From assembly GCA_000415965.1 (NCBI GenBank), contig KE356560.1:1799296-1863295 (forward strand): a stretch of 64,000 nucleotides of DNA, given 5' to 3'. Positions within the stretch are counted from its first letter, which is position 1. The number at the start of each line of letters is the position of its first letter. The stretch is from Haloquadratum walsbyi J07HQW1 (lineage in GTDB: Archaea > Halobacteriota > Halobacteria > Halobacteriales > Haloferacaceae). Under the pieces are notes generated by a model. It ran no database searches and was not told the origin of the DNA. It worked only from the letters and a program-made list of their open reading frames with translations. Positions 1 through 64,000 of the stretch are shown in pieces. The position numbers and the translations under genes were made by a program.

Positions 1-50
1 GCAAGCCATTCTTTTGTTGCCTCTGGCGGCATATCAAATAGATATAACAT
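1..50 (-). CDS. Start of an unidentified gene, cut by the window edge
   Basis: On the minus strand an ATG at 50-48 opens a frame that runs off the left end (first residues MLYLFDMPPEATKEWLA). Only 16 codons are visible, so no function can be given. The acidic/aliphatic composition and lack of stops fit a real start, but this is weak. Confidence 0.35.
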   Translation of the reverse strand, partial: MLYLFDMPPEATKEWL

Positions 51-175
51 CTGTGATTAAAATGGTATGTCTACGCTAACTGTGAGTTCATATAATTTAT
101 TAGAAATTCTGTCCGGAACAATCTCACAGGTATTTCGAGTAACCGAATTTAGCTCAACAATATAGCATCCTGTCG

Positions 176-829
176 CTATATTTCAGCAGGGATATCTCCC
201 ATACTGTCGGCGTCCAGTTCAGCGTCACTAAGCCACTTTTTCAGTTGATCACGTCCGTAGAGAGTGACATCTGAGTTAGTAGCCGCTTTTTTTGCACTAT
301 CAGTGTATCGTGAGGTGGTAACAACAGCGGCAGTATCGATTTCATATTCAGAATTATGCACCGTCACACCGGTATAAATTTCTTGAACGGCACTGTTACC
401 GACCGGATTTGCCTTATCGTAAGCTTTTGCTTGGATTCCGACTGTCTCCGACTCACGAAACCAAACCACATCGACACCCTGGTCACCCGATGCTCTGGTA
501 ACTGGCGCTTCACCGTCGATTCGGTCAAGAATTTCAGCGAGAACATGTTCGAATTCATACCCGGAGACGAGTTCCAGATCTGTGAGGTCCGTGTATCGGG
601 GAGACCGAGCAGATGTAGTTAACGAGACACTCTCATAAGAGTCCACTCGGCTTTGTTCGTCACGAATGATTGTAATAGCACGGTCGCGTGGAATATCTCT
701 GTTCCAGCGATGTTTGATAAGGGCCTCTGCTTGGGCACTGAGTGATGCATCAGTTGTCTCAAGAAACTCGGCGAGTGAGCTTGTAGTTCGAAGTTGCTCT
801 TTGAGATCGCGTCGGTCCCGGTTCGTCAT
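176..829 (-). CDS. Mrr-like restriction endonuclease
   Basis: A 217-aa acidic protein. The C-terminal half (about residues 85-200) has the layout of the Mrr-type (PD-(D/E)XK) nuclease fold: a GYEFEHVLAEIL helix, then GDQGVDVVW and GIQAKAY, which supply the Asp and the Q-x-K pair expected of the active site, and an SAVQEIYTG helix. The N-terminal ~80 residues are helical and not recognised. Mrr-family enzymes cut modified or foreign DNA, or act as nucleases of other defence systems; the target here is unknown. The ATG at 829 overlaps the TGA of the upstream broken Cys-rich gene as ATGA, so the two were translationally coupled. The catalytic residues look intact although the partner is not. Confidence 0.75.
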   Translation of the reverse strand: MTNRDRRDLKEQLRTTSSLAEFLETTDASLSAQAEALIKHRWNRDIPRDRAITIIRDEQSRVDSYESVSLTTSARSPRYTDLTDLELVSGYEFEHVLAEILDRIDGEAPVTRASGDQGVDVVWFRESETVGIQAKAYDKANPVGNSAVQEIYTGVTVHNSEYEIDTAAVVTTSRYTDSAKKAATNSDVTLYGRDQLKKWLSDAELDADSMGDIPAEI

Positions 830-1661
830 TCGTATCCACCGAGTTGTTTCAGTATCCCGGCATTATGCCGGTGTTTTTCACTTCCAGACTCAATCTCGTA
901 GACGATTATCTTGTTTCGTCCGAGAAGTTGTTTCCCAAGGATTACCATGTATGCGTCATTCATTCCGGCTTTCACTGAGCGGAATTCATCGGCAATATTT
1001 GTTGGTATTTTTCAACTTCGGTGTTACCTATCGAGCGACATGCTGAGCACCAGCCGTTCTCTAACTCAGTATCGGCATATGTGATATCGCAGGAATTGCA
1101 AGAATTACTGTGGGACTAACAGACATACCCAGTTCCAACGGTTTTCCGTTCATAATGATTACCGCACAAGACCTCATCGCTGACTGAGCAATAGACCGCG
1201 TGTGTACTGCAAAATCCACGGTCGCTGCGCTCTGGTTCAGCGAAACACCGTTCACAGTAGCTGATATGATCACCGCAGAAGCTGTCGTTACATGTGACAC
1301 AGGTATGACCGTGTTCGGAGCAGGTGAACTCACTGCATTCGTTGCACTTCTCGGTATGTGCTTGACACCGAATCGAGCCACAGTGATTACATGATTGGGT
1401 GTGAGTGTCGCAATGATAGCTGTCACAGTCTGTACAGTGTGCAAGGTGGGTATCGCAGTGGAATTCTCCACAGGTGCTACACTCTTCACCACACAAATTG
1501 CACGTCGTAGTATTACACGCCTTGCAGATTTCACTGTGACTAGCACAGGCTGGTGATCCACAGGACGAACACGTCTGCCGGCAGTCGCCACACACAGGTT
1601 CCCAGCAGAGTTCGCACTCAGCCGATGCTGAGGTACTGCTGCAGGTGTCGCAATGCGTCAA
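826..1661 (-). pseudogene. Cys-rich tandem zinc-finger repeat protein, broken by a nonsense codon and a frameshift
   Basis: From a TTG at 1661 the frame encodes 181 aa very rich in Cys and His. Residues ~65-140 repeat a unit of about 15 aa, C-x2-H-x3-C-x2-C (HCDTHLAHCTDC, HCDTHTQSCNHC, RCQAHTEKCNEC, TCSEHGHTCVTC), as in an array of zinc-binding knuckles. A TAG at 1118-1116 ends it, but the same frame continues with another CNSC...CSAC pair to a TGA at 974-972. A frameshift near 1000 then leads into a further coding frame (ADEFRSVKAGMNDAYM...) whose TGA at 828-826 overlaps the start of the Mrr-like nuclease gene. The frame is also open upstream of 1661 (CRSCG), so the 5' end may be truncated by the GC-rich fragment next to it. 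I infer a former zinc-repeat partner of the nuclease. Confidence 0.65.
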
Positions 1662-1687
1662 CCCACAACTGCGACAAGTCGTCGAGA

Positions 1688-1888
1688 ATGGTTCACCGAC
1701 AAGATGACCGCTTGCACGGGCAGGTGGTCGCCTACGAGGGCGACCGTCCGGTGGAGACCGCGAAGAACGGCATCCTCCGGGTCGGCAGTCACTCGAAGTA
1801 CGGCTTTGGTGAACTGCGAGTGAAGCCCGTCAAACCACGCTCGAATCAGTATCAGACATCAGAGAAAAAGACGAAGCTCACCGGGTGA
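1688..1888 (+). pseudogene. GC-rich gene fragment of unknown origin (3' end only)
   Basis: An ATG-led 66-aa stretch, much richer in GC than its flanks, ends at a TGA at 1886-1888. It contains RPVETAKNGILRVG followed by HSKYGFGELRVKPV. The Gly-rich G-x-H-x-K-Y-G-F-G-E-L segment recalls the C-terminal glycine loop of RAMP-fold (Cas5/Cas6-type) proteins, but this is only a pattern resemblance. It lies head-to-head against the 5' end of the Cys-rich gene, so it looks like foreign DNA that joined there. No function is claimed. Confidence 0.35.
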
Positions 1889-1955
1889 CATAACTCATGC
1901 GAGACTGAAGAATCGACACGAAAAAATCACCCCGCAGACTGAATAAAGAAATCGT

Positions 1956-2081
1956 ATTTGCAACAACTGTTATGAGCCTGAGACAGTCCCTGATGAAGAG
2001 TTGAGCCCGCTTGCGAGTCGCCTCCTCCTTGCTATGCTTCTGATTGGCGTGGTAGTCTCTTTGTTACTATTCTTCCTATAG
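1956..2081 (+). CDS. Small zinc-ribbon/membrane protein, start uncertain
   Basis: The frame reads CNNC, an acidic linker (YEPETVPDEELSP) and one hydrophobic helix ending LLLFFL before a TAG at 2079-2081. The single CxxC pair plus transmembrane tail is typical of tiny haloarchaeal membrane proteins. No ATG, GTG or TTG lies in this frame after the preceding TAA; the only possible start is a rare ATT at 1956, so the 5' end may have been lost. About 41 aa. Confidence 0.35.
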   Translation: MCNNCYEPETVPDEELSPLASRLLLAMLLIGVVVSLLLFFL

Positions 2082-2332
2082 TGTAACTTGGTGCTGACTT
2101 GTGGAACGTACCACTTGAACGGGTCAAACAGGTCAATCAGGTATCTCATAGCATAGTCATACCCTGTCGGAAGAAACAAACGATTCCTTTTGTGTTGTCC
2201 TGAACAGTTGATAATGTCTCATTCCATCCGTCACGAGAGAGTCATCTGGATTCTCATCGAGAGAGAGACAGATATGTATCAGAGAGGGACATCTGGCACA
2301 AGAAATATCATGTATCGTCAATATCCGCCAGT

Positions 2333-2596
2333 GTGAACAAGTCATTGTTGTATCATGGATCACTGCTAAGTTGTGGCGGAGTGCTCGTACTTCTCGGAGT
2401 GACGGGAATAGGGACAGGACTCAGCAGAGTACTGTCCGTTCCGTTCGGCGTTGGAGTGATTCTTGTCGGTGGATATCAGTGGAAGACGATGTCTGATCCG
2501 TCTGTTGAACTCCCTGCAGACTGGGTTGTGTGGGCAATGACTGTGATGACATTCATCTCGATTGGATTCATAACCATTGCTGTGCTCGGAGTTTAA
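2333..2596 (+). CDS. Small membrane protein
   Basis: An 87-aa protein with about three hydrophobic helices (residues ~8-30, 36-48 and 64-87) separated by a short polar loop (WKTMSDPSVELPADW). It is not recognised as a named family. The loop-helix LPADWVVWAMT is repeated as LPAEWVIWVVT in the decayed copy 300 bp downstream, which shows it is a real, duplicated gene. It probably sits in the cytoplasmic membrane; its role is unknown. Confidence 0.55.
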   Translation: MNKSLLYHGSLLSCGGVLVLLGVTGIGTGLSRVLSVPFGVGVILVGGYQWKTMSDPSVELPADWVVWAMTVMTFISIGFITIAVLGV

Positions 2597-2914
2597 TACC
2601 ATCGCACCTTACAAATTCAATAGCTCTGATTTGTGTCATACTCGCTGAGCGATATGCCATTCCGACAGAAGAGACGATTGCTGTTTGCTATTTGTTATTT
2701 GCTATTGATTCGCCGACCGATATACTGAGTAAAATCCACACGACAGAATACACATTAACCACGACCCTCTCACGGAGTTGTTACTGTTGATACTCAACAC
2801 CCCACAGAGGATTCCCACCCGTGATGACACGTGTGTTTCACACAGAAGACGTCCAACAGATTGAACAGCTGACTGTCTTCAATTATAATAATCGTTTTTG
2901 ATTGAAGATGGAAC

Positions 2915-3202
2915 ATGAATCGTTCGCTTCTGCTCTAGTATGCCTCAATGGTGGTTTGTGGTGGTGGATTGATTCATATCGGGCTGTCAGACACAGCTCT
3001 GAGGAGAATACTGTTTCTCATCAATGGAATCGGTGTTGTATTCAGCGTGAGCTATGAGTGGGTGACAACGTTTGATCGGTCTGAGTTACTCCCCGCTGAG
3101 TGGGTCATCTGGGTTGTGACTGCGATGGCACTCATAACAATTGTACCGAGCGAGAGATTGTGGCTATTTTGTCATAATTGTGTAACAGATTATAGCCGTT
3201 GA
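2915..3202 (+). pseudogene. Decayed paralogue of the small membrane protein at 2333
   Basis: The start MNRSLLL matches MNKSLLY of the intact copy, but a TAG at 2936-2938 interrupts codon 8. The same frame then continues (MVVCGGGLIHIG, then LLPAEWVIWVVTAMALITI) in parallel with the paralogue. After ITIV the frame diverges into PSERLWLF, while a neighbouring frame reads EIVAILS and a stop, so there is also a 3' frameshift. A tandem duplicate that has lost function. Confidence 0.55.
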
Positions 3203-3490
3203 ATCCGGTCATAGAAGTGCTCATGGAACAATTCGCCACACTCCACGAACCAATCTTGGTATTCGGTCCACTGATTGGTTTACACCTCAGTATCTGATAC
3301 AACTTACAATTGTGATGAGCGGAGCACAACAGCGGTGCCACTGAGCTTTGTAGATTGATTCTCTACCACGGTAATCAGAACACACGAGTAATCAAATGAC
3401 ACCGGACGGCAGATCAGATATACAGACACGCTCTGTGGCCGCCCGTATCATTCCCGTCGAGATGAATCACCCCGTGGCGTCTGTGACCTC

Positions 3491-4123
3491 TCAGTCCTCT
3501 GTGCGTTCCTGACGCTGGCGGTCTTTCCGGGTGAATCCGTCTGTCGTCCCTTGATTACGGGCTCGGGAGATACTTTCCGAGACTGACTTGTGGGCTGCTT
3601 CGGCGCCATCACCATCATGAGCCATGTCCAGAGATCTGTCACGGTCCATCCCCATCTGCTCGGCGGTGAGCGCCGCGTCTTGGTTGGCGCCAATAAACAG
3701 GAATTCCCAACCGTGCTCCTCACGATACTCCTCAACCCGCTCGCGGACGACCTCCTGGGGCGTTTCAGAAGCGTTCTCTTTGCCATCGGTCAACACCACG
3801 ATAATAACATTCTCGACGTCCGCAGCCGCGATGTAGTCGTCAGTTTCATCAATCGCTCGTGCGATGGCATCGTGCAAAGCGGTCTTGCCGCCCGGGCGGT
3901 AGTTATCGGTGTCCAGCGTTTCGGCATCGGCGATTTCCGACCCCTGGTACACCAACTCGACGGTGCTATCGAAGTCATACAGCGTCACCGTCGCCTCACC
4001 CTCCTCTTCGCGTTGCTCCAGCAGAAACGTATTAAATCCACCACGAGTGTCGTCGGCGATTTTTGACATTGATCCCGACGAGTCTAGTACGAATGTGACG
4101 TGTGTCTGAGACTTCATGCACAT
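3491..4123 (-). CDS. von Willebrand factor A (vWA) domain protein
   Basis: A 210-aa protein that is almost entirely one vWA domain. The MIDAS metal site DSSGS is at residues 14-18, a Thr-containing loop follows (RPGGKTALHDAI), and LTDGKEN supplies the third MIDAS loop. Such domains bind Mg2+ and mediate protein-protein contacts, often alongside AAA+ ATPases, none of which is near. There is no signal peptide, so it is cytoplasmic. The C-terminus (residues ~170-210) is a charged tail. Two ATGs two codons apart (4123 and 4117) could start it. The gene stands alone; a GC-rich palindrome lies about 70 bp upstream. Confidence 0.8.
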   Translation of the reverse strand: MCMKSQTHVTFVLDSSGSMSKIADDTRGGFNTFLLEQREEEGEATVTLYDFDSTVELVYQGSEIADAETLDTDNYRPGGKTALHDAIARAIDETDDYIAAADVENVIIVVLTDGKENASETPQEVVRERVEEYREEHGWEFLFIGANQDAALTAEQMGMDRDRSLDMAHDGDGAEAAHKSVSESISRARNQGTTDGFTRKDRQRQERTED

Positions 4124-4191
4124 CAGTCATAATCCCGCGATAAAAAGTCATTCGGTTAATATTATTTACTGTCAAACATATTCGGGAATCA

Positions 4192-4207
4192 ACCCCCCTT
4201 AGGGGGT
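4192..4207. promoter_or_regulatory. GC-rich palindrome upstream of the vWA gene
   Basis: The sequence ACCCCCCTTAGGGGGT is almost a perfect inverted repeat in an AT-rich intergenic region, about 70 bp upstream of the vWA start. It could be a terminator-like hairpin or a protein-binding site; no poly-T follows closely. Confidence 0.3.
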
Positions 4208-4338
4208 GCTATCCCATTCAGCAGATTCGTCTTAATATCTCATCGAGTGAGTGAGAAGCATATATCACTGCATATCAAAACCTGGAATCCAAGAGCACAG
4301 ACCTAAGGGTTACAATCGGTTTTTGTATATTAGAGGAC

Positions 4339-4581
4339 ATGAGTCTCACAACTACTGGCTTGACGTTAGAGTCGGATCATTTGACTCCAACGGACGAAAT
4401 GGTGGTTTCAATACGAGCAGATGGACGTGTCACAGCATCATACCCTACCGATGAGACAGCATGCTCACGCCAGCGCATGCGGGATGTGCTCGCTCGGCTG
4501 ATGGAGCATAAGCACGCGTGGAACATATACGCTGGGTTGCATGAGTCGGCAGATGACACATGCGAGGAGACAGATGATTGA
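4339..4581 (+). CDS. Small acidic protein of unknown function
   Basis: An 80-aa acidic haloarchaeal-type protein (LTPTDEMVVSIRADGRV, then a helical segment CSRQRMRDVLARLMEHKHAW, ending in DDTCEETDD). No membrane segment and no family recognised. Its end overlaps the likely start of the next gene: the downstream ATG at 4574 lies inside its last codons, so the two form a coupled pair. A TATA-like stretch just precedes the start. Confidence 0.6.
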   Translation: MSLTTTGLTLESDHLTPTDEMVVSIRADGRVTASYPTDETACSRQRMRDVLARLMEHKHAWNIYAGLHESADDTCEETDD

Positions 4582-4993
4582 TTCACTCCCCAATCGTCCA
4601 CTCAAACCCCCTGAGGTGGATGAAGTGGAGGCGCTGGTTGACTCAGGAGAGGTCTCACCGTTGACGACGATGAAGGTGTTTCCAGATGATATACTGGCGC
4701 CATTTGATGAGATTGATGAAGCCGGTGATTTCCTGCATGTGTATGAGGCACTGCGTGTATACAGTCTACTTCACGTCACTGAAGAGCACGGCACCACAGT
4801 TGCATTCTCCGAAGAAGATGGAGAATGGGTGCAGGCGATTGAAATGACAGCAGAGTATGATGCAGATGAACTTGAAACGCGCACACACGAGTTTGTTCAA
4901 GAGCACATGAGCATAGATATTGATACTGATTTTAATCCGGTGCCAGTGACATCGGAGTCATCTGATGGAGACAATGATAATGTCGATACGTGA
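4574..4993 (+). CDS. Acidic cytoplasmic protein of unknown function
   Basis: I place the start at the ATG at 4574 (MIDSLPNRPLKPPE), giving 139 aa. An upstream alternative at 4541 would overlap the previous gene more and adds a basic, unlikely leader. The protein is strongly acidic and without membrane helices. The tail (TSESSDGDNDNVDT) is disordered. It overlaps the preceding 80-aa gene by 8 bp, so co-translation is likely. Function unknown. Confidence 0.6.
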   Translation: MIDSLPNRPLKPPEVDEVEALVDSGEVSPLTTMKVFPDDILAPFDEIDEAGDFLHVYEALRVYSLLHVTEEHGTTVAFSEEDGEWVQAIEMTAEYDADELETRTHEFVQEHMSIDIDTDFNPVPVTSESSDGDNDNVDT

Positions 4994-5203
4994 CCCACAG
5001 GAGTATGGATTTTGCTGCACATGCATGCGATGAATTAGCTCAATTAAGACGGATACTCAGGGACTGATGGCACTCAAACTCGATCTGGTGACACAGCAGA
5101 TGATCTGCCATCTGTACTCGTAATCATAATAAAACCGAGTATGAATCTCAGCGATTCGACCTGACCCGTGAGTTCAGGCACGCGCTGGTGGCTATGTTCC
5201 TGC

Positions 5204-6268
5204 TCAGAGCGTGAACTCTGTCAGGGTCTCAGGATTGACAACGTGCATGGGCTGTTCATCATTGAGAAGCGCCGTAATATCATTCACGGTCAGTTCACTG
5301 TGTCGTTCGATGACATCCTGCGACGCTGAGGCGATATGCGGTGTTGTAACGACGTTTTCCATCTCTAACAATGGGTTGTTTTCAGCAATCGGCTCTTGGG
5401 GGTACACATCGAGTGCTGCGGCTTGTATCTCGTCGGTCCTGAGCGCTTCAATGAGCGCGCCGTCCTCAATGAGCGCAGCCCGTGCCGTGTTGACGAAGTA
5501 TCCATCATCAGGCATTGCCGCGAACTCTGCCGGACCAATCATATTGCGTGAACCTGGTGCAACTGCGGCATGAAGACTGACCACATCACTCTGTTGACAT
5601 AATGATTGAACATCTGTCACTTTATCGACCTGGAATGGTTCCATCTCGACGTGGTCAACAAACGGATCATACGCACGGACATCCATCCCAAAGCCGTCAC
5701 CGGCTCGCTTTGCGACCCGCCGTCCAATCCGACTAAAGCCAACAATGCCGATTGTCCGATCGCGAAGCTCTGGTCCCCGAAGGGTTGTGTATGGTGATTC
5801 GGAGCCGATTCCCCACGTTACATCTTCACGCTCTCCACCTGCTGCGGCGTCTTCCTGTGGGGTACCAGTATCTCTGCCCATCCGCAGTCGATGATGAGCC
5901 TGTGCAATATTTCTCGTTGCAGCCAACAGTAATCCCATTGTGTGATCGGCAACAGTCTCTGCGTTTCTGCCCGGTGCATATAGGACAGGAATCCCACGAT
6001 CAGTTGCGGCACTGATATCTACGCTGGCTTCAGGACCACCCCGCGGACAGGCGATTAGTTTGAGATCATCGGCAGCATCGATAAGTTCAGCTGGCACGCC
6101 CTCAAACCCAGAAATAAAGATGTCGACACCTTCTAAGCGCTGTGTCAGCGTATCGACCGGCATCCGTCCGTCTCGGGTTTCAATTGGATCAAAAATGACA
6201 TCAAATCCGAGCTCTGTCAATCGCTCAATTCCGGATTCAGTGAAATTTGAAGTGATGAGTACGTTCAC
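5204..6268 (-). CDS. D-isomer-specific 2-hydroxyacid dehydrogenase
   Basis: A cytoplasmic NAD(P)-dependent oxidoreductase of the D-2-hydroxyacid dehydrogenase family, about 354 aa. An N-terminal catalytic lobe is followed by a Rossmann domain starting at about residue 180 (RTIGIVGFSRIGRRVA, a G-x-G-x2-G-type dinucleotide site with S in place of the second G). Then come the substrate Arg region (NTARAALIEDGAL), the acidic LDVYPQEP segment and the catalytic-His segment TTPHIAS. An insertion rich in Gly and Glu near residues 140-165 is unusual in length. I choose GTG at 6268 (VNVLITSNFTESG); a TTG further up is less likely. The substrate cannot be told from sequence; phosphoglycerate, hydroxypyruvate or glyoxylate are options. 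Confidence 0.8.
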   Translation of the reverse strand: MNVLITSNFTESGIERLTELGFDVIFDPIETRDGRMPVDTLTQRLEGVDIFISGFEGVPAELIDAADDLKLIACPRGGPEASVDISAATDRGIPVLYAPGRNAETVADHTMGLLLAATRNIAQAHHRLRMGRDTGTPQEDAAAGGEREDVTWGIGSESPYTTLRGPELRDRTIGIVGFSRIGRRVAKRAGDGFGMDVRAYDPFVDHVEMEPFQVDKVTDVQSLCQQSDVVSLHAAVAPGSRNMIGPAEFAAMPDDGYFVNTARAALIEDGALIEALRTDEIQAAALDVYPQEPIAENNPLLEMENVVTTPHIASASQDVIERHSELTVNDITALLNDEQPMHVVNPETLTEFTL

Positions 6269-6689
6269 AGTTGTGTACAATCTGTACAATTATATTACAA
6301 CAGCAAGATATTAATACTGTCGTATATTCCACTTTCGTGTATGTAACTATCATATAGTATTTCACTTCTATGCACTACCATGTTTTTGACGTTCTTTTGA
6401 GTGTATTGACACTCTATGTGTCTCAGGAACACCAACTGGGGCACACGGCTCAATCGATGAAGCCCAACTGGTATGTCAGTGTCTACCCAGTCTCATGTGA
6501 TAACCCGCTTGATCCCTTCAATTCGACAGTGAACATCTGATCAGCATGTGTGGAGATAAGTATATCTGGGTAATCGACCATCGATGGTAATTTACTGTGA
6601 CTTGCATCTCACTGAGACAATCGTGTATACTTCTTCACGTGACTGGGACATAGACAAGCAGTCGATAGCCGCGTATACTCAGTTACCCT

Positions 6690-6938
6690 GCTACACTGGT
6701 CACTATTAGGGCTTTGATCGGAGGATCAACAGCGTACTCGCTCATCAGTGGCGACTGAGGTCTCCCGATATTGATCCGGACAATTGGTGGGTGTGGACTG
6801 ATTTTTGTCGTTGTCGATACGTCACTTCGAACCGACCCTGATGAGTTTTCGATTCCTCCCACAGGGCTGGTGTTGCTGGTCAGTGCTGTCTGTCTTTGCG
6901 GTCTCGGGAGAGTTCTCTTTGTCATCTCTGGTGGGTGA
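6690..6938 (+). pseudogene. Remnant of a small membrane protein gene
   Basis: The frame reads RALIGGSTAYSLISGD, a TGA at 6756-6758, then continues LIRTIGGCGLIFVVVD, an acidic loop (TDPDEFSIPPTG) and a second hydrophobic helix (LVLLVSAVCLCGLG) to a stop at 6936. It looks like a two-to-three-helix membrane protein broken by one stop, with its 5' end unclear. The rest of 6290-7289 holds nothing else I can support. Confidence 0.35.
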
Positions 6939-7289
6939 TTCGGTTGACTGACTCAGACTGCCCTGCAAATAACGACCTCATTTGAGAGACAAACCCTGTG
7001 TTCAACAATAGCTAATGACAGACAGACAGTCTCAGAACAAATACGACACATGATGTCTGTATGTCTCTGCTATATCAGACGTCCCCATAAACTCAGAAAC
7101 TAGAAATCAGAAACCAGACACATTTTGGGGAGTAACTCTGTTCGAGCTCATCGTGAGTGAACTGAGTAATGTCGTCTGGAGTTGCCGCGTCGTCGCTGCT
7201 CAGATGACTCTCTCGAGGCGATTGATGAATGTCAACAAAACGACGAACGGCTCATAAAACTATGTTCGCTCAGATTCTTGAGTTCACAC

Positions 7290-7931
7290 ATGATTGAGTT
7301 ATCGACGCTTCTTACCTTCGTTCCCGCCGCGTTGGTCATCATCATCTCTCCCGGTCCGGACACCCTGTATGTACTGACCCAGAGCATCAAGAGTGGACAG
7401 GGAGCCGGTCTGAGTGCTGGTCTTGGGACCGCGAGTGGTGTGCTCGTTCACACGACTGCTGCTGTTTTCGGTCTTGCGGCACTCCTCGAAACGAGTGGAC
7501 TCCTGTATACAATCATCAAGTATCTTGGCGTTCTCTATTTGTTCTTTTTCGGGGTTCAGATGCTTCGTAACGACGACGAATTCAACATGGATGTCGACGC
7601 TCTCGATGACCACAACGACTCTGTGATGGAATCTTATAAGAAGGCTGTTGTGGTGGATATTTCGAATCCAAAGGTAGCGGTGTTCGTCTTGGCGTTTTTC
7701 CCTCAGTTCATTCCATCGCAAGCGAACGTTACACTCCAGATGATACTACTCGGTGTGCTGTATGCAATCTTGCGTCTTTCATATCTCAGTGGTGTTACCC
7801 TCTTTACTGCTCACGCACAACGAAAGCTGCTCGAGTCGCCGCTCACCCGGCGAGCAGTCCGGTACGCGAACGGTAGCGTGCTACTTGGATTCGGCGCAAA
7901 GCTTGCATTCGAAAAACGTCCACTTCCTTGA
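7290..7931 (+). CDS. LysE/RhtB-family amino acid exporter
   Basis: A 213-aa polytopic membrane protein. It shows the LysE/RhtB signature: an N-terminal helix followed by ISPGPDTLYVL (SPGPD at ~20-24), a Gly-rich helix (GLSAGLGTASGVLVHT), then YLGVLYLFFFGVQML and a final segment with NPKVAVFVLAFFPQF. Family members export amino acids or derivatives by proton-coupled antiport. I start at the ATG at 7290 (MIELSTLLTF); the frame is open further up but that leader is basic and polar. No partner gene is adjacent, and a T-rich tract follows as a likely terminator. Confidence 0.85.
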   Translation: MIELSTLLTFVPAALVIIISPGPDTLYVLTQSIKSGQGAGLSAGLGTASGVLVHTTAAVFGLAALLETSGLLYTIIKYLGVLYLFFFGVQMLRNDDEFNMDVDALDDHNDSVMESYKKAVVVDISNPKVAVFVLAFFPQFIPSQANVTLQMILLGVLYAILRLSYLSGVTLFTAHAQRKLLESPLTRRAVRYANGSVLLGFGAKLAFEKRPLP

Positions 7932-7955
7932 TGAGCGATAATCTGACTGTCTCAT

Positions 7956-7975
7956 CTTATTTTTATTTTATTCTA
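7956..7975 (+). terminator. T-rich tract after the LysE-family gene
   Basis: A run of short T tracts (ttatttttattttattct) begins about 25 bp after the stop codon. Poly-T tracts are the usual archaeal termination signal. Confidence 0.4.
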
Positions 7976-8179
7976 CTCTTCTGCAATCTCTCCCAGTTGA
8001 TGATCTCAACAGAGACGATTTAGAGTTGTTGCGTCTGAAATAATAACTGACATTATTTGCTAATCAATAGGAATCATCGAAAGCACAGATGAAAGAACAC
8101 CATCGGAATGTCCAGATGCATAGCCAATTACGACAGCCATTGTCATTATCTCACGAAAGCACGAGAGACAGAGACACAC

Positions 8180-9262
8180 ATGCATGAGATGACCCGTCCG
8201 GACTCGTTTGTCCGCCCGCCTGCCGTATCGCCCGGTGATGATGTCGCAATTATCGCTCCCGCGAGTGGTGTTGCCGCATTATTTCCTGATATTCTTGATC
8301 TCGCAGTTGAGCGCCTGCAAGAGCACTTCGACGTGAATCCACGGGTGTACCCGACCGCAAAAAAAGATCCTGAGTACCTGTTTGATCACCCCGAAGAACG
8401 AGCCCGTGACGTTCACGATGCTTTTCAGGACCCCGATGTGAGTGCTGCCTTTGCCACCATCGGCGGTGCAGATCAAATTCGAATCCTGAAACACCTCGAT
8501 CCAGAGAGATTGCGAGAGAATCCAACTCGATTCTTTGGGACAAGCGACAACGCCTGTCTTGCGAGCTACCTCTGGGGTTGTGGTATCGTCTCATATTACG
8601 GTGGGACACTCCTCAGCGATGTTGCCACACCGGGCTCTCTCCCCGAGTATACTGAGCGATATCTCCGTCGTGCGTTATTCGATGAAACGCTTGGAACGCT
8701 TGAGCCCGCCGACGAGTGGACCGACGAACCTATTGACTGGGCTGATGATGATTATGAGCATACTGAGCCAACATTCGAGACGAATCCTGGCCGACAATGG
8801 CACACTCCAGAAGGGACCGTCGTCGAGGGACGCCTCTGGGGCGGGTGTCTCGCCGTTTTGCAGGCACTGCTAGCCGGTGACCGAGCCGTCCCATCACCCA
8901 CTGCGATCGATGGTGATGTTCTTGCAATCGAGACATCCGAGGAACTGCCGAGTGCAGACAAAGTCGGGCTCATGTTGAGCTGTCTCGGAGAGCGTGGTTT
9001 ACTCGAACGGTTCGATGCAGTGTTTATTGGTCGACCACAGACCCGCTCGCACGAACACGACCCGGGTGTGAAAGCCCGTGAGACGTATCGCGAGCACCAA
9101 CGGTCCATCATCCAGGATATCGTCCACACGTATAACCCCGCTGCAGCCATCATCTCTGGTCTTGACTTTGGTCACACGAGTCCAACGGCTCCAATCCCAA
9201 TCGGTGACCGAGTCGTGATAGACCCAACAACGAAGACGATCAAATTTCCCAAGTCATACTGA
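8180..9262 (+). CDS. S66-family peptidase (LD-carboxypeptidase / MccF-like)
   Basis: About 360 aa, typical of the S66 serine peptidases, which include LD-carboxypeptidase A and the microcin C7 self-immunity protein MccF. The N-terminal lobe has VSPGDDVAIIAPASG; the nucleophile elbow FFGTSDN puts Ser at ~122; the C-terminal lobe has AIETSEE with the catalytic Glu and LDFGHTSP with the catalytic His. Archaea lack murein, so a role in detoxifying aminoacyl-nucleotide-like compounds or in peptide turnover is more plausible. No signal peptide. ATG 8180 or 8189 may be the start; the longer frame from 8108 adds a Cys/His leader that does not fit the family. Confidence 0.8.
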   Translation: MHEMTRPDSFVRPPAVSPGDDVAIIAPASGVAALFPDILDLAVERLQEHFDVNPRVYPTAKKDPEYLFDHPEERARDVHDAFQDPDVSAAFATIGGADQIRILKHLDPERLRENPTRFFGTSDNACLASYLWGCGIVSYYGGTLLSDVATPGSLPEYTERYLRRALFDETLGTLEPADEWTDEPIDWADDDYEHTEPTFETNPGRQWHTPEGTVVEGRLWGGCLAVLQALLAGDRAVPSPTAIDGDVLAIETSEELPSADKVGLMLSCLGERGLLERFDAVFIGRPQTRSHEHDPGVKARETYREHQRSIIQDIVHTYNPAAAIISGLDFGHTSPTAPIPIGDRVVIDPTTKTIKFPKSY

Positions 9263-9391
9263 CAGCCACAGACCTGTTCGAGGATTGTCTTTCGGTCAAC
9301 GCAACCGTCTCTCACGTCGTTTCTCTCTGCTCGTTGTGTCGAATTGTGGTTTGCGCTATATCGATATAGTGTCTGTATCAGTAGTCGACAT

Positions 9392-9417
9392 GAGGCTGAG
9401 ACTGAGACTGAGACTGA
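9392..9417. repeat. (GAGACT)n-type hexanucleotide tract
   Basis: About four units of a GAGACT/GAGGCT hexamer in a non-coding region. The same motif recurs at 22738-22760 (inside a histidine kinase gene) and at 26349-26377. Confidence 0.8.
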
Positions 9418-9442
9418 AGGTAACAATCACACGAATCTTTCT

Positions 9443-9562
9443 TTACCAGTCGTTGGCAATATGATCAGTGTTTATATCCGAAACCACACTCAGTTCGACT
9501 AGAACGCCCGGTGACGCGTTCCACTTCGGATACAGAAATCAAATTACAAACAACTGTTACGC
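9443..9562 (-). repeat. Dispersed nested-palindrome element, copy 1
   Basis: Read on the minus strand it follows the layout of the element at 12731: an outer arm ending in CCAACGACTGGT, a middle arm TATCCGAA/TTCGGATA and an inner arm GGAACGCG/CGGGCGTTC. There are several substitutions and a shortened first half. No intact coding frame lies in it. Confidence 0.7.
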
Positions 9563-9886
9563 AGTCAAGACGGCTTCGGCATGTGTTTACCGTCTCTCAC
9601 AGCATAGATGCCGCTGACTCATCAATTGCTCTAGAGACTCGAATCAATCAAGCAGGCGTTGAGGAGTCGAACATTCCCCAACGCCTCATGCTGCGTTTGT
9701 ATCCGAATAGATAGTGACACCCCCTCATCCAGTGAGTCGACACGAGACATATATCCTGGAAAGCGTGTAACTCAGGGGTATCCGTGTAAGAATCAGAGCA
9801 AGAGATAATCGAATCACACGTCACAAACGTCATTATCACGAGACACAGTCAGTGATATCCCCAGCTTCCTGAGAGTGATGATTCCC

Positions 9887-10156
9887 TCACGAGTTGTTTT
9901 TTCTCTGTCCAGACGAGACAGCATCGATGAAAGCGAGAATCACGGATCCAATCGGAAGCATCACTACCCCGAAGACAATCGGTGGAATCTCCCCGAGTAC
10001 CATGGAGTGTTGAGCAACCAGACCGATACCCCACCCGCCAAGGAGAAGAGTGGGTGCGAGAATAGTCATGAGCATCTTCGCAATTCGTGGGTGATTCCAT
10101 TTAGCATCATCTGTCCAGAGCAACCGAGAACTGAGTCTCTCTACGAGTGTAGACAT
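9887..10156 (-). CDS. Small membrane protein
   Basis: An 89-aa protein with a charged N-terminus (LLWTDDAKWNHPRIAK) and two hydrophobic helices at about residues 30-48 and 57-78, ending in a polar tail (SSGQRKNNS). Probably an integral membrane protein. It is not assigned to a family. It stands alone between the dispersed element and the beta-lactamase-type gene, on the same strand as the latter. Confidence 0.5.
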   Translation of the reverse strand: MSTLVERLSSRLLWTDDAKWNHPRIAKMLMTILAPTLLLGGWGIGLVAQHSMVLGEIPPIVFGVVMLPIGSVILAFIDAVSSGQRKNNS

Positions 10157-10279
10157 CCCTCAATCCAACCCTTGCAACGGCAAGTTATCATGATTATGAT
10201 CATCCTCAGACTGTCACAGAAACCATCTCACGATAAACCATCTGACGATCACTGATGTGTCATCTTGGGTATGAAAAAG

Positions 10280-12223
10280 TCACACTCCCATCAGGTTCCA
10301 GTACGCGAGCAGCCAGGCGAACACCAGCAGCGCCGCCGTGACAACGGTGTAATGGATGCGTCCAAGAAGCCCCCAGAACTGCTCGCGCCAGGCTAAGGCG
10401 GTCGCGCCAACGGCAGCAAGGCTTCCGATAGTTCCCACCAGCGGCGCGGCAAAGGTGACTGTTGTCCACCCAGGCAGACCGTACACAATCGCATTGGGAG
10501 TTAGCCCGACAGCGAAGATGAGCCCAATTGGCGCTGCAATTAATAGTAAACCACTCACCCCGACAAGCACACGGGCAACGCGGGGTCGGCGCTCCATCGG
10601 CGGGCGGTCTTCAAGGTATCGATAGAAACCGGCACCGACCCACCCGACCATCGTGAGAATAAGCAATGACATCGACGCCGCAAAGCCGGCAGTCTGACCG
10701 AGGGGGTTCGCTAGCGGACCAAGTGGACGGAACACACCCAACGAGTTCTGGACCATATGTGTAATTTGGTCGTCCTCAGCCCGGAATGCAAGGCGCTCGT
10801 GACCGTCGATTTCGCGAAACACGAGCGGTTCGATCTCAACCCAGCGTTGAGAGTCAGCACCAGGTGCAACTGGGTCGGTGATGAGCGTGCCGTCGTTGAT
10901 TCGTACCTGTACCGTCGCGCTGGCACCGATGAGTTTCGTCGGCTCGGTCGCAGATATCCGCGTGCTTCGGTACCAGCCGGTGAGTTCATCCGCTCGCGTC
11001 GGTGTTTCACTCGAAGGCTCGATGGTTGGAAGTTCCGGCGTGGCGAACTCGTTAACGAACGCATCAAAGAGCTCCTGTCGCGCCTCGATCCCGCCTGCGG
11101 TATTGTATGAGAGAAAAAGCCCCATGTCTCGCTCGGGGAACAACGCAAGCAGACTGTGGAACAACCGTGTATCGCCTGCATGACCGACGATTCGTGTGTC
11201 CCCCCGACTCATCTCATAGAAGCCGTAGCCGATACCATTGACAGCCGGATGATTCTGGAATCGAGCATTATGCATCCCTGTAATCGTCTTCGGGCGGAGG
11301 TACTGCTCGCCGTCGAACTCACCACGCTGAAGATGCAGTTGCATGAATCGCGCCATGTCCGTCGCAGTGGCGCTGATCGACCCTGCCGGTCGGAGGGGAA
11401 CGAACTCAAACCCGCGCTCCTGGAAGCCGTCACCGGTCGCAACGTAGCCCTTCGAGACCGCCTCACTCAGCTCGCCATCCGGCGGCTGGGCGGCTGTGCT
11501 CTTGTTCATCCCGAGCGGCTCGAACACCTCCTCGCGAATGTGGGTGGCGTAATCGGTCCCTGCAGTCGCGCTGGTTACATACCCTGCTAGCCCGACTCCG
11601 TAATTTGAGTACGTGGCAAACTCACCGGGAGGGCGCACGCGTGTCGGTGGGTCTGCTTTGACTGCTGTTTCAAGCTTTGGCATCGATTCCGCGGTATCGG
11701 TGAACACCCCCGAGACGACACTCTCAAAACCAGCTATGTGGGTACCTAGATGCTCAAGCGTGATTGGAGTATTGTACTCACCAGGGAACGACAGCCCATC
11801 GACATACTCGCGGACATCCGTCTCAAGACTGAGCCGACCAGCCTCAACCCCGCGCATGACCGCTGTCCCCGTGAGAGACTTCGATACGGAGCCAATCCGA
11901 AACAGCGTCTCATCAGCCTTCACCGGTTCCTCGGCAGCGACGTCTGCGAGACCGTATCCCTCGCTCAGACGTCGTTCGCCATCGGCAACGACCGACACTG
12001 TCGCACCTGCAATATCGTGTTCTTCAAGTTGTTCCGGAAGTCGGTCGTCAAAAAACGACTGAACTGCGTCTGTCGAGATTGGGTCAGTAGTCGTCTGCGC
12101 CGGCGTGCCTCCAGGAGTAGTAGCCGTCGCGGTTGTCGTTGCCGTTGTGGGTCCAATCGCCATAGCCGTCGCCGCTGTCCCAACCCCAGCAAGGAACCGG
12201 CGTCTGCTTTGCTCACTCGACAT
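10280..12223 (-). CDS. Tat-exported beta-lactamase-family serine hydrolase with C-terminal membrane domain
   Basis: A 647-aa class C beta-lactamase/DD-peptidase-fold protein. The N-terminus has a twin-arginine signal (SRRRFLAGVG) and a Thr-rich linker to ~residue 48. The catalytic domain (50-400) carries S-V-S-K at 112-115, a YSN motif (TYSNYGVG) and HAGDT as the third motif. A beta-rich segment follows, and the last ~150 residues hold about four membrane helices. Archaea have no murein, so it probably hydrolyses esters or peptides outside the cell rather than acting on antibiotics. The gene is noticeably GC-richer than its surroundings, which hints at acquisition from a higher-GC haloarchaeon. 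It starts at the only sensible ATG, just ahead of the Tat signal. Confidence 0.85.
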   Translation of the reverse strand: MSSEQSRRRFLAGVGTAATAMAIGPTTATTTATATTPGGTPAQTTTDPISTDAVQSFFDDRLPEQLEEHDIAGATVSVVADGERRLSEGYGLADVAAEEPVKADETLFRIGSVSKSLTGTAVMRGVEAGRLSLETDVREYVDGLSFPGEYNTPITLEHLGTHIAGFESVVSGVFTDTAESMPKLETAVKADPPTRVRPPGEFATYSNYGVGLAGYVTSATAGTDYATHIREEVFEPLGMNKSTAAQPPDGELSEAVSKGYVATGDGFQERGFEFVPLRPAGSISATATDMARFMQLHLQRGEFDGEQYLRPKTITGMHNARFQNHPAVNGIGYGFYEMSRGDTRIVGHAGDTRLFHSLLALFPERDMGLFLSYNTAGGIEARQELFDAFVNEFATPELPTIEPSSETPTRADELTGWYRSTRISATEPTKLIGASATVQVRINDGTLITDPVAPGADSQRWVEIEPLVFREIDGHERLAFRAEDDQITHMVQNSLGVFRPLGPLANPLGQTAGFAASMSLLILTMVGWVGAGFYRYLEDRPPMERRPRVARVLVGVSGLLLIAAPIGLIFAVGLTPNAIVYGLPGWTTVTFAAPLVGTIGSLAAVGATALAWREQFWGLLGRIHYTVVTAALLVFAWLLAYWNLMGV

Positions 12224-12730
12224 GATCCTCTGGTTACAGTTTATTCCTTAGCGCCTGTCATAAATACCCAGTGATCACTTCAATCGCTGCAACGCGGGTT
12301 GGCTGTCGGGGGGTGCCAAACCAGCAGCTCAAATGTGGTCCTAATTAGTGATTGCTCCCTCAGCAGCTTCATGAGGGACTCCAGTCAGGTCCGCAGTGTA
12401 AAGAACTATTCTCGTTATCATTACTTTTATACCAAACACATCAACAATAATATTACATCAATATTAAAATTAGTGAGCTCGCTATCGAATCGTTTCTCCC
12501 AGCCATATAGTTCACACTTGCATACACGCGAAATCTCACATATATTTTTTCGCTGGTGTGCCCGCTCCGATGACCGTATGTGATCATCTGAGAAACCGTG
12601 TTGTCGTAACCCGCAACCGTTCAATCATCGTTCGTCGATGAGAGATTTTCATCAATCACGGGGGGTGTCTCGACACAAAGACGCACAGATGCTTGGACGC
12701 CAAGATATTTTGATTGTGGAATCCAATAAT
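12224..12730. other. Intergenic stretch without a supported gene
   Basis: AT-rich DNA between the hydrolase start and the dispersed element. It should contain the hydrolase promoter. I see no conserved frame or structured RNA. Confidence 0.4.
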
Positions 12731-12852
12731 ACCAGTCGTTGGGACTGTAATTTTTTTATCCAAAGCGGAACGCGCAACCGGGCGTTCCAGGTGAAATCAG
12801 TCTGCGTGTGGGTTCGGAGAGAAACACTGGTCATACTACCAACGACTGATAC
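12731..12852 (+). repeat. Dispersed nested-palindrome element, copy 2 (best outer arms)
   Basis: The outer arms are a perfect 10-bp inverted repeat, CAGTCGTTGG at 12733-12742 and CCAACGACTG at 12839-12848. The inner hairpin is GGAACGC at 12767-12773 against GCGTTCC at 12782-12788. The interior (GTGTGGGTTCGGAGAGAAAC) is shared with copy 3. It could be a small non-autonomous mobile element or encode a structured RNA. Confidence 0.8.
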
Positions 12853-12927
12853 ACAGAGAAAGTCGAATCAGTGAATCAAAAAAAGTGATAATGATACCGA
12901 CGTCAGTCAATCAACGCTATATATCAG

Positions 12928-13107
12928 TCACTGGACGGTCTCCAGATCAGGGATACAGAGATTACAGACTGGTTTATCAGAGCCATCTGAGTGTGTGATT
13001 ACTCGGACGTGAATATCATAATACATCTGTTCTTGTTCATCAACGACACCGCAGTAAACGCACTCGCTCTCGGATTCGGAGTCGAGTTTGGGTTCGTTCT
13101 CAGTCAT
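12928..13107 (-). CDS. Zinc-binding microprotein with two CxxC knuckles
   Basis: A 59-aa protein from ATG 13107: an acidic leader (TENEPKLDSESESE), a first knuckle CVYCG, a beta-like segment (QMYYDIHVRVITH) and a second knuckle CNLCIPD. This four-Cys arrangement is typical of the one-domain zinc-finger microproteins common in haloarchaea, several of which act as regulators. It begins 2 bp after the stop of another Cys/His microprotein gene on the same strand, so they form a pair. Its own target is unknown. Confidence 0.6.
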   Translation of the reverse strand: MTENEPKLDSESESECVYCGVVDEQEQMYYDIHVRVITHSDGSDKPVCNLCIPDLETVQ

Positions 13108-13109
13108 AG

Positions 13110-13229
13110 TTAATTTCCGTCTGTGATAGACAAATGACCGTTGATTCCGTGTTCAGAGCATTTTCTCGCAAGACAATCAGCCGATGTGTGACCGTGACCG
13201 TCGGTGCAGTTGTGATATTTGCATGACAT
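13110..13229 (-). CDS. Cys/His-rich microprotein
   Basis: The likely start is the ATG at 13229, giving 39 aa: CKYHNC, then HGHTSADC and KCSEHGINGH, four Cys and several His that could hold one zinc ion. A longer in-frame reading to 13340 adds a leader without such character. It ends 2 bp before the 59-aa zinc microprotein, with which it should be co-transcribed. Function unknown. Confidence 0.5.
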   Translation of the reverse strand: MSCKYHNCTDGHGHTSADCLARKCSEHGINGHLSITDGN

Positions 13230-13552
13230 TTGATACAGTAACCAACTGAATTGGACAGTCACGTCGCGTCTGAATGCCGCCTGGAGAGTTATACTGAGAA
13301 CACATGCGGTATCTGAGAGACGGACGGATGCGGAGAGCACCCATTGAGATCTCTTTATTTTATCTCAAGAGATAGAGTGAGACTGTACTGAACAGTCCGA
13401 CCTATCTCAGGTGTGTGATAATGTCTGAAGACGCGATCTCCATCGTTTCCGATGGCATCTGTATTCGTGATTGAAATATCATAATTGTTTTGGACTGTTA
13501 TATCTGAACACAGAGAAATTCAGGTGTCGATTCTCACCAATTGGACCCGTTG

Positions 13553-13685
13553 TATCAGTTATTGGGAATTTGATTTTTATCCGAAGTTGCAGCGGAACGC
13601 GTCATCGGGCGTTCCAGCTGAACTCAGTCTGAGTGTGGGTTCGGAGAGAAACACTGGTGACATTACCAACGACCGGTATGGATAC
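13553..13685 (+). repeat. Dispersed nested-palindrome element, copy 3
   Basis: It shares TATCCGAAGTTGCAGCGGAACGC, the inner hairpin and GTGTGGGTTCGGAGAGAAAC with the other copies, and ends in ACCAACGACCGGTAT. A partial copy of the left end may lie at about 13484-13516 (TTTTGGACTGTTATATCTGAA). Confidence 0.75.
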
Positions 13686-13820
13686 TGTTATCTCCATCCA
13701 TGTTGGGACTCATAGTGATTAGTGCAAGTCTTTACCGCCGTAATTATCCGTGTCGGTGATGGGAGCCGCCGAACCCGCGTCATTCGACACCGTCGGTGAA
13801 ACTGTTCGAACTAATCGCTA

Positions 13821-14431
13821 TCACTCATCATCAGCCCCCGTTACAACATCGAAAACGGTGATCACGGACGCTCCGAAAGCATGAGTAAACACGGTGACTA
13901 GGAGAAGAAAGCCGCTCACCACAAGAAGCCTACGATTCCAACGAAACACCATCCCAAGGGTAGACGCAGACCCAGAACGAGATACAGGGTTATCGCTGAG
14001 ACCGGGGATAGCAGTCGTGGTGGTGGTCGCGGTCGCAGTGAGTGCTGAGAGAATCCAGATGAACAGCGACACTAACAGTACTCCAGCTATGAGCGTTTTG
14101 AGAAGTTGAATCCCGTCATGCGCGATAGATGCAATATCACGCGTCTGATAAAAAACGGTCCCTGATGACGAATCTCAAGAAAGCCAGAGACAACCGCATA
14201 CACCGCAAGAAGGGTGACACTGGTGAATCCAGCGACAACGATCATCATCCCAACGTCGAGTATTGAGGTATCACCGTCCAATGCAGTAAATACTCCAAAA
14301 ATGATGATTGGGAGTGCAATAATCCAGATACCAACTGCTACGATAGCCAATAACGTCTCAACCCAGAGCGCATTCGTCAGAAACCACTTTTGAAGTTGGT
14401 TATCACTAACAGGTGATGAGAAGGGTACCAT
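13821..14431 (-). pseudogene. Membrane protein gene split by a frameshift
   Basis: The first frame (14431 to 14087) gives about three membrane helices (LLAIVAVGIWIIALPIIIFG, then VGMMIVVAGFTSVTLLAVYA) and ends in an unlikely basic tail. The following frame, open through the overlap, reads TVFYQTRDIASIAHDGIQ, LLKTLIAGVLLVSLFIW, a Thr/Ala-rich loop and a last helix ending VVTGADDE. Joining them near 14150, in the sequence around AAAAAACGGTCCC, gives one coherent four-to-five-helix protein of about 200 aa. Either a pseudogene or a programmed shift. The family is unknown. Confidence 0.5.
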
Positions 14432-14858
14432 ATTCCCATCTTTTAACCATCAATATATAGTTTATGTGACGGGTTGCAGTGGATGTAACAGACAGCATTC
14501 AACTTACTCTGTCGGCTAACAGGTAGCCCCGGGTCAAAATCCGACTCCGACCTCGACACGAAAGCGGTCGTTCGTTCATGATAATACCGACGCTAATGAC
14601 GACAACTGTGAGTACAACTGTCACCGTCTCTGTTCTCGTGGCTGACGTGTGGTGCAGGTTTCAGTTACGACACGAGTCACAATACCCCCTCGAAGCGGTT
14701 ATTTTGTGCACGTCTCTCCGTCAAAAAGAAAAGATGAGCCTGCGCATCCAAGGGACACAAAAGCAGATATGAACGTATGAAGATTGAGAGATTACTCGTC
14801 AGGCACTCATACCCACTGTCACACTCACGATTACCGTCACCGTCAATCGGTGAGTGTC
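14432..14858. other. Intergenic stretch without a supported gene
   Basis: It contains a few short frames on both strands with no recognisable character. It must hold the promoter of the split membrane gene to its left. Confidence 0.3.
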
Positions 14859-15173
14859 TCACCCAATCACACGACTGAGGGTAAAAGCTGTAATAACTAC
14901 GTAGATGACCGCACCGACAGTACCCACTGCACGGATAATGAGACCGCTCGTTCCAGGAACTTCGAGTGTTTTCGGCGAGCGAATATATCCAACGCTCCCA
15001 CTTCCGATGAGCAAGAGCCCACCAAATATCCTCACAGCGGATCCGAGTGGTGCAGACCCCACAACCACATCAACTGCGCCCTGGATAATCATAGCTCCCC
15101 CCATCGCGCTAAGGGTAATCCACACTGACGGTATCCACGAATCTATGAATGAATACCATCGCTTTGACGACAT
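14859..15173 (-). CDS. Small membrane protein
   Basis: About 104 aa from ATG 15173 (MSSKRWYSFID); a TTG four codons up is less likely. There are three hydrophobic segments: WITLSAMGGAMIIQGAVDVVVG, AVRIFGGLLLIGSGSVGYI and LIIRAVGTVGAVIYVVI. It resembles the other orphan haloarchaeal small membrane proteins in this zone in layout but not in visible sequence. Function unknown. Confidence 0.5.
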   Translation of the reverse strand: MSSKRWYSFIDSWIPSVWITLSAMGGAMIIQGAVDVVVGSAPLGSAVRIFGGLLLIGSGSVGYIRSPKTLEVPGTSGLIIRAVGTVGAVIYVVITAFTLSRVIG

Positions 15174-15492
15174 CAGTGGGTGCAATAGGGGACCACATAA
15201 AAAAACTCGCGCAGTCTAAATTGATTTCCTGTTACATCTGGGTCAGGATACCCGTGTCTCATGATGCATCACACGAGCAGAAAAGCGTCCAATTGATTCC
15301 AAATATTCGAAGGTCAACTCCAGTTATTTGAGCAAATAAAGAATCATACTGCAGATCATCACACAGGAACACTACTATTTCTGAGAATCAACTAACACGA
15401 GCGAGAATCTGACTGCGAATTGAGCCGGTATTGATTTCCTGATTGTGATATCCTCTCCATTGATCGGTGATTATGTCAGCAGGAGGTCGATG

Positions 15493-15613
15493 CATATCAG
15501 TTGTTGGGGATTTGATTTCCGTATCCGAAGCGCAACGCCTAGCCGGGTGTTCCAAGTGAAGTTAATGTGGGTTCGGATAGACACAGTGGTCATATTGCCA
15601 CCGACTGATATAC
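15493..15613 (+). repeat. Dispersed nested-palindrome element, copy 4 (best middle arms)
   Basis: It begins ATATCAGTTGTTGGGG and ends CCACCGACTGATAT. The middle arms GTATCCGAAG and GTTCGGATAG pair well. The inner hairpin is degraded (CAACGCC/GGTGTTCC). Confidence 0.75.
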
Positions 15614-15922
15614 TGTTGAGCGCTGTTGTGATCAACTGAATTGAATTTGTCTCACACTACTCGTCTCAAAAGCAGCCTCACCAGTATTCAGACTCACACG
15701 CGATTCGCAGTGCATATGTTCACCAGAATTTCTCAGTTTCTGTCAAGTGACGCCTCACTGTTGTTGTCGAAATTGCGACTGAGCCAAAGTGAAAGTCACA
15801 TTGACAACGTAATCACTGCAGTATCATTGACAAATAATCATATCATTTCAATATTGAAACCAACCGGTTTCGACAAATTTATACAAGTCTGATATGTGTG
15901 CATTACGTACTATTTCATATCT

Positions 15923-16509
15923 GTGTCAGAGTTTTCTCGACGGTCACTCATACTCGGAACAGCAGGGGTCGCCGCTGTAGGGGTAGGAGTCACAGCCGCC
16001 GCATCAGGACTCTCTGGAAGTGTTGAAGGACGAGCCGACGTGCAAGCTGAACAAGCGCTGACAGTGACGGGGTTACCATCAATTCAACTGTGGACGCAAG
16101 CTTCAAGCGAATTTCCGACGACAACACAGAATTTCAGGTCGCTGTTGAACTCAACACTGGTGATGATGTCGTATTCCTCCCCGAGGTGTCAAACAATGCA
16201 GCAGATAGCCTCGATGTTCAAATCACAATTGACTCACCAGACATGATTGATATTGCAGTTGGAATCGACTACCCGACTAGCGGCGGTTCCAGTGTGGGCG
16301 ACAATGACGCAAACGTTGACGACGCAAACGCTCAAGATGGGGCAATCAAAACTGGAGAAAGAACATACGTTGCGACGCTTCCAGGTAGCAGTACTAATAG
16401 CAGTGAGGGTGACAATACGATTGCGATTGTTGCCGAAGTTGATGATACCGCAGACGCTAGCTCCTACGACATCGGTGTGGCAATCAACCCACTCAGCACC
16501 GACAGCTAA
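15923..16509 (+). pseudogene. Tat-signal secreted protein gene with one frameshift
   Basis: The 5' frame from GTG 15923 encodes a twin-arginine signal (FSRRSLILGTAGVAAVGVG) and a processed-looking region (GRADVQAEQALTVTG). The next frame carries the rest: TINSTVDASFKRISDDN, FQVAVELNTGDDVVFLPE, an Asp/Asn-rich loop and DTADASSYDIGVAINPL up to a TAA at 16507-16509. The switch falls near 16070-16080, at GACGGGGTTACC, where one base would restore a single ~195-aa acidic exported protein. A beta-rich surface protein is likely. Either a pseudogene, a sequencing slip in the G run, or phase variation. Confidence 0.55.
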
Positions 16510-16593
16510 CGACTCGATTCAGATTTAATTGTCCTCCGACACTCGTCGCCGTGTGAGTCCACAAGGAGATAATTCAAGTCCTCGTCGCTGCCC

Positions 16594-16630
16594 TGCGTTG
16601 GCGTTGGCGCTGGCGTTGGTGTTGGTTTTG
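16594..16630. repeat. (GCGTTG)n-type hexanucleotide tract
   Basis: Five to six imperfect units of GCGTTG/GCGCTG/GTGTTG just downstream of the frameshifted secreted-protein gene. Confidence 0.75.
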
Positions 16631-16638
16631 ATTATCTT

Positions 16639-17243
16639 CTATCGCCATTTTTTATCGACTGTCATCCCTAATGTATCGATCTGTTCGAGGGTAACGGAAT
16701 TTGCTGGGACAGACTCTTCAGGGGCAGCTGTCACGACCCACAGCAAACGACAAAATGGATTTGCACCCTGAATTGTGAGTGGATTCTGTGCCTCCTGTTC
16801 GTCTTGACTCTGCCATGTAGAGACCATACTTTCGACCCCGATTTCCAGTTCTCGAGATTCACTTGGCTCGACTGTCTGTCCTGTGAGATATTCGGGGTTC
16901 ATCTGCGCGTCCCTTTCTTCCGCAGTGGATACCTCAGTTGCTTTTTTGACTGAGAGAGTGATTCCTTCCGTCTCTGCACTGTCCTGCGAAGCAGGTCTTG
17001 CAAATACTCGTCGTGCAATTCTTTGATTCGCGGCGGAGCTGTTTTGTCTTTTTTTCATCCACTCCCGGGGAGGTCCTCAACTGTCATAATCAACTCTTTT
17101 GCTGCGGACTGAATGAGTTGAGAGTCATTCCCTTCTGTTGAGAAGCGTGGGTCCTCATTCCCATTGCTAACGCACCCTCCAATTGTAACTGTTCCCACAG
17201 TACTCAGAGCTGACAACAGTGTTCTTCGCTGCATGAGTCTCAT
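16639..17243 (-). pseudogene. Lipoprotein gene split by a frameshift
   Basis: The 5' frame (17243 to 17055) encodes a signal with RR and a lipobox (QRRTLLSALSTVGTV, then IGGCVSNG) and stops after MTVEDLPGSG. The second frame starts with an ATGA overlap at 17058 and gives 139 aa, including PEYLTGQTVEPSESRELEIG and SLTLEQ-type beta segments with no signal of its own. A signal-only first product and a signal-less second one argue for a single ~200-aa lipoprotein with a shift at about 17056. Termination-reinitiation cannot be excluded. Confidence 0.55.
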
Positions 17244-17708
17244 TCCAATTGCTCTATTTGCGAACTGAAAACGACCAAGCAGTGCTTCACACTGAGAAAT
17301 AGTCCATGGCAGTGTCGAGTTCGATTGTCCCGAGTTATGAGTTCAATTCATCAAGTCTATTGAGGACGATGCACTGAGGTCGACGATTCATTGATATACA
17401 CGAGTGTCGATGGTAGTGCTCTGTTGAATAGCGGTGCTGACCGACGGGTCGGAATTTGAGTCGGCTTGCTGGCGATTGTTGTGAGTGATCTCAAGATTGG
17501 TCTCGTCTCACCGTGGCTTAGAGGCCGCTGTTCAACACGGCAGATGGTAGTAGGATATGGTGAAATGTAGTAATCTCGCGGTGTTATCTATTATTATCGG
17601 TGTATCAACCAGTCTTTCTGGACACCGTATAGACGGGCACGAAACAGTAATCAGAAAAACGCCCGTGCGGACAGATTAACTCATGAATAAATATTATCAG
17701 ACAGCAGA
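17244..17708. other. Intergenic stretch without a supported gene
   Basis: Between divergent genes; it should hold both promoters. No conserved frame seen. Confidence 0.35.
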
Positions 17709-18113
17709 ATGATGATAAGATTGATGACACCAATTGTGAACTTTCTTGTCCCGTTACAGAATGATGGTGGCGGTATCCTTGGCATAATCGCCCCTTTGGC
17801 TGTCACTATCGTTATTTTCGCTGGATTCTGGAAGACATTCGAGAAGGCAGGTGAACCGGGATGGGCTGCAATTATTCCGATATATAATTTCTATGTATTA
17901 ACAAAGATAAGCGACAACGCGTGGTGGTGGGTAATTCTATTTTTCGTTCCGGTGATCCAGGTTTTTGCCTTGGCAAAGATTAGTATTGATGTAGCTGGCA
18001 AGTTCGGCAAAGGCATCTTATTCGGTCTTGGACTGACGTTTTTATCATTCATTTTCTTTCCGCTTCTTGGGTTTGGAGGCGCCCGATATCAGGACGCTAC
18101 ACAACTCGGCTGA
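17709..18113 (+). CDS. DUF5684-like membrane protein
   Basis: A 134-aa integral membrane protein with helices at about residues 22-40, 74-95 and 100-120. The segment FEKAGEPGWAAIIPIYNFYV, followed by a WWW-rich helix and AKISIDVAGKFGKGILFGLG, is characteristic of the small DUF5684/signal-peptidase-neighbour membrane family found in archaea and bacteria. The short C-terminal tail is YQDATQLG. Function not known. It has its own promoter region and no operon partner. Confidence 0.7.
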   Translation: MMIRLMTPIVNFLVPLQNDGGGILGIIAPLAVTIVIFAGFWKTFEKAGEPGWAAIIPIYNFYVLTKISDNAWWWVILFFVPVIQVFALAKISIDVAGKFGKGILFGLGLTFLSFIFFPLLGFGGARYQDATQLG

Positions 18114-18236
18114 AACTGTATCCGGATAATCGCCGAAGCGACATCTCTCAGACTCGGAGTGAGAAGACATTCAAGAAACAATTGCTGTACTCAGCAACTG
18201 GGCTCTCTGAATAATACTGAATGACGGAGGAGACAG

Positions 18237-18579
18237 ATGAGTGGCTTTGTTGAAATCCTCAAAGAATTACATGCTTGGTCTGTTATCCCCCGAGTGAAGG
18301 CCCTCCTGAAGTCACAGATCCTCCGGGTGACTGAGAAGGCAATCCATCTGGCACACCGAACGGTCTCCCGATACTCCTCACAGCTCTCCACACACCGCTA
18401 TACACTTCCACAGCACGTTTTTCTGCTGTGTCTCACAGTGCGGGAAGAACACGACCTATCGTGGTTTGCTTGATGAACTAATCGAGATGCCACGTATCTG
18501 TCGAACCCTTGGCTTATCTGAACTTTCTCCGGTATCAACGCTCTGTCGGGCTTTCAATCGAGTGAGTATGACCGTGTGA
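18237..18579 (+). pseudogene. Transposase remnant (N-terminal part, frameshifted)
   Basis: It reads VIPRVKALLKSQILRVTEKA, then HVFLLCL, and after a one-base shift near GTGCGGGAAGAAC continues KNTTYRGLLDELIEMPRICR, LGLSELSPVSTLCRAFN to a TGA at 18577. This is the typical N-terminal region of haloarchaeal IS5-group (DDE) transposases. The DDE catalytic part is absent, so it cannot be active. I found no clear terminal inverted repeats. It marks the left edge of a GC-rich decaying region. Confidence 0.6.
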
Positions 18580-18825
18580 CATCTCTGAGTGACTCTTTCA
18601 GCGACGCCCCTGCCGACGTGAGCGAGACAGAACCGACACAGTAGCTGCGGCAGTAGTGCCGTTGGAAGTTTCACAGAGATGTGACAGGGGCACTGATTTT
18701 AGCTGCGTTTCTCCGCCCGAGACACGGAACAGGAAGTATACGGGAGACGACCGATCAGCCGGCATGACAGAGGATGTCTCAGCGGGCGGGTCCAGCCCCG
18801 AGGTTGACTGAGCGACGTCACACTC

Positions 18826-19328
18826 CGACACTTACTCGAATCGGGCGTATACGTGGCTTTCACGGAACGGGATTTATGTCTGGATCGGGGCTTCCGTCGT
18901 AGCAATAGCGCTCGGAGCATTTACTATCCCGCGTTCCCCTCGGTTCATTAGCAGCAATCGGCGGAGGAGTCGATACTCGCTGGCGGAACCGCCATCGTTC
19001 TCCTCTGTACTGTCTTACTACTCGGCTTGGCAGTCGTACTACTCAGTTACGTATACTTAGAGGAATATCGTCGGGGGCGCTCCGCTCGTCGGAAACGGCG
19101 GTACGCGGACGCTCACATATGATGGGATTCGAGCGCTAGAGACGGTCACGGCGGGAACGTTCATCAGCGGACTCTTCACGATGCTCGGACGAGTGGCTTC
19201 AGTGGGTACTGGTCCGACAATACTCTCAGTTACCCGCGATCGGGCTCCCGGTAACAGTGTTAGTACACGCAGCCGGGCGCTTTGTGTTGCTTGTCGTTGA
19301 CACGGGCTCGGAACCCGCCGTCGAGTAA
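18826..19328 (+). pseudogene. Membrane protein remnant with several frameshifts
   Basis: GC-rich DNA whose coding signal jumps between frames: SNRAYTWLSRNGIYVWIG and a hydrophobic helix; then GGTAIVLLCTVLLLGLAVVL with an RRGRSARRKRR loop; then YDGIRALETVTAGTFISG; then DEWLQWVLVRQYSQLPAIG and AAGRFVLLVVDTGSEPAVE with a TAA at 19326-19328. At least three shifts are needed. It looks like one decayed multi-helix membrane protein of about 165 aa, brought in with the higher-GC island. Confidence 0.45.
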
Positions 19329-19354
19329 ACACTCGTGAAATTCCTCGGTCCTGG

Positions 19355-19849
19355 TTAGCTGGTCTCGTTTGTCTGCGCGAGATCCGAGAACGACTCTCCG
19401 ACTCGAAGCGCGATTGGTTCAGTTTCCTCGCTTGAGCCAATAGAGATAGCGACGATTTCCTCTTCAGTACTAGTAATCGAAAATCGCTGACTCAGCCCTG
19501 AAGTTCCTGCTATCACGGTATCCGCGAGCTCCAAATCAACATGATACTCGCCGGTGGTGGTCCATACGTCGGCGTAGGCGACGATATTGCTCTCACCGTC
19601 TGACTCGGTAGAGGGAACGTCGAAGGAAGTATCAAGGACCGTCTCGCCGTCGGGATCTACAACCTCAATCGACCCGCTAACCTCCTGATTCAACTGGTTG
19701 AAGAGGTTGACCTGTTCGAAGATTCGGTTGCCGACCGCGTCAAGGACTGTCGAGCAACCGGCGGTGGACGCTACGGCGGCGCTGGCACCGATTGCGAGGG
19801 CTTGACGACGCGTAACGGAGTCGAATGGCGAGCGTATATGTTGATTCAT
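19355..19849 (-). CDS. Tat-type lipoprotein of unknown function
   Basis: About 164 aa from ATG 19849 (MNQHIRSPFDSVTRRQ). The leader has TRRQALAIGASAAVASTAGC, a twin-arginine signal ending in a lipobox, so the product is exported and lipid-anchored. The mature part begins with STVLDAVGNRIFEQVNLFNQ and looks beta-rich (SGSIEVVDPDGETVLDTSFD, GEYHVDLELAD), reminiscent of an immunoglobulin-like fold. The gene is GC-rich like the remnants on both sides but is itself intact. Confidence 0.65.
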   Translation of the reverse strand: MNQHIRSPFDSVTRRQALAIGASAAVASTAGCSTVLDAVGNRIFEQVNLFNQLNQEVSGSIEVVDPDGETVLDTSFDVPSTESDGESNIVAYADVWTTTGEYHVDLELADTVIAGTSGLSQRFSITSTEEEIVAISIGSSEETEPIALRVGESFSDLAQTNETS

Positions 19850-19969
19850 CGTTAGGAGGCATATTGCCATTGATGTGATTTTGGATTAAATCCGTTTGGA
19901 GTGTCTCTGGCGGTGAAATCGATTGATGGGGTCGAGGAAATGACTGTGATTGCGTCCATCAGCAGGAGC

Positions 19970-20590
19970 TCACGGTTCTCCCGCGTGTTGACCGCGAGTC
20001 CCAAGAGGTGACCACAATGTCTCGAAGCTTGATCGGAGGCGATTGCTGAATGCGTCCGCTGTTTCGGCGTAGATACCGGTGACCGTCAGCCTAGCACGTG
20101 TGGTAAAAAAGGTGTAGGGCAGTTCCGCCATCGCCAAGCCGCCCAAACTCGAACCGTCACCGAGTTGCCGAACACCACAGTTGACAAGCCAGAGGCAGAG
20201 ACTGATTCCGTGACTGTGCTGGAACAGCGACTCACCGTCGTCGCGTACCGTGATTCGCGTCTTATCATTGACCGTCGACGGCATCGTCTCAATTTCGACT
20301 TCCGAGGAGTCATTACCGTGTCTGATGACGTTCCCGACGAGCTCACTTACCACCAACCGAAAGGTAGCTGTATCAGTCGGTGGAGGAGCCTCTGTGGAGT
20401 ACAGTTGAATCGTCGCTTCGTCGTGAGACTCACCGAGGTCGGCGACGACGGACTCCAGTACTGTTCCGACTCTGCGACTTTCGGTTGTTCGTCGTCCTGA
20501 AGCATCTGACTGACGGCACGCGCCTTAGCTCAGTTCTGAGAGACTGTTCGCAATATCGTGACTGCTTTCGGCGTATTCTCGGATGACCTT
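19970..20590 (-). pseudogene. Histidine kinase remnant (dimerisation and ATPase parts)
   Basis: The frame to 19970 contains an ATPase N-box (LVVSELVGNVIRHGN) and ITVRDDGES, followed by a degraded G2 region. In-frame sequence upstream (VGTVLESVVADLGE, ATIQLYSTEAPPP) belongs to the same protein, and another frame further up reads YAESSHDIANSLSELS and KARAVSQMLQDD, the dimerisation region. A TAA and at least one shift separate them, and no sensor domain is left. The C-terminal residues after about 20130 are frame noise. Confidence 0.5.
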
Positions 20591-21016
20591 GTCTCATACA
20601 CGGTGGGTACAGAAACCGCAAAACAGGGTATGATCACTCCACCTGAAGATTCAACGCCCGTAGCCTTACACGGGACCGTTGACGACTTCGCACATGATCT
20701 TGAGTTTATATGGTAAATGAACGGACAGGAGAGTTCTGTCTTCACGACGCTTTCTGGTCTCAGATAGATAATAGTGAACGCAGGAAACTATCGCAGAAAC
20801 TTGATTTTACATGCTGATACATCCGGTGAAACGACGTGGTGCCCGGTAATCATAGCGCCCGTGCTGACCGATCTAATCTAATCTGATCGAATCGGAAACA
20901 ATTCTATATGAGATACGCGCTCTGCATCTAGGGTATCTCTAAGAATATATCGCTGACTGAGGATTTCAACAAAGTCAAATGAGTGCGTGGTTGAATCCGA
21001 TAGGGACTATTCGTTA
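20591..21016. other. Intergenic stretch without a supported gene
   Basis: Probably the 5' debris of the kinase remnant at its left edge and plain AT-rich sequence beyond. Nothing else can be supported. Confidence 0.3.
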
Positions 21017-21370
21017 TCATCCACATGCTCGCTCGATTTCTCGGTGTGAGTCTGGGTCTGATCTTGAGTTGAGAGACGCAGTATCATCATTCGTTTCAGC
21101 GTCTGTGTATTGATCATCGTGGTTGTGGTTGCTCTCTCGTTCACGAACGGTCGCAATCCGCTGTTGTGCGTCAGCCACCGCATCAAGGACGGCAAATATC
21201 CGATAAAATCCATAGACGCCCAGCGTTAACATGAGCATCAAAAGCCCACCCAGTAGAAGTTGCGCAGTAACGATGAGTGAGTACACGAGAATGAATAGAC
21301 TGATTCCTCCAAGAATGATTCCTGGCTTTGTTCGAAGGGCCTCTGAGGGCGAAAGCGGGTCATGGACCAT
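21017..21370 (-). CDS. Small membrane protein with a long polar tail
   Basis: About 117 aa from ATG 21370 (MVHDPLSPSEALRTKPG). Two hydrophobic helices, IILGGISLFILVYSLIVTA and LLLGGLLMLMLTLGVYGFY, form a hairpin. The last ~50 residues are hydrophilic and acidic (DAETNDDTASLNSRSDPDS). Cytoplasmic-membrane protein of unknown function, standing alone. Confidence 0.55.
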   Translation of the reverse strand: MVHDPLSPSEALRTKPGIILGGISLFILVYSLIVTAQLLLGGLLMLMLTLGVYGFYRIFAVLDAVADAQQRIATVRERESNHNHDDQYTDAETNDDTASLNSRSDPDSHREIERACG

Positions 21371-21520
21371 GTGCAATCCTCAGATTGAATTCTAAAAAGT
21401 GACTCGAAGCATCCGGGCGATCACCGACGTTATGAGAGCACCACTGTTGCACCTCACGGTCACGTGATGACTGCTGTGACCGTGACAGATGTCAATACCA
21501 ACAGAACTGTGAACTGCCTT

Positions 21521-21647
21521 CTCACCAGTCGGTGAAAATATGACCACTGTGTCTATCCGAACCCACATTGAGTTCACCTGGAGCGCCCGGTTACGCGTTC
21601 CGCTGCAACTTCGGATACAGAAATCACAGTCCCAACAATTGTTAAAC
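21521..21647 (-). repeat. Dispersed nested-palindrome element, copy 5
   Basis: Read on the minus strand it starts AACAATTGTTGGGACTGTGA and contains TATCCGAAGTTGCAGCGG, the inner hairpin and GGTTCGGATAGACACAGTGG, ending TTTTCACCGACTGGTGAG. It is very close to copies 2 and 4. Confidence 0.75.
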
Positions 21648-21859
21648 GAACGCTCAGAGACGCTCGCCTCGCTCATCTGTCAAAACAGCTGTGTCTTGAT
21701 TGATGCGTTCGCCGTGCATAACAACAGCTATTCTTCCAACTTTTTTCTGTATCAAATGAATCCCGAGGGATACCTGTGGAGAGAGACTCCTTTGATCCGT
21801 GTATCACACAGTGTGGTTCCATAACGACCTTTTATATGGCGTAAGTATCAGCGAGTGTA

Positions 21860-23596
21860 GTGACTGTCTCGTGGCTCGCAGTCGGAGCACTTGCTTCCGG
21901 CATCGCATCGGTCATTTTCCTCCGATATCTCTGGGAGTACCGCTCAAAGCCAGGCGCGCGCTTTTTCATTGTGACCATCGCATGTGAGGCGCTCTGGTCG
22001 TTCTCATATGGCACCGCTTTGCTCGTATTTGACCCACTCATTCGAGAAATCCTGGAGATTCCAGTCTGGGTTGGTGTGAACTTCATCGGGGTGTCGTTTC
22101 TCGCTTTCGCATTAGAGTACACCGGTCGTGGATCCCTCGTCCGGTCGCGGTGGATGGCTGCGGTTGTTGCGCTTCAGACTATTCACACCGGAATCATCGT
22201 GACGAATCCGATACATGGAATCGCTTGGAGTGAGTACTCAATTGAGCCGCTATTTGGCGCCGCGACAGTTACATACACACATGGACCGTGGCTGTTCGTG
22301 AACGTTACCGGCGTGGTCATCATGATTGCTGCCGCATCGTTTGTGCTGTTCGATACGTTCTTTAGCTATGGTCCTCTGTATCGCACTCAAGCCGCAGCAG
22401 TTGCGATATCACCTGTTCTTCCTGGCGTAGCTTTTCTCCTCTGGCTGTTCCAAATCGGGGGATTCTGGCGGGTGAATCTGACCCCGCTTACCTTTCCGAT
22501 TCATCTCGCCTTCGATGTATATGCCTTCTTTTCCCGAGAGATGTTCGAGATAACCCCTGCCACGCGACGTGCCGGCGAACGCGCCGCGATAGACGACCTT
22601 GGGACAGCAGTACTAATTATTGATGAAGATGCACGGCTCGTCGATCTCAACGCCGAAGCCCAGCGGATTCTTGAGATTGCGGATAAGCCAACCCTCGGTC
22701 ACCCTCTGAGTGAATATCTGAACGGCATCGATCCGTCTGAGACTGAGACTGAGACTGAGACGGGGATTGAGATTGGGACTGACGAGGTGTTGTCAGTCAC
22801 TGTTGAAGGCAAAACCCGGCAGTACACGGTCACGACATCACCGATTGAGGACGCTGGCGGAACACATGTCGGTCATACAGTCGTCCTGCAGGATATTACC
22901 GCCGAGCGCCGGCGCGAGCAGCGTCTTGCTGTGCTCAATCGAGTGCTCCGACATAATCTCAGAAATGACTTGGGGGTCGTCAAAGGATACGTTGAGCTTG
23001 CAGCGGACCGCACAGACGACGACAGCGTCTCAAAACCATTAACAACAGCAGCGACGACGACGGCAGATCTCATGACTCTTGGAGAAAAGGCACAGGACAT
23101 TGAGCAGATGTTTGGGTCTGCAGGGCGCTCTCCCAAACCGGTGGATGTTCCGGAATTACTCGCCGAAATTACAGCCGAGTGTGACAGCGATGGAACAATC
23201 CGGGTCGATGTCCCCGATGGTTTGCAGGTCCGCGCGGATCCAACAATCCTTATCCAGGTATTCCGGAGTCTGATTGAAAACAGTCTTGAACATGCCGGGA
23301 CCGCTCCGCGAGTTGAAATCGAGTGTACGGATGTCGAGAACAGTCGCGCGACTTTCGAAATTAGAGACGACGGACCGGGAATCCCCGATCATGAGCGTGA
23401 GGTATTAATCTCTGGTGAGGAAACACCCCTGCAACATGGCAGCGGTATCGGTCTTTGGATTGCCAAGTGGGGCGTGACCTCGATTGGTGGAACCCTCCGA
23501 TTCAAACCCGATAATGATGGGGCGACCGCTGTGATTACGATTCCGTATAAGCCGGATTTGAACGCACAAATCCCGGAATTGCGTGATGCTGGCTGA
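21860..23596 (+). CDS. 7TM-sensor/PAS histidine kinase
   Basis: A 578-aa membrane sensor kinase. Residues ~1-225 form about seven hydrophobic helices like the histidine kinase N-terminal 7TM domain of haloarchaea. A PAS-like domain follows (DDLGTAVLIIDEDARLVDLN). Then comes the dimerisation/phosphoacceptor helix LNRVLRHNLRNDLGVV with His in the RHNLRND box, and an ATPase domain with an N box (FRSLIENSLEHAG), G1 (IRDDGPGIPD) and G2 (GSGIGLWIAKWG). The PAS domain contains an ETETETE run encoded by a GAGACT hexamer tract (22738-22760). GTG 21860 is the only possible start after an in-frame TAA. No response regulator is adjacent. Confidence 0.85.
   Translation: MTVSWLAVGALASGIASVIFLRYLWEYRSKPGARFFIVTIACEALWSFSYGTALLVFDPLIREILEIPVWVGVNFIGVSFLAFALEYTGRGSLVRSRWMAAVVALQTIHTGIIVTNPIHGIAWSEYSIEPLFGAATVTYTHGPWLFVNVTGVVIMIAAASFVLFDTFFSYGPLYRTQAAAVAISPVLPGVAFLLWLFQIGGFWRVNLTPLTFPIHLAFDVYAFFSREMFEITPATRRAGERAAIDDLGTAVLIIDEDARLVDLNAEAQRILEIADKPTLGHPLSEYLNGIDPSETETETETGIEIGTDEVLSVTVEGKTRQYTVTTSPIEDAGGTHVGHTVVLQDITAERRREQRLAVLNRVLRHNLRNDLGVVKGYVELAADRTDDDSVSKPLTTAATTTADLMTLGEKAQDIEQMFGSAGRSPKPVDVPELLAEITAECDSDGTIRVDVPDGLQVRADPTILIQVFRSLIENSLEHAGTAPRVEIECTDVENSRATFEIRDDGPGIPDHEREVLISGEETPLQHGSGIGLWIAKWGVTSIGGTLRFKPDNDGATAVITIPYKPDLNAQIPELRDAG
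22738..22760. repeat. In-frame GAGACT tract coding Glu-Thr repeats
   Basis: Three to four units inside the histidine kinase gene, encoding ETETETE in the PAS region. Unit changes would be in frame. Confidence 0.8.
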
Positions 23597-23645
23597 TGCA
23601 TCCCAGTCCTCGTCACGCCTTACTTGCGACGTGAGGTGTTCACTC

Positions 23646-23870
23646 TCACTCGGCAATCCTGAGACGACTGGAATCGAATCGCGTGTTATTCTTAGCATCT
23701 TCAGTCAGTTCAACCGTCCAGCTATGCGCTCTGGAGGTGTCTGACTGACAGGGACAACTCCAAATATAATGATACTGTCTTGTATTGATTCGCATCAATC
23801 GAAACCAAATCAAAAGAGCAGCCGTCATCATCGTTACGCTCATTAAGCAACTCACAACTGACAGCCTCAA
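23646..23870 (-). CDS. Doubtful small gene downstream of the kinase
   Basis: Two overlapping frames are open here: 74 aa from 23870 (a hydrophobic start MSVTMMTAALLIWFRLMRIN) and 53 aa from 23883 to 23722 (MSHLFEAVSCELLNERN). Neither is recognised and they cannot both be typical genes. One is probably real, given the clean start codons, but I cannot choose firmly. Confidence 0.25.
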   Translation of the reverse strand: MRLSVVSCLMSVTMMTAALLIWFRLMRINTRQYHYIWSCPCQSDTSRAHSWTVELTEDAKNNTRFDSSRLRIAE

Positions 23871-24079
23871 AGAGATGACTCATGATGTCTCTGGCAGTAA
23901 TCTAAACTCCCAGGACAACAGCGGAAATTAACCCAGAGAATATCCACACATGTCTCTGTTTCTGGTTCTACCTCTATGTGTGCTATATCGTTGAATAATG
24001 AATGAGTGTTACTCTCTTTTCACCTCTACGTATATCTCTCCCGACTCGGTTGCATTTCGGCTGAAGAATTCGGATGATA

Positions 24080-24304
24080 TCAACGAGAGCGAGAGTGCGA
24101 GTGAGTGACGGTGTAGTGTTCGATGAGCGATTTCAATGCTGATGGGAGAATAAGAGATGCAATCACGGATACAACGACTGCTATCACTTGATCAATCCAA
24201 AATAAGTCAGCAAGGACAACAAAACAAAGCAACTCTGCCCCAAGATGCACAACAGCAATTGTCCATCGAACGGTGGGACTCTCAAGTAAATGGAGAAGGC
24301 TCAT
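24080..24304 (-). CDS. Small membrane protein
   Basis: A 74-aa protein with a leader MSLLHLLESPTVRW, two hydrophobic helices (IAVVHLGAELLCFVVLADLF and VIAVVVSVIASLILPSAL) and a His/Ser-rich tail (HYTVTHSHSRSR). Small integral membrane protein of unknown role, with no neighbour on the same strand nearby. Confidence 0.45.
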   Translation of the reverse strand: MSLLHLLESPTVRWTIAVVHLGAELLCFVVLADLFWIDQVIAVVVSVIASLILPSALKSLIEHYTVTHSHSRSR

Positions 24305-24653
24305 TTTATGGGATGGGTTTAATCGGTACTACATGTGTATAAAACGCAAGTCGCTCAATCGAGTGGCAAGATTGCAGACAGTCGGTTCCTCTGTATGTGA
24401 ATGCAACAAACATATTATTTTATGATAAAAGAATAATTATCTGATATTTTCAGGAGAGAGTCACTGAAATGTTGATAGTAAAATCTCTGTCTCCCATCCT
24501 CGCCCTCCTGCGCTCCTCGCTTTGCTGCGTTGTTCGTCAAGGATGAGGGATGAGCGCCGACAGACTGCCAAACATGAGGGAATCGGAGGTGGGTATTGAG
24601 ACGAATGTCTGCGACCCCGCTCGCGCTTCAGTGCTGTGAGTCGTCTTGGAGTC

Positions 24654-24702
24654 ACATCAACATCGACATTGACATCGATATCAACGTCAATATCAATATC
24701 AC
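24654..24702. repeat. Hexanucleotide-like tract (ATCRAY units)
   Basis: About eight imperfect units (ATCAAC, ATCGAC, ATTGAC, ATCGAT, ATCAAC, GTCAAT, ATCAAT). It would encode alternating Ile/Asp/Asn runs on one strand, but no convincing gene surrounds it. Confidence 0.7.
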
Positions 24703-24766
24703 GGTCCCGAGACACTCGCCTTGTGTTCTCTGTAGAACTACTCACAGTCACCACAGTGTAGTCGCA

Positions 24767-24790
24767 ACGAATACGAATACGAATACGAAC
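24767..24790. repeat. (ACGAAT)n hexanucleotide tract
   Basis: Four units, ACGAATACGAATACGAAT plus ACGAAC, in non-coding DNA 130 bp before the PiT transporter gene. Confidence 0.8.
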
Positions 24791-24884
24791 GATAAAACCA
24801 ATATTGTCAGTATTGCTGTCTGAGTGAGATGATATCTCTGTTAATATGGAGCGGGGTTTGACGGAGTGGAGGCGGTGTCAGAAG

Positions 24885-24891
24885 TTATAAA
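24885..24891 (+). promoter_or_regulatory. TATA box of the PiT transporter gene
   Basis: TTATAAA lies 31-37 bp ahead of the ATG at 24922. This spacing fits a leaderless or very short-leader transcript, the usual haloarchaeal arrangement. Confidence 0.45.
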
Positions 24892-24921
24892 CCGGAGTCA
24901 AATAACATTTATTCAGTTACG

Positions 24922-26166
24922 ATGGTGGTATTACTAGCTGTCGTCGGTATCATTGTCGCCATATTTGTTGGGTTCAATATCGGTGGATCATCTACAGGCG
25001 TTGCATTTGGTCCTGCAGTCGGTTCACGTCTTGTTCGAAAGACAACTGCGGGGGCATTGTTCGTCGGATTTGCATTTCTCGGGGCGTGGACTGTCGGTCG
25101 GAATGTTATCACAACGATGAGTAGCAGTATAGTGCCAGCAATCCAGTTCACGCCTATTGCCAGTGTTGTCGTTCTGTTTTTCACCGGCGCGTCGCTGTTA
25201 ATATCGAATCTCTACGGCGTCCCAGCGTCGACCTCAATGACTGCCGTGGGTGCCATCATCGGATTAGGGCTCGCAAGCAGTACGCTCAATCGATCATTAA
25301 TGTTTGTCATCCTCTCAGCGTGGATTGTCTCCCCGCTGGTGTGTCTGATAATTGGGGTCGTTATCGGTCGCTATATGTACCCCTATGCCGATCGTTACGT
25401 TGCGTTCACGACATTCGATCTCCATTTTATCCAACTTGATCGATCGAGCACGATTCCACGGTTGTCGATCAATCCAAACGCATCACCGCAGGATATCGTT
25501 GGATCATTTCTGGTAGTTCTTATTGGCTGTTATATGGCGTTTTCTGCTGGGGCGTCGAACGCTGCAAACGCAGTTGCTCCACTTGTTGGTTCGGGTGGCT
25601 CGCTCACCGTTAATCAGGGTGTCCTGCTCGCAGTGGGAGCCTTTGGGTTGGGAGGTCTCACTATCGCGCGCCGGACGCTTGAGATGGTTGGGGACGATAT
25701 CACGGAACTCCCGATTCTCGCGTCACTGATTGTTTCCGTGATTGGTGGGACGGTCATCACCATTCTGTCATCGTTTGGAATTCCAGCGAGTCTCGCCGTG
25801 AGCACGACATCAACAATCATCGGGCTCGGATGGGGACGAGCAAGTCGGGTGGCGACGCTGGCAGAGTTAGCAACGCCATCCCCTGACCGTCCAGATGTCG
25901 CAGTCTCGACTGGGGCGTTAGCCACCTCACGCGCCGAGGATACTCCGTCCGGACCGACCATTGGGGATGTTGCCAGTGGAGAGGAACCAACTGAAAAACC
26001 AGATGAAACCCCGGATGTCCCAGATATTGGTACCGAGGGACCGGCAGATATCGATGAGCAAAGCCTGTTTAATCCGGCTGCGGCTAAACGTATCGTGACA
26101 ATGTGGCTACTGACCCCATCGCTTGCAATTATCGGCTCATACCCAGTGTTCGCATTCCTGATTTGA
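24922..26166 (+). CDS. PiT-family inorganic phosphate transporter
   Basis: A 414-aa polytopic membrane protein with the duplicated PiT halves. The first half starts with VGFNIGGSSTGVAFGPAVGS, where other members have G-A-N-D-x-A-N, and has YGVPASTSMTAVGAIIG. The second has AFSAGASNAANAVAPLVGSG and GIPASLAVSTTSTIIGLG. A long Pro/Glu/Asp-rich loop (residues ~320-380) is inserted before the last helix. Family members take up phosphate with H+ or Na+. The first signature is degenerate (N-I-G-G instead of N-D-V-A), which is odd but does occur in haloarchaeal PiT proteins to my knowledge. No PhoU-like gene is next to it. Confidence 0.85.
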   Translation: MVVLLAVVGIIVAIFVGFNIGGSSTGVAFGPAVGSRLVRKTTAGALFVGFAFLGAWTVGRNVITTMSSSIVPAIQFTPIASVVVLFFTGASLLISNLYGVPASTSMTAVGAIIGLGLASSTLNRSLMFVILSAWIVSPLVCLIIGVVIGRYMYPYADRYVAFTTFDLHFIQLDRSSTIPRLSINPNASPQDIVGSFLVVLIGCYMAFSAGASNAANAVAPLVGSGGSLTVNQGVLLAVGAFGLGGLTIARRTLEMVGDDITELPILASLIVSVIGGTVITILSSFGIPASLAVSTTSTIIGLGWGRASRVATLAELATPSPDRPDVAVSTGALATSRAEDTPSGPTIGDVASGEEPTEKPDETPDVPDIGTEGPADIDEQSLFNPAAAKRIVTMWLLTPSLAIIGSYPVFAFLI

Positions 26167-26348
26167 GCCTCTGGAGGTCTGGCGTCCTGTGAATATCGAG
26201 ATACTGCCGACCCTACTTATCCCGAGATACTTTCGATGTATCATCAAAACGTATCCATTACACTGAAAGGTGGTTTTCATTGCGCAAACTACATGATGCT
26301 ATTATCATGACCCCGATGATCAGCGCAAGCGCAGGACACACCTAAACA

Positions 26349-26377
26349 TGAGACTGAGACTGAGACCGAGACTATGA
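26349..26377. repeat. (GAGACT)n-type hexanucleotide tract
   Basis: Four imperfect units (GAGACTGAGACTGAGACC, GAGACT) in the non-coding region after the PiT gene, in the same phase as the tracts at 9392 and 22738. Confidence 0.8.
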
Positions 26378-26994
26378 GAATCAACCAGCATCTCAGTGAC
26401 ACTGACAGTGACAGCCAACCGTAGGAGTCGGTGATTGTCCACCTATGATCAAATTCCACCGCTCAAACTGCTTTGAACGCTACTTATCAGGAAACATATA
26501 AATACGAATACTTGCGCAACCGAGAAGATCACTATTGTGAATCGAGGATCTCCGTCACATCTTCAGGGCATCTTCCATACTCAGATTTCTCACAGACAAT
26601 AGGAACTCGTGTGATATCTCGTATTATGTCTGTATAGAGTTTCATTATCATCTTCATTTGAGTTTCCTATTCAATAATACGCATTAGACTCATCCGAGTT
26701 ATTATCCCGGGGGTCTGTACCACAATGAGGTCTGCGGCAGCATTATTATTCCCACGTATACATGCATACTCATTTCATCAAGAATAAGATTATTTTTCCA
26801 GCCGATACGGAGACTCGACCCGACTTAATATTCTCACACCCCTGAAGAATTGGATTCCTAACCGCCGTTGGATATGATAATTGATGATGTGAGTTGCGCT
26901 CAAGCGATACAGCACCAGTTTTGAACTGGCTCTCATCATTGCGATATACAACCTAATATGGGAGTGATAGCCTGATCGGAGGGATCAACAATGG

Positions 26995-27132
26995 GTGAAG
27001 ATACGGATTGAATCTTTTATTCTGCCGGGTGGAGTTCTCTCTTGCTTACTCTTCGCCCTGCTCGTCGCGGAACGAATCCTTGTTGTCCTGATAGATACAC
27101 AATCCACTCTTGAGATAGGTGGAACGTTATAA
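26995..27132 (+). CDS. Possible 45-aa membrane peptide
   Basis: A GTG-led frame encoding KIRIESFILPGGVLSCLLFA and a second hydrophobic stretch (RILVVLIDTQ), ending TAA at 27130. It could be a fragment of a small membrane protein like the one at 6690, because the upstream context GATCGGAGGGATCAACA also resembles that remnant. Weak. Confidence 0.25.
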   Translation: MKIRIESFILPGGVLSCLLFALLVAERILVVLIDTQSTLEIGGTL

Positions 27133-27642
27133 TAATGGGATATCTAATCATAGATAATTTTATACTTCGACTGGTGAACGAATATACTGATATCCATTCA
27201 TCAATGTGATAGTTTTATTGGTAAATCAGTAAGATGAAAACCCAACTGATATCACAAAAATATGTACATGTGTACGTTACTGATGAATAGCCATTTTGCA
27301 GCTTTCGACTGGGATAAATCATTGAATGAGTGACTACTTTGGACGAATTTATAACACCTGTACTCTCATTATCGGTTCAGTCATCTGAGTTACTGGAAAT
27401 AACATGCGGTGGTCAGACGTGATCTCATAAATGATATTATTCGATAATCTCAGTACTGATTATCTGTGAGACATGCAGGCGTCCTTCTTATGCTGCTTAC
27501 TCAGTTGTGTGGGCGAGGACTTGCGTCAACGGTGACGTCGAGTTTGAGACTGGCGAAATTCAATCGAGGCAATTAACGGGTGTCGCTTATGAGAGCGCGG
27601 AAAACAGAGTCAGATCTGAGCTGACGCGGCATGCGTGCTCGG

Positions 27643-28284
27643 TCACTGAATCGTTACTTCGCCGTCTTCGACTGTAATATCAACGAGACTCGTCACATCA
27701 TGTTCAAGATCATCCATCGCAGACTGACCGACTTTCCGTATGACGACGATGATATCTACTATTTCTGTCCCGATGTTATCAAGTGCCCCACAGATTGCCG
27801 CAAGTGTCCCCCCAGTCGAAAGCAAATCATCAATGATGAGTATGCGGTCACCCGATTCAATATCATTGATGTACATCTCCGATTCGGAGTATCCAGTCGA
27901 TTTGTGTAGCGCTACCTCCCCGGGCAGACCATATGAGCGTTTGCGGATAACGACCAGTGGGAGATCTGTCTGAAGCGACAGCGCTGTTGCCAGATGGATA
28001 CCCATTGCTTCGGGAGCGACGATTTTGTCAACGTCAAAATTCGACTGCTGCATGATGTCGATAATCACTTCCCGCAACAATCTCGGTTCCAATACCGGAA
28101 CCCCATTGCTGATTGGGTGGACCAGATATTCGTATCCATCCTTATCAATAATCGGTGCTTCGTGTAGGGACTCATGCAGTCGTTCCATATGCTGCCGTCT
28201 CCAGCGATACTCAAATACCCTTTGTGATTGGGATTGAATTATCCTGTCGAGCATTTCTTGATCATCCGAAGAACGTGTGCTCAT
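27643..28284 (-). CDS. hpt: Purine (hypoxanthine/adenine-type) phosphoribosyltransferase
   Basis: A 213-aa cytoplasmic enzyme. The PRPP-binding loop ILIIDDLLSTGGTL is near residues 152-165, and the upstream PEAMGIHLATALSLQ and VVIRKRSYGLPGE match archaeal HGPRTase-like/adenine phosphoribosyltransferases. Such enzymes salvage purine bases to nucleotides with PRPP. An N-terminal helical extension (~residues 1-40) precedes the fold. It borders the purine degradation genes, so it may decide between salvage and catabolism. Exact base specificity (hypoxanthine, guanine or adenine) cannot be read from sequence. Start at ATG 28284. Confidence 0.8.
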   Translation of the reverse strand: MSTRSSDDQEMLDRIIQSQSQRVFEYRWRRQHMERLHESLHEAPIIDKDGYEYLVHPISNGVPVLEPRLLREVIIDIMQQSNFDVDKIVAPEAMGIHLATALSLQTDLPLVVIRKRSYGLPGEVALHKSTGYSESEMYINDIESGDRILIIDDLLSTGGTLAAICGALDNIGTEIVDIIVVIRKVGQSAMDDLEHDVTSLVDITVEDGEVTIQ

Positions 28285-28679
28285 ACCGAGTGTCTCCTCG
28301 TTCGCATGTGTCCGTTCATGACCCGCCTGTCCTGATACGGTCAGATATTTTATCGTTCCTCATCCAGGAACGACAAAGAATGATTTCCCGATGTGGAGGG
28401 CAAGTTACGGACGACTGCTGCCGTCTCAACAACGGGGGTATTTCACAGAATCCCGAGACGAATGCAACGGATCCTGGTGTGAGCCCGAGGTAATTCACAC
28501 TGTCGAGTGTCGTTTCCGTAGAGTCATGGACACCTCAGCAGTAATCCAGACACAAACAAAAGCGGTGGGGACCCCAGAATTGACACTGAGGAACATGAGG
28601 GGCTTCGCCACCGACACCGACACCGACGCGGGCAAGCTCAGTCCCACGGTTTATGATTTGTGCTCGATAGTGAGGGAAA
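28285..28679. other. Spacer between the phosphoribosyltransferase and DUF3830 genes
   Basis: It contains a short ACCGAC hexamer tract at 28609-28629. A 100-aa plus-strand frame exists, but its composition is basic and unlike haloarchaeal proteins, so I do not call it. Confidence 0.3.
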
Positions 28680-29095
28680 TTAAGCCATTTTGATGGTGAT
28701 TTCTTGTGTGCCGTCAGCAAGCGTCCGCTCTTCCAGTGTTTTGAGTTCTTCGCGGCTTGCATTAACCGTCGCGAAATGATTGCCCGCCAGCTCTCCAGCA
28801 GGACTTTTGAAACAGGTCGGTCCACAAGACCAGAGAATCTCCTGTTCGTTCTGATACCCTGGATATAGCAGTAAATCACCGATAGACGGATAGACAGTGT
28901 GGTTTTCGCGTTGGAGTGCCGGTAATTCTATGTCGTCGATATTGATCCATGTCGCGATACCACTCCATCGAACGTGCATGAGTTCTGAGTGAAGCGGCAG
29001 GAAGTCAAAACAGCGTCGACTGATTCGGGGGCTTTTGTCTCCAGTAATGCTGCCGTGTACGATTCATCACCCACAATCAATTCGATTTCACTCAT
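28680..29095 (-). pseudogene. DUF3830-family (cyclophilin-like) gene with one frameshift
   Basis: From ATG 29095 the frame reads MSEIELIVGDESYTAALLE, TKAPESVDAVL and then goes wrong. In the next frame DFLPLHSELMHVRWSGIATW joins directly and continues through YPSIGDLLLYPGYQNEQEIL and AGELAGNHFATVN to a TAA at 28682-28680. One extra T in the GTTTTGAC run (near 29006) would restore a single ~138-aa protein. DUF3830 proteins have a cyclophilin-like fold and often sit by hydantoinase and purine/pyrimidine ring-opening genes, as here. It may be a pseudogene, a sequence error in the T run, or a recoding site. Confidence 0.6.
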
Positions 29096-29522
29096 CGGGT
29101 CCTCCAGTTATCTCTTCGAATGAGCCTCCTTCTCTGTGGGTGCCGTGATAGCCCAAGACGACAGCATTTGCAACAATGTAATCTATCACATCTCATAGCA
29201 ACGTAATCATACATAAATAACACGAAGATATTGACAATTATTTCCAGTCACCGATTAAATTATTATACTCCGCCACACAATAGTGGCGTGAGATGAGGGA
29301 ACTTCTTGCTCAATGACTCCGAAATCACCGCTGTATATTATTCGTGCGGTCAGCTATGACACACAATCGTCAGTCTCTTGGCCGCAAGATGTGGTATCCA
29401 TGTTTGTGAGTAGTGATAATCCAGTCGCTGGGGTCATAATTGGACAATGAACAAATTGAGATACCTCAGACCCCGGAGACAAACCCAACAGACGATGCCG
29501 AAAACCTGGTCAGGACCGATGT
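29096..29522. other. Divergent promoter region, DUF3830 / amidohydrolase
   Basis: It carries no gene. At about 29417-29445 the stretch TAATCCAGTCGCTGGGGTC resembles the left end of the dispersed element, perhaps a solo end. Confidence 0.3.
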
Positions 29523-30908
29523 ATGACGGTTGATCTTGCCGTCAGAAACGGGACACTGGTAACAGCCGAGAACACCGTGGACGCTGACCTTCTCATCAAC
29601 CAGGGGAGTATCGTCGGGATGGTCGCACATGGAGCACATGTCGATACTAACACGACTGTCGACGCATCCGACCGCCTGGTGCTTCCTGGGGTCGTTGATC
29701 CGCATGTCCATATTGAGGGTCCAAACACCATCGATTCCTATGAGACTGGGAGTCGGGCCGCAGCCCTCGGGGGCGTCACGAGCGTCATTACGTTTGCCTG
29801 GCAGGCATGGGACGAACTGGGACCACCATGGTCACGTGATCGCACGCTTCATGATGCCGTTAAGCGTCAGTTTGACGCCGCAGCGTCCTCACTCGTCGAT
29901 TACAGTGTGCACGGGACAATTGCTCGAGACGACCCAGCAGTCCTTGATGAGATCAAGGATCTCGTCGATTCCGGTATCGTCTCGTTCAAAATGTTCACAA
30001 CCTACGACTTTGGACTCTCAAATGGGTTCATCGAGCGTGTCTTTGAGGAAATCGAGGCGACTGATAGTGTCGCCGTGCTTCATACCGAAGACGATGACAT
30101 CTGTTCAACCCGGAAAGCGACAATGCGCGACACTGGGCGTGGGAAGCCGACAGCGTATCCGGACTCCCGACCAGATCATGCAGAAGCGATGGCTGCAGAC
30201 GACGCCGTCCGAATGGCACAGACGGTGGGCAACAAGTACTATGGAATCCATACGTCCTGCAAGGCAGCCGCTGAGGTGCTCGCCGCAGCCCAAACTGATA
30301 AGTCTCAGATTCGTGGCGAAACATGCGTTCACTACACCACTCTCGACAGAAGCCGATATGCCGAACAGGGGTTATTACCCATGATTGCACCGCCGCTTCG
30401 AACGCCCGACGACATCGAGGCGATGTTCAAGCATCTACAGAGTGGAACTCTTGATGTTGTTTCGACCGACCACGTCGCATTCACACGCGAGGATAAGCGG
30501 GCGGACAACTGGTGGGACTCAGAATACGGAGCAAACGGACTTCAGCGCTCACTTCCGGTGTTCCACGACGAGGCAGTCGTCCAACGAGAGCTGTCGTATC
30601 CGGATCTCGTCCGATTAATGTGTTCCAATCCGGCTCGTATCTTCGGTCTTGTTGACAAAGGGACGCTTGAACCGGGGACTGACGCCGATTTCGTGCTCTT
30701 TGATCCGAACGCGACTCAAACAATCGACGCGACCGATAATGCCTCACGGGCTGATTTTTCGATCTATGAAGAACGAGAGGTGACCGGGAAAGTCGACGCG
30801 ACGTACCTTCGGGGGGAATGTATTGCAACTGATGGGGTGGTTGTCGGTGAGAGCGGGTATGGAAAACAGCTCAATCGAGTCCCGCCAAACTGGGGTGAGT
30901 ACTATTGA
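29523..30908 (+). CDS. Cyclic amidohydrolase (allantoinase / dihydropyrimidinase type)
   Basis: 461 aa, about the normal length for the hydantoinase/allantoinase group. Metal motifs are in order: DPHVHIE (HxH), VSFKMFTTYD with the Lys that becomes carboxylated, AVLHTEDDD, GIHTS and VVSTDHVAF with the final Asp. These enzymes open cyclic diamides with two zinc ions. The cluster holds urate oxidase, HIU hydrolase and OHCU decarboxylase, so allantoin is the most likely substrate (allantoinase); dihydropyrimidine remains possible because DUF3830 and an N-carbamoyl amidohydrolase-like gene are also near. Its stop is 140 bp from the convergent deaminase gene. Confidence 0.8.
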   Translation: MTVDLAVRNGTLVTAENTVDADLLINQGSIVGMVAHGAHVDTNTTVDASDRLVLPGVVDPHVHIEGPNTIDSYETGSRAAALGGVTSVITFAWQAWDELGPPWSRDRTLHDAVKRQFDAAASSLVDYSVHGTIARDDPAVLDEIKDLVDSGIVSFKMFTTYDFGLSNGFIERVFEEIEATDSVAVLHTEDDDICSTRKATMRDTGRGKPTAYPDSRPDHAEAMAADDAVRMAQTVGNKYYGIHTSCKAAAEVLAAAQTDKSQIRGETCVHYTTLDRSRYAEQGLLPMIAPPLRTPDDIEAMFKHLQSGTLDVVSTDHVAFTREDKRADNWWDSEYGANGLQRSLPVFHDEAVVQRELSYPDLVRLMCSNPARIFGLVDKGTLEPGTDADFVLFDPNATQTIDATDNASRADFSIYEEREVTGKVDATYLRGECIATDGVVVGESGYGKQLNRVPPNWGEYY

Positions 30909-31047
30909 TACTATAGGCTGAACGTCACAGGCGTCGAAACGGCTGATAGATCAGCTGTGAACCCACCCCGGCTTTAGATCAAAGCCCTGAGGCAGTCGGT
31001 TTGTCCCGTCTGTACATAGATAACAGTGCCCTGATTATCATCACCGA

Positions 31048-32382
31048 TCACGGTTTCTGATCTTGTGCATCAGCTCGTGCGTCAGATATATCCAGTGACC
31101 TGGCAACTTCCGTGGCTGATCGCCGAATCCTCTCAGCGTCGGCGACTGTGACCGTTCCGTTTTCCATTAGTATGTTGCCATCAACCATCGTGAATTCGAC
31201 ATCATGACCACGCGCCGCAAACACGAGATATGAGAGAACGTCATACAGCGGTGTTCCTCGTGTGTTATCCGTAGATAATCCGATTATATCAGCCCGCCAC
31301 CCCGGTTTGAGCTCGCCAAGACGATCAAATCCAGCGGCTCTTGCACCGTTGATTGTCGCCATCTCGAAGATATCCTCCATTGCTGCCACAGTTGGGTCTA
31401 ATTTATCGACCTTCTGTAACACACTCGCCTGTTTCATCTCGGTAAATGGGTCGAGCGTATTGTTACACGGTGGACCGTCGTTTCCAAGCGCGACGTTGAT
31501 GTCCTTATCGAGATAATCGACGACAGGAGCGATCCCACTTGCGAGTTTCATATTCGATGAGGGGCAGTGAGTGACGTGGGTTCCGGTCTCTGCGAGTAAT
31601 TCCCGCTCAGATTCATTCGTCCAGACACAGTGGGCGAGGACGACATCTTCACCTGTGAGTCCAACCTCATCAAGCCAGTGGATATTACGTTGTCCGGTAT
31701 CCGCTTCAACGGTCTTAATCTCGTCCTGATTTTCGCTTGCGTGGGTATGGATACGGACACCATCGTATGCATCCGCCAGTTCCCTTGTCCGACGGAGACA
31801 TTCTTCTGTGCAGGAAACGGCGAACCGTGGTGTCACAGCATAGCGGATACGATTGTTGTGACTGCCGTGATATGTCCGAATCAGTTGTTCTGTTTCAGCA
31901 AGCGCATCCTGTGTCTCCTCAAGAAGTCCGTCTGGTGACCGCTGGTCCATCAACACCTTACCCAGCACCCCACGGATGCCCATTTCGCCAGCAGCCTCAA
32001 ACGCCTGCTCAGCGTGGGCGACTGAAAGATGGTCAATCGCCGTCGTGGTTCCTGTTTCGATAAGTTCGAGATACCCGAGTTTGGCGGCAGTTTTCATCTC
32101 GTCAGCGGTCAATGTTGCTTCCATCGGGAGTATATAATCGTACAGCCAATCGATGAGCTCGGTATCGTCGGAGATACCACGACCAAGACTCTGGACGGAG
32201 TGAATGTGACCACCGACCATCCCTGGCATGATAATATCGTAGTGTTGTTCAGAGTGGTCTGGATACTGCTCAGATAAATTGTCCCGATCCCCAACTGCGA
32301 TAATTTCAGTATCTTCGACGACAACCGTTCCATTCGGAATTATTCTCGAAGAATTTTGAACGATATCTCCAGATAATTTCAT
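31048..32382 (-). CDS. ATZ/TRZ-family aminohydrolase (guanine/oxoguanine or MTA/SAH deaminase type)
   Basis: 444 aa, amidohydrolase superfamily. The motifs GGHIHSVQSLGRG (HxH), RIHTHASEN, LAHCVW, THCPSSNMKLASGIAP and VALGNDGPPCNNTLDPF are those of the mononuclear-metal deaminase branch that includes guanine deaminase, 8-oxoguanine deaminase and MTA/SAH deaminase. Deamination of guanine to xanthine would feed the xanthine dehydrogenase of this cluster. The exact base or nucleoside is inferred only from context. It converges with the cyclic amidohydrolase and is divergent from the allantoate amidohydrolase-like gene. Confidence 0.75.
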   Translation of the reverse strand: MKLSGDIVQNSSRIIPNGTVVVEDTEIIAVGDRDNLSEQYPDHSEQHYDIIMPGMVGGHIHSVQSLGRGISDDTELIDWLYDYILPMEATLTADEMKTAAKLGYLELIETGTTTAIDHLSVAHAEQAFEAAGEMGIRGVLGKVLMDQRSPDGLLEETQDALAETEQLIRTYHGSHNNRIRYAVTPRFAVSCTEECLRRTRELADAYDGVRIHTHASENQDEIKTVEADTGQRNIHWLDEVGLTGEDVVLAHCVWTNESERELLAETGTHVTHCPSSNMKLASGIAPVVDYLDKDINVALGNDGPPCNNTLDPFTEMKQASVLQKVDKLDPTVAAMEDIFEMATINGARAAGFDRLGELKPGWRADIIGLSTDNTRGTPLYDVLSYLVFAARGHDVEFTMVDGNILMENGTVTVADAERIRRSATEVARSLDISDARADAQDQKP

Positions 32383-33020
32383 CAGTTCTGCTACAATGTG
32401 GTCTCATACATAAGTCATCTGTTCGTACTGTTGCTATCGGTTAATTATCGACAGTGCTCAGACGAGTCGGGTATGTCTCATATGGCGATGGAAATGACAG
32501 ACAAAGGAGTGGTCGATTGATTACCTTCCCCGGAGCCACATTCGTGCGGTCGATATATCGGTAGATACCGAAATCAACGATATGTATGAGGACCAACTCC
32601 AGATTGATGCTGAGGGGTTCATGACTGCCCCTGTCCCTCTCTCCGGGAACCACAAGAACCACGAGAACCGCGAGAACGCGGGTTTTTCCCGCCAAAGTAA
32701 CCTTACCGACCGTTTTGAGACTATCAGGAGTTATAGCAGAGGTTACCTTCGACACTCAGGTTATCTCATGACCCTGAATTATTAGATGTACTATCTTATT
32801 AATTCGAGTCAAGACAGAATGTCACAGCATGAATATAATATATGCGATTTAGTTCATGTATAAAACATATGTATCTGTTGGCGAGGTCCGTTTTCAAAAG
32901 CGTTAAAATATGACCCCACAGATACAAACTAACGGACGAAGTCGGATATCTGCAGTATGATTATGAATATATTACCGCGTAGAATGCAAGATTTCATATT
33001 TTATCCCCACGGAGAAGGAG
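32383..33020. other. Divergent control region between the deaminase and the M20C amidase
   Basis: About 640 bp with no supported gene. It contains an AAGAACCACGAGAAC hexamer-like tract at 32652-32676. Just before the ATG at 33021 is GGAGAAGGAGATG, a strong purine-rich ribosome-binding site, unusual in a genome that prefers leaderless genes. Confidence 0.35.
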
Positions 33021-34295
33021 ATGAATAACGAATTGGAGATAGATCGAAAGGCCGTGCAACATGATCTTGAGCGGTCAGCTAGTTTTGGGATGGTTGATAC
33101 CGATGACGGTATCGGGCGAACCGTGCTCACTGGGACGCCAGCGAATTTTGCTGCTCGTAATTACTTCGTCGATCAGATGGTTACGGCCGGACTTGATGTA
33201 TCAGTCGATGCCGTTGGTAATATTACTGGGCGCTGGTCACCCCCAGAGTGTGATGAGTCTGCTGACCCAGTTGCCGCAGGCAGCCATCTCGACTCCGTCC
33301 CTGAGGGCGGGATATTCGATGGACCACTCGGTGTCTATGCCGCGCTGGAGGCAGTTCGCACTCTCAAGCGAAGCGCTCGGACGGTGGATCGCCCAATAGA
33401 GGTCGTTTGTTTCACTGGTGAGGAGGGGACACGGTTCGCGGATGGCGTGTTGGGCTCCTCAGTCGCAGCAGGCAAACAATCCGTTGAGGAAGCACTTTCG
33501 CTCAGTGATGGTGAGATAACCCTTGAGGAGGCATTGGAAGATATCGGATTCCGCGGTGATGGGCGAGTTGATGCCAGCAAGTGGGATTCATGGGTCGAGC
33601 TACACATCGAACAGGGGATGCTGTTAGAGCGCGCGAAGGAACCGGTCGGGGTGGTATCCCGAATTACTGGCACAACACGATGTCACGTCCACATTGAGGG
33701 TGAAGCAAACCACGCCGGGACGACATCAATGCATGACCGAGACGACGCACTCGCTGCGGCAAGTGAACTCATTCTTACAATCGAATCCGAAGCCCAGACC
33801 GTCGCCAATCACGAAAGCGGGTCGGCTGTTGCGACCGTTGGGTCGCTCACTGTTGAGCCGGGCGCGATAAACGTCATTCCCGGGAGTGTGACACTTGATA
33901 TAGACATTCGGGATGTGACACGCTCCTCAATTGATCGGATACTGCAAACTATTGAGGATGCCTGTGAATCGATTCGACACGACAGGGGTCTCGCAGTCTC
34001 GATAGAGACACCGTACAGTATTCCCCCACAGCCGATGACGGAGCGCGTTCGTGATGCATTACAGGATGGCTCCGAACAGTTGGATATAAGCCCACCGACG
34101 CTTTCCTCGGGTGCGGGTCACGATACGATGCAAGTCGCAAGTGTCACTGACGCTGGAATGCTTTTTGCTCGCTCCCGTGGCGGTCACTCTCATAGTCCGC
34201 TTGAACACACAGACTGGTTGGACTGTGCCTTTGCGACACAGGTTCTGACCAACGCAGTGGCGAAACTTGCTGGTGCCGAGCCAGCAAATCAATAA
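33021..34295 (+). CDS. M20-family allantoate / N-carbamoyl-amino-acid amidohydrolase
   Basis: 424 aa, the normal size of the HyuC/AllC group of M20 metallopeptidases. Metal ligands are visible in AAGSHLDSVPEGGIFDGPLG (His and bridging Asp), CFTGEEGTRF (Glu-Glu), VELHIEQGMLLE and a late GGHSHSPLEH. The dimerisation domain lies between about 215 and 330 (TTRCHVHIEGEANHAGTTSM). The family hydrolyses ureido groups, releasing CO2 and NH3. Next to allantoinase-like and urate oxidase genes, allantoate is the best guess; N-carbamoyl-beta-amino acids are the alternative. A clear Shine-Dalgarno precedes the ATG. Confidence 0.8.
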   Translation: MNNELEIDRKAVQHDLERSASFGMVDTDDGIGRTVLTGTPANFAARNYFVDQMVTAGLDVSVDAVGNITGRWSPPECDESADPVAAGSHLDSVPEGGIFDGPLGVYAALEAVRTLKRSARTVDRPIEVVCFTGEEGTRFADGVLGSSVAAGKQSVEEALSLSDGEITLEEALEDIGFRGDGRVDASKWDSWVELHIEQGMLLERAKEPVGVVSRITGTTRCHVHIEGEANHAGTTSMHDRDDALAAASELILTIESEAQTVANHESGSAVATVGSLTVEPGAINVIPGSVTLDIDIRDVTRSSIDRILQTIEDACESIRHDRGLAVSIETPYSIPPQPMTERVRDALQDGSEQLDISPPTLSSGAGHDTMQVASVTDAGMLFARSRGGHSHSPLEHTDWLDCAFATQVLTNAVAKLAGAEPANQ

Positions 34296-34362
34296 AGAAT
34301 CAATAACAGAACTATCAGTCGTTGACTGAAGCCACAGGTAGGTTCGTCCCCCGACGGTGATG

Positions 34363-34707
34363 TTAGCTCCCCCGGTAAGTCGTGTACCCACCCGGCGATA
34401 GTAATAATGGAACGTGGTAGTGCTCGTCTGAGTCGTCGATTTTGAACCGCACTGGGACCTCTCCGAGGAACGTGGTTCCAAATGGCTTGTCTTCATAGTA
34501 CGACCCGACATCAAATACAAGTTCATAGGTTCCGGGCTCAATCTCTTCGGGACCCAACAATGGCTCCTCCAGTCGCCCATCGTCGTTGGTGATGCCTGAT
34601 GCAATCGTCTCAGAGTCCCCCGCAAGCCGGTGGAGAGTCACGGAAACGCCTTCTGCGGGACCCTCTCGGCTGGTATCAAGAACATGTGTTGTCAGACCAG
34701 CACTCAT
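34363..34707 (-). CDS. uraH: 5-hydroxyisourate hydrolase
   Basis: A 114-aa transthyretin-related protein. It starts with LTTHVLDTSREGPAEGV, has the catalytic HVPLLLSPGGYTTYRGS tail with the diagnostic C-terminal Tyr-Arg-Gly-Ser, and His in TTHVLD and EHYHVPL. It hydrolyses 5-hydroxyisourate, the urate oxidase product, to OHCU. Its ATG overlaps the urate oxidase stop as ATGA, so the two are translationally coupled, urate oxidase first. Cytoplasmic, full length. Confidence 0.92.
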   Translation of the reverse strand: MSAGLTTHVLDTSREGPAEGVSVTLHRLAGDSETIASGITNDDGRLEEPLLGPEEIEPGTYELVFDVGSYYEDKPFGTTFLGEVPVRFKIDDSDEHYHVPLLLSPGGYTTYRGS

Positions 34708-35672
34708 TCTTCGCTCCTCTCAAGATCACCTCGGTCCATCGAGAACTGTTGAAACCCAGTTGGAGCAGGTGGTTCTCGAAGCACCTTACCATCACCTGCA
34801 AGGTCATCGTCGCGCACGCCAATCCACGTCCGATTATTAGCCTCGAAACGTACCGAAGTGAGTTGGGGAAACCGTTTGAGAATCCGTAACCCAATTTGGT
34901 AGATGAGTTCTTGAATCGAGTTGACATCCATGTCGTCGAAGACGACTTGAGCGATATCGGCTACCTGTTCGGCTGGGACGTATTCCTTGGGTTTCGAACC
35001 GAGTGCGGCGCTGTCGTCCTCATACGTCCAGAAGATATCGAGACCAACGTACAGTGTGCGATTTTCTCGCTCCGGTAGCGTCGTATATTCATCTTGCACA
35101 TATCCAGTAAATGAATTGTCTTTGACTTTCACCAGTTCGATTCCGGTGACACCGCTTGTATGCTCGGTAATAGTCGTCCCATCCTCGGTTTCGTCAACAC
35201 GGAGTTCGGCGTAGCCTGACGGACCGTCCGAGACACCGAATACCACATCGCTTGGAACGAACTCTCCGTCATTTGGAATCGCTTTCTCGTCGAATGTGAG
35301 CTGATCAGCCGACATGGTCACAGCCTCCATCTGTGAGTATGTCTCAAGTATTTCTGAACCAATATATTCAATCAATCCTTCGAGAGTTGCACCGTCATAT
35401 TCACCCATGTGATGATATATGAAGTTCTTCATCGAATCAGTTGCCACCACCATGCTGTTGTCACCTTCAGTAAATGATGGCAGAAACGCCTCTCCCTCTA
35501 CCTGCATTCGAATATCTGCCCCGAATAAGATGTTTTTTCGACCATTAAACGAGGACTCGGGTATTGTGCGCACGCCCTTCAGTGGTGTTGCGTACGTTCG
35601 GTATACTGAGACGTTCTCTTTCCCGTAGTTCATTGTCCGGTCGTCAGGAGAGGAGTTCTCGTCGCTAATCAT
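34704..35672 (-). CDS. uox: Urate oxidase (uricase)
   Basis: 322 aa, normal for the cofactor-free uricase with two T-fold repeats. The first repeat has the signature GDNSMVVATDSMKNFIYHH, whose ATDS segment holds the Thr-Asp that binds O2/urate; the second has the region ENRTLYVGLDIFWTYED. It converts urate, O2 and water to 5-hydroxyisourate and H2O2. It heads an operon with uraH (4-bp overlap), and the OHCU decarboxylase gene lies just upstream on the same strand. Two ATGs (35672, or MNYGKENVSVY 13 codons later) are possible starts. Uricase in archaea is known but not common. Confidence 0.92.
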   Translation of the reverse strand: MISDENSSPDDRTMNYGKENVSVYRTYATPLKGVRTIPESSFNGRKNILFGADIRMQVEGEAFLPSFTEGDNSMVVATDSMKNFIYHHMGEYDGATLEGLIEYIGSEILETYSQMEAVTMSADQLTFDEKAIPNDGEFVPSDVVFGVSDGPSGYAELRVDETEDGTTITEHTSGVTGIELVKVKDNSFTGYVQDEYTTLPERENRTLYVGLDIFWTYEDDSAALGSKPKEYVPAEQVADIAQVVFDDMDVNSIQELIYQIGLRILKRFPQLTSVRFEANNRTWIGVRDDDLAGDGKVLREPPAPTGFQQFSMDRGDLERSEE

Positions 35673-35856
35673 CGCTCAGGAGTGTCTCCACACTGTTGTA
35701 ATACCACATAGTTCGATAGGTATTTTACTTTTTCACCGCTCACGTTGTCAATTATCATTTTCCAATTCTAACTCTCGGACTAACGTGCAATATATCTTGT
35801 TTTTCAATATAATATTCAAATAGATATTCACAGCGACTGTGACAACTGAAGAAGTG

Positions 35857-36360
35857 CTACGACACGAATATCTCCTGAAGACGGAGCTGTGCGATTTGAT
35901 GGACCTGATTGAGTGCAGTCTCAAACTCTTGATCTATTTCGTGTTCCACTCGATCTTCCATTGCGGCTTGTATCGCGTCAGGCGACTCATTTTTGACAGC
36001 CATAATGAAAGGAAACCCAAACTCCTCACGATATCGGTTGTTCAGTCGTTGAAACGTATCGTACTGTGCTGGGCTTAGATCATTGAGCCCGGCAGAGGCC
36101 TGCTCGGTTTCTGAGGCGTCTGTCATTTCAGTCTGTTCGCCAAGATCAGGGTGAGCTCTCAGCAGTTCCAATTGCACATCCCGGGACGCGCTATCAACCG
36201 TGTCCCGCAGTGCATCACTCAACACTTGGACCGATGAAAAAGGTCGTTTCGAGTAAGCTTGTTCTGCAACCCACGCAGACTCTTCATATACATCACTCAG
36301 CAGTTCGACAAACTCGTCTTTTTTATACGTATTTAATTCCTCAATAGTGCTATGTTTCAT
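35857..36360 (-). CDS. uraD: OHCU decarboxylase
   Basis: A 167-aa helical protein of the 2-oxo-4-hydroxy-4-carboxy-5-ureidoimidazoline decarboxylase family. The catalytic His is in LLRAHPDLGEQ; other family segments are FVELLSDVYEESAWVAEQAY, LNDLSPAQYDTFQRLNNRYR and FGFPFIMAVKN, where the final stretch is highly conserved. It makes S-allantoin from OHCU, the third step of urate breakdown. It lies 185 bp upstream of urate oxidase on the same strand, so the three uricolytic genes follow one another. It is divergent from the purine permease. Start ATG 36360. Confidence 0.92.
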   Translation of the reverse strand: MKHSTIEELNTYKKDEFVELLSDVYEESAWVAEQAYSKRPFSSVQVLSDALRDTVDSASRDVQLELLRAHPDLGEQTEMTDASETEQASAGLNDLSPAQYDTFQRLNNRYREEFGFPFIMAVKNESPDAIQAAMEDRVEHEIDQEFETALNQVHQIAQLRLQEIFVS

Positions 36361-36566
36361 CTCAGATGGAATCTGTAGCTCTGCTTGTTTAAACGTCAGG
36401 TAATGGTATTTTATTTTGGATATTTTTCACTCAGAAAATCCATATCTAAGTCAGAAATACAACTGTTATACGCACAATATCAATAATATAGCTATCAAAC
36501 CATACATTCATTATATATAAGGTGTATGTTGGATGCATTGATGTATTTGTATGCTCCGGACTCTGT
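36361..36566. promoter_or_regulatory. Divergent promoter region of uraD and the purine permease
   Basis: AT-rich DNA between the two starts with TATA-like stretches (ATTATATATAAGG around 36512-36522 for the permease). CATATCTAAG at 36441-36450 recurs upstream of the BMP gene and near 43002, and might be a shared site. Confidence 0.35.
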
Positions 36567-37970
36567 ATGGGAGAAAATGAAGTCGCTAGTGACGGGGGGA
36601 GTTCGGTCGTACAGTACGGTATTGAAGATCGCCCACCGTTAGGTGAGGCAATTCCACTTGGGATTCAACACGTCCTTGCGATGTTCTTAGGAAATGTTGC
36701 GCCGCCACTCATTCTTGCGGGTGCGGTTGGTTCAGTGACCGGTCAGACGACCTTTCTGGTTCAGATGGCGCTCATCGTCGCCGGAGTCGGAACAATCATT
36801 CAGGCATTCCCGATCGGTCCAGTCGGTGCACGATTACCCATCGTCATGGGGACGAGTTTTGCTTTTTTAGGACCGCTAATTGGAATTGGCAATCAGTTCG
36901 GTATCGCTGCAGTCTTCGGTGCTGCGTTGGTCGCAGCGCCGGTCGAAATAGGAATGGCGTTCTCACTCGATCGATTTCGAAGCTATTTCCCACCGCTGGT
37001 AACCGGCATCGTCGTGATGCTTATTGGGCTCACTCTGATCCCGACAGGAATGAACTACGCAGCCGGTGCCTCAGCAGGACCATCAGTCGAAGGCTATGGG
37101 TCATTACTCAACCTTGGGCTGGCAGGACTTGTCCTCGTTGTAACAGTCGCACTCAACCAGTTTTTCAGTGGATTCGTCCGCGTCATCAGTGTCTTCGCCG
37201 GTATCGCCGTTGGGTACGTCGCAGCGCTTGCCGTCGGAGTCGTTGATTTCTCTGCTGTTGCAAGCGCAGGATGGTTTACTGTGCCAGTTCCATTGAAATA
37301 TGGACTGACATTCGAACCAAGCGCGATACTCACCGTTGCGTTTCTTTATATTATTACCGGCGTTGAGACGATTGGAGATATCTCGGGGACAGTGTCAGCA
37401 GTTGGTCGTGATGCTGATGAGAAGGAATTTCGCGGCGGACTCATGGCTGATGGTGTGATGAGTATCTTCGGTGCGATATTCAATGCAATGCCAAACACAT
37501 CATACTCCCAGAATGTCGGTCTCGTGAATTTTACCGGTGTTGCAAGTCGGTACGTAGCCGGTATCGGTGGCGTGGTTTTGCTAGCGCTTGGCTTCGTTCC
37601 AAAAGTCGGTGCCGTTGTTTCGGCGATGCCTGATGCGGTTCTTGGTGGTGGTGCTTTGATCTTGTTCGCGATGATATTTTCTTCTGGAGCACGCATCATC
37701 AACCAGAACGTGACACTCAATCAGCGAAATTCAACTATTCTCGCGCTCTCGATGGCACTTGGACTCGGTGTAGCGTTTCGACCTGAAGTGCTTCAGCAGT
37801 TCCCAACTGAGATTCAGACACTGTTTGGCTCCGCGCTTGTCACTGGTGGCATCGCAGCACTGGTGTTGAATATCATTCTTCCCGGTGGCAGTGTTGGCGT
37901 TGGCGAAACTGAGTACTCACCCGGTCTCCGACCCGATGATGAGGCTCCAGACGCTGTAGCAGACGACTAA
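36567..37970 (+). CDS. NCS2-family purine (xanthine/uric acid) permease
   Basis: About 467 aa from ATG 36567 (MGENEVASDGG); the frame is open 15 codons further up, but that leader is hydrophobic and atypical. It is a 12-14-helix membrane protein with the NCS2 features: LGIQHVLAMFLGNVAPPLIL, then QAFPIGPVGARLPIVMGTSFAFLG, and the substrate segment FGAIFNAMPNTSYSQNVGLV with TGVASRYV after it. N-T-S-Y-S-Q-N is the signature of the xanthine/urate branch rather than uracil. It should import xanthine or urate for the enzymes encoded on both sides. It shares its promoter region with uraD. Confidence 0.88.
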   Translation: MGENEVASDGGSSVVQYGIEDRPPLGEAIPLGIQHVLAMFLGNVAPPLILAGAVGSVTGQTTFLVQMALIVAGVGTIIQAFPIGPVGARLPIVMGTSFAFLGPLIGIGNQFGIAAVFGAALVAAPVEIGMAFSLDRFRSYFPPLVTGIVVMLIGLTLIPTGMNYAAGASAGPSVEGYGSLLNLGLAGLVLVVTVALNQFFSGFVRVISVFAGIAVGYVAALAVGVVDFSAVASAGWFTVPVPLKYGLTFEPSAILTVAFLYIITGVETIGDISGTVSAVGRDADEKEFRGGLMADGVMSIFGAIFNAMPNTSYSQNVGLVNFTGVASRYVAGIGGVVLLALGFVPKVGAVVSAMPDAVLGGGALILFAMIFSSGARIINQNVTLNQRNSTILALSMALGLGVAFRPEVLQQFPTEIQTLFGSALVTGGIAALVLNIILPGGSVGVGETEYSPGLRPDDEAPDAVADD

Positions 37971-38045
37971 TTTTCGATATAAACAGTAATTAGATCTCCA
38001 ACCACTGATATGAAAAATCGCAGCGAACCGATGGATTTGAGATAA

Positions 38046-38921
38046 CTAGTTTGAAATCGCTTTTTGAAGTGAGCGACGGACATACGGTCCAAGCAGAGCT
38101 TCTCGGTAGTCAGCAGATGCCTTCTTATTATCGAGTATCGCGTCGGTATCTCTATCATCGCCAGCGGCAGATGCCGCTGATTCGATTGTTTCTGGGGTAA
38201 TTCTGCGACCTCGGAGAGCCTCCTCAGCAGCAGTAATCCGCACAGCATGCGCTTGAAACCCGTTTGCCGCGATTCGAGCCTCACTGACGCGACTGCTGTC
38301 TGCATCCTCAAATAAAAGATCGGTCGCAATACCAATCACCGAACCGCCCGATGCAGGCTCTTTCTTTTTTGCATATCCCCCACAGCGTTTTTGTTTCCAG
38401 TCATCGATTGCAACGGCTGTCACAAGTTGTGACTCCTCAAGACACGTCTTGCAGGCACCGCAGAAGAACTCCGCTGCTGGAACTATCTGCTCGCCGTCTG
38501 GACCAACAATGTGGATACGCGCCTCGGATGCACGCAGCGCTCCGGGATAATCGTATGCTGGGTGTGCACGCGCGATATTACCACCGATAGTCGCGACGTT
38601 GTGAACCTGTATGCCGCCACTGATCTTCGCAATTGCCGCTGGAAGTACAGGCACGAGATCATCAAGCAGGTCGGAGCTGGTTATCTCTTTGTGGGTGCTG
38701 AGCGCACCGATTCGAACCCCCGAGTCCGTTTGTGCTATCCCATGCAGTTCGTCGATACCACTGATATCGATGAGTGTCCCGGGTGCGACTTTGCGCTTTT
38801 TCAACAGTGGAATCAGTGCTTGCCCGCCAGCCAGTAGCTGACTGTCTTCGATTTCTTCAAGTAGACGGACAGCATGTGAGATACTTTCGGCCCGAGCGTA
38901 CTCGAATGGCTCTGCATGCAT
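38046..38921 (-). CDS. Xanthine dehydrogenase, FAD-binding subunit
   Basis: 291 aa, the medium (CoxM/XdhB-type) subunit. The first FAD motif is AGGQALIPLLKKRK (residues ~32-45), and the second is GGIQVHNVATIGGNIARAHP, with T-I-G-G-N contacting FAD. The C-terminal CO-dehydrogenase flavoprotein domain spans about 180-285. It passes electrons from the iron-sulfur subunit to NAD+ or another acceptor. It is the last gene of a three-gene operon (small, large, medium) and starts directly after the large subunit's stop. The purine context makes xanthine dehydrogenase more likely than CO dehydrogenase. Confidence 0.88.
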   Translation of the reverse strand: MHAEPFEYARAESISHAVRLLEEIEDSQLLAGGQALIPLLKKRKVAPGTLIDISGIDELHGIAQTDSGVRIGALSTHKEITSSDLLDDLVPVLPAAIAKISGGIQVHNVATIGGNIARAHPAYDYPGALRASEARIHIVGPDGEQIVPAAEFFCGACKTCLEESQLVTAVAIDDWKQKRCGGYAKKKEPASGGSVIGIATDLLFEDADSSRVSEARIAANGFQAHAVRITAAEEALRGRRITPETIESAASAAGDDRDTDAILDNKKASADYREALLGPYVRRSLQKAISN

Positions 38922-41309
38922 CTATGTGCCCTCCGTGTTGATTGCCCGCCAAACCTTTTCAGAGCTAATCGGCGGTGTCATCGGTTCAGGGTCGAACGGC
39001 TCGATTGCGTCCTCGATTGCATTCAGGATTGCACCAGGGGCCGCAATCGACCCCATTTCGCCCATGCCTTTTGCCCCATGTGGCGTGTGCGGTGAGGGTG
39101 TTTCAGTCGAGCGAATGGTTATCTCAGGTATATGCTCTGCTTTCGGAAGCGTGTACCCACCCCTGGAGCCGACTCGTTCTGTACGGAAGGCATCAGACAG
39201 CAGTGTTCCGTCTGTGCCATACTCAACATCCTCATACAGTGCCTGTCCCACTCCTTGTGCAATTGCGCCGATGAGCTGTCCTTCGACAATGGTTGGGTTG
39301 ATTTGAACACCACAGTCCTCGGTCGCAACGTAGTCAAGAAAATCGAACTCACCAGTCTCGGGATCGACTTCGATGACGGCGATATGAGTCCCGAACGGCC
39401 ATGTGCAGTTTTCAGGGTCATAATATGTTTGTGTCTCAAGTCCCGGCTCCATATCGTCGGGGATGTCCTGACCCAGGTGGACTTTTGAGGCCATTTCATC
39501 GAACGAGAACGACTGTGTATTACTGTCCTCAGCGGTAGTAGCGGTAAACACCCCCTCATTGTATGTGACTGTCTCGGGGGGGACAGCAAGTTCGTCTGCA
39601 GCCAGTTTGATACCTTTTGAGATGATTTTTCGACAGGACTTGACCACAGCACCCCCACCAAGTGCCGCGGTACGACTTGCGAATGTTCCAGCTCCCTCGC
39701 TTACCTCTTTTGTAGAGTTCTCAACGACACGAACGTCAGTAAATGGGATGCTGAGTTCATCTGCGGCCACCTGTGCGAGTGACGTCTCGTGTCCCTGTCC
39801 ATGGTTTGAGCCGCCACAGTGGACGGTTACATCCCCAGTTGGATGTACCTGCACACTACCATACCCCCACGAAGGAGCGTCAATGTGACTCGCTGGACCA
39901 AGACCGGCAACCTCAGTTGCACAGGCGAATCCAATACCAATATATCGGTCTTCCTCTCGAAGACGTTCTTGTTTCTTTCGGAGGAGTTGATAATCGACAG
40001 TCTCGAGACCGAGGTCGAAGTTGCGTTCGTAGTCACCACTATCATAAAGAGCGCCGCCTGGGGCTTGATATGGGAATTGGTCAGACTCAACGAAATTCTG
40101 CTTTCGGACCATTGCCGGATCCATATCTGCCTGTTTCGCAACCTTGCTGACCAGTCGCTCAAGCATGAGTATCATTGGGACCGATGAAACGCCACGATAC
40201 GCGTCGACCCGGGCGGTGTTGGTCACGACCCCGGTAACGTGCGAGTATGCGGTCGGGATGTCGTACAACCCGGTCATGAGGAGGTTACCAGCCTCTGCAA
40301 GGGAGGCTGCCCCCCATGCGACCCACGCGCCGAGGTCATAGCGGATATCCGCCCGAACCCCGAGGAGATCGCCATCATCAGCCATCGCGATTTCCCATGT
40401 TCCTTCATATCCGCGACCGTCGTTCTCGACGAGTTGGTTTTCAGTTCTGGTCGCTCGCCATCTGACTGTCTCTTCCAACTCGATTGCACACCACCCAAGG
40501 AGCACATCAGCGGGATAAGGGTGCTGACGGGCACCGAATCCGCCGCCCATATCAGGAACTGTCACATCGATATGATGTTCTGGATAAGCAAGCATCTGTG
40601 CCATCAGCCGCCGGTACGCATGTGGGATTTGCGTTGTTGCCGTGAAGTCAAGATGTCCCGATGCTGTCTCGTATGCAGCGATTGCCGACCGCGGTTCCAG
40701 CGGACTCGGTGAGAGCCGCTGTGGGTCTTTTTCAAGTTCAGCGGTGTAACTCGCTTGTTCGAACATCTCTGCAACCGACGCCTCGTCACCCTGTCCAGCA
40801 GAAAAGACAACATTATCGGGGACTTCCTCGTGTACCGCTGGCGCGTCATCGGCAAGTGCTTGGGCTGGCGTCAATGCCGGTTCCAAGGCGTCATATGTGA
40901 TATCTATCGCTTCGAGCGCATCGCGGGCGACTCGCTGTGTCTCCGCCACGATAATACCGAGAATCTCCCCATGATAATGAGCTTTTGTCTCAGCGAAACA
41001 CCGTTGCCAGAGCGCCTCGTCAGGATAGTCGAGACCGGGCATCGGTGCGGCGAACAATCTGAATGGCAATGGCGTCGATGTCTCACATTGTTTGATATCT
41101 TCAGGAGTGAATACCTCAACGACACTGTTCATCTCGCGTGCGGTCTCAGCATCAATATTAAATCGAGCATGAGCCTTCTCGCTGCGGATAAACTGAACAT
41201 GAAGTGCGTCCGAAGCGTCAATGTCGTCCGTTCCTTTTGATTCTCCAAGTAGGACTCGCCTATCCTCTCTGCGCCGAACGTCGCTACCAATACCGCTGTC
41301 GGTCGACAT
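38922..41309 (-). CDS. Xanthine dehydrogenase, molybdopterin-binding subunit
   Basis: 795 aa, the large (CoxL/XdhA-type) subunit. It has an N-terminal a/b hammerhead domain to about residue 150, then molybdopterin-binding segments: PDMGGGFGARQHPYPADVL, DAYRGVSSVPMILMLERL, GSNHGQGHETSLAQVAADEL and near the end HGAKGMGEMGSIAAP, which carries the catalytic Glu. The active-site Cys-Ser loop AYRCxG of true CO dehydrogenases is absent (VDAYRGVSS), so this is a hydroxylase of the xanthine dehydrogenase type. It would oxidise hypoxanthine and xanthine to urate. Spacing to the small subunit is 2 bp and to the medium subunit 0 bp. No XdhC-like maturation gene is in the window. Confidence 0.9.
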   Translation of the reverse strand: MSTDSGIGSDVRRREDRRVLLGESKGTDDIDASDALHVQFIRSEKAHARFNIDAETAREMNSVVEVFTPEDIKQCETSTPLPFRLFAAPMPGLDYPDEALWQRCFAETKAHYHGEILGIIVAETQRVARDALEAIDITYDALEPALTPAQALADDAPAVHEEVPDNVVFSAGQGDEASVAEMFEQASYTAELEKDPQRLSPSPLEPRSAIAAYETASGHLDFTATTQIPHAYRRLMAQMLAYPEHHIDVTVPDMGGGFGARQHPYPADVLLGWCAIELEETVRWRATRTENQLVENDGRGYEGTWEIAMADDGDLLGVRADIRYDLGAWVAWGAASLAEAGNLLMTGLYDIPTAYSHVTGVVTNTARVDAYRGVSSVPMILMLERLVSKVAKQADMDPAMVRKQNFVESDQFPYQAPGGALYDSGDYERNFDLGLETVDYQLLRKKQERLREEDRYIGIGFACATEVAGLGPASHIDAPSWGYGSVQVHPTGDVTVHCGGSNHGQGHETSLAQVAADELSIPFTDVRVVENSTKEVSEGAGTFASRTAALGGGAVVKSCRKIISKGIKLAADELAVPPETVTYNEGVFTATTAEDSNTQSFSFDEMASKVHLGQDIPDDMEPGLETQTYYDPENCTWPFGTHIAVIEVDPETGEFDFLDYVATEDCGVQINPTIVEGQLIGAIAQGVGQALYEDVEYGTDGTLLSDAFRTERVGSRGGYTLPKAEHIPEITIRSTETPSPHTPHGAKGMGEMGSIAAPGAILNAIEDAIEPFDPEPMTPPISSEKVWRAINTEGT

Positions 41310-41311
41310 AT

Positions 41312-41794
41312 CTACTCCTCCAATGTGTCAGACGCGATATCAATTGCATCAACAATATTCTCATAACCGGTACAACGACAGAGGTTCCCCTGTAGAGCCT
41401 CGGTCCGAATCTCGTCCCGCGAGGGATCAGGATTATTATCGAGATACTCGTCGACGACCATGAGTATTCCCGGGGTGCAGTAGCCACACTGCAGGGCATG
41501 TTCGTCCGCGAACGCCGTCTGGAGATCTCCGAGAACCCCGTCGTCGGATAGCGTTTGAACCGTCTGAATCTCAGAGCCGTCCTCTTGAACGGTCAACCTC
41601 GTACAGGATTTTACTGCCTTCCCATTGACCTGAATCGTGCACGCACCACAAAGCGTTGACTCACATCCAATATTGATACTGGTATAATCGAGTCGTTCGC
41701 GGAGCGTCTGTGATAACAGCTCTCTTGGCTCGACGGAAACAGAATGAGACTCACCGTTCACTGTCAAATTAACGTCCGCTTTTTCCGAACTCAT
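41312..41794 (-). CDS. Xanthine dehydrogenase, 2Fe-2S subunit
   Basis: 160 aa, the small subunit with two [2Fe-2S] clusters. The plant-type ferredoxin cluster is bound by GCESTLCGACTIQV plus the Cys of VKSC; the alpha-helical domain cluster by QCGYCTPGIL and LCRCTGYENIV. All eight Cys are present. It is first in the operon, followed 2 bp later by the molybdopterin subunit. The leader is short and there is no Tat signal, so the enzyme is cytoplasmic. Confidence 0.92.
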   Translation of the reverse strand: MSSEKADVNLTVNGESHSVSVEPRELLSQTLRERLDYTSINIGCESTLCGACTIQVNGKAVKSCTRLTVQEDGSEIQTVQTLSDDGVLGDLQTAFADEHALQCGYCTPGILMVVDEYLDNNPDPSRDEIRTEALQGNLCRCTGYENIVDAIDIASDTLEE

Positions 41795-43567
41795 TATATA
41801 TCTAGCTTATGTCAGTGCGTATTTGTAAATAATTTCTTCGATATGTGTAGACATACATACGAAAATGAATACAAAATAATACGGATAATTAATTATACTC
41901 TCACGCTGAAGCATCTCCTTGATATCCTCGCCACCCTGAAGCGGCGTGGTTGAGCCTCATGAGTTGATAACAGCAGTGTAATGACTTTTGTAACGAACTG
42001 ATTGACATTCCTGAAACCACCCGCATCTTGTTACTGGTAGTGTCCGAAGAGGTCAGTTGGGTCGGGTTATAAACAAAGATATTCTTTATTTCCGTGGTAA
42101 CGAGCCTCAACACCACCGTTGGATAATCAGTCCGAACGTTACTTTCATGAGAGGATAGCGTAATTACACTGGGCGTGAGTTATCACATAGAACTCACATC
42201 CCAAATCTCACAACCGATTTTTATTGCGCTGATTATCGAATGACAGCAACTCCGGCGTTAGCTTCGTCTGATTAACCAGCAATTCAGTTTTACTTTAGTT
42301 TCAATCTTCACTGCGTCGATCTTACTGATACTTTAATCGTATTGTTGATACTTCTACAGTACCATCATGCGGCACTTCAGTTTGCTTGGGGATGAGACGT
42401 AGTCGCTCTTCATTGATGAGGAAAGATCCTCTCCTCATCGCCGACAACCGAACGTGGGAGGAGATAACCACCACCCTGGGTTCGACAACCACATCGATGA
42501 TGCCATTACATTTCGATTGCCTCCATCCGTCGTGGGATCAAACGAGACTGTCTGGGCATCCCCGATTTGAATTTTGCCCGAGCGGAGTATCATTATCACT
42601 GGCTTCAATCCGTCTGCTGAGGTTTCAGGAGTGTATACATCCCCGATTACCGCATCAGTGGTCGTTTGAACGGAGGTTTTTTTCAATTGGTTCAATCGGT
42701 ATTCCACAGACCAACATCTTCCCCGACGGTATGAGATTATCAGCGTTAGAAGTTATCAATGACAGCACTGTCGGCTGCGGGTTGTGAGTAATGTCATTTC
42801 CCTTGTCGTGGGAAGTACTAATCTCGATGCACGTAGTCAGAGCCAGTGCCTCCAAATAAGACCTCAGGCGTATCGAGCGAGTCGACGCCGGACGCGCGCT
42901 CGCATCTCTTCAATTTCCCTATCAGCTGACTCCTTCGAGGGGGTGGCTATGAGTATGTTATCCATATCAACAATTGTCGGTTGATATATAAACCTCTTCT
43001 GCATATCTAAAATAAGGTCCACATAATATTTGTATTTACAGAGATTTTCTGGGAGATACACTTATAATAATACACAGACGTTAGATTCTTGGCTGGGCTG
43101 GTTCGATGTAGATAAGTATCAAATATATTACATAAATCGACATCGACCGATCATAAACATCCAGACAGTAAGCGGATAGATCGTCACAATGGTACAATTG
43201 CGACGTCAGGAGTATATCAGTTGATTAGGATTACCCCTCAAATGTATGTCACCAATGTGAAACGATTGTTTCTATCTCAATAGCTGTACGGTGCGCACTC
43301 CGATTGACTCTGAGAGTTCGACACGAGCACCGAAGTGGTGATATCAGCCATCGAAATTGTCGTTTTCAGTATGCCATCTCTCATCAATTCTGCTGTGATA
43401 CGTATCCGCTCGATGTTCCCAGACGCCTGTGTCGTCTGTGTACTCATCGATTCATCCGTAAGTACCTCTGACCGGCGCCTGATCAGCGCGGTAAAGAACG
43501 CTTGCGCATCTGTTGCGGCGTGGGATACGAACCAGAAGGCGCCGCAGTATCCTATAAGAGTTATTTT
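41795..43567. other. Long region between the dehydrogenase and importer genes
   Basis: Nearly 1.8 kb without an intact gene. It contains a hairpin-rich stretch (41900-41960), decayed coding sequence on the minus strand (42435-43061) and a minus-strand frame open from about 43562 to 43287 (containing TDAQAFFTALIRRRSEVLTD) with no clear start. I read it as the site of lost genes. Confidence 0.4.
42435..43061 (-). pseudogene. Decayed gene of unknown function
   Basis: Consecutive minus-strand segments in different frames look like one protein: DNILIATPSKESADREIEEM and RARVRRRLARY; then LEALALTTCIEISTSHDKGN, VLSLITSNADNLIPSGKMLV and CGIPIEPIEKN; then TTTDAVIGDVYTPETSADGL, VIMILRSGKIQIGDAQTVSF. 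Two frameshifts (near 42865 and 42690) would link them. Segments such as CGIPIEP and ILRSGKIQIG look well formed, but I do not recognise the family. Confidence 0.35.
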
Positions 43568-44656
43568 TTAAGAGCTTGGTACTTCTCCCTCGATACCCTC
43601 AACATAGCTGCCCATCTGACTGAAGAGGAACTCATCAGATTTCCCCTCGAACTGACTTCCCTCCCAGACGCTGCGTTCACCGCTGATAATTTCCTCTTTT
43701 TGTGTATCAACTTCACTGACAATATCGTTGCTAACTTGCGGACCGAAATCATCGATATCGATGACGCCTGACTCAAGTCCCTTCCAGTACGCATCAGGTT
43801 CCCATTCGCCGTCACGCACCGACTGCAGAGTGGGCTTGTAGAACTCTTCCCAATCGAAGACAGCCGAGCTACCGTAAAACTCGCCACCAGCGTCAGCCAT
43901 CGATGTCGTGTATGTGAAAGCGTAGGCATCGTTCTCGGCTGCGGTCTGCACGGCTGCAGTTGAAGTTTGGTGATTGTTAATCACATCAGCGCCGTCGTTG
44001 ATGAGAGTATTTACAGCCTGCGTGACGGTTGGCGGATCGAGCCATGCATTCGTCCATCGGACGCTCGCAGTCACGTCTGGATTGACGCTCTGTGCACCGA
44101 GTACGAAGGCATTGATTTGACGGACCAACTCGGGAATCGGGAACGCACCGACGTACCCGAGTCGGTTCGATTCGGTTAGTAATCCGGCAGCGACACCACA
44201 GAGGTATCGTGCCTGATACAGTCGACCATAGTATCGACCCATATTGTCTGTTGTTTTGAATCCTGAGCAGTGCTCAAAAACAGTGTCTGGGTATTCCGGT
44301 GACAGTTCGGTCATCGGATCCATAAACCCAAACGTCGTTCCGAAGATAACATCTGTTCCACCGGTGATATACTCTTCCATAACGCGTTTCACATCGCTCG
44401 AATCAACCGCCTCAGAGAATCGAGTCTCCAGCCAGTCAAATTCGTCATCAACAGCCTGTCGGGCGTCCTCATGTGCTCGATCCCAACCGACTTCGCCAAC
44501 CTCGGACTCATACAGGAACGCTGCAGTTAAACTATCTGTGGAGCCACTACTATCACTGTTGCTACTACTCGTACCGCTACATCCAGCGATTCCGGCTAAT
44601 CCGACAGTTCCTGCCGCTTTTAACGCTGTTCGTCGCGTGATTGGCTTCTCACTCAT
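43568..44656 (-). CDS. BMP-family nucleoside-binding lipoprotein of an ABC importer
   Basis: A 362-aa extracellular substrate-binding protein. The leader carries ITRRTALKAAGTVGLAGIAG followed by the lipobox Cys, so it is Tat-exported and lipid-anchored; a Ser/Asp-rich linker follows. The two-lobed fold of the BMP/Med (PnrA) group is seen in DAVDSSDVKRVMEEYITGG, TDVIFGTTFGFMDPM, YQARYLCGVAAGLLTESN and LGYVGAFPIPELVRQINAF. Related proteins bind purine nucleosides. It lies 270 bp downstream of the permease and ATPase genes on the same strand, so it belongs to that importer although it is last. Confidence 0.88.
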   Translation of the reverse strand: MSEKPITRRTALKAAGTVGLAGIAGCSGTSSSNSDSSGSTDSLTAAFLYESEVGEVGWDRAHEDARQAVDDEFDWLETRFSEAVDSSDVKRVMEEYITGGTDVIFGTTFGFMDPMTELSPEYPDTVFEHCSGFKTTDNMGRYYGRLYQARYLCGVAAGLLTESNRLGYVGAFPIPELVRQINAFVLGAQSVNPDVTASVRWTNAWLDPPTVTQAVNTLINDGADVINNHQTSTAAVQTAAENDAYAFTYTTSMADAGGEFYGSSAVFDWEEFYKPTLQSVRDGEWEPDAYWKGLESGVIDIDDFGPQVSNDIVSEVDTQKEEIISGERSVWEGSQFEGKSDEFLFSQMGSYVEGIEGEVPSS

Positions 44657-44926
44657 CGTAATTAATTCCTCCTTCGGTGTCGTCAGTCGTTGCTTGAGTG
44701 TTCATTGTCCATTCGCTCATCAATAATAGTTTGTGTTCTTGCATATCTAAGCCAATTGTATGATGCTTGTTTAGTTGTTTCATCGCTTGTTTGCCACTCA
44801 AACACATATTCTGCATATTTATAAATATTTGTTATATGTCGATTTTTACCTGTCAGTGCGTTGGATCGGGACGGTTACACTGTATAAATCATAGTGCTAT
44901 TCGTGCCGTGACCCTCTGTTGAACCT

Positions 44927-45919
44927 CTAATCGATCTCTCGACTGTAAGACTGGACCAGTGCTGAAGGCTGTGCGAGCTGACGGTTCTCTGCTCGAATGA
45001 CGGTAATGACTAACACAAGCAGTGTAACTATATAGGGGTATGTTGACATAATCGTTGGATTCATAACAAATTCAATAATTGGATTGAGTAAGCCAGAGAG
45101 TGCCGTTTCCGGCGCAAGAGTAAATGTCAGCCCTTGAGAGTACAGTTGAATTGCGTTCAGTAATCCGAATAGATATGCACCAACAAGTATTCGTCCCGGC
45201 TCCCACCGCGCGAAGATGACCAAAGCGACAGCAATCCAGCCGTTCCCAGCAGTCATGCCTGATGACCAGATCTGATTAAATGCAAGCGAAAGGTGTGCGC
45301 CAGCAGCGCCAGCAAAGAATCCTCCAATGACCACAGCCACATATCGCATTCGAAACACATCGATGCCCATAGTATCTGCTGTCTCTGGGTCTTCACCGAC
45401 AGATATCATTTCAAGCCCAATATTTGTCTTATACAGAAACAGCCAGACAATCGGAATCAATAACAACGCGATGTAGTCCGTCGGCGTGCTCTGAAACAGT
45501 GCCGAGCCGATTATCGGAATTTCAATAAGAAACTTTCCGATTATCGGGAGAGTCACTTCAGAAAATCCCGAGACGGAATCGCCTGTCCAGGAATTTCCAA
45601 AGTACGTTGTCAAACCAGCGCCAAGGAGTGTGAGCATAATTCCACTTACTGCCTGATCGGAATTAAGCGAGACACACAAGAAAGCGTGTAACAATGCCAT
45701 AACACCGCCAGCGAGAATCGCAATGCACAGACCGAGCCACGGGCTCCCCGTCATCGATGTAATAATGAAACCAGAGAGCGCACCAACGAGCATCATCCCC
45801 TCAACACCGAGATTGAGCACGCCTGATCGCTCACTTATCAGTTCCCCGAGTCCTGCGAGAATGAGTACCGTACTCGCATTGACCGTTGCGTTTGCTAATC
45901 CAGTCGCTAGCCCCGCCAT
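44927..45919 (-). CDS. Nucleoside ABC transporter permease 2
   Basis: A 330-aa integral membrane protein of the BPD_transp_2 type. It starts MAGLATGLANATVNASTVLI, then ISERSGVLNLGVEGMMLVGA, the hallmark N-x-G-x-E-G segment, and has about nine helices. Conserved cytoplasmic parts include EDPETADTMGIDVFRMRYVAV. It pairs with permease 1, whose stop overlaps this start. The substrate is probably a purine nucleoside. Topology is normal and I see no disrupting stop. Confidence 0.87.
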   Translation of the reverse strand: MAGLATGLANATVNASTVLILAGLGELISERSGVLNLGVEGMMLVGALSGFIITSMTGSPWLGLCIAILAGGVMALLHAFLCVSLNSDQAVSGIMLTLLGAGLTTYFGNSWTGDSVSGFSEVTLPIIGKFLIEIPIIGSALFQSTPTDYIALLLIPIVWLFLYKTNIGLEMISVGEDPETADTMGIDVFRMRYVAVVIGGFFAGAAGAHLSLAFNQIWSSGMTAGNGWIAVALVIFARWEPGRILVGAYLFGLLNAIQLYSQGLTFTLAPETALSGLLNPIIEFVMNPTIMSTYPYIVTLLVLVITVIRAENRQLAQPSALVQSYSREID

Positions 45920-47022
45920 CAGACATCACCTTCCGGGTCACCGGGTGCACTGTGGGTTGGTGTCCGTTCAACCGACACCCCCACGCGATAGTTTTTGAAA
46001 AACTCTGCGGTAATGAGGAATAATATAATGAGTGCTTCCATGACACTCGTAATCGCCGAGGGGACACCAAGACTCGTCTCGATGCTTGATCCACCAATGA
46101 ATAAAACGCCAAAAAACAACGCTGCGAGCAACACTCTAAATGTGCCGTTGCGACCGAGTAACGCAATCGGAACTGCGGTAAATCCATATCCGGGATCGAA
46201 TGACGCCCGCAATCGACCCTCGACACCGGATATCTCGCTGATACCAGCAAATCCAGCCATCGCGCCACCAGCCATGAGTGCAATGAGATATATTTTGAGC
46301 TTGCTCATTCCAGCATGCTCGGCCGCATTGTCGTTCGCACCCATGAACGTGATTTCATATCCGAGTCGCGTGTAATTTATTATCATGTACGTGCCTGCGA
46401 CGAGGACTATCGCTAGGAGGATTCCAGACGGGAACCCGACTATAGGGAGAGATGGAAGCGTCGCTGCGGTCGGGAGTGATGCTGACTGTGGGAAATTTGA
46501 TTCGGCTGCCTGTAAAGGTCCACGAACGACGTAATTCAGAAGCGACTGTGCGATAAAAACGAACAACAACGTGGTTATGATTTCGTTGATGCCATACCTT
46601 GCCCGGAGCCACGCTGGGACAACAATCCACATAGCGCCTGCGACCCCGCCAGTAAGAAACATCAATGGCAATAGCGCGTATGTTGGGAGCGAAACGGTCA
46701 AACCAACCGTCGTACCAACGATGGCTCCGATTATGAGTTGACCTTCTGCACCGATATTCCACAGTCTCGCTTTGAGCGGTAGATACACTGCTAACCCGGC
46801 AAATATCAGCGGTACGGCTTTCACCAACGTGTTGGTAATGCCAAAACTGGTAGTCAGCGTTTGGATAAACATGATATTGTAAGCTGCCAGGGGATTAACC
46901 CCTAAGCTGAACAGTGCAAATCCACTTACAGTCAGCGCAGCTAGTACGGTGAATACCGGGGTTCCATACGCCATCCACGCTGGAATGTCTGACCGTGGAA
47001 TTAATTCAAGATTCAATTTCAT
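45919..47022 (-). CDS. Nucleoside ABC transporter permease 1
   Basis: A 367-aa membrane protein of the same permease family. A first helix (MAYGTPVFTVLAALTVSG) is followed by a periplasmic loop, then LKARLWNIGAEGQLIIGAIV with the family's N-I-G-A-E-G signature, and the coupling region TFMGANDNAAEHAGMSKLKI. The final helices are around residues 290-350. Its start overlaps the ATPase stop by 4 bp (ATGA) and its own stop overlaps permease 2, so all three are translationally coupled. Confidence 0.87.
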   Translation of the reverse strand: MKLNLELIPRSDIPAWMAYGTPVFTVLAALTVSGFALFSLGVNPLAAYNIMFIQTLTTSFGITNTLVKAVPLIFAGLAVYLPLKARLWNIGAEGQLIIGAIVGTTVGLTVSLPTYALLPLMFLTGGVAGAMWIVVPAWLRARYGINEIITTLLFVFIAQSLLNYVVRGPLQAAESNFPQSASLPTAATLPSLPIVGFPSGILLAIVLVAGTYMIINYTRLGYEITFMGANDNAAEHAGMSKLKIYLIALMAGGAMAGFAGISEISGVEGRLRASFDPGYGFTAVPIALLGRNGTFRVLLAALFFGVLFIGGSSIETSLGVPSAITSVMEALIILFLITAEFFKNYRVGVSVERTPTHSAPGDPEGDV

Positions 47023-48677
47023 GAGACGTTACTCCTGCCGCCGTCAGCAGCGATTTGTGCTGGCTGCTTGACCTCCTCTTTACCACCGTTCATTTCAAGA
47101 CTAATGCGTTGACGGTCGGCTTCTTCCGGAGTTGTCTCATAAACGATCTCTCCTTGATAGATGACCAGTATTCTATCGCTGAGGTCGAATAATTCATCAA
47201 GATCCTCAGATAATAATAGAACTCCCGTGCCCGATTTTCGCTGTTCGACTAATCGCTCCCGAATGAACTCGATGGCACCCACATCAACCCCTCTGGTCGG
47301 CTGGTTAGCAACTAACAGGTCGGGTTCACGCAGCATCTCCCGTGCAAGGATGAGTTTCTGGAGATTCCCTCCAGATAATTCCCCGGCATTTATTTCTCGA
47401 ACATCACTGATTCCTCGGACGTCAAACTCCTTGACGAGGGTGTCTGCATACTCCTCCATCGCCTGATAATTGAGTGTGAACCCATCAGAAAACTCAGAAT
47501 CACCGTATCGTTTCATGACGGCGTTATGCATGATAGAGAGTGTTCCTGCACAGCCGTCTTTGTGTCTATCTTCAGGAACAAACGATACCCCACTGTTAAT
47601 GAACGCACTGGGCGGTTCATCAGTGATATCATCGCCAGTGATTTCTATCGAACCGCCGACTGTCTCTCGGACGCCGACGAGCGACTCAGCGAGCTCTTTT
47701 TGCCCATTTCCACTGACCCCCGCAAGTCCGACAATTTCACCAGATTTAATACTCATATCCACACCAGAGACGGCTTCGATACCCCGGTCATCCTCTGTCC
47801 GAAGTGACGAAACATCGAGTACCGTTTCGCCTACCGGGACATCGTCTTTATCGACTTCGAATAAGACGTCTCGTCCAACCATCATCCGAGCGAGATCATC
47901 GGAGGTCTGCTCGCTCGTTTCGACGGTTCCGATGTCTTTGCCATCTCGGAGCACCGTCACACGGTCGGTGACTTGTTTAATTTCATCGAGTTTGTGTGTG
48001 ATTATAATGACTGTAAGACCCTCATTTGTCAACTTCTCAAGCGTCTCAAACAGCCGTTCTGCCTGTGTCGGAGTAAGCACCGCTGTTGGTTCATCAAGAA
48101 TCAACAGATCAACATCCCGGTAGAGCGCTTTGAGAATCTCGACACGCTGGCGTTCGCCGACACCGAGTTCCCATACGGGCATGGTGACATCAATATCAAA
48201 CCCGTAGTTATCAGATAATTGTTGTATCTGCTTTTGTGGTGCGTCAAGACCAAGCGTGAAACGTGAAGCAAGGCTCTGGACGATGTTGTTGGAGGTGAGT
48301 GATCCGAGAACACCTGATTTAGCTCCACGATCCTCCCTGAACGCTGCAGTTGGTTCTCGCTTCCCCAAGATAATATTTTTTGAAACAGAAAGACGTGGAA
48401 TAAGCTTAAAATGCTGGTGAACCATGCCGATACCCGCATCGATTGCATCCTGTGGTGAGTCCATCTCAAGTCGGTTATTACCGAGCCAGATCTCTCCTTG
48501 ATCAGCAGAATAAAGCCCATACAGGATTTTCATGAGCGTGCTTTTTCCTGCCCCGTTCTCACCCAATAACCCGTGAATCTCGCCTTTCTTCACTGACATT
48601 GATACGTCATCGTTTGCGATGACTCCCGGGAAGGTCTTCGTGATGTTTTCCATCCGCACGAATTCTTCAGCGCTCAT
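47019..48677 (-). CDS. Nucleoside ABC transporter ATP-binding protein (double NBD)
   Basis: 552 aa with two ATPase domains, as in ribose/nucleoside-type importers. Domain 1 (~1-270) has Walker A GENGAGKSTLMK, a signature-like ELGVGERQRVEI and Walker B LLILDEPTAVLTP; an insertion of about 40 residues precedes its signature. Domain 2 (~275-520) has the P loop GLAGVSGNGQKELAES (no canonical GKST, as usual for the second half), signature LSGGNLQKLILA and ILLSEDLDELFDLS. It drives uptake of nucleosides with the two permeases and the BMP lipoprotein. First gene of the operon, start ATG 48677. Confidence 0.9.
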   Translation of the reverse strand: MSAEEFVRMENITKTFPGVIANDDVSMSVKKGEIHGLLGENGAGKSTLMKILYGLYSADQGEIWLGNNRLEMDSPQDAIDAGIGMVHQHFKLIPRLSVSKNIILGKREPTAAFREDRGAKSGVLGSLTSNNIVQSLASRFTLGLDAPQKQIQQLSDNYGFDIDVTMPVWELGVGERQRVEILKALYRDVDLLILDEPTAVLTPTQAERLFETLEKLTNEGLTVIIITHKLDEIKQVTDRVTVLRDGKDIGTVETSEQTSDDLARMMVGRDVLFEVDKDDVPVGETVLDVSSLRTEDDRGIEAVSGVDMSIKSGEIVGLAGVSGNGQKELAESLVGVRETVGGSIEITGDDITDEPPSAFINSGVSFVPEDRHKDGCAGTLSIMHNAVMKRYGDSEFSDGFTLNYQAMEEYADTLVKEFDVRGISDVREINAGELSGGNLQKLILAREMLREPDLLVANQPTRGVDVGAIEFIRERLVEQRKSGTGVLLLSEDLDELFDLSDRILVIYQGEIVYETTPEEADRQRISLEMNGGKEEVKQPAQIAADGGRSNVS

Positions 48678-49083
48678 TTATGTATTGTAAGTCCATGCCC
48701 GCTATTCATATATAATTCCTGTTTCTTTGGTCAAAATTTGCGGACAAACATAGTTACTTTATCGATTCGGTGTTATTTTATGAAAATTGAGTCTTATCGA
48801 GAAAGCCTCAAAATCCAGTCTCCCACGTGATGGAAAATCAACTGCCTGTGAGGAAAGCCGGCACATCAGGATGTTTGTACTGTTTACTATCAGAAAGCCA
48901 CAGACGTATTTTCCTTTTTCAAAACGTAGTACGATTTCGTATTTACCTGCTAGTTTGTGAACATGCTTATTTTCACGCCAGTGGACATCAGCATATGTGG
49001 AGATATTCACAGTCGCGAAACACCAACACCAGCACCAGCAAGAGTCCACGTAATCAACCGATTCAATCAGAGACGACGTGTCG
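48678..49083. promoter_or_regulatory. Divergent control region, nucleoside importer / deaminase
   Basis: About 400 bp between the ATPase gene and the plus-strand aminohydrolase. It contains an ACCAAC/ACCAGC hexamer tract at 49020-49042 just before the latter. No protein-binding motif was recognised. Confidence 0.35.
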
Positions 49084-50499
49084 ATGACGGAATTAATTAT
49101 TATCAATGGGACGGTTGTTACACAGGACGTCGACCGAACTGTGCTCAAAAATAGCGCTGTCGCCGTGCAAGATGGCAGCATATCTGCAGTCGGACCGACT
49201 GCTGATGTCACTACCAATCATACCGCTAACCAGATTATTGACGCCGACGGTGGAGTCATCATTCCCGGGTTAATTAATCCGCATACGCACGTTTCGGATA
49301 TCCTACTCCGGGGTTCGTTCGCTGAGAACCGCGGTCTGCTCGACTGGCTATACAATGTCAAACGACCGGGAACACTGGCGATGCAACCCGAGGAGCACGC
49401 CACCGCAGCGACACTGTACTGTGCTGAAGCAATCCGGGCAGGGGTCACAACGTTTGTCGAGAACGACACGGAGGTCCTCTGGGATGATTGGGCAGACATC
49501 GAGGCAAAACTAGAGATATACAACCAATCTGGTATCAGAAACATCTATGGAGCCGGCATGGTTGACTGCGGCGCAGACAATGCATTCCAGGCACTTGTGT
49601 TGGATATTCAAACTCGAGACAATGATGTTGACCACCCACCACTGGAGAGATTTGTTGAGGAGACCGACAGGGTTGTCAAGGAGGTCGATTCACTTATTGA
49701 GGCATATCACGGGTCCGCTGATGGTCGGCAATCGATATGGCCGGCGCCGGTCGTCGTTGAAACGACGACGAATCGCTGCTTCCAGGCAGCTTCTGCGCTC
49801 GCTGAAGAACACGATGTGATGACGACTGTCCACGTTGCAGAGGCAGAGGCACAAGAGCAGCGATCACTGTCAAGTATCGAGTACCTTCGAAATATTGGAT
49901 ACCTCGGTGACAGGGCACTGCTGGGTCACTGTGTCCAAATTGACGAGGATGACGTTCGTATCCTCGCCGCAACCAACACGAGTGTCGCACACAACTACAT
50001 GGCGAACATGCGCCTTGCGACTGGGTTCGCGCCAGTAGCGGCGATGGTGGACGCCGGTGTGACAGTTGGACTCGGGACCGACAACTCGATACTGAATGAT
50101 ACAGTCAATCCGCTGAGTGATCTCCGAGCGATGGCTGGAGGATATAAAGGATACCACCGTGATCCGGGTGTCGTTTCGGCTCAGAAAGCATTCGATATGG
50201 TGACCATCGACGCCGCGGAAGCGATTGGTCGCGTCGGCAGTCTCGGCTCATTGGAGGTCGGAAAGCAAGCAGACATCGCTATCGTCGATTTTGACTATCC
50301 GCATCTGACTCCCAGCCCAGACCCAGTGTTCAGTCTTGTCCACGCTGCACAAGGATTCGAAGTTGACACCGTGGTATGCAACGGTGATATCGTGATGCAA
50401 GACCGACAGATACAGTCGTTTGATGAGTCCCTTGATAATATCTTATCCAGAGTCACAAAAACGGCTGCAGATCTCGTCGACCGTGTCGGGTATGATTGA
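49084..50499 (+). CDS. ATZ/TRZ-family aminohydrolase (second copy type)
   Basis: About 471 aa from ATG 49084 (MTELIIINGTVV); a GTG two codons earlier is possible. Metal motifs: INPHTHVSDILLRGS (HxH), TTVHVAEAEAQEQ, LLGHCVQ, VAHNYMANMRLATGFAP and VGLGTDNSILNDTVN. It belongs to the same mononuclear deaminase branch as the gene at 31048 but differs: NYMANM replaces C-P-S-S-N-M-K, and TDNSILNDTVN replaces NDGPPCNNTLD. It probably deaminates a purine, 8-oxopurine, cytosine or nucleoside brought in by the divergent importer. The exact substrate cannot be assigned. Confidence 0.75.
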   Translation: MTELIIINGTVVTQDVDRTVLKNSAVAVQDGSISAVGPTADVTTNHTANQIIDADGGVIIPGLINPHTHVSDILLRGSFAENRGLLDWLYNVKRPGTLAMQPEEHATAATLYCAEAIRAGVTTFVENDTEVLWDDWADIEAKLEIYNQSGIRNIYGAGMVDCGADNAFQALVLDIQTRDNDVDHPPLERFVEETDRVVKEVDSLIEAYHGSADGRQSIWPAPVVVETTTNRCFQAASALAEEHDVMTTVHVAEAEAQEQRSLSSIEYLRNIGYLGDRALLGHCVQIDEDDVRILAATNTSVAHNYMANMRLATGFAPVAAMVDAGVTVGLGTDNSILNDTVNPLSDLRAMAGGYKGYHRDPGVVSAQKAFDMVTIDAAEAIGRVGSLGSLEVGKQADIAIVDFDYPHLTPSPDPVFSLVHAAQGFEVDTVVCNGDIVMQDRQIQSFDESLDNILSRVTKTAADLVDRVGYD

Positions 50500-51313
50500 C
50501 ACTACCGGCTGTATCAGACTCACGGAATTCGACACCGTGGGCATTGAATATTGTGACGATCGCGCAGCCACCAGTATGACACGATTTGTAAATTCAACTC
50601 CTGCGTGAATAAACATACCACAGGTGGACTGTCATGTTGAACTGTGACTCCGTCTGGATTCCCGATCGCTGCCAGCGTATATAAATTAATTGATAGTACA
50701 CCAATCCCGTCCATCTCGGCTATGTGCTTGTGTTGGGTGGGTATTCGTCAATGTCATACTCGGAAGTGGAGAAATTGCAATCGACAATATGTAAGATATG
50801 GCTTCATTCGATATCATATCTGTGCTGATTTCGAAATCGATACCGTCGATTATATGTACAATTTATGATACTCACGAGGTGAGTCAGTGATACATAATTC
50901 AACTATTCTTTCATATCTCCCACCACGTAACGCCATCTCCACAGGAACGACCGTCGCAGTTGCATGACCACTGAGTGATTGCTTAATCCTCTTAGATGAG
51001 TTTGAGATCTTTCTCTGAACGATTCTAGAGAATAACTTGTGTGCTCACGCCATCATTCTCGGTCGATTCGGATCTGGGAGTGAAATCTCCTCTATCGACT
51101 CTAACTGCCTCCTGAAATCAATGAGGTCTGTTCTGTGTAAACAGAACACACAAGCTGCTGCTGGAAGAATTAAGCGGGTGGTGAGCAAAGTTGAGCGACT
51201 GAGTGTTATCTTATAAATTTGATTACATATTCACGCTAATGATAGTTACGGCATTGATTGTCATAACTAAATCAAGAACTTTTATTTCAATCCAAAAAAT
51301 TGAACAACGGAAT
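50500..51313. other. Intergenic region upstream of the receiver-kinase gene
   Basis: About 800 bp without a supported gene. It contains the inverted repeat at 51130-51147 and an AT-rich promoter-like zone near 51210-51300. Confidence 0.35.
51130..51147. promoter_or_regulatory. Perfect inverted repeat GTTCTGTgtaaACAGAAC
   Basis: Seven-base arms with a four-base loop, about 170 bp upstream of the receiver-kinase start. It may be an operator or a hairpin; no T run follows closely. Confidence 0.35.
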
Positions 51314-53518
51314 ATGGCTACCGGAGAGAAGCGTACGGATACGATCCGTGTCCTCCATGTTGATGGCCACGTGGATTTCGCCGAAATGGCAACGACGTTT
51401 CTCGAGCGAGAGAACGACCGATTCGACACTGAAATTGGTGCGAGTGCAAGTGACGGGCTCGATCGCCTCGCTGACTCATCATTTGATTGCGTTCTCTCTG
51501 ATTACGATATGCCCACTCAAGATGGGATTGAGTTTCTCAGGACTGTGCGCCAGAAGTACCCTGAACTTCCATTTATTCTGTATACAGGCGAAGGATCCGA
51601 AGCGGTCGCCAGTGAAGCCATTTCTGCTGGGGTAACTGATTATTTACAGAAATCATCTGGAACCGAACAGTACGAACTGTTAGCCCATCGGATTACAGAC
51701 GCTGTCGAGCAGTCACAGGCTGAACAACAAGCACAGGAAGAACAACGGCGATTTCGTACCCTTTTTGAGCGCCTCTCACAACCCACCGTGGAAGTGCAGT
51801 ATAAAAACGATGAGCCAATCGTCACTCAAGTCAATTCGGCTTTCGAGGATGTGTTTGGATACACCGCTGACACTGTCGTCGGTGAGTCACTCGACGCCTG
51901 CATTGTTCCCGAGGACCCGATAAGTGACGCCGCAGCAATCAACCAGCACGTCCAAGCCGGTGGTCGACTCGAATCGAGGGAGGTGATTCGGCAGACAACA
52001 GATGGACCCCGAAGATTCTTCTTAGAAAATGCTGTCTACGACGATTGCTCGGGCGGATGTTTTATTTACACAGACATCACCGACCAGCATGACCGTCGCC
52101 AACGGCTTGAACAAATTGAGACTTTCTTTCAACATGCACAGGATCACCTATTTTTAATTAATGTCGATGAGTCATTCAGAATCGAACGACTCAATCCAGC
52201 ATGGGAAGACACACCAGGTATCTCCGTTGTGGAAAGTTGTGGACAAACAATACAGGATGTGTTGGGTGAGACACAAGCACAAAAGGTCGAACAGAAATAT
52301 CGGAAGTGCGTCGAGCAGCGAGAGACGCTCGAATATGAGGAAGAAATCCAGTTTGGTGATGACCCTGCTCGCTGGGAGACCAGAATCGCGCCAGTCGTTA
52401 TTGACGGAGTAGTCGAGTATATTGCGGGTGCGAGCCGTGATATTACTGAGATCCGAGCTCAAAAACAACAACTAGCAGAATTGAAACAGCAGTATCAGAC
52501 ACCGGCAGAGAATTTCCCTGATGGGGCGGTATACTTGATTGACGACAATTTCGAGTACGTCCGTGCTCGTGGTGAAGAATTAGAGCGAACTGGTCTGTCG
52601 TCTGCAGACATTGAGGGGCACACCCCACACGAGGTGTTTCCCGATGAGCTTGCGGATAAAGCCTGTAAGCACTACAAACAGGCGTTTGATGGAATTGCTA
52701 CTACCCTCGAACAGGAGTACAGACGTGAACACTACCGAATTCGGGTAACGCCTGTGAAACCCGATGGAACAGAGATGGCACATGTGATGGCGGTCGCACA
52801 GAACATCACCGAGCACGTCGAGGACGGACGAGAACTCCAACGTCAGAACGAACAGCTCGATGAGTTTGCAAGCGTCGTGAGTCATGATCTGCGGAATCCA
52901 CTCTCTGTTGCAAAGGGCAATTTAGAACTTCTCCGGGAAGACTGTGACAATGATCGAACCCGTAAGATTACGTCGGCACTGACTCGAATGGATGAACTGA
53001 TTGATCATCTCCTGCAGTTAGCCCGGATTGGTGAGCAAGTAAAGAATCCAGAATCAGTCAATCTCGCCGAGTTGTCTCAGAGCTGCTGGCAGAATGTCGA
53101 GACAACCAATGCAACCATTCATCTCAATATTGATGCAACTGTTCAAGCTGACCGGGGTCGGCTTGCGCAGGTATTTGAGAATCTGATGCGAAATGCAATC
53201 GAGCATGCAGATCAAGATCAGGGTAAGAATGAAACCGAGGATGAGGACGAGGACGAGGATGTGACAATCACTATTGGTGAACTTGCGGATGGATTCTATG
53301 TCGCAGACGACGGAAGTGGAATTCCGGTCGATGAGCGAGACGATGTGTTTGAAGCCGGATATACGACGACCGAGCAGGGTACTGGATTTGGACTCTCAAT
53401 TGTCAAGCAGATCATTGAAGCTCACGGATGGGAGATATCACTCACAGGGAGCCCTGAAGACGGAGCACGCTTCGAGGTGACCGATATTGAATTAAATCGG
53501 CGTTACATCGAGTCCTGA
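51314..53518 (+). CDS. Receiver-PAS-histidine kinase hybrid
   Basis: About 734 aa from ATG 51314 (MATGEKRTDTIRVLHVDG). Order: an N-terminal receiver (~10-130) with the phospho-Asp in VLSDYDMPTQDG at ~63; three PAS-type domains between ~145 and 500; the phosphoacceptor helix ASVVSHDLRNPLSVAKGNLE; ATPase N box FENLMRNAIEHAD, G1 VADDGSGIPVDE and G2 GTGFGLSIVKQII. An EDEDEDED run separates N and G1 boxes. The receiver's acidic pair reads HVDG instead of the usual Asp-Asp, so metal binding may be altered. No membrane segment, so a cytoplasmic sensor. Longer upstream frame is hydrophobic and rejected as leader. Confidence 0.85.
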   Translation: MATGEKRTDTIRVLHVDGHVDFAEMATTFLERENDRFDTEIGASASDGLDRLADSSFDCVLSDYDMPTQDGIEFLRTVRQKYPELPFILYTGEGSEAVASEAISAGVTDYLQKSSGTEQYELLAHRITDAVEQSQAEQQAQEEQRRFRTLFERLSQPTVEVQYKNDEPIVTQVNSAFEDVFGYTADTVVGESLDACIVPEDPISDAAAINQHVQAGGRLESREVIRQTTDGPRRFFLENAVYDDCSGGCFIYTDITDQHDRRQRLEQIETFFQHAQDHLFLINVDESFRIERLNPAWEDTPGISVVESCGQTIQDVLGETQAQKVEQKYRKCVEQRETLEYEEEIQFGDDPARWETRIAPVVIDGVVEYIAGASRDITEIRAQKQQLAELKQQYQTPAENFPDGAVYLIDDNFEYVRARGEELERTGLSSADIEGHTPHEVFPDELADKACKHYKQAFDGIATTLEQEYRREHYRIRVTPVKPDGTEMAHVMAVAQNITEHVEDGRELQRQNEQLDEFASVVSHDLRNPLSVAKGNLELLREDCDNDRTRKITSALTRMDELIDHLLQLARIGEQVKNPESVNLAELSQSCWQNVETTNATIHLNIDATVQADRGRLAQVFENLMRNAIEHADQDQGKNETEDEDEDEDVTITIGELADGFYVADDGSGIPVDERDDVFEAGYTTTEQGTGFGLSIVKQIIEAHGWEISLTGSPEDGARFEVTDIELNRRYIES

Positions 53519-53861
53519 AATCGATTGTTCCAGTCTCAATTGGAGTCTCAAACGGCTTCAGCTGACAGATGACGGAGTTTCGATCTCACAACATCTTAAT
53601 ATTCACTCATGTGCAGCCTCCAGAGGAAAGTCATCCCTATGGCTTCTTTTGAGCCCAAGTATCATTGTTAATCCTCTGCTGGGCAGCTCCGGCTCTGACT
53701 CACACTGCAAGTTACCACATAGTTCCGTCTGTATTGAGACTGTGCAACATTGTATTTATTTTATATTGTTTTGATTTGCCTTCCTTCGGTTTCAGGTCTT
53801 CATTCAACACGACATGATTCATCAATGATATTTGGAGGTTGAAATAAATATCGTACACGTT
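53519..53861. other. Spacer between convergent genes
   Basis: AT-rich sequence with no supported gene; it should contain both terminators. Confidence 0.3.
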
Positions 53862-54653
53862 TCATGAAGACCCGATCAGACCCGTCAGCTCAGCAATCGA
53901 TTCAACGATTCGATGTGGTCGATACGCATACTCCGATACGTCCTCACGGTCAGTTGACCCTGTTAAGACGAGATACGTGGTCAGACCAGCCTCAATGCCG
54001 GCTACCACATCCGTGTCCATACGATCACCGACCATTGCCGTCGATTTGGAGTGAGCCCCAAGTTTGTTCAAAGCGCTACGAATCATGATTGGATTTGGCT
54101 TGCCAACAAAGTATGGCTCTTTGCCGGTAGCCTCCGTGATGAGAGCCGCAACAGAGCCAGTCGCTGGAAGCGGACCCTCAGCTGAGGGAGCCGTCGCGTC
54201 TGGGTTTGTCACAATGAATCGCGCACCCTGATTGACTAACCGGACGGCCGCAGTGATGTTCTGAAACGAGTATGTGCGACTTTCCCCAAGAACAACAAAA
54301 TCTGGATTAGTGCCAGTAAGCGTGTAGCCCACGTCGTGAAGTGCTGTCTTCAATCCAGCCTCACCAATCACGTACGCCGAAGCGTCTGGCATCTGATTTG
54401 AGACAAACTGTGCCGTCGCCACGGCTGAGGTCCAGATTCGCTCTTCCGGGATTGTGAGTCCAACGTCTGAAAGGCGCGCAGCCAGGTCGCGTCGTGTGTA
54501 GATTGCGTTGTTCGTTAATACAAGGAACTGACGCTCCTGTTTTTTGAGTTGATGAATAAAACTTTCAGCCCCTGAAAGAGCATCATCATCACGTATCAAC
54601 ACACCGTCCATATCGATTAACCATGTCTCAGGTTGTTTCTCTCTATCAGACAT
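53862..54653 (-). CDS. HAD-superfamily IIA phosphatase (NagD-like)
   Basis: About 263 aa from ATG 54653 (MSDREKQPETWLIDMDGV); the frame is open further up with an unlike leader. Motif I WLIDMDGVLIRDD has both catalytic Asp; motif II is FLVLTNNAIYTRRD; a type IIA cap (TNPDFVVLGESR... NPDATAPSAEG) follows; motif III Lys is in FVGKPNP and motif IV MVGDRMDTDVVAGIEAGL has the acidic pair. Such enzymes dephosphorylate small sugar phosphates or nucleoside monophosphates. Nothing in the context fixes the substrate, though 5'-nucleotidase activity would fit the purine genes upstream. Confidence 0.85.
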   Translation of the reverse strand: MSDREKQPETWLIDMDGVLIRDDDALSGAESFIHQLKKQERQFLVLTNNAIYTRRDLAARLSDVGLTIPEERIWTSAVATAQFVSNQMPDASAYVIGEAGLKTALHDVGYTLTGTNPDFVVLGESRTYSFQNITAAVRLVNQGARFIVTNPDATAPSAEGPLPATGSVAALITEATGKEPYFVGKPNPIMIRSALNKLGAHSKSTAMVGDRMDTDVVAGIEAGLTTYLVLTGSTDREDVSEYAYRPHRIVESIAELTGLIGSS

Positions 54654-54734
54654 CTTTACCAACACCTGCAATGATTCATGCGAGCGACAAACTTCAGACT
54701 TTATGACACGATAGAGTGTCGGTAATCCAGCCAA

Positions 54735-55053
54735 ACAATCACTACAGAGAACCGTTGCTCATATATACTCGTTTGATACGAGAACTGACCATCATAATCC
54801 TAGCGTAGTTGCTATGTTGAAGATCTGTATTCAGCACAGCATCTTCGAGTATATGATCGATTGAGCATTTCAGCACATCACAGATCGAGAATCAAAAAGC
54901 AAGGATCAATCAAGCATCATCTCAGATCCAACCCGCCTATCTGCGAGTCATCGATGATAATCAGCGAGATTCTCTTGATTCAGTACTGACGGTTGTGTAA
55001 ATATACGACTCATTCGGGGTGGATTCATTTATCTCGTTGGTAAATTATCATGT
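54735..55053. other. Divergent promoter region, HAD phosphatase / Rieske gene
   Basis: About 320 bp with no gene seen. Confidence 0.3.
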
Positions 55054-56811
55054 ATGTCATCGGACTCACCGAATCAAGAGTTCACTGAGGTCGCTAGTAT
55101 CGATGTCCTCCGCGACAACGGACGAACAGTCGCAATGGTAGAGGACCGCCCGGTCGCACTCTTTCATCACGAGGGTGAGGTGTACGCCCTCGATAACCGC
55201 TGTCCACATATGGGTTTCCCGCTTTCGAAAGGCAGCCTCAAGGACGGTCTACTAACGTGTGATTGGCACCACGCACGATTCGAACTTGCACAGGGGGATA
55301 CACTCGACATCTGGGCTGATGATGTTCAAACGTTCCCAACCCGGGTTCAGGACGGGACTGTCTACGTCGATCCAAATCCCGAGCCAGACGTTCCCCCAGA
55401 GACACATTGGCGTAACAGACTGGCAGATGGTTTAGCGGAGAACCTCTCGTTGGTCGCCGCGAAGGCTGTCATCCATCTTGACCACTACGACGAAGGATTT
55501 GTGACACCGCTCGAAACCGCAGTCGATTTTGGGACACAGTACCGCGCTGACGGCTGGGGGCGGGGCATGACGACGCTCGGTGCGATGGCGAACCTCTACG
55601 GTGATCTTGCTCACGATGAGAAACTGCGAGCGATGATCGTCGGCGTCACCGAGGTTGCAGACAACTGCGACGGCGAACCGCCCCGGTTCGAACAGTATGC
55701 GCTCGACAATGACGATCTGTCTCAATCACGACTCAAGTCCTGGTTCCGTGACACCTGTGATGTCCGCGACAGCACGGGCGCCGAGCGCTGTCTGCGCACC
55801 GCGGCGAATACTCTTGCCCGTGAGGATCTCGTTGAGATGCTTGTCGCTGCTGGTACCGACCACATCTACATGAATAACAGCCACACAGTCGATTTTATCA
55901 ACAAAGCCGTTGAGACGCTGGATCATGTCGGCTGGGACCGACGTGAGGCCGTCCTTGCAACTGTGGTTGACGCAATTGCTGATGCCTCGCGTGGTGAGGA
56001 GACCAGCACATGGACCAGACCGGTTGACGTGGCTAAGATGTGTTTCGACGCTGCCGAGGACCTGCCCGAAATGGTCGCCGCTGGTGCCGGCAAAGACTGG
56101 AACCGCCCCGATGGATTCATAGAAACGCTGCTTTCCGCTGACCCACATCGCCTGGACGAAGCCCTCCGAGACGCTGTCGCCAGCGGTGCAAGCACCGAAC
56201 AACTTGCGCACGCCATTGCGGTCACCGCACTTCGACGGGTTGCCCACTTCGGCACCGGCAATGAATTCAGTGACTGGAACACGGTTCATCACACAGTTTC
56301 GTTTGCTAATGCCGTCGACAATCTTGCACGTCGCACCAACGCCCCAGATGTGTATAAGGCCTGCTGGCAGGGTGCGATGTCGGTGTATCTCGACCGGTTT
56401 CTGAATCAACCACGGGCAAGTGTCCCTGAACCCGGTGCGGGAGCGGACGGTGACCCTGCCGAACTACGGGAACGCCTGCTGGCGGTCTTCGACGAACAGG
56501 GTGGCGTCGACGAAGCGGCACGGGTCGTTGGCGGGCATTTTGACGCTGGCGGTGACCCCGCAGCGCTCAAACGGACGATAGGTGAGGGACTGTTGAGAGA
56601 GGACGCCGGCTTCCACACGCTTCAGAACGTCGAGGCTGGCTTTCGACAGTTTGAATTAGCCGAGAGCGAGCGCGAACGACGACTGGCATTAATTGCGCCG
56701 GCACGTTATATGGCTGCTCACTTCCCTACCCGGCGCGAGGACGAACAGACAGTCACAATCGCGGAACGACTCTTCGAAGGTGAGAGCATCCACAAGGGCG
56801 TCAAGAACTGA
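55054..56811 (+). CDS. Rieske 2Fe-2S protein with a large C-terminal domain of unknown function
   Basis: 585 aa. Residues ~10-110 are a Rieske ferredoxin domain: VASIDVLRDNGRTVAMVE, then cluster ligands RCPHMGFPLSKG and LLTCDWHHARFEL. The remaining ~470 residues are largely helical with several conserved-looking His/Asp segments (IHLDHYDEGFVTPLETAVD, AAGTDHIYMNNSHTVDFINK, AIAVTALRRVAHFG, WNTVHHTVSFANAVDNLAR). No mononuclear-iron dioxygenase domain is recognisable, so this is not a standard ring-hydroxylating oxygenase. A cytoplasmic oxidoreductase in which the cluster feeds an unassigned catalytic domain is a reasonable guess. The 3' half is much GC-richer than the region, suggesting transfer. 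Confidence 0.75.
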   Translation: MSSDSPNQEFTEVASIDVLRDNGRTVAMVEDRPVALFHHEGEVYALDNRCPHMGFPLSKGSLKDGLLTCDWHHARFELAQGDTLDIWADDVQTFPTRVQDGTVYVDPNPEPDVPPETHWRNRLADGLAENLSLVAAKAVIHLDHYDEGFVTPLETAVDFGTQYRADGWGRGMTTLGAMANLYGDLAHDEKLRAMIVGVTEVADNCDGEPPRFEQYALDNDDLSQSRLKSWFRDTCDVRDSTGAERCLRTAANTLAREDLVEMLVAAGTDHIYMNNSHTVDFINKAVETLDHVGWDRREAVLATVVDAIADASRGEETSTWTRPVDVAKMCFDAAEDLPEMVAAGAGKDWNRPDGFIETLLSADPHRLDEALRDAVASGASTEQLAHAIAVTALRRVAHFGTGNEFSDWNTVHHTVSFANAVDNLARRTNAPDVYKACWQGAMSVYLDRFLNQPRASVPEPGAGADGDPAELRERLLAVFDEQGGVDEAARVVGGHFDAGGDPAALKRTIGEGLLREDAGFHTLQNVEAGFRQFELAESERERRLALIAPARYMAAHFPTRREDEQTVTIAERLFEGESIHKGVKN

Positions 56812-57186
56812 TACCGTTGGCACCCGATATCGATACCGCGCGGTTTGATCCCTGTAATTGCGCCCTCACATACAGATATATCACACAGTCTTCTGTCACA
56901 ATTCATCGCGGTCATCACAGATTCGCAGACACTCAGATGTCTTTTTGTCAGTCAGTATGAAAAGTACTATATGAAGTATTTGCGGATTCACTGATATTCG
57001 TCAAAACGATGTTATGATGAAAGTATAGAATAATGAAAATTTCACAGCCTGGTTTGAGTAATGGCTATCCAAGTTGCGAGTGAGGAAGCGACAGTGATAA
57101 TGGCAGCGACAGCAACAGCAACAGCGACTCCGGACATCTCGAATGAACGCAGAATTGATTCATAATTGAGACTGCAACGAAGAGTA
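56812..57186. other. Intergenic region with a GACAGC/AACAGC hexamer tract
   Basis: It contains imperfect GCGACAGCAACAGCAACAGC repeats at 57104-57126 and nothing else that I can support. Confidence 0.4.
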
Positions 57187-57867
57187 ATGTTAGTGAAATT
57201 TCGACTCGAGACACTTGCTAGTGTCACTATTCTTTGTGTTCTTCTGAGCACTCTCATCGTGGTATCTCCGCGAGCAACCGTCGTCACGACCGCACAGCAA
57301 ACTGATCGTTCATACTCTCATCAAGATGGGACTGACCCAGCGGTTCAATTCGAAAACCAAACTGTTTCGACCGGTTCGACATCGGTGATCGTCTCAACTG
57401 CAACGCTCAGTGGAGATAATAACGAATAGTTCAATATCGTTGTTCATCAAGCGACCGACACCGATAGCGACGGAACAATCCAAGCCGACGAGATTGGCGC
57501 GAAAATTGGTGAATCTGTCGCAGTTGATCCTGGCACAACGACGAATATCACTGTCAATCCCAGTAAGCAGGTGGGTTCTGAGGATACTGTGAGCTAAATA
57601 ACTGATACGCAGACACTAGTGACGATGCTGCACACAACAGAGACAAACGACAGTGATACTATCGTGCATGCTGTTCCGGTCAAATAAAACATGGTGCCCG
57701 TGTTTGATTAGGTAGACGTGACTGTCTCCGCAGAGCGAACACCAACCGCGACACCGACCACAACAGACCCTAAAGACCCCGACCCTCCAGGCTTTGGTCC
57801 AATCGTCACGATTGCTGCCGTGATCACCCTCGGAATCACTGCTTGGTATCGCTCTCGTCATCAGTGA
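57187..57867 (+). pseudogene. PGF-CTERM surface protein gene with four in-frame stop codons
   Basis: One uninterrupted phase runs from ATG 57187 (or TTG 57166) to TGA 57865-57867. It encodes a signal peptide (TLASVTILCVLLSTLIVV), a beta-rich domain (VQFENQTVSTGSTSVIVSTA; IQADEIGAKIGESVAVDPG), a Thr/Pro linker (ERTPTATPTTTDP) and a PGF-CTERM tail (PPGFGPIVTIAAVITLG, WYRSRHQ), the archaeosortase-processed anchor. Four stops interrupt it in frame: TAG 57427, TAA 57595, TAA 57685, TAG 57709. Several sit where Gln would fit (NNE-stop-FNIV, VFD-stop-VDV), and every one is a single C-to-T change from CAG or CAA. No frameshift is needed. A decayed surface protein is most likely. Confidence 0.7.
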
Positions 57868-57935
57868 TGAATTGAAATCAAACTCGACTCAGAATTGTGG
57901 TGAAACAAGAAGTAAAATTTGAATGAGAGTCATAG

Positions 57936-58688
57936 TTACAGTTGGATTCCCCCTTTCGTAAAGGTGAAATCCCACTCTGCTCCTCGGACGTACACCCGAA
58001 CGACACCAATTGGAAGAAGATAAGCCCACAGCACAACCTGTGACTCGATTGCGTCAATTCCTGTCGCAAACATCCCAGCCACGAGAATGACTGTTATCGG
58101 GACGACTACGCACAGAAGTATCATGAGAACTTCGAGAAGAGGAATCACGCCGAATCGAAGTGCTTCTGCCGGCGACTGTGTCTGATATTGTTGATCACTC
58201 ACGAACTCCTGATACACACGTCTCAATTGGGCAAGACAGATGCCACCGATTGCCATCAGTGTCGACATCGTAAAAAGCGATTGTGGAGTATTCTGAGAAA
58301 ACTCAGACAGCGCCGTCAGGGGGATTAGAATCACAAAAATAAACGCAAACACAGCGTACTTTCCAGCCAATTTGAGGTTCCGAGAGTATATTGGTGGGAG
58401 CCACTGGACTGGTCGGAGTGTCCGTGGTTGCGTCTCTCCACGCCAGTGGTCACTCTCAAGAGTTTCGACAGGATCTGCTGCAAACAACGCGACAGTTGGA
58501 AACAAGATATTGATCACGACGATTTCACTCACGTACAGGAACGCTATTTCAGTGAGACTCCACTGGAATACAGCGATTCCGACGTACAGCGCCAGATGTT
58601 CAATGACAGAAGGAAGATGATCCGAATGTAGCCGTAACGGCAGGACTTCGGCAATTCGTTCCTGCATGTTCGGGTTTTGGTATCTCAT
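57936..58688 (-). CDS. DUF6498-like multi-pass membrane protein
   Basis: 250 aa with about six hydrophobic segments. Notable: ALYVGIAVFQWSLTEIAFLY, VSEIVVINILFPTVALFAAD, a polar stretch ending PVQWLPPIYSRNLKLAGKYA, and WDFTFTKGGIQL at the end. The protein truncated at the right edge of the window shares the pattern VxxFEWSxxxLxxIYFCEA... and PPIYPRN, so the two are paralogues; haloarchaea have several such DUF6498-type proteins. Function unknown. Start ATG 58688. Confidence 0.65.
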   Translation of the reverse strand: MRYQNPNMQERIAEVLPLRLHSDHLPSVIEHLALYVGIAVFQWSLTEIAFLYVSEIVVINILFPTVALFAADPVETLESDHWRGETQPRTLRPVQWLPPIYSRNLKLAGKYAVFAFIFVILIPLTALSEFSQNTPQSLFTMSTLMAIGGICLAQLRRVYQEFVSDQQYQTQSPAEALRFGVIPLLEVLMILLCVVVPITVILVAGMFATGIDAIESQVVLWAYLLPIGVVRVYVRGAEWDFTFTKGGIQL

Positions 58689-58922
58689 CGCACAAAATCC
58701 GGTCGCTTCGATTCTCTTTACTCACTTGGACTATCGGAGTTACAACGCTCACGTAGTCGCTCGGAAGGTGAACTTCTGGGTCAGAATGCTGTGTAAATCA
58801 GCAATTCCTTGTTGATAACATCGCTTTGCGTGATGTGTTTTGAGGGAACCTGAGGGAATTATGAAACCCGCGCGTCATCCGACGCAAACTCATTTATTGG
58901 AGATAGTCCAGGAATATATGAT

Positions 58923-59825
58923 ATGTCTATCGAAAATCTTCTTGGCTCTCTCTCATTGTTATTTGGAGGAATTGTTGGAACTGCAGTCGGGCTGATTGCG
59001 ATGACTAATGGAATAAAAGACGTGAACAGGTGGTGGAAAACATTCACCACAGATTCAGTGTCAATTGATGAGGCTATCGCAGCGGATGAATTGGTTCAGA
59101 TCCAAGGCTCTGTTCGCGTTTTTTCGTCTCAATCGGATTCACTCCCGGGTAACACACTCACATCACCAATCCGAAATGAGAAATGTGTCGCATACGAGTA
59201 TGTGATTAACTCTCAACTGAACGATAACTGTTCGATTGACTCTGGGGGCAACTCTCGTCCGTTCATTGTTTCTGATGAAACAGCGGAGATATTCGTTGAT
59301 CCTTCCCGGGAGAGTATGTCGCTGAATACACAGACAAAGACAGTCACAGGCGGGGAGGAGATGTTAGAACAGATTGAGAATACAGAGAGAGTTGATGTTG
59401 AGCCATCAGCCTATACAGGAGATGCAAGCAGTATCCCAAATCCTATCGAATTAATAGAGGGAACGATCAATATTAATGAAACAGTAACAATCGTTGGGAA
59501 AGCCACCCAAGTGTCAAAGGAAGTCACCGTCGATGCTAATGGAGGTGTGGATATGAACTCAGAGACAATTACAGATGTAGATGCGGACGCAGACATAAAT
59601 GCAATCATGACGCCTCAAGAACAACACTTGACATTGATGAATGGTGAGTCAAGAACCACCGCGTTGAAAACAGGCGCCCGAGGGTTGTCTATTTTGATTC
59701 TTGGGCTCCCATTTGGTCTCATTGGGATAGCCGCTCTTGTGACCAGTCTCAGCAGACTCATCGGATTGGTCATGACAGTAACCCTCATTCTCACTCTCAC
59801 TGTTGAGGTCATTCCTGAACTCTAG
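58923..59825 (+). CDS. GIDE-domain-like membrane protein
   Basis: 300 aa. The N-terminal helix (SLSLLFGGIVGTAVGLIAM) is followed by a charged segment and a soluble domain with VQIQGSVRVFSSQSDSL, LTSPIRNEKCVAYEYVINSQ and FIVSDETAEIFVDPSRESM. This order (the short-term 'importance of what is in the glue', an S-P-x2-x-x-C-V-A-Y-E core, then a DxTAxxxVDP strand) matches the GIDE module known from mitochondrial E3 ligases and many archaeal membrane proteins. Two more helices lie at ~250-295. No RING domain, so no ligase activity is claimed. Role unknown. Confidence 0.6.
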   Translation: MSIENLLGSLSLLFGGIVGTAVGLIAMTNGIKDVNRWWKTFTTDSVSIDEAIAADELVQIQGSVRVFSSQSDSLPGNTLTSPIRNEKCVAYEYVINSQLNDNCSIDSGGNSRPFIVSDETAEIFVDPSRESMSLNTQTKTVTGGEEMLEQIENTERVDVEPSAYTGDASSIPNPIELIEGTININETVTIVGKATQVSKEVTVDANGGVDMNSETITDVDADADINAIMTPQEQHLTLMNGESRTTALKTGARGLSILILGLPFGLIGIAALVTSLSRLIGLVMTVTLILTLTVEVIPEL

Positions 59826-60813
59826 AAGATCGTCAAGAGGGCAGACAAACACAGATGGGTTGTAATCATTTCAGTACATCGTATCTCTGTCTTGCTATTT
59901 ATAACCGGAAACGCGTGGTTATTGATTCTATCTGTGATTCCAGTGTCACCGATGTCCATATACTAAAAAATGAACTGGCATTTGGTATCTCCGCGGGTGG
60001 GTATCACAGTGGTCATGAACAAAAACTGGTATCGCTGAAAGGGACATTGAATGATGACATCGTCAATCACTCTTTAAGATCATCGCGAGGCTCAAGATTC
60101 GAGAGTTCGTATAAGACTGAGACGCATATGAACAGAGGCGTCCTGTATAAAAGAATCAAAACTGGCACAGAAATAAGCCAGGGAGTATTTCCATCATCCA
60201 ACTGATAGGTTATCGACGCCAGAAGAAAGATGATAATGGTGAGGAAGTATCCATTACGTCAGATTATTATCTCTTTACGAGGAGCGCCGTTATCAATGTA
60301 TTCTCTCATTAGTGGAATGTATCGATAATGAGTGCATGAGATGTGGGATATCTATAGTATCAGACGGTATTCTCAGTTTTAATCTAAAGAATCGTGAGCA
60401 ATAGACGGTATTGAGATGTCCTCAAGAACAGTGTATAAAAACGGGAGACGCGAATACGGGATTCTCGACCACTACTTACAGTCACTAAATTAACATTTTT
60501 TTCCACTATCAAGCTGCATTATTGCGTATGTGAATTTGAAGGCTCTCGTTATAGCCGGCGGATTTGCAGGTATTACAATTGTCATTCGCCTTTTACCGAC
60601 AATCTCCAGAGTGAATTTGAGTCCAGCGTTTGGCATCTTTTTTATTCACAGACATATCTCTCGTTGTGGCTTTCATCAATAGGATATTATACACAAATTG
60701 CAGTTGCACAACTAACCTCAAGAATCTGTATAACTGGAGCACTGAAGCGATTGTTTCAGTCGTGTTCTGTTGAGGAGAGAGATAAATAATGAACACGAAG
60801 AATACGTCAAAAC
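59826..60813. other. Intergenic region, about 1 kb
   Basis: A 116-aa plus-strand frame (59855-60205) has a basic, Ser-rich composition unlike local proteins and is not called. A GTG-led 50-aa frame at 60530-60682 (VNLKALVIAGGFAGITIVIR) is weakly membrane-like. Nothing firm. Confidence 0.35.
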
Positions 60814-61251
60814 GTGACACTGAAACGACTGAGTTCAGCTCTCACGGCGAGACTGGTGCTAACAGTCCTGATCATCGTGAGCATTTCAGTTCTCAGTTCG
60901 GTTGGAATTGTGACCACACAGCAGAACAATACTACGACCACAGCCACAACGATAACGACAGCGACACCAGAACCAACGCCCACGCCAACGCCAACAAACG
61001 GCAGCGGGCACGGAAACAGGAGTGACAACGACAACATCAGCAGGAATACCAACTCCAATTGCGAATCCAATATCACCACCGCCAACCACGACACTCACTC
61101 CGACACCAACTCAATATCCAGAAACAACAGAAGTCAAAGCCATCGGCACCCCCCAGCCAGTCTGTTGATACTGATGAAAGCCGCACTAGACGTCTTGTGT
61201 ATCCCAATAGCAATCATGGTCGGATTAGTTGTTCTGTTCTGGGTATCCTGA
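60814..61251 (+). CDS. Thr-rich cell-surface protein, frame partly uncertain
   Basis: From GTG 60814 the 145-aa product has a signal peptide (ARLVLTVLIIVSISVLSSVG), a Thr-rich stalk (TTTTATTITTATPEPTPTPT) and a C-terminal helix (VLCIPIAIMVGLVVLFWVS). In the middle the called frame is Asn/Ser-rich, while the adjacent frame reads a more typical Pro/Thr linker (GTGVTTTTSAGIPTPIANP, TTTLTPTPTQYPETTE). So two compensating shifts may have occurred, or one gene is broken. Extracellular, membrane-anchored; role unknown. Confidence 0.4.
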   Translation: MTLKRLSSALTARLVLTVLIIVSISVLSSVGIVTTQQNNTTTTATTITTATPEPTPTPTPTNGSGHGNRSDNDNISRNTNSNCESNITTANHDTHSDTNSISRNNRSQSHRHPPASLLILMKAALDVLCIPIAIMVGLVVLFWVS

Positions 61252-61505
61252 CGACGGTCAGAGTCGAATTAATTGTTCTGTAGGCTGCCCTTCCGAGTCT
61301 GGAATATGATCGGTTCACGCTGGTCACTGAAAATCACAGGATTGGCGATAATCTACTGTCGCTACACAAACTAACTCCTAGAATCTGTAAAGCTATTGTA
61401 GATATCTGTCTTATGTAATATTTATATGTGATATGTTACACACGGTCACTCAGAAATCTGGATATGTCAGTCCCAAGTTATTAAATGAACAGTGTCAATA
61501 GCCGG

Positions 61506-61715
61506 TTATTCGTCGGCGTCGGAGCTGTCAGAACTATCGGATTCGATATCGTCACCGCCATCGTCTTCGTGCAAATCCAATTGCGCATTTTCAAACTCGA
61601 ATTTATCGACGTCATCATCTTTTTTGATCCCGAGTTTCTTGCGACGTGCAACGAGCCAATCAACCGAATCCTCATTCTGGAGATTCGCTACATCAGGTGG
61701 TGTTTCTTCTGGCAT
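61506..61715 (-). CDS. Small acidic protein of unknown function
   Basis: A 69-aa protein, helical in the first half (EDSVDWLVARRKKLGIKKDD) with a disordered acidic tail (DGGDDIESDSSDSSDADE). No family recognised. It follows the 80-aa gene at 61775 by 60 bp on the same strand, so the two are probably co-transcribed. Confidence 0.5.
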   Translation of the reverse strand: MPEETPPDVANLQNEDSVDWLVARRKKLGIKKDDDVDKFEFENAQLDLHEDDGGDDIESDSSDSSDADE

Positions 61716-61774
61716 TATTTTATGTTACGCACGTTTGCAGTTAATATGCAGTGTAGATACACCGGCTAAAATTG

Positions 61775-62017
61775 TTAATTCGCGAGTGAATCAGTGTCAT
61801 CCCGCTGCTCCATCGTGTCCATTCTGAATGGCGTCTCATCAACCGGTGGATCCTGTATCTCAACATCATCAAGGAGTTCATCACTAGCGTACTCAGTAAG
61901 TCGCGGGATGTGTGCGGTAATTGAATGAAACGGCTGCGGCTGAAATAATATATTGCGCTCAGTGTCAAGAACACGAGGCGGCGTCTTCAGGTGGTATTTC
62001 AGCGTCAACATATTCAT
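61775..62017 (-). CDS. Small acidic protein of unknown function
   Basis: An 80-aa protein with no membrane segment: MNMLTLKYHLKTPPRVLDTE, then FQPQPFHSITAHIPRLTEYA and an acidic tail (VEIQDPPVDETPF). The N-terminal strand-like part may dimerise, but this is a guess. It lies 60 bp upstream of the 69-aa acidic gene on the same strand. Start ATG 62017. Confidence 0.55.
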   Translation of the reverse strand: MNMLTLKYHLKTPPRVLDTERNILFQPQPFHSITAHIPRLTEYASDELLDDVEIQDPPVDETPFRMDTMEQRDDTDSLAN

Positions 62018-62247
62018 CGCTCCCGATCAAATATTATGATCCATTCGGAACATAGCCGATTATTCTCGCGCACATGATCTGTACCTAATGTAACAGTTCC
62101 TGAGCCAATTATAATAATACCCGTGTCATTACCTCTCTACGCCTAGAAAGAATAGCTGACTAGCGAGAGTTTTTGCGTTCTATTGTGAGTGCTCGGTTGT
62201 GTGAATTTTACCCAGAGTGAGTATCTGATTATCTTAATCTGAGACAC

Positions 62248-62436
62248 ACCCCGTTATCGATGTGTAAAACTACGAAATGATAGGGGGGAGAGATACCGAG
62301 TGCTTTCATCCTGACTTTTGCCCGTCCATCCTTTCCGCCCGTTATCGAGCGTTTCGTTGGGTTAATCTAGTTTTCTCAGTTCATACTAGAGGGCACCCCT
62401 CTACCCCCGGATCGTTTACACATCAATAACGTGGGG
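62248..62436. repeat. Inverted-repeat-bounded element (MITE-like)
   Basis: The left arm at 62248-62270 (CCCCGTTATCGATGTGTAAA) pairs with the right arm at 62414-62436 (TTTACACATCAATAACGTGG): the core GTTAT(C/T)GATGTGTAAA matches at 15 of 16 bases. The ~145 bp between has no gene; GGGGGGAGAG near the left arm and CTCTACCCCC near the right also pair roughly. Confidence 0.4.
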
Positions 62437-62606
62437 GTTGGAGTATTAACTTCGTCGAACGTCACGAAACAGTTTCCCGAGCGTCTTGAGCAGATAAGAT
62501 ATCTAATTATTGAAGAACAGTTATGAAGCCTATTTCAGAAACTGACTGTATATTACATTCTGTCGTTTGTTGACGAGCTATACATTGCATCTGACCAGAC
62601 GTGCAT

Positions 62607-63290
62607 TCAGACACGTGACAGGGCAGCCCAACCGAGAACGACGGAAGGTATCGGAGCACCCATGACAAATATGAGACCCACTGCAGTGGCGTCGCTGGTG
62701 TTTCCGAACACGAGAATTATCACCGGCACCAGCGCAAAGACCCCGAACAGACCGCCTGCAACTGCCACAATTGCGTAATCCGTTTCGGGACGGCTCGGGT
62801 CAGCAATCGGCAGTTAGACCATCGACAGGACCGAGTCGAACCGAACCGAGGTCTTCGGGAGTGTCGGCAGTCGCCGTCAGCGCTCCCGTTCCGAAGAACC
62901 GATTCAAGATCGCGTTCGCGACGCTGAAATCGCCAGTATATACACCCGCACTCCACTGTGATGTCTTAAGAAGCCGGTCGTACGCAATGATCTGGTCGTC
63001 TCGCCGCCGGTACTCGACAGTGCCGTATCTCAGGTAATGACTACCCACGTATGCCGTAATCAGCGCCACCGCGCTGATCAAATAAACCACGGCAAGTGCT
63101 GGGACACCAGCGAGTAGTATAATCCCGGATATACCAATGGCGCCTAATCCGAGTTTGTCTGTAAGTTCAAAAAATATCGTCGTGACATTTCCGAGTAGTA
63201 CGACTGTGGTGTCCGGTTGGATCCGCCCTTCAATTGGTTTTTCGTCACCGACACCTCTGGAGGCGCTGTCCGTGCTTGACTGGATTATAG
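62607..63290 (-). pseudogene. PH-domain (YdbS/bPH2-like) membrane protein, broken
   Basis: The main frame carries helices (TVVLLGNVTTIFFELTDKLG; ISGIILLAGVPALAVVYLIS) then a PH-like domain (TVEYRRRDDQIIAYDRLLKT, NRFFGTGALTATADTPED). It has no ATG, GTG or TTG after it leaves the overlap with the DUF6498 gene, and it stops at DGLTADC. A shift continues it as DPSRPETDYAIVAVAGGLFG to VMGAPIPSVVLGWAALSRV and a TGA at 62609-62607. So both ends are damaged. It follows the DUF6498-like gene on the same strand, and the two were probably one operon. Confidence 0.5.
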
Positions 63291-64000
63291 TAACCCCGCG
63301 CCTTCGAGTTGACTGAAGAGACTCACGGACGGTCCGCCACTTCGGTCCACGCTGTATCGGTAGGCTTCAATAATCGTCCGTATAGCGACAATCGCCCCCA
63401 GCATAAACGGACCAGCATCAGAGAGGTTCGTGATGAATGGAACGATTAAGTACAGTCCAAGCACTTGTTGAGTGAGGACGCGCCCAATCTCGCGGGCAGA
63501 AGTATCGTCAAATCGACGGTCGCCAATGAACTCGTAGCGAAATTCTCCAAGACGAGTACTCAAGAGTGCTATGACACTCAGAGCCATTCCGATGGACAAG
63601 ACCGGTGGGGAATCTAACGTCGCCCATGCCAGTAGACCGACCGGGAGCCCGATCACTAACCATAGAGAGACAATCAACGCCGAATAGGGAATATTCCGAG
63701 GATAGATCGGGGGTAACCTGGCATGGACAGTTAGACTGCCACGTTTCCATTGTAGACTGGCGAGTGGTAAACTGGGTGTATATGTGGATATATCCTCCGT
63801 GGGCGAGCCAAGTTCCGCGAATAGCGCTTTCACTGCGGCGATGAGTGCGGTAATAAACGCCTCACAAAAGTAGATGACGAGCAGTGGGACGACGCTCCAT
63901 TCAAACACAACCACACCGACCAGCGGTGTGAGATTCCCGGCGATGACTGCTAACAGTCCAACAACTTGTCTCGGTGTTTTTAGACCCAGTTGAGAGTCGA
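63285..64000 (-). CDS. DUF6498-like membrane protein, 5' part beyond the window
   Basis: The frame is open to the window edge, reading LGLKTPRQVVGLLAVIAGNL, TPLVGVVVFEWSVVPLLVIY and FCEAFITALIAAV before the region starting at 63914. Further down are RLPPIYPRNIPYSALIVSLW, ATLDSPPVLSIGMALSVIAL and the stop after QLEGAGLL. It is a paralogue of the protein at 57936, with the same EWS...CEA and PPIYxRN segments. Multi-pass membrane protein of unknown function; the N-terminus is missing here. Confidence 0.6.
   Translation of the reverse strand, partial: DSQLGLKTPRQVVGLLAVIAGNLTPLVGVVVFEWSVVPLLVIYFCEAFITALIAAVKALFAELGSPTEDISTYTPSLPLASLQWKRGSLTVHARLPPIYPRNIPYSALIVSLWLVIGLPVGLLAWATLDSPPVLSIGMALSVIALLSTRLGEFRYEFIGDRRFDDTSAREIGRVLTQQVLGLYLIVPFITNLSDAGPFMLGAIVAIRTIIEAYRYSVDRSGGPSVSLFSQLEGAGLL

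Follow-up and report, generated by a model that had tools for sequence, protein, structure and literature searches.

The window, a stretch of 64,000 nucleotides from Haloquadratum walsbyi J07HQW1, holds five copies of a short inverted-repeat element and, near its start, the remnant of a gene cassette of the haloarchaeal RAMP (HRAMP) type together with a transposon end (Table 1). The five copies were first pointed out in a sequence-only reading of this DNA; all five exist at the places given there and align with one another, with inverted arms and in both orientations as described. A second homologue matches the Cas5-like remnant at the window start at 85% identity over 39 aa, and HcasC residues 139-228 lie just upstream of it, across the window start (piece in L233). 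An Mrr nuclease interrupts this HRAMP remnant. The terminal repeat that ends at 1969, overlooked in the sequence-only reading, is the same end as in L168, L169, L176 and L195.

Table 1. Features of the window; the strand of the MITE copies is given relative to the core hairpin.
Feature	Position	Strand	Details
Cas5-like gene remnant (HcasC residues 255-308)	1715..1876	+	tblastn E 7e-17, 63% identity over 54 aa
HRAMP-type transposon terminal repeat CAGTTGTTGCAAATACGATTTCTTTATTCAG	1939..1969	-	then TTAT at 1970-1973
MITE copy 1	9443..9560, element 9447-9556	-	TTAC/TTAC duplication; basis: bounds, duplication, alignment
MITE copy 2	12729..12852, element 12733-12848	+	ATAC/ATAC duplication
MITE copy 3	13552..13679, element 13556-13675	+	GTAT/GTAT duplication
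MITE copy 4	15494..15611, element 15498-15607	+	ATAT/ATAT duplication
MITE copy 5	21526..21641	-	flanks TCAC/TTAA, without recognisable duplication

A genome-wide MITE family

The repeats are a MITE family, i.e., short, apparently non-coding, non-autonomous DNA elements, ordinary in kind. Further copies were sought and found: in the 3.48-Mb genome, 280 termini (143 forward, 137 reverse) match the degenerate MITE end within one mismatch, compared with 0 + 1 matches for a reversed-control terminus under the same settings. Rather than being special to an accessory zone at 9-22 kb, as had been proposed, the family is spread over the whole genome, and from the termini we estimate roughly 140 elements. 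A BLAST search against the own genome scored the best 40 of 149 candidates, and all 40 were matches; like the terminus counts, this is far beyond chance. Most elements are 110-134 bp long (98-147 bp for the extracted copies). Within the genus, 12 of 17 genomes had no match to the exact MITE end pattern, and the reversed 18-bp pattern matched once in the 17 genomes at zero mismatches. Plasmid and phage records searched with MITE copy 3 gave no match at E 1e-5, and viral contigs searched with one MITE core pattern gave no exact match.

The midpoint falls inside an ORF of at least 150 aa in only 2 of 63 extracted copies, compared with 38% of positions picked at random from these loci, which fits the claim that the copies lie between genes. 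The sequence-only reading was right to take them for a multi-copy inverted-repeat element and not a coding remnant. Target-site duplications, likewise looked for, were present: an exact 4-bp duplication flanks 22 of the 63 copies, where a mean of 3.18 was expected (maximum 9 in 1000 shuffles), 21 of these 22 have a TA centre, and in 32 copies the duplication signal reached z 7.3 at offset zero. In the window, four of the five copies have an exact duplication of the form NTAN. The other 41 of the 63 copies have no exact duplication, as is expected of old copies, but wrong boundaries would do likewise.

The outer arms form the terminal inverted repeat, CAGTYGKTGG followed by about 8 bp. The outer arm noted earlier is present, but at about 18 bp it is longer than was stated, and it is imperfect: of 51 copies, about half or more lack pairing at positions 7, 11, 13 and 15. 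Neither a partial end suggested near 13484 nor a solo end suggested near 29417 was among the window matches at up to 3 mismatches; the 10-bp match at 29422 contains 1 mismatch.

Larger transposons with the same ends

The parent of the MITEs is likely a transposon of 6-7.3 kb that shares their CAGTTGTTGG ends and makes NTAN duplications too. Larger elements were found by means of the 18-bp end pattern of the MITEs, which the ends of L070, L074, L077, L088 and L091 match with 0-2 mismatches. The complete elements L144 (7292 bp), L148 and L151-L154, which enclose a transposase and HRAMP-type genes, came from a search that required CAGT-type ends and a 4-bp duplication, NTAN not being required, and their duplications are all NTAN. 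Seven end pairs were located independently of the duplication; the flanking 4 bp are identical in five (L198, L205, L091, L161 and L237) and differ in two (L147 and L195). The insertion sites of the larger elements vary widely but have a TA centre and are weakly palindromic. The same ends and the same type of duplication are common to MITEs and larger elements.

The transposase of the larger elements is of the DDE type and about 618 aa long. It matches the ISH3 model NF033541 at E 1e-25 and 4e-38 and PF01609 at E 3e-8; the ISH3 model scores of 90 (L144), 131 (L148) and 61 bits (L160) are all below the curated cut-off of 225 bits. Judged from these profile matches, it is a distant relative of ISH3. 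The ISH3 family is likewise haloarchaeal and has a clearly related DDE transposase; however, Halobacterium ISH3 elements are about 1.4 kb long and make 5-bp duplications (PMC10264941), whereas the elements described here combine the ~618-aa transposase with a 4-bp NTAN duplication, a span of 3.2-7.3 kb in complete transposase-containing elements, and cargo.

In J07HQW1 itself, where ends were searched first for a parent, only MITEs and fragments were recovered, and the genome (assembly 89.6% complete) showed no intact copy of the parent transposase. Because the larger copies in this genome look decayed, the MITE family may now be immobile, or may be moved by an unseen copy. Earlier work likewise describes a MITE for which every parent copy in its genome is broken (PMC3119063, PMC10969869).

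Origin of the short repeats

Many copies, terminal repeats, duplications and placement outside long ORFs characterise the family, and we consider it highly probable that these MITEs are mobilised in trans by the transposase of the larger HRAMP-carrying elements with the same ends. By this mechanism, the enzyme, which we infer to be the ~618-aa ISH3-related DDE transposase, would be supplied in trans. Insertion duplicates 4 bp centred on TA (NTAN). Inside the MITE core, the middle and inner arms are palindromes for which the parent shows no visible relative; a search for the core in 12 transposons gave no convincing match, a situation common among MITEs.

The sequence-only reading had instead seen a folded RNA or cruciform, in which substitutions in one arm are matched by the partner arm. 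A family of structured regulatory or guide RNAs that disperses as DNA but is selected for its RNA fold would agree with an inner hairpin that is preserved in 90% of cells, with single-strand fold z values that lie below -2 for 6 of the 10 strands folded, and with the most favourable covariation measure, 13 pairs with a double change compared with 9.3 after shuffling (14/500 shuffles; 51 copies). The fold z values are, though, what inverted repeats by themselves would produce, and in the same 51 copies paired arm cells and covariation are close to their shuffled values: 84.9% of arm cells are paired compared with 84.5% after shuffling of the partners, double changes number 39 cells compared with 34.5 (69/500 shuffles as high), and the covariation score is 0.108 compared with 0.101 (39/500 shuffles), so that compensation between the arms does not exceed chance. 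RNAalifold predicted no pair on the 51-copy alignment, and an Rfam search of the window at gathering thresholds gave no match. With no Rfam match, no consensus fold and no covariation beyond chance, the RNA family was rejected as very improbable, and the proposed RNA or cruciform finds no support.

It is just as improbable that the repeats are the Haloquadratum small mobile repeats SMR-A of ~110 bp, which share their size, organism group and prominent inverted ends; SMR-A are defined without target duplication and with ends unrelated to any transposon, and by that definition the repeats, which contradict both, are set apart (PMC3119063). Slightly less remote, and still very unlikely, is that the MITEs belong to an unrelated transposase and resemble the HRAMP transposon ends by convergence. 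MITE and transposon have only about 18 bp in common and their cores are unrelated, as this would require, but the reversed 18-bp pattern has 1 match in 3.48 Mb at one mismatch, and yet the pattern itself marks the ends of larger elements, which are delimited by a 4-bp NTAN duplication just as the MITEs are.

The repeats are like known prokaryotic and H. walsbyi MITEs in being short and in having terminal inverted repeats, a target duplication and transposon-shared ends (PMC3119063, PMC10969869). Unlike the described MITEs, their ends point to an HRAMP-carrying transposon, and the family has more copies than the 55 MITEs tabulated for each H. walsbyi strain (PMC3119063).

The HRAMP-like cassette

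The link between HRAMP and the transposon, unlike the MITEs, is the surprising part of the analysis. The larger transposon contains a conserved cassette for a Cas7-like, an unknown and a Cas5-like protein, divergent from the transposase gene. HcasA matches Csm3 models at E 9e-5 and TIGR03986 at E 9e-4 (18.8 bits, cut-off 161), and HcasC matches the Cmr3 model at E 4e-6; Pfam RAMPs scores of 15.5 and 12.6 bits are weak, under the cut-off of 22.1. PDB profile searches with the cassette proteins found no significant match, the best being Csm4 at E 0.14, and the predicted structures were of insufficient quality for a fold search (mean pLDDT 50 for HcasA, 54 for HcasB). By description and by these weak profile matches, the cassette resembles the HRAMP system, described as an array-less CRISPR derivative whose mechanism is not understood and for which a defence role is predicted (PMC8730458). 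In common with HRAMP, as far as it is described there, are the Cas7-like and Cas5-like proteins nearest to type III models, the unknown conserved protein, the haloarchaeal host and the lack of an array in the elements checked (PMC8730458, PMC12669027): no repeat array was found inside 7 elements, one two-copy 25-nt repeat occurring in L151. The cassette differs in its position at a transposon end and in that no dedicated nuclease (HNH or PD-(D/E)xK) was recognised among the scanned part of the ORFs in the complete elements that were inspected.

With the Cas7-like protein, 44 named loci were found, 35 of them testable for a transposon end. In 25 of the 35, the Cas5-like stop has such an end no more than 200 bp away, compared with 3 of 600 random places; the end matrices were built from ends partly from the same places later scored, and the count is 21/30 without the five loci that coincide with places whose ends went into the matrix (L165, L174, L177, L188 and L193). 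The other 10 testable loci have no end above the score limit, L175, L177 and L201 being near misses by eye. A transposase match was present at 18 of the 44 loci, several being short fragments and that of L206 being 25% identical and 6 kb away; the fetched flanks of the other 26, several on short contigs, had none. Conversely, 5 of 20 transposase loci (L146, L155, L157, L159 and L160) are without an HRAMP gene. Co-evolution of HRAMP and transposase was unsupported, pairwise identities being uncorrelated (rho 0.12, p 0.29, 13 loci).

Most likely, the HRAMP-like cassette beside one transposon end is cargo. CRISPR-associated transposons are Tn7-like and carry Cascade or Cas12k. The HRAMP element is like them in having Cas-derived genes within a transposon with a DDE transposase, but its transposase is different, no array was seen inside and its sites are diverse and TA-centred. 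We regard as very improbable the idea that a HRAMP Cas5/Cas7 complex and the ISH3-like transposase work together as a new, array-less kind of Cas-assisted transposon, in which the complex would control where or when element and MITEs transpose, perhaps guided by RNA of the element or MITE.

If the cassette usually sits at a transposon end, transposition would explain the spread of HRAMP over haloarchaeal families, and its role, as defence carried as cargo or as transposon helper, would become testable. For such tests, the MITEs provide a large collection of natural ends and target sites, and their link to the transposon may help explain how HRAMP, a poorly understood CRISPR relative, spreads. 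In L088, a putative HNH-like protein is encoded about 3 kb outside the element.

Genome-wide spread and target sites of the repeat

All five copies with inverted arms described in the sequence-only reading are present and align in the window, in both orientations, and four of the five have an exact 4-bp flanking repeat. They belong to a MITE family that extends through the J07HQW1 genome (3,475,501 bp, single contig, 89.6% complete). By BLAST, copy 3 has at least 40 matches there (40 scored of 149 candidates), and the terminus CAGTYRKTGGNANTNTGA, at no more than a single mismatch, has 143 forward and 137 reverse occurrences, relative to 0 forward and 1 reverse for its reversed control. Counting two recognisable ends per element, this would correspond to roughly 140 elements, with a few of the 280 termini being ends of transposon remnants instead of MITEs. 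Thus, further copies do exist, and while the five copies lie in the 9–22 kb zone as described, the family is not confined to it. Exact terminus matches were found in 5 of 17 genomes of the genus, with 121 in J07HQW1 and 14, 13, 9 and 4 in the others. MITEs, including one with a broken parent, are already known in Haloquadratum (PMC3119063), so the repeats represent a new family of an established type of element.

The repeat is a transposed element. Agreement between the flanks of 32 copies peaks at the 4 bp directly abutting the ends (z 7.3 relative to shuffled pairing). An exact duplication was found in 22 of 63 copies from own-genome loci (shuffled mean 3.18, maximum 9), in an extraction that, given several possible end pairs, favoured those matching at 3 or more of the 4 bases; 21 of these 22 have the form NTAN, and a weak palindrome surrounds NTAN at the target sites. 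The target-site duplications sought are therefore found, and the described placement between genes is borne out, since 2 of the 63 copies lie within long ORFs compared to 38% for positions drawn at random from these loci. Two distant copies, at loci L005 and L010, have near-identical flanking DNA and were probably duplicated along with a larger segment. In the MITE core (alignment columns 77–100), variable-length insertions of the GAGTGT/GTGGGT type separate groups of copies. At locus L046 (3940–6565), a segment carrying a pair of old MITE-like ends seemingly occurs in tandem twice, approximately 1.2–1.7 kb apart.

A folded RNA with matched substitutions in its arms, as had been suggested, was rejected. 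Covariation was assessed in 51 of the 63 copies, after 12, mostly the lowest-scoring or doubtfully paired, were dropped before the count. The 33 pairs of the three helices were standard in 84.9% of cells, compared to 84.5% when shuffled; the covariation score was 0.108 compared to 0.101 (39 of 500 shuffles as high), 13 pairs showed a double change compared to 9.3 (14 of 500 as high), and RNAalifold predicted no pair in the consensus. The outer 18 columns instead behave like two conserved, slightly different ends, with position 7, for example, unpaired in 27 of 51 copies; such a pattern is expected where a protein recognises the terminal repeat.

Larger transposons with MITE-type ends

The parent was sought among ends in related genomes that lack a partner at MITE distance. 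Locus L070 holds a 769-bp element bounded by the two ends and by TTAG duplications; the right end of this element is common to larger loci. At L088 this right-end type sits after three genes, encoding Cas7-like, unknown and Cas5-like proteins, with a divergently oriented transposase fragment ahead of this HRAMP-type cassette. Scored on the homologues from locus L144, the Cas7-like protein weakly matches Csm3 models (E 9e-5) and TIGR03986 (9e-4), and the Cas5-like protein matches Cmr3 models (E 4e-6). The transposase is present in 19 of 392 genomes of the order (E 1e-15), and HRAMP-type genes or fragments adjoin it in 15 of 20 loci (up to 20 kb each), two of the 15 in J07HQW1.

A search in which elements had to show a 4-bp duplication as well as similar ends recovered complete elements at L144, L148, L151, L152, L153 and L154; elements L157 and L160 have similar ends without an HRAMP gene. 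The L144 transposase (618 aa) matches the ISH3 model at 1e-25 and PF01609 at 3e-8, and that of L148 matches the ISH3 model at 4e-38, both ISH3 matches being under the curated cut-off. The transposase is neighboured by a winged-helix protein and DUF7718, in place of which L151 (8709–9005) and L152 (10880–11468) carry a ParE-like protein (weak, below cut-off) and a ribbon-helix-helix protein. Read by eye from ORFs, the L144 transposon seems to split a DNA cytosine methyltransferase-like gene, with parts on both flanks. TnpB-like genes (Cas12f1-like TNB domain) lie inside the transposons L153 (12984–13640) and L157 (7295–8686).

Because the end scan required identical 4 bp, the duplications of L144/L165, L148/L188, L151–L154, L164, L173 and L187 are not independent evidence; the exception is the NTAN form, which was not required in the complete-element search (L144, L148, L151–L154). 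The locus sets overlap, one place sometimes having two handles (e.g., L144 = L165, L148 = L188, L088 = L164). Of seven end pairs found by end sequence alone, identical 4 bp flank L198, L205 and the J07HQW1 remnants L091, L161 and L237, but not L147 (CTAT/TTAA) or L195 (ATAG/ATAC). In a looser end pair, L098–L099, 3 of 4 bases agree. No transposase match was found inside L187 or L198, indicating that the cassette is also able to form non-autonomous elements. We consider it highly probable that the repeats are MITEs mobilised by a transposase in trans, with an HRAMP-carrying transposon as the likely parent.

Positions and flanking duplications of the elements and remnants
Feature	Location	Length	Orientation	Flanking 4 bp	Remark
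MITE copy 1	window 9447-9556		inverted vs copies 2-4	TTAC	exact repeat
MITE copy 2	window 12733-12848		opposite to copies 1, 5	ATAC	exact repeat
MITE copy 3	window 13556-13675		opposite to copies 1, 5	GTAT	exact repeat
MITE copy 4	window 15498-15607		opposite to copies 1, 5	ATAT	exact repeat
MITE copy 5	window 21526-21641		inverted vs copies 2-4		no exact repeat
Cas5-like remnant	window 1715-1876				
Transposon end	window 1969				
Complete element	L144 3834-11125	7.3 kb		GTAA	Haloferax sulfurifontis
Remnant	L091 (J07HQW1)	1773 bp		ATAG	ends + matching duplication
Remnant	L161 (J07HQW1)	2670 bp		ATAA	ends + matching duplication
Remnant	L237 (J07HQW1)	876 bp		ATAG	ends + matching duplication

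The cassette as cargo or transposition machinery

So that the transposase did not govern the choice of loci, 84,980 named genomes were searched with the Cas7-like alignment; the query derived from transposase-linked loci, and other HRAMP branches may be missed. The 44 loci with a Cas7-like protein are nearly all titled haloarchaea, with three uncultured archaea and one Elusimicrobia, the last a 3-kb contig (L196) that is perhaps misbinned. A matrix of transposon ends detected 43 ends in 751 kb compared to 3 in the reversed control. A complete Cas5-like 3′ end, with sufficient sequence, is present at 35 loci, and at 25 of these a transposon end lies no more than 200 bp away from it, compared to 3 of 600 random places; the matrices were partly trained on the same loci, and dropping the five end-lending loci gives 21 of 30. 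Some of these 25 ends, probably decayed, no longer have their terminal CA.

Between L144 and L149 the Cas7-like proteins are 93% identical and the transposases 34%, and no correlation between the two identities was found across 13 loci. This suggests that several transposase lineages have probably exchanged the cassette, which adjoins one end at every locus where an end was detected. Such exchange fits cargo, most likely a defence module, which is what HRAMP has been proposed to be (PMC8730458). With low probability, the cassette may also act in transposition itself. Insertion sites are diverse, and no repeat array was found inside 7 elements. The parts of the HRAMP literature searched hold no report of HRAMP-type cassettes on ISH3-related transposons; the founding HRAMP paper, by Makarova and colleagues (FEMS Microbiology Letters, 2019), lies outside this search and may mention them.

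Transposon remnants in J07HQW1

In the three remnants of J07HQW1 the transposase and HRAMP genes are fragmentary or split between frames. At L234 the cassette retains a Cas5-like match over the full length as well as an end (TTAT), with HcasB split and the Cas7-like gene in two partial pieces approximately 8 kb apart. The transposase search of the genome returned 15 pieces; one weak match (E 2e-4, 42 aa) lies within a 368-aa open frame, which may be a separate transposase of ordinary size. As assembly frameshifts can be sequencing errors, J07HQW1 may hold an active parent copy. In the window, a gene for an Mrr-type restriction endonuclease (179–829, minus strand; PF04471, E 7e-20) lies between two pieces of the broken Cas5-like gene, apparently inserted into the HRAMP remnant.
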